Below are positions 1 to 5,455 of a DNA stretch of 5,455 nucleotides, piece after piece (positions within the stretch are counted from its first letter, which is position 1; every line of letters begins with the position of its first letter). Source of the stretch: a bacterium (GTDB lineage: Bacteria; Patescibacteriota; Minisyncoccia; Minisyncoccales; DG-74-3); NCBI GenBank assembly GCA_021161025.1, contig JAGHBK010000071.1, positions 1 through 5,455 of the forward strand. The letters are read 5' to 3'. The notes beneath the pieces were generated by a model. It was not told the origin of the DNA, ran no database searches, and saw only the letters and a program-made list of their open reading frames with translations. The translations under genes were made by a program, and so were the position numbers.

Positions 1-9
1 GATTATAAA

Positions 10-1323
10 TTGCCAGAAATTAAAATAAAAAAGTTCAAATTTCCAAAAATTAAATTTCCCAATTTTTTGAAAAATAAGTTTTTACTCTTTTTAATTTTTT
101 CTATTTTTTTATCTTCTCTTTTTGGGTTTTTGGCTGGAACCATTGCTGGGGGTTATTTTTACTATGAAGTTAAGAGTTATCTTTCAAGATTAAATATTGA
201 ACTACCAGAAAAGATTGTTGAAAGAGAAAAAATCATTGAGAAAGAATACGTTCCTCAAACAAGCCAAGAGCAAGCTATAATAAAAGTTGTAAAAGAAACC
301 TCCCCTTCTGTGGTAGGAATTGTGGTGACTCAATATTTACCTCTCCTTGAACCTTATTATTATGAACCATTTAAAGAATTTGAGGAGTTTTTTGGAGAAC
401 CCCTTTTTGAGTTTAAAATTCCTCAATATAGACAGAAAGGGGTTGAGAAAAAAGAAAGCTTAATAGGTACAGGCTTTATTGTTTCTGAAGATGGAATGAT
501 TTTGACTAATAGACATGTAGTAGCAGACGAAACAGCGGAGTATACCGTTTTAATGACAGATGGTAGAAAGTTTCCGGCTAAAATATTAGCTAAAGACAAA
601 ATACGAGACATTGCTATTTTAAAAATTGAAAATTCAGAAGCGCTTCCAGTAGCCAAACTTGGTGATTCAAAGAATTTACAAATTGGACAAACTGTTATTG
701 CTATTGGTAATGCCTTAGGAGAATTTCAAAATACAGTTTCTGTAGGGGTGATTTCTGGTTTAGGTAGAACAATTACAGCTTCAGGTGGAGGAATTATTGA
801 GACACTAGAAGATGTTATCCAAACAGATGCTGCAATTAACCGAGGAAATTCAGGAGGTCCACTTTTAAATCTAAAAGGAGAGGTTGTTGGTATTAATACT
901 GCTATGTCTTTGGAAGGAGAAAATATTGGTTTTGCCATTCCTATCAACCAAGCCAAAAAAGACATCACTCAAGTTAAAACTTTAGGTAAAATCGTCTATC
1001 CTTATTTGGGAGTTTATTATTGCCTAATTACAGACCAGGTACAGGAAAAGTATAATCTCCCTGTAAATTATGGAGCTTGGATTGGTAGAGATAAATATTG
1101 TAACCCCTATGATAAAGCAGTCATACCTGGCACTGCTGCTGAAAAAGCCGGTCTCCAAAGAAATGACATTATTTTAGAATTTAATGGAGAAAAGATTACC
1201 CCAGAGAACTCTTTAGCTAAAATTATTATGGATTATAATCCAGGAGATAGGGTGGTTTTAAAAGTATTAAGGGGAGAGGAAGAGAAAATTTTCCAAGCTA
1301 CTTTAGGAGAAATGTCTCCTTAA
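10..1323 (+). CDS. htrA: Membrane-anchored HtrA/DegP-family serine protease with one PDZ domain
   Basis: This is an S1C-family serine endoprotease that degrades or handles misfolded proteins outside the cytoplasmic membrane. Residues 1-23 are a Lys-rich cytoplasmic tail, about 24-50 a transmembrane anchor, and 55-85 a charged linker. The trypsin-like domain runs from about 90 to 320 and a PDZ domain from about 328 to 435. The triad is intact: His169 in TNRHVV, Asp200 in RDIAILK and Ser281 in GNSGGPLL. A long aromatic and acidic loop (about 110-148) sits where HtrA proteins have their LA loop. The PDZ domain has the usual PYLGV entry and GTAAEKAGL motif, but carries an insertion with Cys338 and Cys364. 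The first in-window start is TTG at 10; the frame is open to the left edge (Asp-Tyr-Lys precede it), so the real start may lie just outside. The length of about 437 residues suits a one-PDZ HtrA. It is followed after 41 bp by the Clp ATPase gene. The family call is very secure; the exact start is not. Confidence 0.95.
   Translation: MPEIKIKKFKFPKIKFPNFLKNKFLLFLIFSIFLSSLFGFLAGTIAGGYFYYEVKSYLSRLNIELPEKIVEREKIIEKEYVPQTSQEQAIIKVVKETSPSVVGIVVTQYLPLLEPYYYEPFKEFEEFFGEPLFEFKIPQYRQKGVEKKESLIGTGFIVSEDGMILTNRHVVADETAEYTVLMTDGRKFPAKILAKDKIRDIAILKIENSEALPVAKLGDSKNLQIGQTVIAIGNALGEFQNTVSVGVISGLGRTITASGGGIIETLEDVIQTDAAINRGNSGGPLLNLKGEVVGINTAMSLEGENIGFAIPINQAKKDITQVKTLGKIVYPYLGVYYCLITDQVQEKYNLPVNYGAWIGRDKYCNPYDKAVIPGTAAEKAGLQRNDIILEFNGEKITPENSLAKIIMDYNPGDRVVLKVLRGEEEKIFQATLGEMSP
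1305..1320 (+). other. Small hairpin at the 3' end of the HtrA gene
   Basis: AGGAGA-AATG-TCTCCT forms a perfect 6-bp stem with a 4-nt loop and ends immediately before the TAA stop. A T run (GATTTTT) follows only about 11 nt later, so it is a poor fit to an intrinsic terminator. It might partly attenuate transcription or stabilise the upstream mRNA segment, separating expression of the protease from the Clp gene. It could also be a chance result of codon choice. Confidence 0.3.
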
Positions 1324-1364
1324 ATCCCTTGATTTTTCTCAAAAATATTGCAAAATATTAATAT

Positions 1365-4061
1365 ATGATGGGAGCTAATTTTACCCATAAAGCTCAAGAA
1401 GCAATTTTGAAAGCCCAATCAATTGCTCAAAAAAGAGGACAACAACAAATTGATGCTCTTCATTTACTCTATGCTCTGTTATCCCAAGAGGATAGCATTG
1501 TTTTGAATTTACTTTCTAATTTGGGAATTGATATTGAAGATTTAAAGAAAAAAACTGAAGCCTCTTTAGGAGAAATTTCAGTAATTGTCACTCCTCAAGC
1601 TTTTGGTAAGTTTTATTTAACACAAGACTTAGCAGAAGTTTTAGAAAGAGCTCGTCAAGAATCTTTAAAAATGGGAGATGAATACATTTCCATAGAACAC
1701 CTCTTTTTAGCATTATTAGACACTGATACCAAAGCAAGAGAAATTTTAGAAAAAGCTACTTTCTTAAAACCAGAAGGTGATTTATTAGAGACGGGAGCCT
1801 TAACCTATGAGACCGCCTTGGAACAATTAAAGAAAATTAGAGGAGAGGAAAAAATTACTGATCCTTTTCCAGAATCTAAATATCAGGTTATTAAAAAATA
1901 CACTCGCAATTTAACTGCCTTAGCTAGAAAAGGAAAATTAGATCCAGTTATTGGGAGAGAAAAAGAGATTAGAAGGGTAATGCAAGTTATTTCTCGAAGA
2001 ACAAAGAACAACCCTGTTTTAATTGGGGAGGCAGGTGTAGGGAAAACAGCTATTGTTGAAGGTTTAGCCCAAAGAATTGTTCAGGGTAAAGTTCCTGAAA
2101 GCTTAAAAGATAGAGAAATCATTGCTTTAGATTTGGGAGCTTTGATAGCTGGTACAAAATATAGGGGAGAGTTCGAGAATAGAATGAAAGCTCTTTTAAA
2201 AGAACTCAAAAGGGCAGAGGGTCAATATCTTTTGTTTATTGATGAATTACACACTTTAGTTGGAGCAGGAGCAGCAGAAGGTGCTATTGATGCTTCAAAC
2301 CTTTTAAAGCCCGCCCTAGCTCGAGGAGAATTAAGGGCAATTGGTGCTACCACCTTAAAAGAATATCAAAAATACATTGAAAAAGATCCAGCTCTAGAGC
2401 GACGCTTTCAACCAATTTATGTTGAGGAACCTTCAATCGAAGATACCATTGCTATCTTAAGAGGTGTAAAAGAGAAATATGAGCTTCATCACGGAGTAAA
2501 AATTAAAGATTCAGCCTTGGTAGCTTGTGCAAAATTAGCAGCTCGCTATATTACAGATAGATTTTTACCAGATAAGGCAATAGATTTAATGGATGAAGCA
2601 ATGAGTTCTTTAAGGTTAGAAATTGAATCAGAACCTGCAATCTTAGAAAGCTTATATAACGAAATTAGGAAATTAGAAATTGAAGCAGAAGCAATTAAAA
2701 AAGATAAAAAATCAAGTAGAAGAAAAAAAGCAGTTTCTCGACAATTGGCTGACTTAAAAGAAAAAGCTAAAGCATTTGAGTCAAAATGGAAAGCAGAAAA
2801 AGATACAATTACAAAGATTAAAAAATTAAAAGAAGATATAGATAAAATTCGCTTAGAAATAGAAAGAGGCATTACCAGAGCAGATTTACAAAAAGTGGCT
2901 GAGTTAAAATATGGTCAACTTCCCAAACTTTTAAAAGAGTTAAGAAAAAACGAGAGAAAATTAGCCCGCCTTCAAAAAACTAGACCACTCTTAAAATTAG
3001 AGGTAGAACCTGAGGATATTGCTAAAATTGTTTCTCAATGGACAGGAATTCCTGTAACTAGGCTTTTAGAGGAAGAAGCTAAAAAATTAGAGAAGATGGA
3101 GGAAATTCTCTCAAAGAGAGTTATCGGTCAAGAAGAAGCGATTAAAGCTGTAGCTAATGCTATTCGACGCTCCCGAGCAGGAATTTCAGAAGAGAATAAG
3201 CCTTTAGGCTCTTTCCTCTTTTTAGGACCCACTGGAGTAGGTAAAACAGAAACTGCTAGAGCCTTAGCTGAGTTTTTGTTTAATGACGAAAATGCTTTAG
3301 TTAGGCTTGATATGTCAGAATATATGGAGCGTCACACAGTTTCTAAGATGATAGGTTCTCCTCCAGGCTATGTTGGATATGAAGAGGGTGGGCAACTTAC
3401 CGAAAAGATCCGTAGAAGACCCTATAGTGTTGTATTATTAGATGAGATTGAAAAAGCCCATCCCGAAGTTTTTAATATCTTACTTCAGATTTTAGAAGAT
3501 GGCAGGTTGACTGATGCTAAAGGAAGAGTGGCTTCCTTTAAAAATTGTATTTTAATTATGACTTCCAACGTTGGTTCAGAATATATTTCCAAAATGGGAA
3601 CCCTTGGATTTATGGGAGAGAAAGAGGAAAGAGAAAAAGTAAATCTAAAAGAAAAAGTAATGGAAGCTCTAAAAGAAAAGTTTAGACCAGAATTCTTAAA
3701 CAGAATTGATGAAGTGATTATTTTTAATTATCTTGGCAAAAAAGAAATTAAGAAAATTGTGGAGTTAGAATTAAAGAAAGTGGCAGATCGTCTTGAGCAA
3801 AAGAAAATAAAAGTTCGCTTTACTCCCAAAGCAAAAGAACTCTTGGCAGAAAAAGGTTTTGATTCTAACTTAGGGGCTAGACCTTTAAAGAGGGTTATTC
3901 AAAGGTTGGTTTTAGATCCTTTAGCCCTAAAAATTGTTGCTGGAGAAATTGAAAGCGGAGAGAGGATTCTCGTTGATGTCCAAGCTGGCAAAATCCACTT
4001 TCTAACCTCAAAGGAAATAGCTAAAATCGAAAAGAAAAAGCAAAAGGTTCGAGTAAAATAA
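1365..4061 (+). CDS. clpB: ClpB-type AAA+ disaggregase (Hsp100) with a ClpC-like LGF loop
   Basis: This is a cytoplasmic hexameric ATPase that threads aggregated proteins through its pore, normally with DnaK. Residues 4-150 hold the two Clp N-terminal repeats. AAA-1 (about 185-410) has Walker A GEAGVGKT 221-228, Walker B FIDE 291-294, pore Tyr266 and arginines 346/347 in ERRF. A long coiled-coil middle domain (about 412-545) includes [15 protein letters not shown], matching the ClpB motif. AAA-2 has Walker A GPTGVGKT 621-628, Walker B LLDE 691-694, pore GYVG near Tyr669, sensor-1 Asn735, arginine finger in [10 protein letters not shown] and sensor-2 GARPLKR 837-843. All ATPase residues look intact. 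At 898 residues it is slightly longer than typical ClpB and ends in a Lys-rich tail. The odd feature is LGF at 747-749, where ClpA/ClpC carry the ClpP-docking loop, so a protease partner is possible. ATG 1365 and ATG 1368 are both possible starts; neither has a Shine-Dalgarno sequence, and no CIRCE element is visible upstream. Confidence 0.95.
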
Positions 4062-4070
4062 TTTTAAAAC

Positions 4071-4790
4071 ATGAAAAAGACCATTTTGAAGATTTTAGCT
4101 TTTTTTATTATCGGAATGATAGGAGGTATTTTCGCTGAAGAAATCTTTTGGCCATATTTTGTTGAAAGGCCGTTTTTTTATAAATACAGGTTAGAGCAAA
4201 CTCCAATTTATGTTACAGAGAGAAAAGAGATTACAATTACAGAAAATGTTGCCTTAAAAGAGGCAATAGAAAAAGTTAAAAGTACTGTAATTGGAGTGAG
4301 AACAGAAACTAAAAAAGGAGAAACTTTGGAAGGTTCTGGTTTTGTTTTAACTTCAGATGGCTTAATGGTTACTTTAGCAGATTTAGTTCCCCGAGGATCT
4401 AATTTTTCTTTCTTTGTTGACGGAGAAAAAGTGCATTTTCAGATCTTAAAAAGAGACTTAGAAGAAAATTTAGCCCTAGTGAAAATTAAAAAAGAGAATT
4501 TACCTACAAAAAGCTTTGCTGATTTAGAAAGATTAAGATTAGGAGAGCGGGTGTTTTTAGTAGGGGTGGTTTTTGATACAGAGGGAATACCCAAGAAGGT
4601 GGTAAATGAAGGAATAGTTAAGTCTTTTGATAAAAATTTAATTGAAACAAACATTTTTGAAAACAAAAACCTTCAAGGCAGTGTCTTATTCGATATCGAA
4701 GGAAATATATTAGGAATAAATCAAGTTCAAAAAACAGGACAGGTTACTACTATTCCAATTACTCAGATTAAACAATTTGCTGGGTTTTAA
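4071..4790 (+). CDS. Inactive HtrA-like (trypsin-fold) membrane-anchored pseudoprotease
   Basis: A 239-residue protein with an N-terminal transmembrane anchor (about 5-24), a linker (25-60) and a degenerate trypsin-fold domain (about 60-235); there is no PDZ domain. It aligns with the HtrA protein upstream of the Clp gene, even in the pre-domain segment (ALKEAIEKVKSTVIGV here, EQAIIKVVKETSPSVVGI there), so the two are probably paralogues. Every catalytic position is replaced: TNRHVV becomes TLADLV (His to Asp104), RDIAILK becomes ENLALVK (Asp to Asn133) and GNSGGPLL becomes NLQGSVLF (Ser to Gln202). The structural motifs GSGFVLTSDG and EGNILGIN persist, so the fold seems kept while proteolysis is lost. 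The frame is uninterrupted, which argues against a pseudogene. It begins 9 bp after the Clp stop codon, implying co-transcription, and has no Shine-Dalgarno sequence. A role as an adaptor, scaffold or decoy regulating the active HtrA is inference. The fold call is secure; the function is unknown. Confidence 0.88.
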   Translation: MKKTILKILAFFIIGMIGGIFAEEIFWPYFVERPFFYKYRLEQTPIYVTERKEITITENVALKEAIEKVKSTVIGVRTETKKGETLEGSGFVLTSDGLMVTLADLVPRGSNFSFFVDGEKVHFQILKRDLEENLALVKIKKENLPTKSFADLERLRLGERVFLVGVVFDTEGIPKKVVNEGIVKSFDKNLIETNIFENKNLQGSVLFDIEGNILGINQVQKTGQVTTIPITQIKQFAGF

Positions 4791-4796
4791 CCTCTT

Positions 4797-4834
4797 CAAA
4801 ATTTCTACGATCGTAGAATTTTTGCATTAATAAA
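4797..4834. repeat. Left copy of 38-bp direct repeat with palindromic, Cas12a-handle-like core
   Basis: The 38 bases are identical to 5394-5431. The first 28 (4797-4824) form a near-perfect palindrome centred at 4810/4811: the 16-bp core TTCTACGATCGTAGAA is perfect, one T/T mismatch follows on each side, then CAAAA pairs with TTTTG. The last 10 bases (CATTAATAAA) are not part of it. Similarity to the other copy continues with one gap through TTTTCC to 4842. It starts 6 bp after the stop of the pseudoprotease gene and ends inside the bidirectional terminator, just beyond the 3' end of the Cas2-like gene. Read on the + strand it contains AATTTCTAC-GATC-GTAGA at 4800-4817. A transcript could fold into a 6-bp stem with a GATC loop followed by a T run, so it might also help terminate the upstream operon. 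Confidence 0.93.
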
Positions 4835-4863
4835 AATTTTCCTTATAGGCGGAAAATTTTTTT
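4832..4863. terminator. Bidirectional intrinsic terminator between convergent genes
   Basis: A perfect 11-bp stem, AAAAATTTTCC (4832-4842) with GGAAAATTTTT (4851-4861), encloses the 8-nt loop TTATAGGC. The right arm runs into a T stretch on the + strand, and the mirror-image T run serves the - strand. It therefore suits both the + strand operon ending at 4790 and the - strand Cas2-like gene. The TAA stop of the latter lies in the loop, and its last codons form one stem arm. The stem has only two G-C pairs, so strength is uncertain. The left arm coincides with the tail of the left 38-bp repeat. Confidence 0.7.
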
Positions 4864-5379
4864 AAGATGCAGTTCGTTGTCAATCGACTCTAAGACACAA
4901 AACCTGACAAATTTTCTGAGTTTGAAAAATTCGATTACAAAATTTATTTCGTCCTCACACTCATATGGAAAAATAAACACACTTTTTTGAAGTTCGAAAA
5001 AACCTAATTTTTTTAATTTTTCTCTTAATGCATCTCTACCCCACCTTAATCTTTCGGGAATATCAAAAACTACCATTCTCCATTTTCCATCCCATTTCCT
5101 TTTCTCAATTTTCATTTTTTCAAAATGATAGGTTAGAGCTTTCATTTTTCCTTTATCTGTGAGAAAAAAGGTATAACTTCCGTCAGGATTTCTTTGTTTC
5201 TTTACTAATTTAGACCGATAAAGATTATTAATTTCTTTTTTTAATTCTTCTTCATCAATCTTTTTAAACTCCCGAGAAAGATTTTTCAGAATCCTTTTTT
5301 GACGATAAGGAGAATAGGTAAGACTAAAAGAAGCTCCCGCTAAAAATAAAAGTAAAATTTTCTTTCTTGTTGGAGACAT
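4843..5379 (-). CDS. PaaX-like protein: winged helix plus Cas2-like domain
   Basis: A 178-residue protein. Residues 1-82 resemble a winged helix: RKKILLLFLAG opens helix 1, the EELKKEINNLYRSKLV segment looks like the following helices, and DGSYTFFLTDKGK gives the wing. Residues 98-170 form a Cas2-like ferredoxin domain: WRMVVFDIP with Asp106 at the end of strand 1, an Arg-rich helix RLRWGRDALREKLKKLGF, then QKSVFIFP (131-138), the Cas2 QxSVF pattern. PaaX-family repressors share this arrangement and bind palindromic DNA; such proteins are often annotated as Cas2. I chose ATG 5379 over an in-frame ATG at 5424 because the longer version would translate the repeat and the -10 box. The gene converges on the + strand operon, lies between two 38-bp palindromic repeats and ends within a terminator hairpin. 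A DNA-binding role is likely. Nuclease activity is uncertain, and a spacer-acquisition role is unsupported because no cas1 is visible. Confidence 0.85.
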   Translation of the reverse strand: MSPTRKKILLLFLAGASFSLTYSPYRQKRILKNLSREFKKIDEEELKKEINNLYRSKLVKKQRNPDGSYTFFLTDKGKMKALTYHFEKMKIEKRKWDGKWRMVVFDIPERLRWGRDALREKLKKLGFFELQKSVFIFPYECEDEINFVIEFFKLRKFVRFCVLESIDNELHLKKIFRL

Positions 5380-5386
5380 ATAATTT

Positions 5387-5415
5387 ATTATAACAAAATT
5401 TCTACGATCGTAGAA
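5387..5415 (-). promoter_or_regulatory. Extended -10 promoter of the Cas2-like gene, likely leaderless, overlapping the palindrome
   Basis: On the - strand, TGT-TATAAT (5395-5387) is a consensus extended -10 element. A weak -35-like TTCTAC (5415-5410) lies 17 bp upstream. Only 7 bases separate TATAAT from ATG 5379, so transcription should begin at or next to the start codon, giving a leaderless mRNA. The -35 hexamer and most of the spacer lie inside the 28-bp palindrome of the right repeat, so a protein bound to the palindrome would block RNA polymerase. This favours negative autoregulation. Confidence 0.72.
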
Positions 5416-5431
5416 TTTTTGCATTAATAAA
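5394..5431. repeat. Right copy of 38-bp direct repeat with palindromic, Cas12a-handle-like core
   Basis: Identical over 38 bp and in the same orientation as 4797-4834. The palindrome spans 5394-5421 with its perfect 16-bp core at 5400-5415; AATTTCTAC-GATC-GTAGA lies at 5397-5414. This copy covers the -35 region of the Cas2-like gene. Similarity to the left copy continues with one gap to TTTTCC at 5438, then ends. Only 24 bp of sequence follow the exact repeat before the window edge, too little to see whether another repeat comes next. Confidence 0.93.
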
Positions 5432-5455
5432 CTTTTCCACAGCTTTAGTATTGAC

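Follow-up and report, generated by a model that had tools for sequence, protein, structure and literature searches.

A candidate mobile unit in Patescibacteria: a PaaX-like, Cas2-fold gene bracketed by palindromes

The locus and its protein

The stretch of DNA analysed here, hereafter the window, is 5,455 bp long and makes up an entire contig (G000:C51) of a 419-kb draft assembly that is 64% complete. Two exact 38-bp direct repeats, at 4797-4834 and 5394-5431 and 597 bp apart, each contain the palindrome TTCTACGATCGTAGAA, and only 24 bp of the contig remain on the outer flank of one of them. Between the two lies a minus-strand gene for a PaaX-like protein that joins a winged helix to a Cas2-like fold. 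The repeat downstream of the gene (4797-4834) has its palindrome centred between 4810 and 4811, with the core ACGATCGT at 4807-4814; the upstream repeat (5394-5431) is centred between 5407 and 5408, with the same core at 5404-5411. The original prediction of a gene exactly bracketed by identical palindromic direct repeats is borne out at these coordinates. The 193-aa open reading frame listed for the gene was not retained, as its start falls within the repeat, and because the closest relatives of the protein are ~179 aa long we moved the start to 5379. The gene most likely spans 4843-5379 and encodes 178 aa beginning MSPTRKK, with alternative upstream starts extending to 5424; with the start at 5379, the upstream repeat lies 15-52 bp ahead of the start codon. 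A promoter and terminator of the gene's own had also been proposed, and gained no support from a consensus scan of 4700-5455, in which there was no terminator-like site and a single promoter-like site, within the gene's 3' end. A TATAAT is visible by eye between the upstream repeat and the gene start.

The other genes of the window encode an HtrA-like protease, a ClpB/ClpC-type ATPase (1365-4061, plus strand, from a profile search) and a trypsin-like protein (4071-4790, plus strand, PF13365). The PaaX-like gene is convergent to them, and both the ATPase and the trypsin-like gene lie outside the bracketed element.

In profile searches the protein matches PaaX_M (PF20803) with 80.4 bits against a cut-off of 24 (E 1.1e-22). 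It remains below the cut-offs of the Cas2 models (18.5 against 23.8 bits for PF09827, 22.7 against 24.5 for TIGR01573) and far below that of the PaaX equivalog model TIGR02277 (35.2 against 264.55 bits). Its AlphaFold2 model, with a mean pLDDT of 85.4, finds E. coli PaaX (8a39) as its top structural match in Foldseek, the VapD and Cas2 RNases being also among the matches. Neither the profile searches nor the phage library matched the protein to a known recombinase family; the phage library gave nothing below E 0.06, and a defence library only weak Cas2 and HTH matches. Among the matches listed, the closest named relatives belong to Candidatus Nealsonbacteria and other Parcubacteria-type Patescibacteria, and the names that databases give these proteins, where they give any, are mostly 'Cas2' or 'PaaX'.

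The bracket and its site across the family

The protein was found in 53 of 147 genomes, its own included, and a single genome can have as many as 11 hits. Only three of these 147 genomes gave a Cas1 hit (G019, G044 and G073), two of which, G019 and G073, carry the PaaX-like protein as well; Cas1 was not found in the 64%-complete G000. To the window we added the next best 80 hits from the 147 genomes, and 80 named loci kept from a scan of GTDB genomes that yielded at least 551 relatives. Removing 8 duplicates left 153 elements, of which 3 lay too near a contig end, leaving 150 testable; from the 147-genome search only the best 81 hits entered the test, and a short fragment belonging to a broken copy was omitted. 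An element was scored as bracketed when the local score between its upstream and downstream repeats was at least 25 and both copies were palindromic at 10 or more of 18 pairs. By this strict test 132 of the 150 distinct family members, the window included, are bracketed and 18 are not, compared with 9 of 644 similarly sized other genes within those stretches; when the named loci were tested with a different cut, 62 of 79 were bracketed, against 2 of 393 controls.

The anticipated co-occurrence of repeat and gene is hence a property of the family. The repeats also exceed chance, as had been argued for the window: besides this recurrence, a 27-mer around the palindrome, searched with up to 3 mismatches, had no control matches in the 419-kb assembly. 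Across 1.46 Mb of sequence around 154 loci we counted 161 palindromes with the family core, 149 at elements and 12 outside them (the downstream copy of element L215, at first listed as outside, is counted among the 149), and a Markov-shuffled copy of each stretch contained none. Dispersal of the repeats without link to the gene had been named as grounds for abandoning the idea; single copies do exist, and the great bulk of palindromes nonetheless sits at elements. The same had been said of homologues lacking repeats, which is untrue for most of the family and true for three loci met in a wider sample. PaaX_M genes occur in 90 of 286 genomes sampled across the window's phylum; 8 of the 19 best-scoring of these loci count as bracketed by the strict test, another two score 24 with palindromes evident to either side, and the three in question encode a 237-aa PaaX_M protein and are unbracketed. 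This subfamily (L252, L253 and L260), whose starts resemble MSLSPMQEIF or MPLSPMQEIF, could serve as a natural control group. Viral carriage was rejected; a single relative was found on viral contigs, and it is unbracketed.

The geometry of the site was drawn from 130 distinct bracketed elements, chosen for symmetry at positions 1-18, such that only positions from 19 outwards are free of selection; the window is outside this set, and outside the sets used below for the list of cores, the arms, the partial correlations and the facing of the next gene, because its contig ends too soon. The site measures ~40 bp, with ~20 bp on each side of the centre. Pairing is 0.88, 0.79, 0.97 and 0.93 at the four central positions, 0.62-0.69 at the looser positions 5-8 and 0.78-0.88 at positions 9-17, and falls to 0.37 at position 22, past which the identity of an element's two copies also drops towards background. 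A common core can be written roughly as [GA]CNATNG[CT], with C at position 3 in 98% of sites; among 137 entries (7 of them duplicates) the cores are mostly ACGATCGT, GCTATAGC, GCCATGGC, GCGATCGC or GCTATCGC. The arms, at positions 9-20, are palindromic yet free in sequence, and G-T pairs are rare in them; L161, L210 and L232 are elements with perfect palindromes. Pairing that continues to the very centre would suit duplex DNA read by a dimer, and not a hairpin loop. Centres lie 603-737 bp apart (5-95%, median 645). The two copies are direct in 31 cases, inverted in 27 and equal in 20 (n=78); direct and inverted copies are about as frequent, so that the window's exact direct repeat reflects no general rule. 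At equal offsets of 16-27 bp we saw no target duplication beyond the palindromes. The window's palindrome resembles the stem of a Cas12a repeat (TTTCTAC..GTAGA), a likeness that we set aside, the arms of its relatives being unrelated and Rfam giving no match in the window.

Whilst the core is shared, the arms are private to each element: arm identity is 0.78 within an element against 0.41 when different elements of one genome are compared (57 elements in 20 genomes). Pooled across the family, protein and palindrome correlate with r 0.40, a value reached by none of 2000 permutations; this reflects shared descent in part, which is why we relied on the comparison within genomes and on partial correlations, computed over 114 distinct elements. 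For the arms, the partial correlation with the N-terminal half of the protein is 0.137 (highest of 500 permutations 0.058) and that with the C-terminal half 0.048 (highest permutation 0.064). For the core, it is 0.18 with the C-terminal half, where the highest permutation gave 0.141, and -0.039 with the N-terminal half; in a set with 7 duplicates and a misplaced domain boundary the core signal was 0.123 and did not exceed its permutations (0.181). Arm sequence follows the protein's winged-helix half, and core sequence its Cas2-like half. The expectation that repeat sequence would vary with the protein was in this respect correct.

Placement of the elements and of single palindromes

The elements are patchily distributed and multi-copy, and 5 of 81 hits contain internal stops. 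Two orthologous sites differ in the presence of an element, both in comparisons between species and among draft genomes. In G049 an element lies between ftsK and recA (gene names here and below are by eye), where G020, a member of the same taxonomic order but of a different family, shows a gap of 9 bp without a palindrome. In G076 an element separates a pilD-like gene from a pilin-like one. The corresponding gap in G110, a species of the same genus, is ~100 bp long and contains an unrelated hairpin; one flank of this site is 91% identical between the two genomes and the other 76%. All presence/absence cases are between species, and no movement within one species was seen among these drafts. 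Conversely, many elements are common to a genus at one place, as for G076:C6 and G110:C4, which keep their position at 90% DNA identity, and for elements beside rnhB in five genomes. G033:C8 and G039:C102, from different families, share a 593-bp element with 81% identical DNA and no alignable flanks, and one further pair compared, G038:C62 and G017, had no common flank. The original suggestion of a cassette or mobile unit is the reading that best accommodates the family-wide bracket, the private arms and the presence/absence between related genomes.

Certain neighbourhoods recur. In 14 of 162 stretches (duplicates included), from several lineages, an element lies close to clpB, on either side and strand, and its strand relative to the neighbours is opposite in G000 compared with G123 and L161. 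The gap between mnmA and alaS carries elements in both G076 (C21) and G110 (C30), in the same orientation and with only 33% protein identity. These are unrelated elements, perhaps marking an insertion hot spot or a replacement, and in G048 and G123 the same gap is longer than an element would explain. At G099:C21, compared with G145 and G011, the insertion is 2.7 kb long and holds further genes, and is not a clean gain of a single element. Within it (L078:3361-6115) the element is accompanied by HEAT-like and radical-SAM-like genes (named by eye), which may be cargo between palindromes, and by a partial palindrome, the third of this insertion. In G076 a separate GC-rich dispersed repeat, also identified by eye, adjoins two elements (L059:4815-4930 and L041:2300-2370).

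Palindromes also stand alone. Searching one palindrome in each of four genomes, with up to 3 mismatches, we found 4 places in G000, 3 in the genome of L172, 7 in that of L154 and 2 in G035, the last being only the pair of the searched element. Beside its pair, G000 has two single copies, both of which adjoin promoter-like sequence by eye. One (G000:C4:6741, L142) is centred ~79 bp ahead of P0001, a 191-aa HTH-type gene (by eye); the other (G000:C61:2797, L141) repeats part of the P0001 upstream region with a truncated start. In the genome of L154, three of the seven palindromes are at the element. Of the four others, two are flanked by convergent genes and one separates a tRNA-Leu gene from a convergent gene. 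The three at the element (L154:3981-5440, L250) are near-identical, with a membrane-protein gene in the first pair and the paaX-like gene in the second. In the genome of L172 the third palindrome lies within the rnhB reading frame; the rnhB of G120 is without the palindrome stretch, but this stretch is a loop whose length varies among all five rnhB orthologues compared. The rnhB genes of G035 and relatives (L038 / L169) carry large, variable in-frame loop inserts, some of them alike within one gene. Single sites that fall inside a gene or between the tails of two genes are no ordinary operators; they could be footprints of the unit.

What the unit may do

We favour, with a probability of roughly 0.58, a 0.6-kb unit of a PaaX-like, Cas2-fold gene with private ~40-bp palindromes that is likely mobile between intergenic sites and whose protein is predicted to bind the palindromes. 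The parts of this reading differ in strength: binding of the palindromes by the protein is highly probable, mobility of the unit is probable, and that the protein itself catalyses the movement is doubtful. A dimer would grip the two outer arms through its winged helices, in keeping with the TGATTC-N27-GAATCA operator reported for E. coli PaaX (PMC9493321), which spans 39 bp, and the Cas2-like dimer would sit over the core. Least certain is the step that follows, in which the protein might bring both palindromes together and cut or transfer strands at the core, perhaps by the invariant Asp121, thereby moving the unit, with recombination between the two palindromes leaving a single one behind. 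Could the protein represent a new class of recombinase, a winged-helix Cas2-fold dimer that recognises duplex palindromes of 40 bp and spreads a single-gene element of 0.6 kb through the Patescibacteria, and perhaps a glimpse of Cas2-like repeat handling before or outside CRISPR? The arms would then be a private address and the core the reaction site. We hold this only tentatively and think it rather unlikely; the movement mechanism is possibly one not described before.

Comparison with known systems helps to place the unit. IS200/IS605 elements are ~0.7 kb in length, with one gene, palindromic ends and no target duplication; our unit is like them in size, in its single gene and in its palindromic ends, and showed no duplication beyond the palindromes at equal offsets; it is unlike them in its unrelated protein and in palindromes that look like duplex sites. 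With Cas2 and VapD the family has in common how the C-terminal half is folded, together with an invariant Asp on the first strand of that half, which we take to correspond to the metal-binding Asp of Cas2. Unlike them, the family has an extra winged helix, scores below the Cas2 cut-offs, lacks an array in the window and lives in genomes from which Cas1 is nearly absent. The closest parallel in organisation is REP/RAYT (TnpA-REP, REPtron), described as a gene flanked by two palindromic repeats that co-evolve with the protein, with single repeats elsewhere (PMC2817692, PMC8266576) and usually more than 100 REPs per genome (PMC2817692). Two flanking palindromes, repeats that track the protein and single copies elsewhere are all seen here. 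However, RAYT, a transposase of the HUH type, works on folded single strands, and the protein of our unit is unrelated: its fully conserved columns are G, W, D, R, F, D and R, with neither a His column (highest 32%) nor a Tyr column at 85% or above, and thus neither the HUH motif nor the catalytic Tyr. The palindromes, too, are duplex-like, and far fewer than REPs, with between 2 and 7 places for the palindrome searched in each of the four genomes. By analogy, then, the unit would work like a REPtron without being one, given an unrelated protein, few copies and a site that looks like duplex read by a dimer. In the literature searched, preprints being outside its scope, we found no earlier description of a palindrome-bracketed unit of this kind.

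The main rival is a self-regulating repressor of the PaaX type, with operators around its own gene, single sites as its regulon and a spread owed to ordinary horizontal transfer. The closest structure is indeed a transcription repressor and not a recombinase, which counts against our favoured explanation, and E. coli PaaX is reported to repress its own promoter and to bind the N27-spaced operator (PMC9493321). The window's upstream repeat ends 15 bp ahead of the start codon and the promoter-like sequence at both single sites of G000 points the same way. However, the downstream palindrome is as regular as the upstream one, and the next gene stands tail-on in 47 of 119 distinct elements with genes called on both sides, so that there the downstream copy lies in no promoter. 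Three of the four single sites in the genome of L154 lie between gene tails and one palindrome of L172's genome lies within a coding gene; it would also be odd for regulation if as many as 11 hits within a genome of 0.8 Mb each had a separate set of sites. The unit differs from PaaX itself in length (178 residues against the 305 of 8a39), in its several copies per genome, in a bracket on both sides and in a conserved core in place of N27. We consider the repressor unlikely, if a serious contender.

A second possibility is that a host recombinase acts on the palindromes, which would then be the part that recombines, and that the protein only regulates or protects them. It would account for a protein that matched no recombinase family, and for other genes lying between palindromes, such as the membrane-protein gene of L154 and the radical-SAM-like gene (by eye) of G099:C21. 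A common host enzyme would, however, be expected to keep one site sequence, and the private arms instead track the DNA-binding half of the protein; we think this quite improbable. Were the palindromes RNA hairpins, i.e. terminators or processing sites around a messenger that is cut by a Cas2/VapD-like RNase, the Foldseek matches to VapD and Cas2 would find a natural place; this is very improbable, as the centre is palindromic and best conserved just where a hairpin needs a free loop, G-T pairs are rare, and the window has neither a terminator-like site around the gene nor an Rfam match. Finally, the CRISPR-related locus once envisaged might take the form of an orphan Cas2 from an adaptation module, the two repeats being a degenerate array; this is scarcely credible and was rejected despite weak Cas2 profile matches and NCBI's naming of some relatives as Cas2, since scores are sub-cut-off, Cas1 is in only 3 of 147 genomes against the protein's 53, and as a rule there are just two repeats, ~640 bp apart.

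Mobile DNA is regarded as scarce in genomes of ~1 Mb. If many short PaaX_M genes prove to be palindrome-bracketed units, a whole phylum with genomes of this size would carry an undescribed type of element, and an unrelated protein would be added to the REP-like way of life. Well over 100 natural pairs of protein and site would become available for reading out winged-helix DNA recognition, and Cas2 annotations in CRISPR-free genomes would be corrected. One bracketed copy, L183, lies on a contig binned as Omnitrophota, the result of either transfer between phyla or misbinning.
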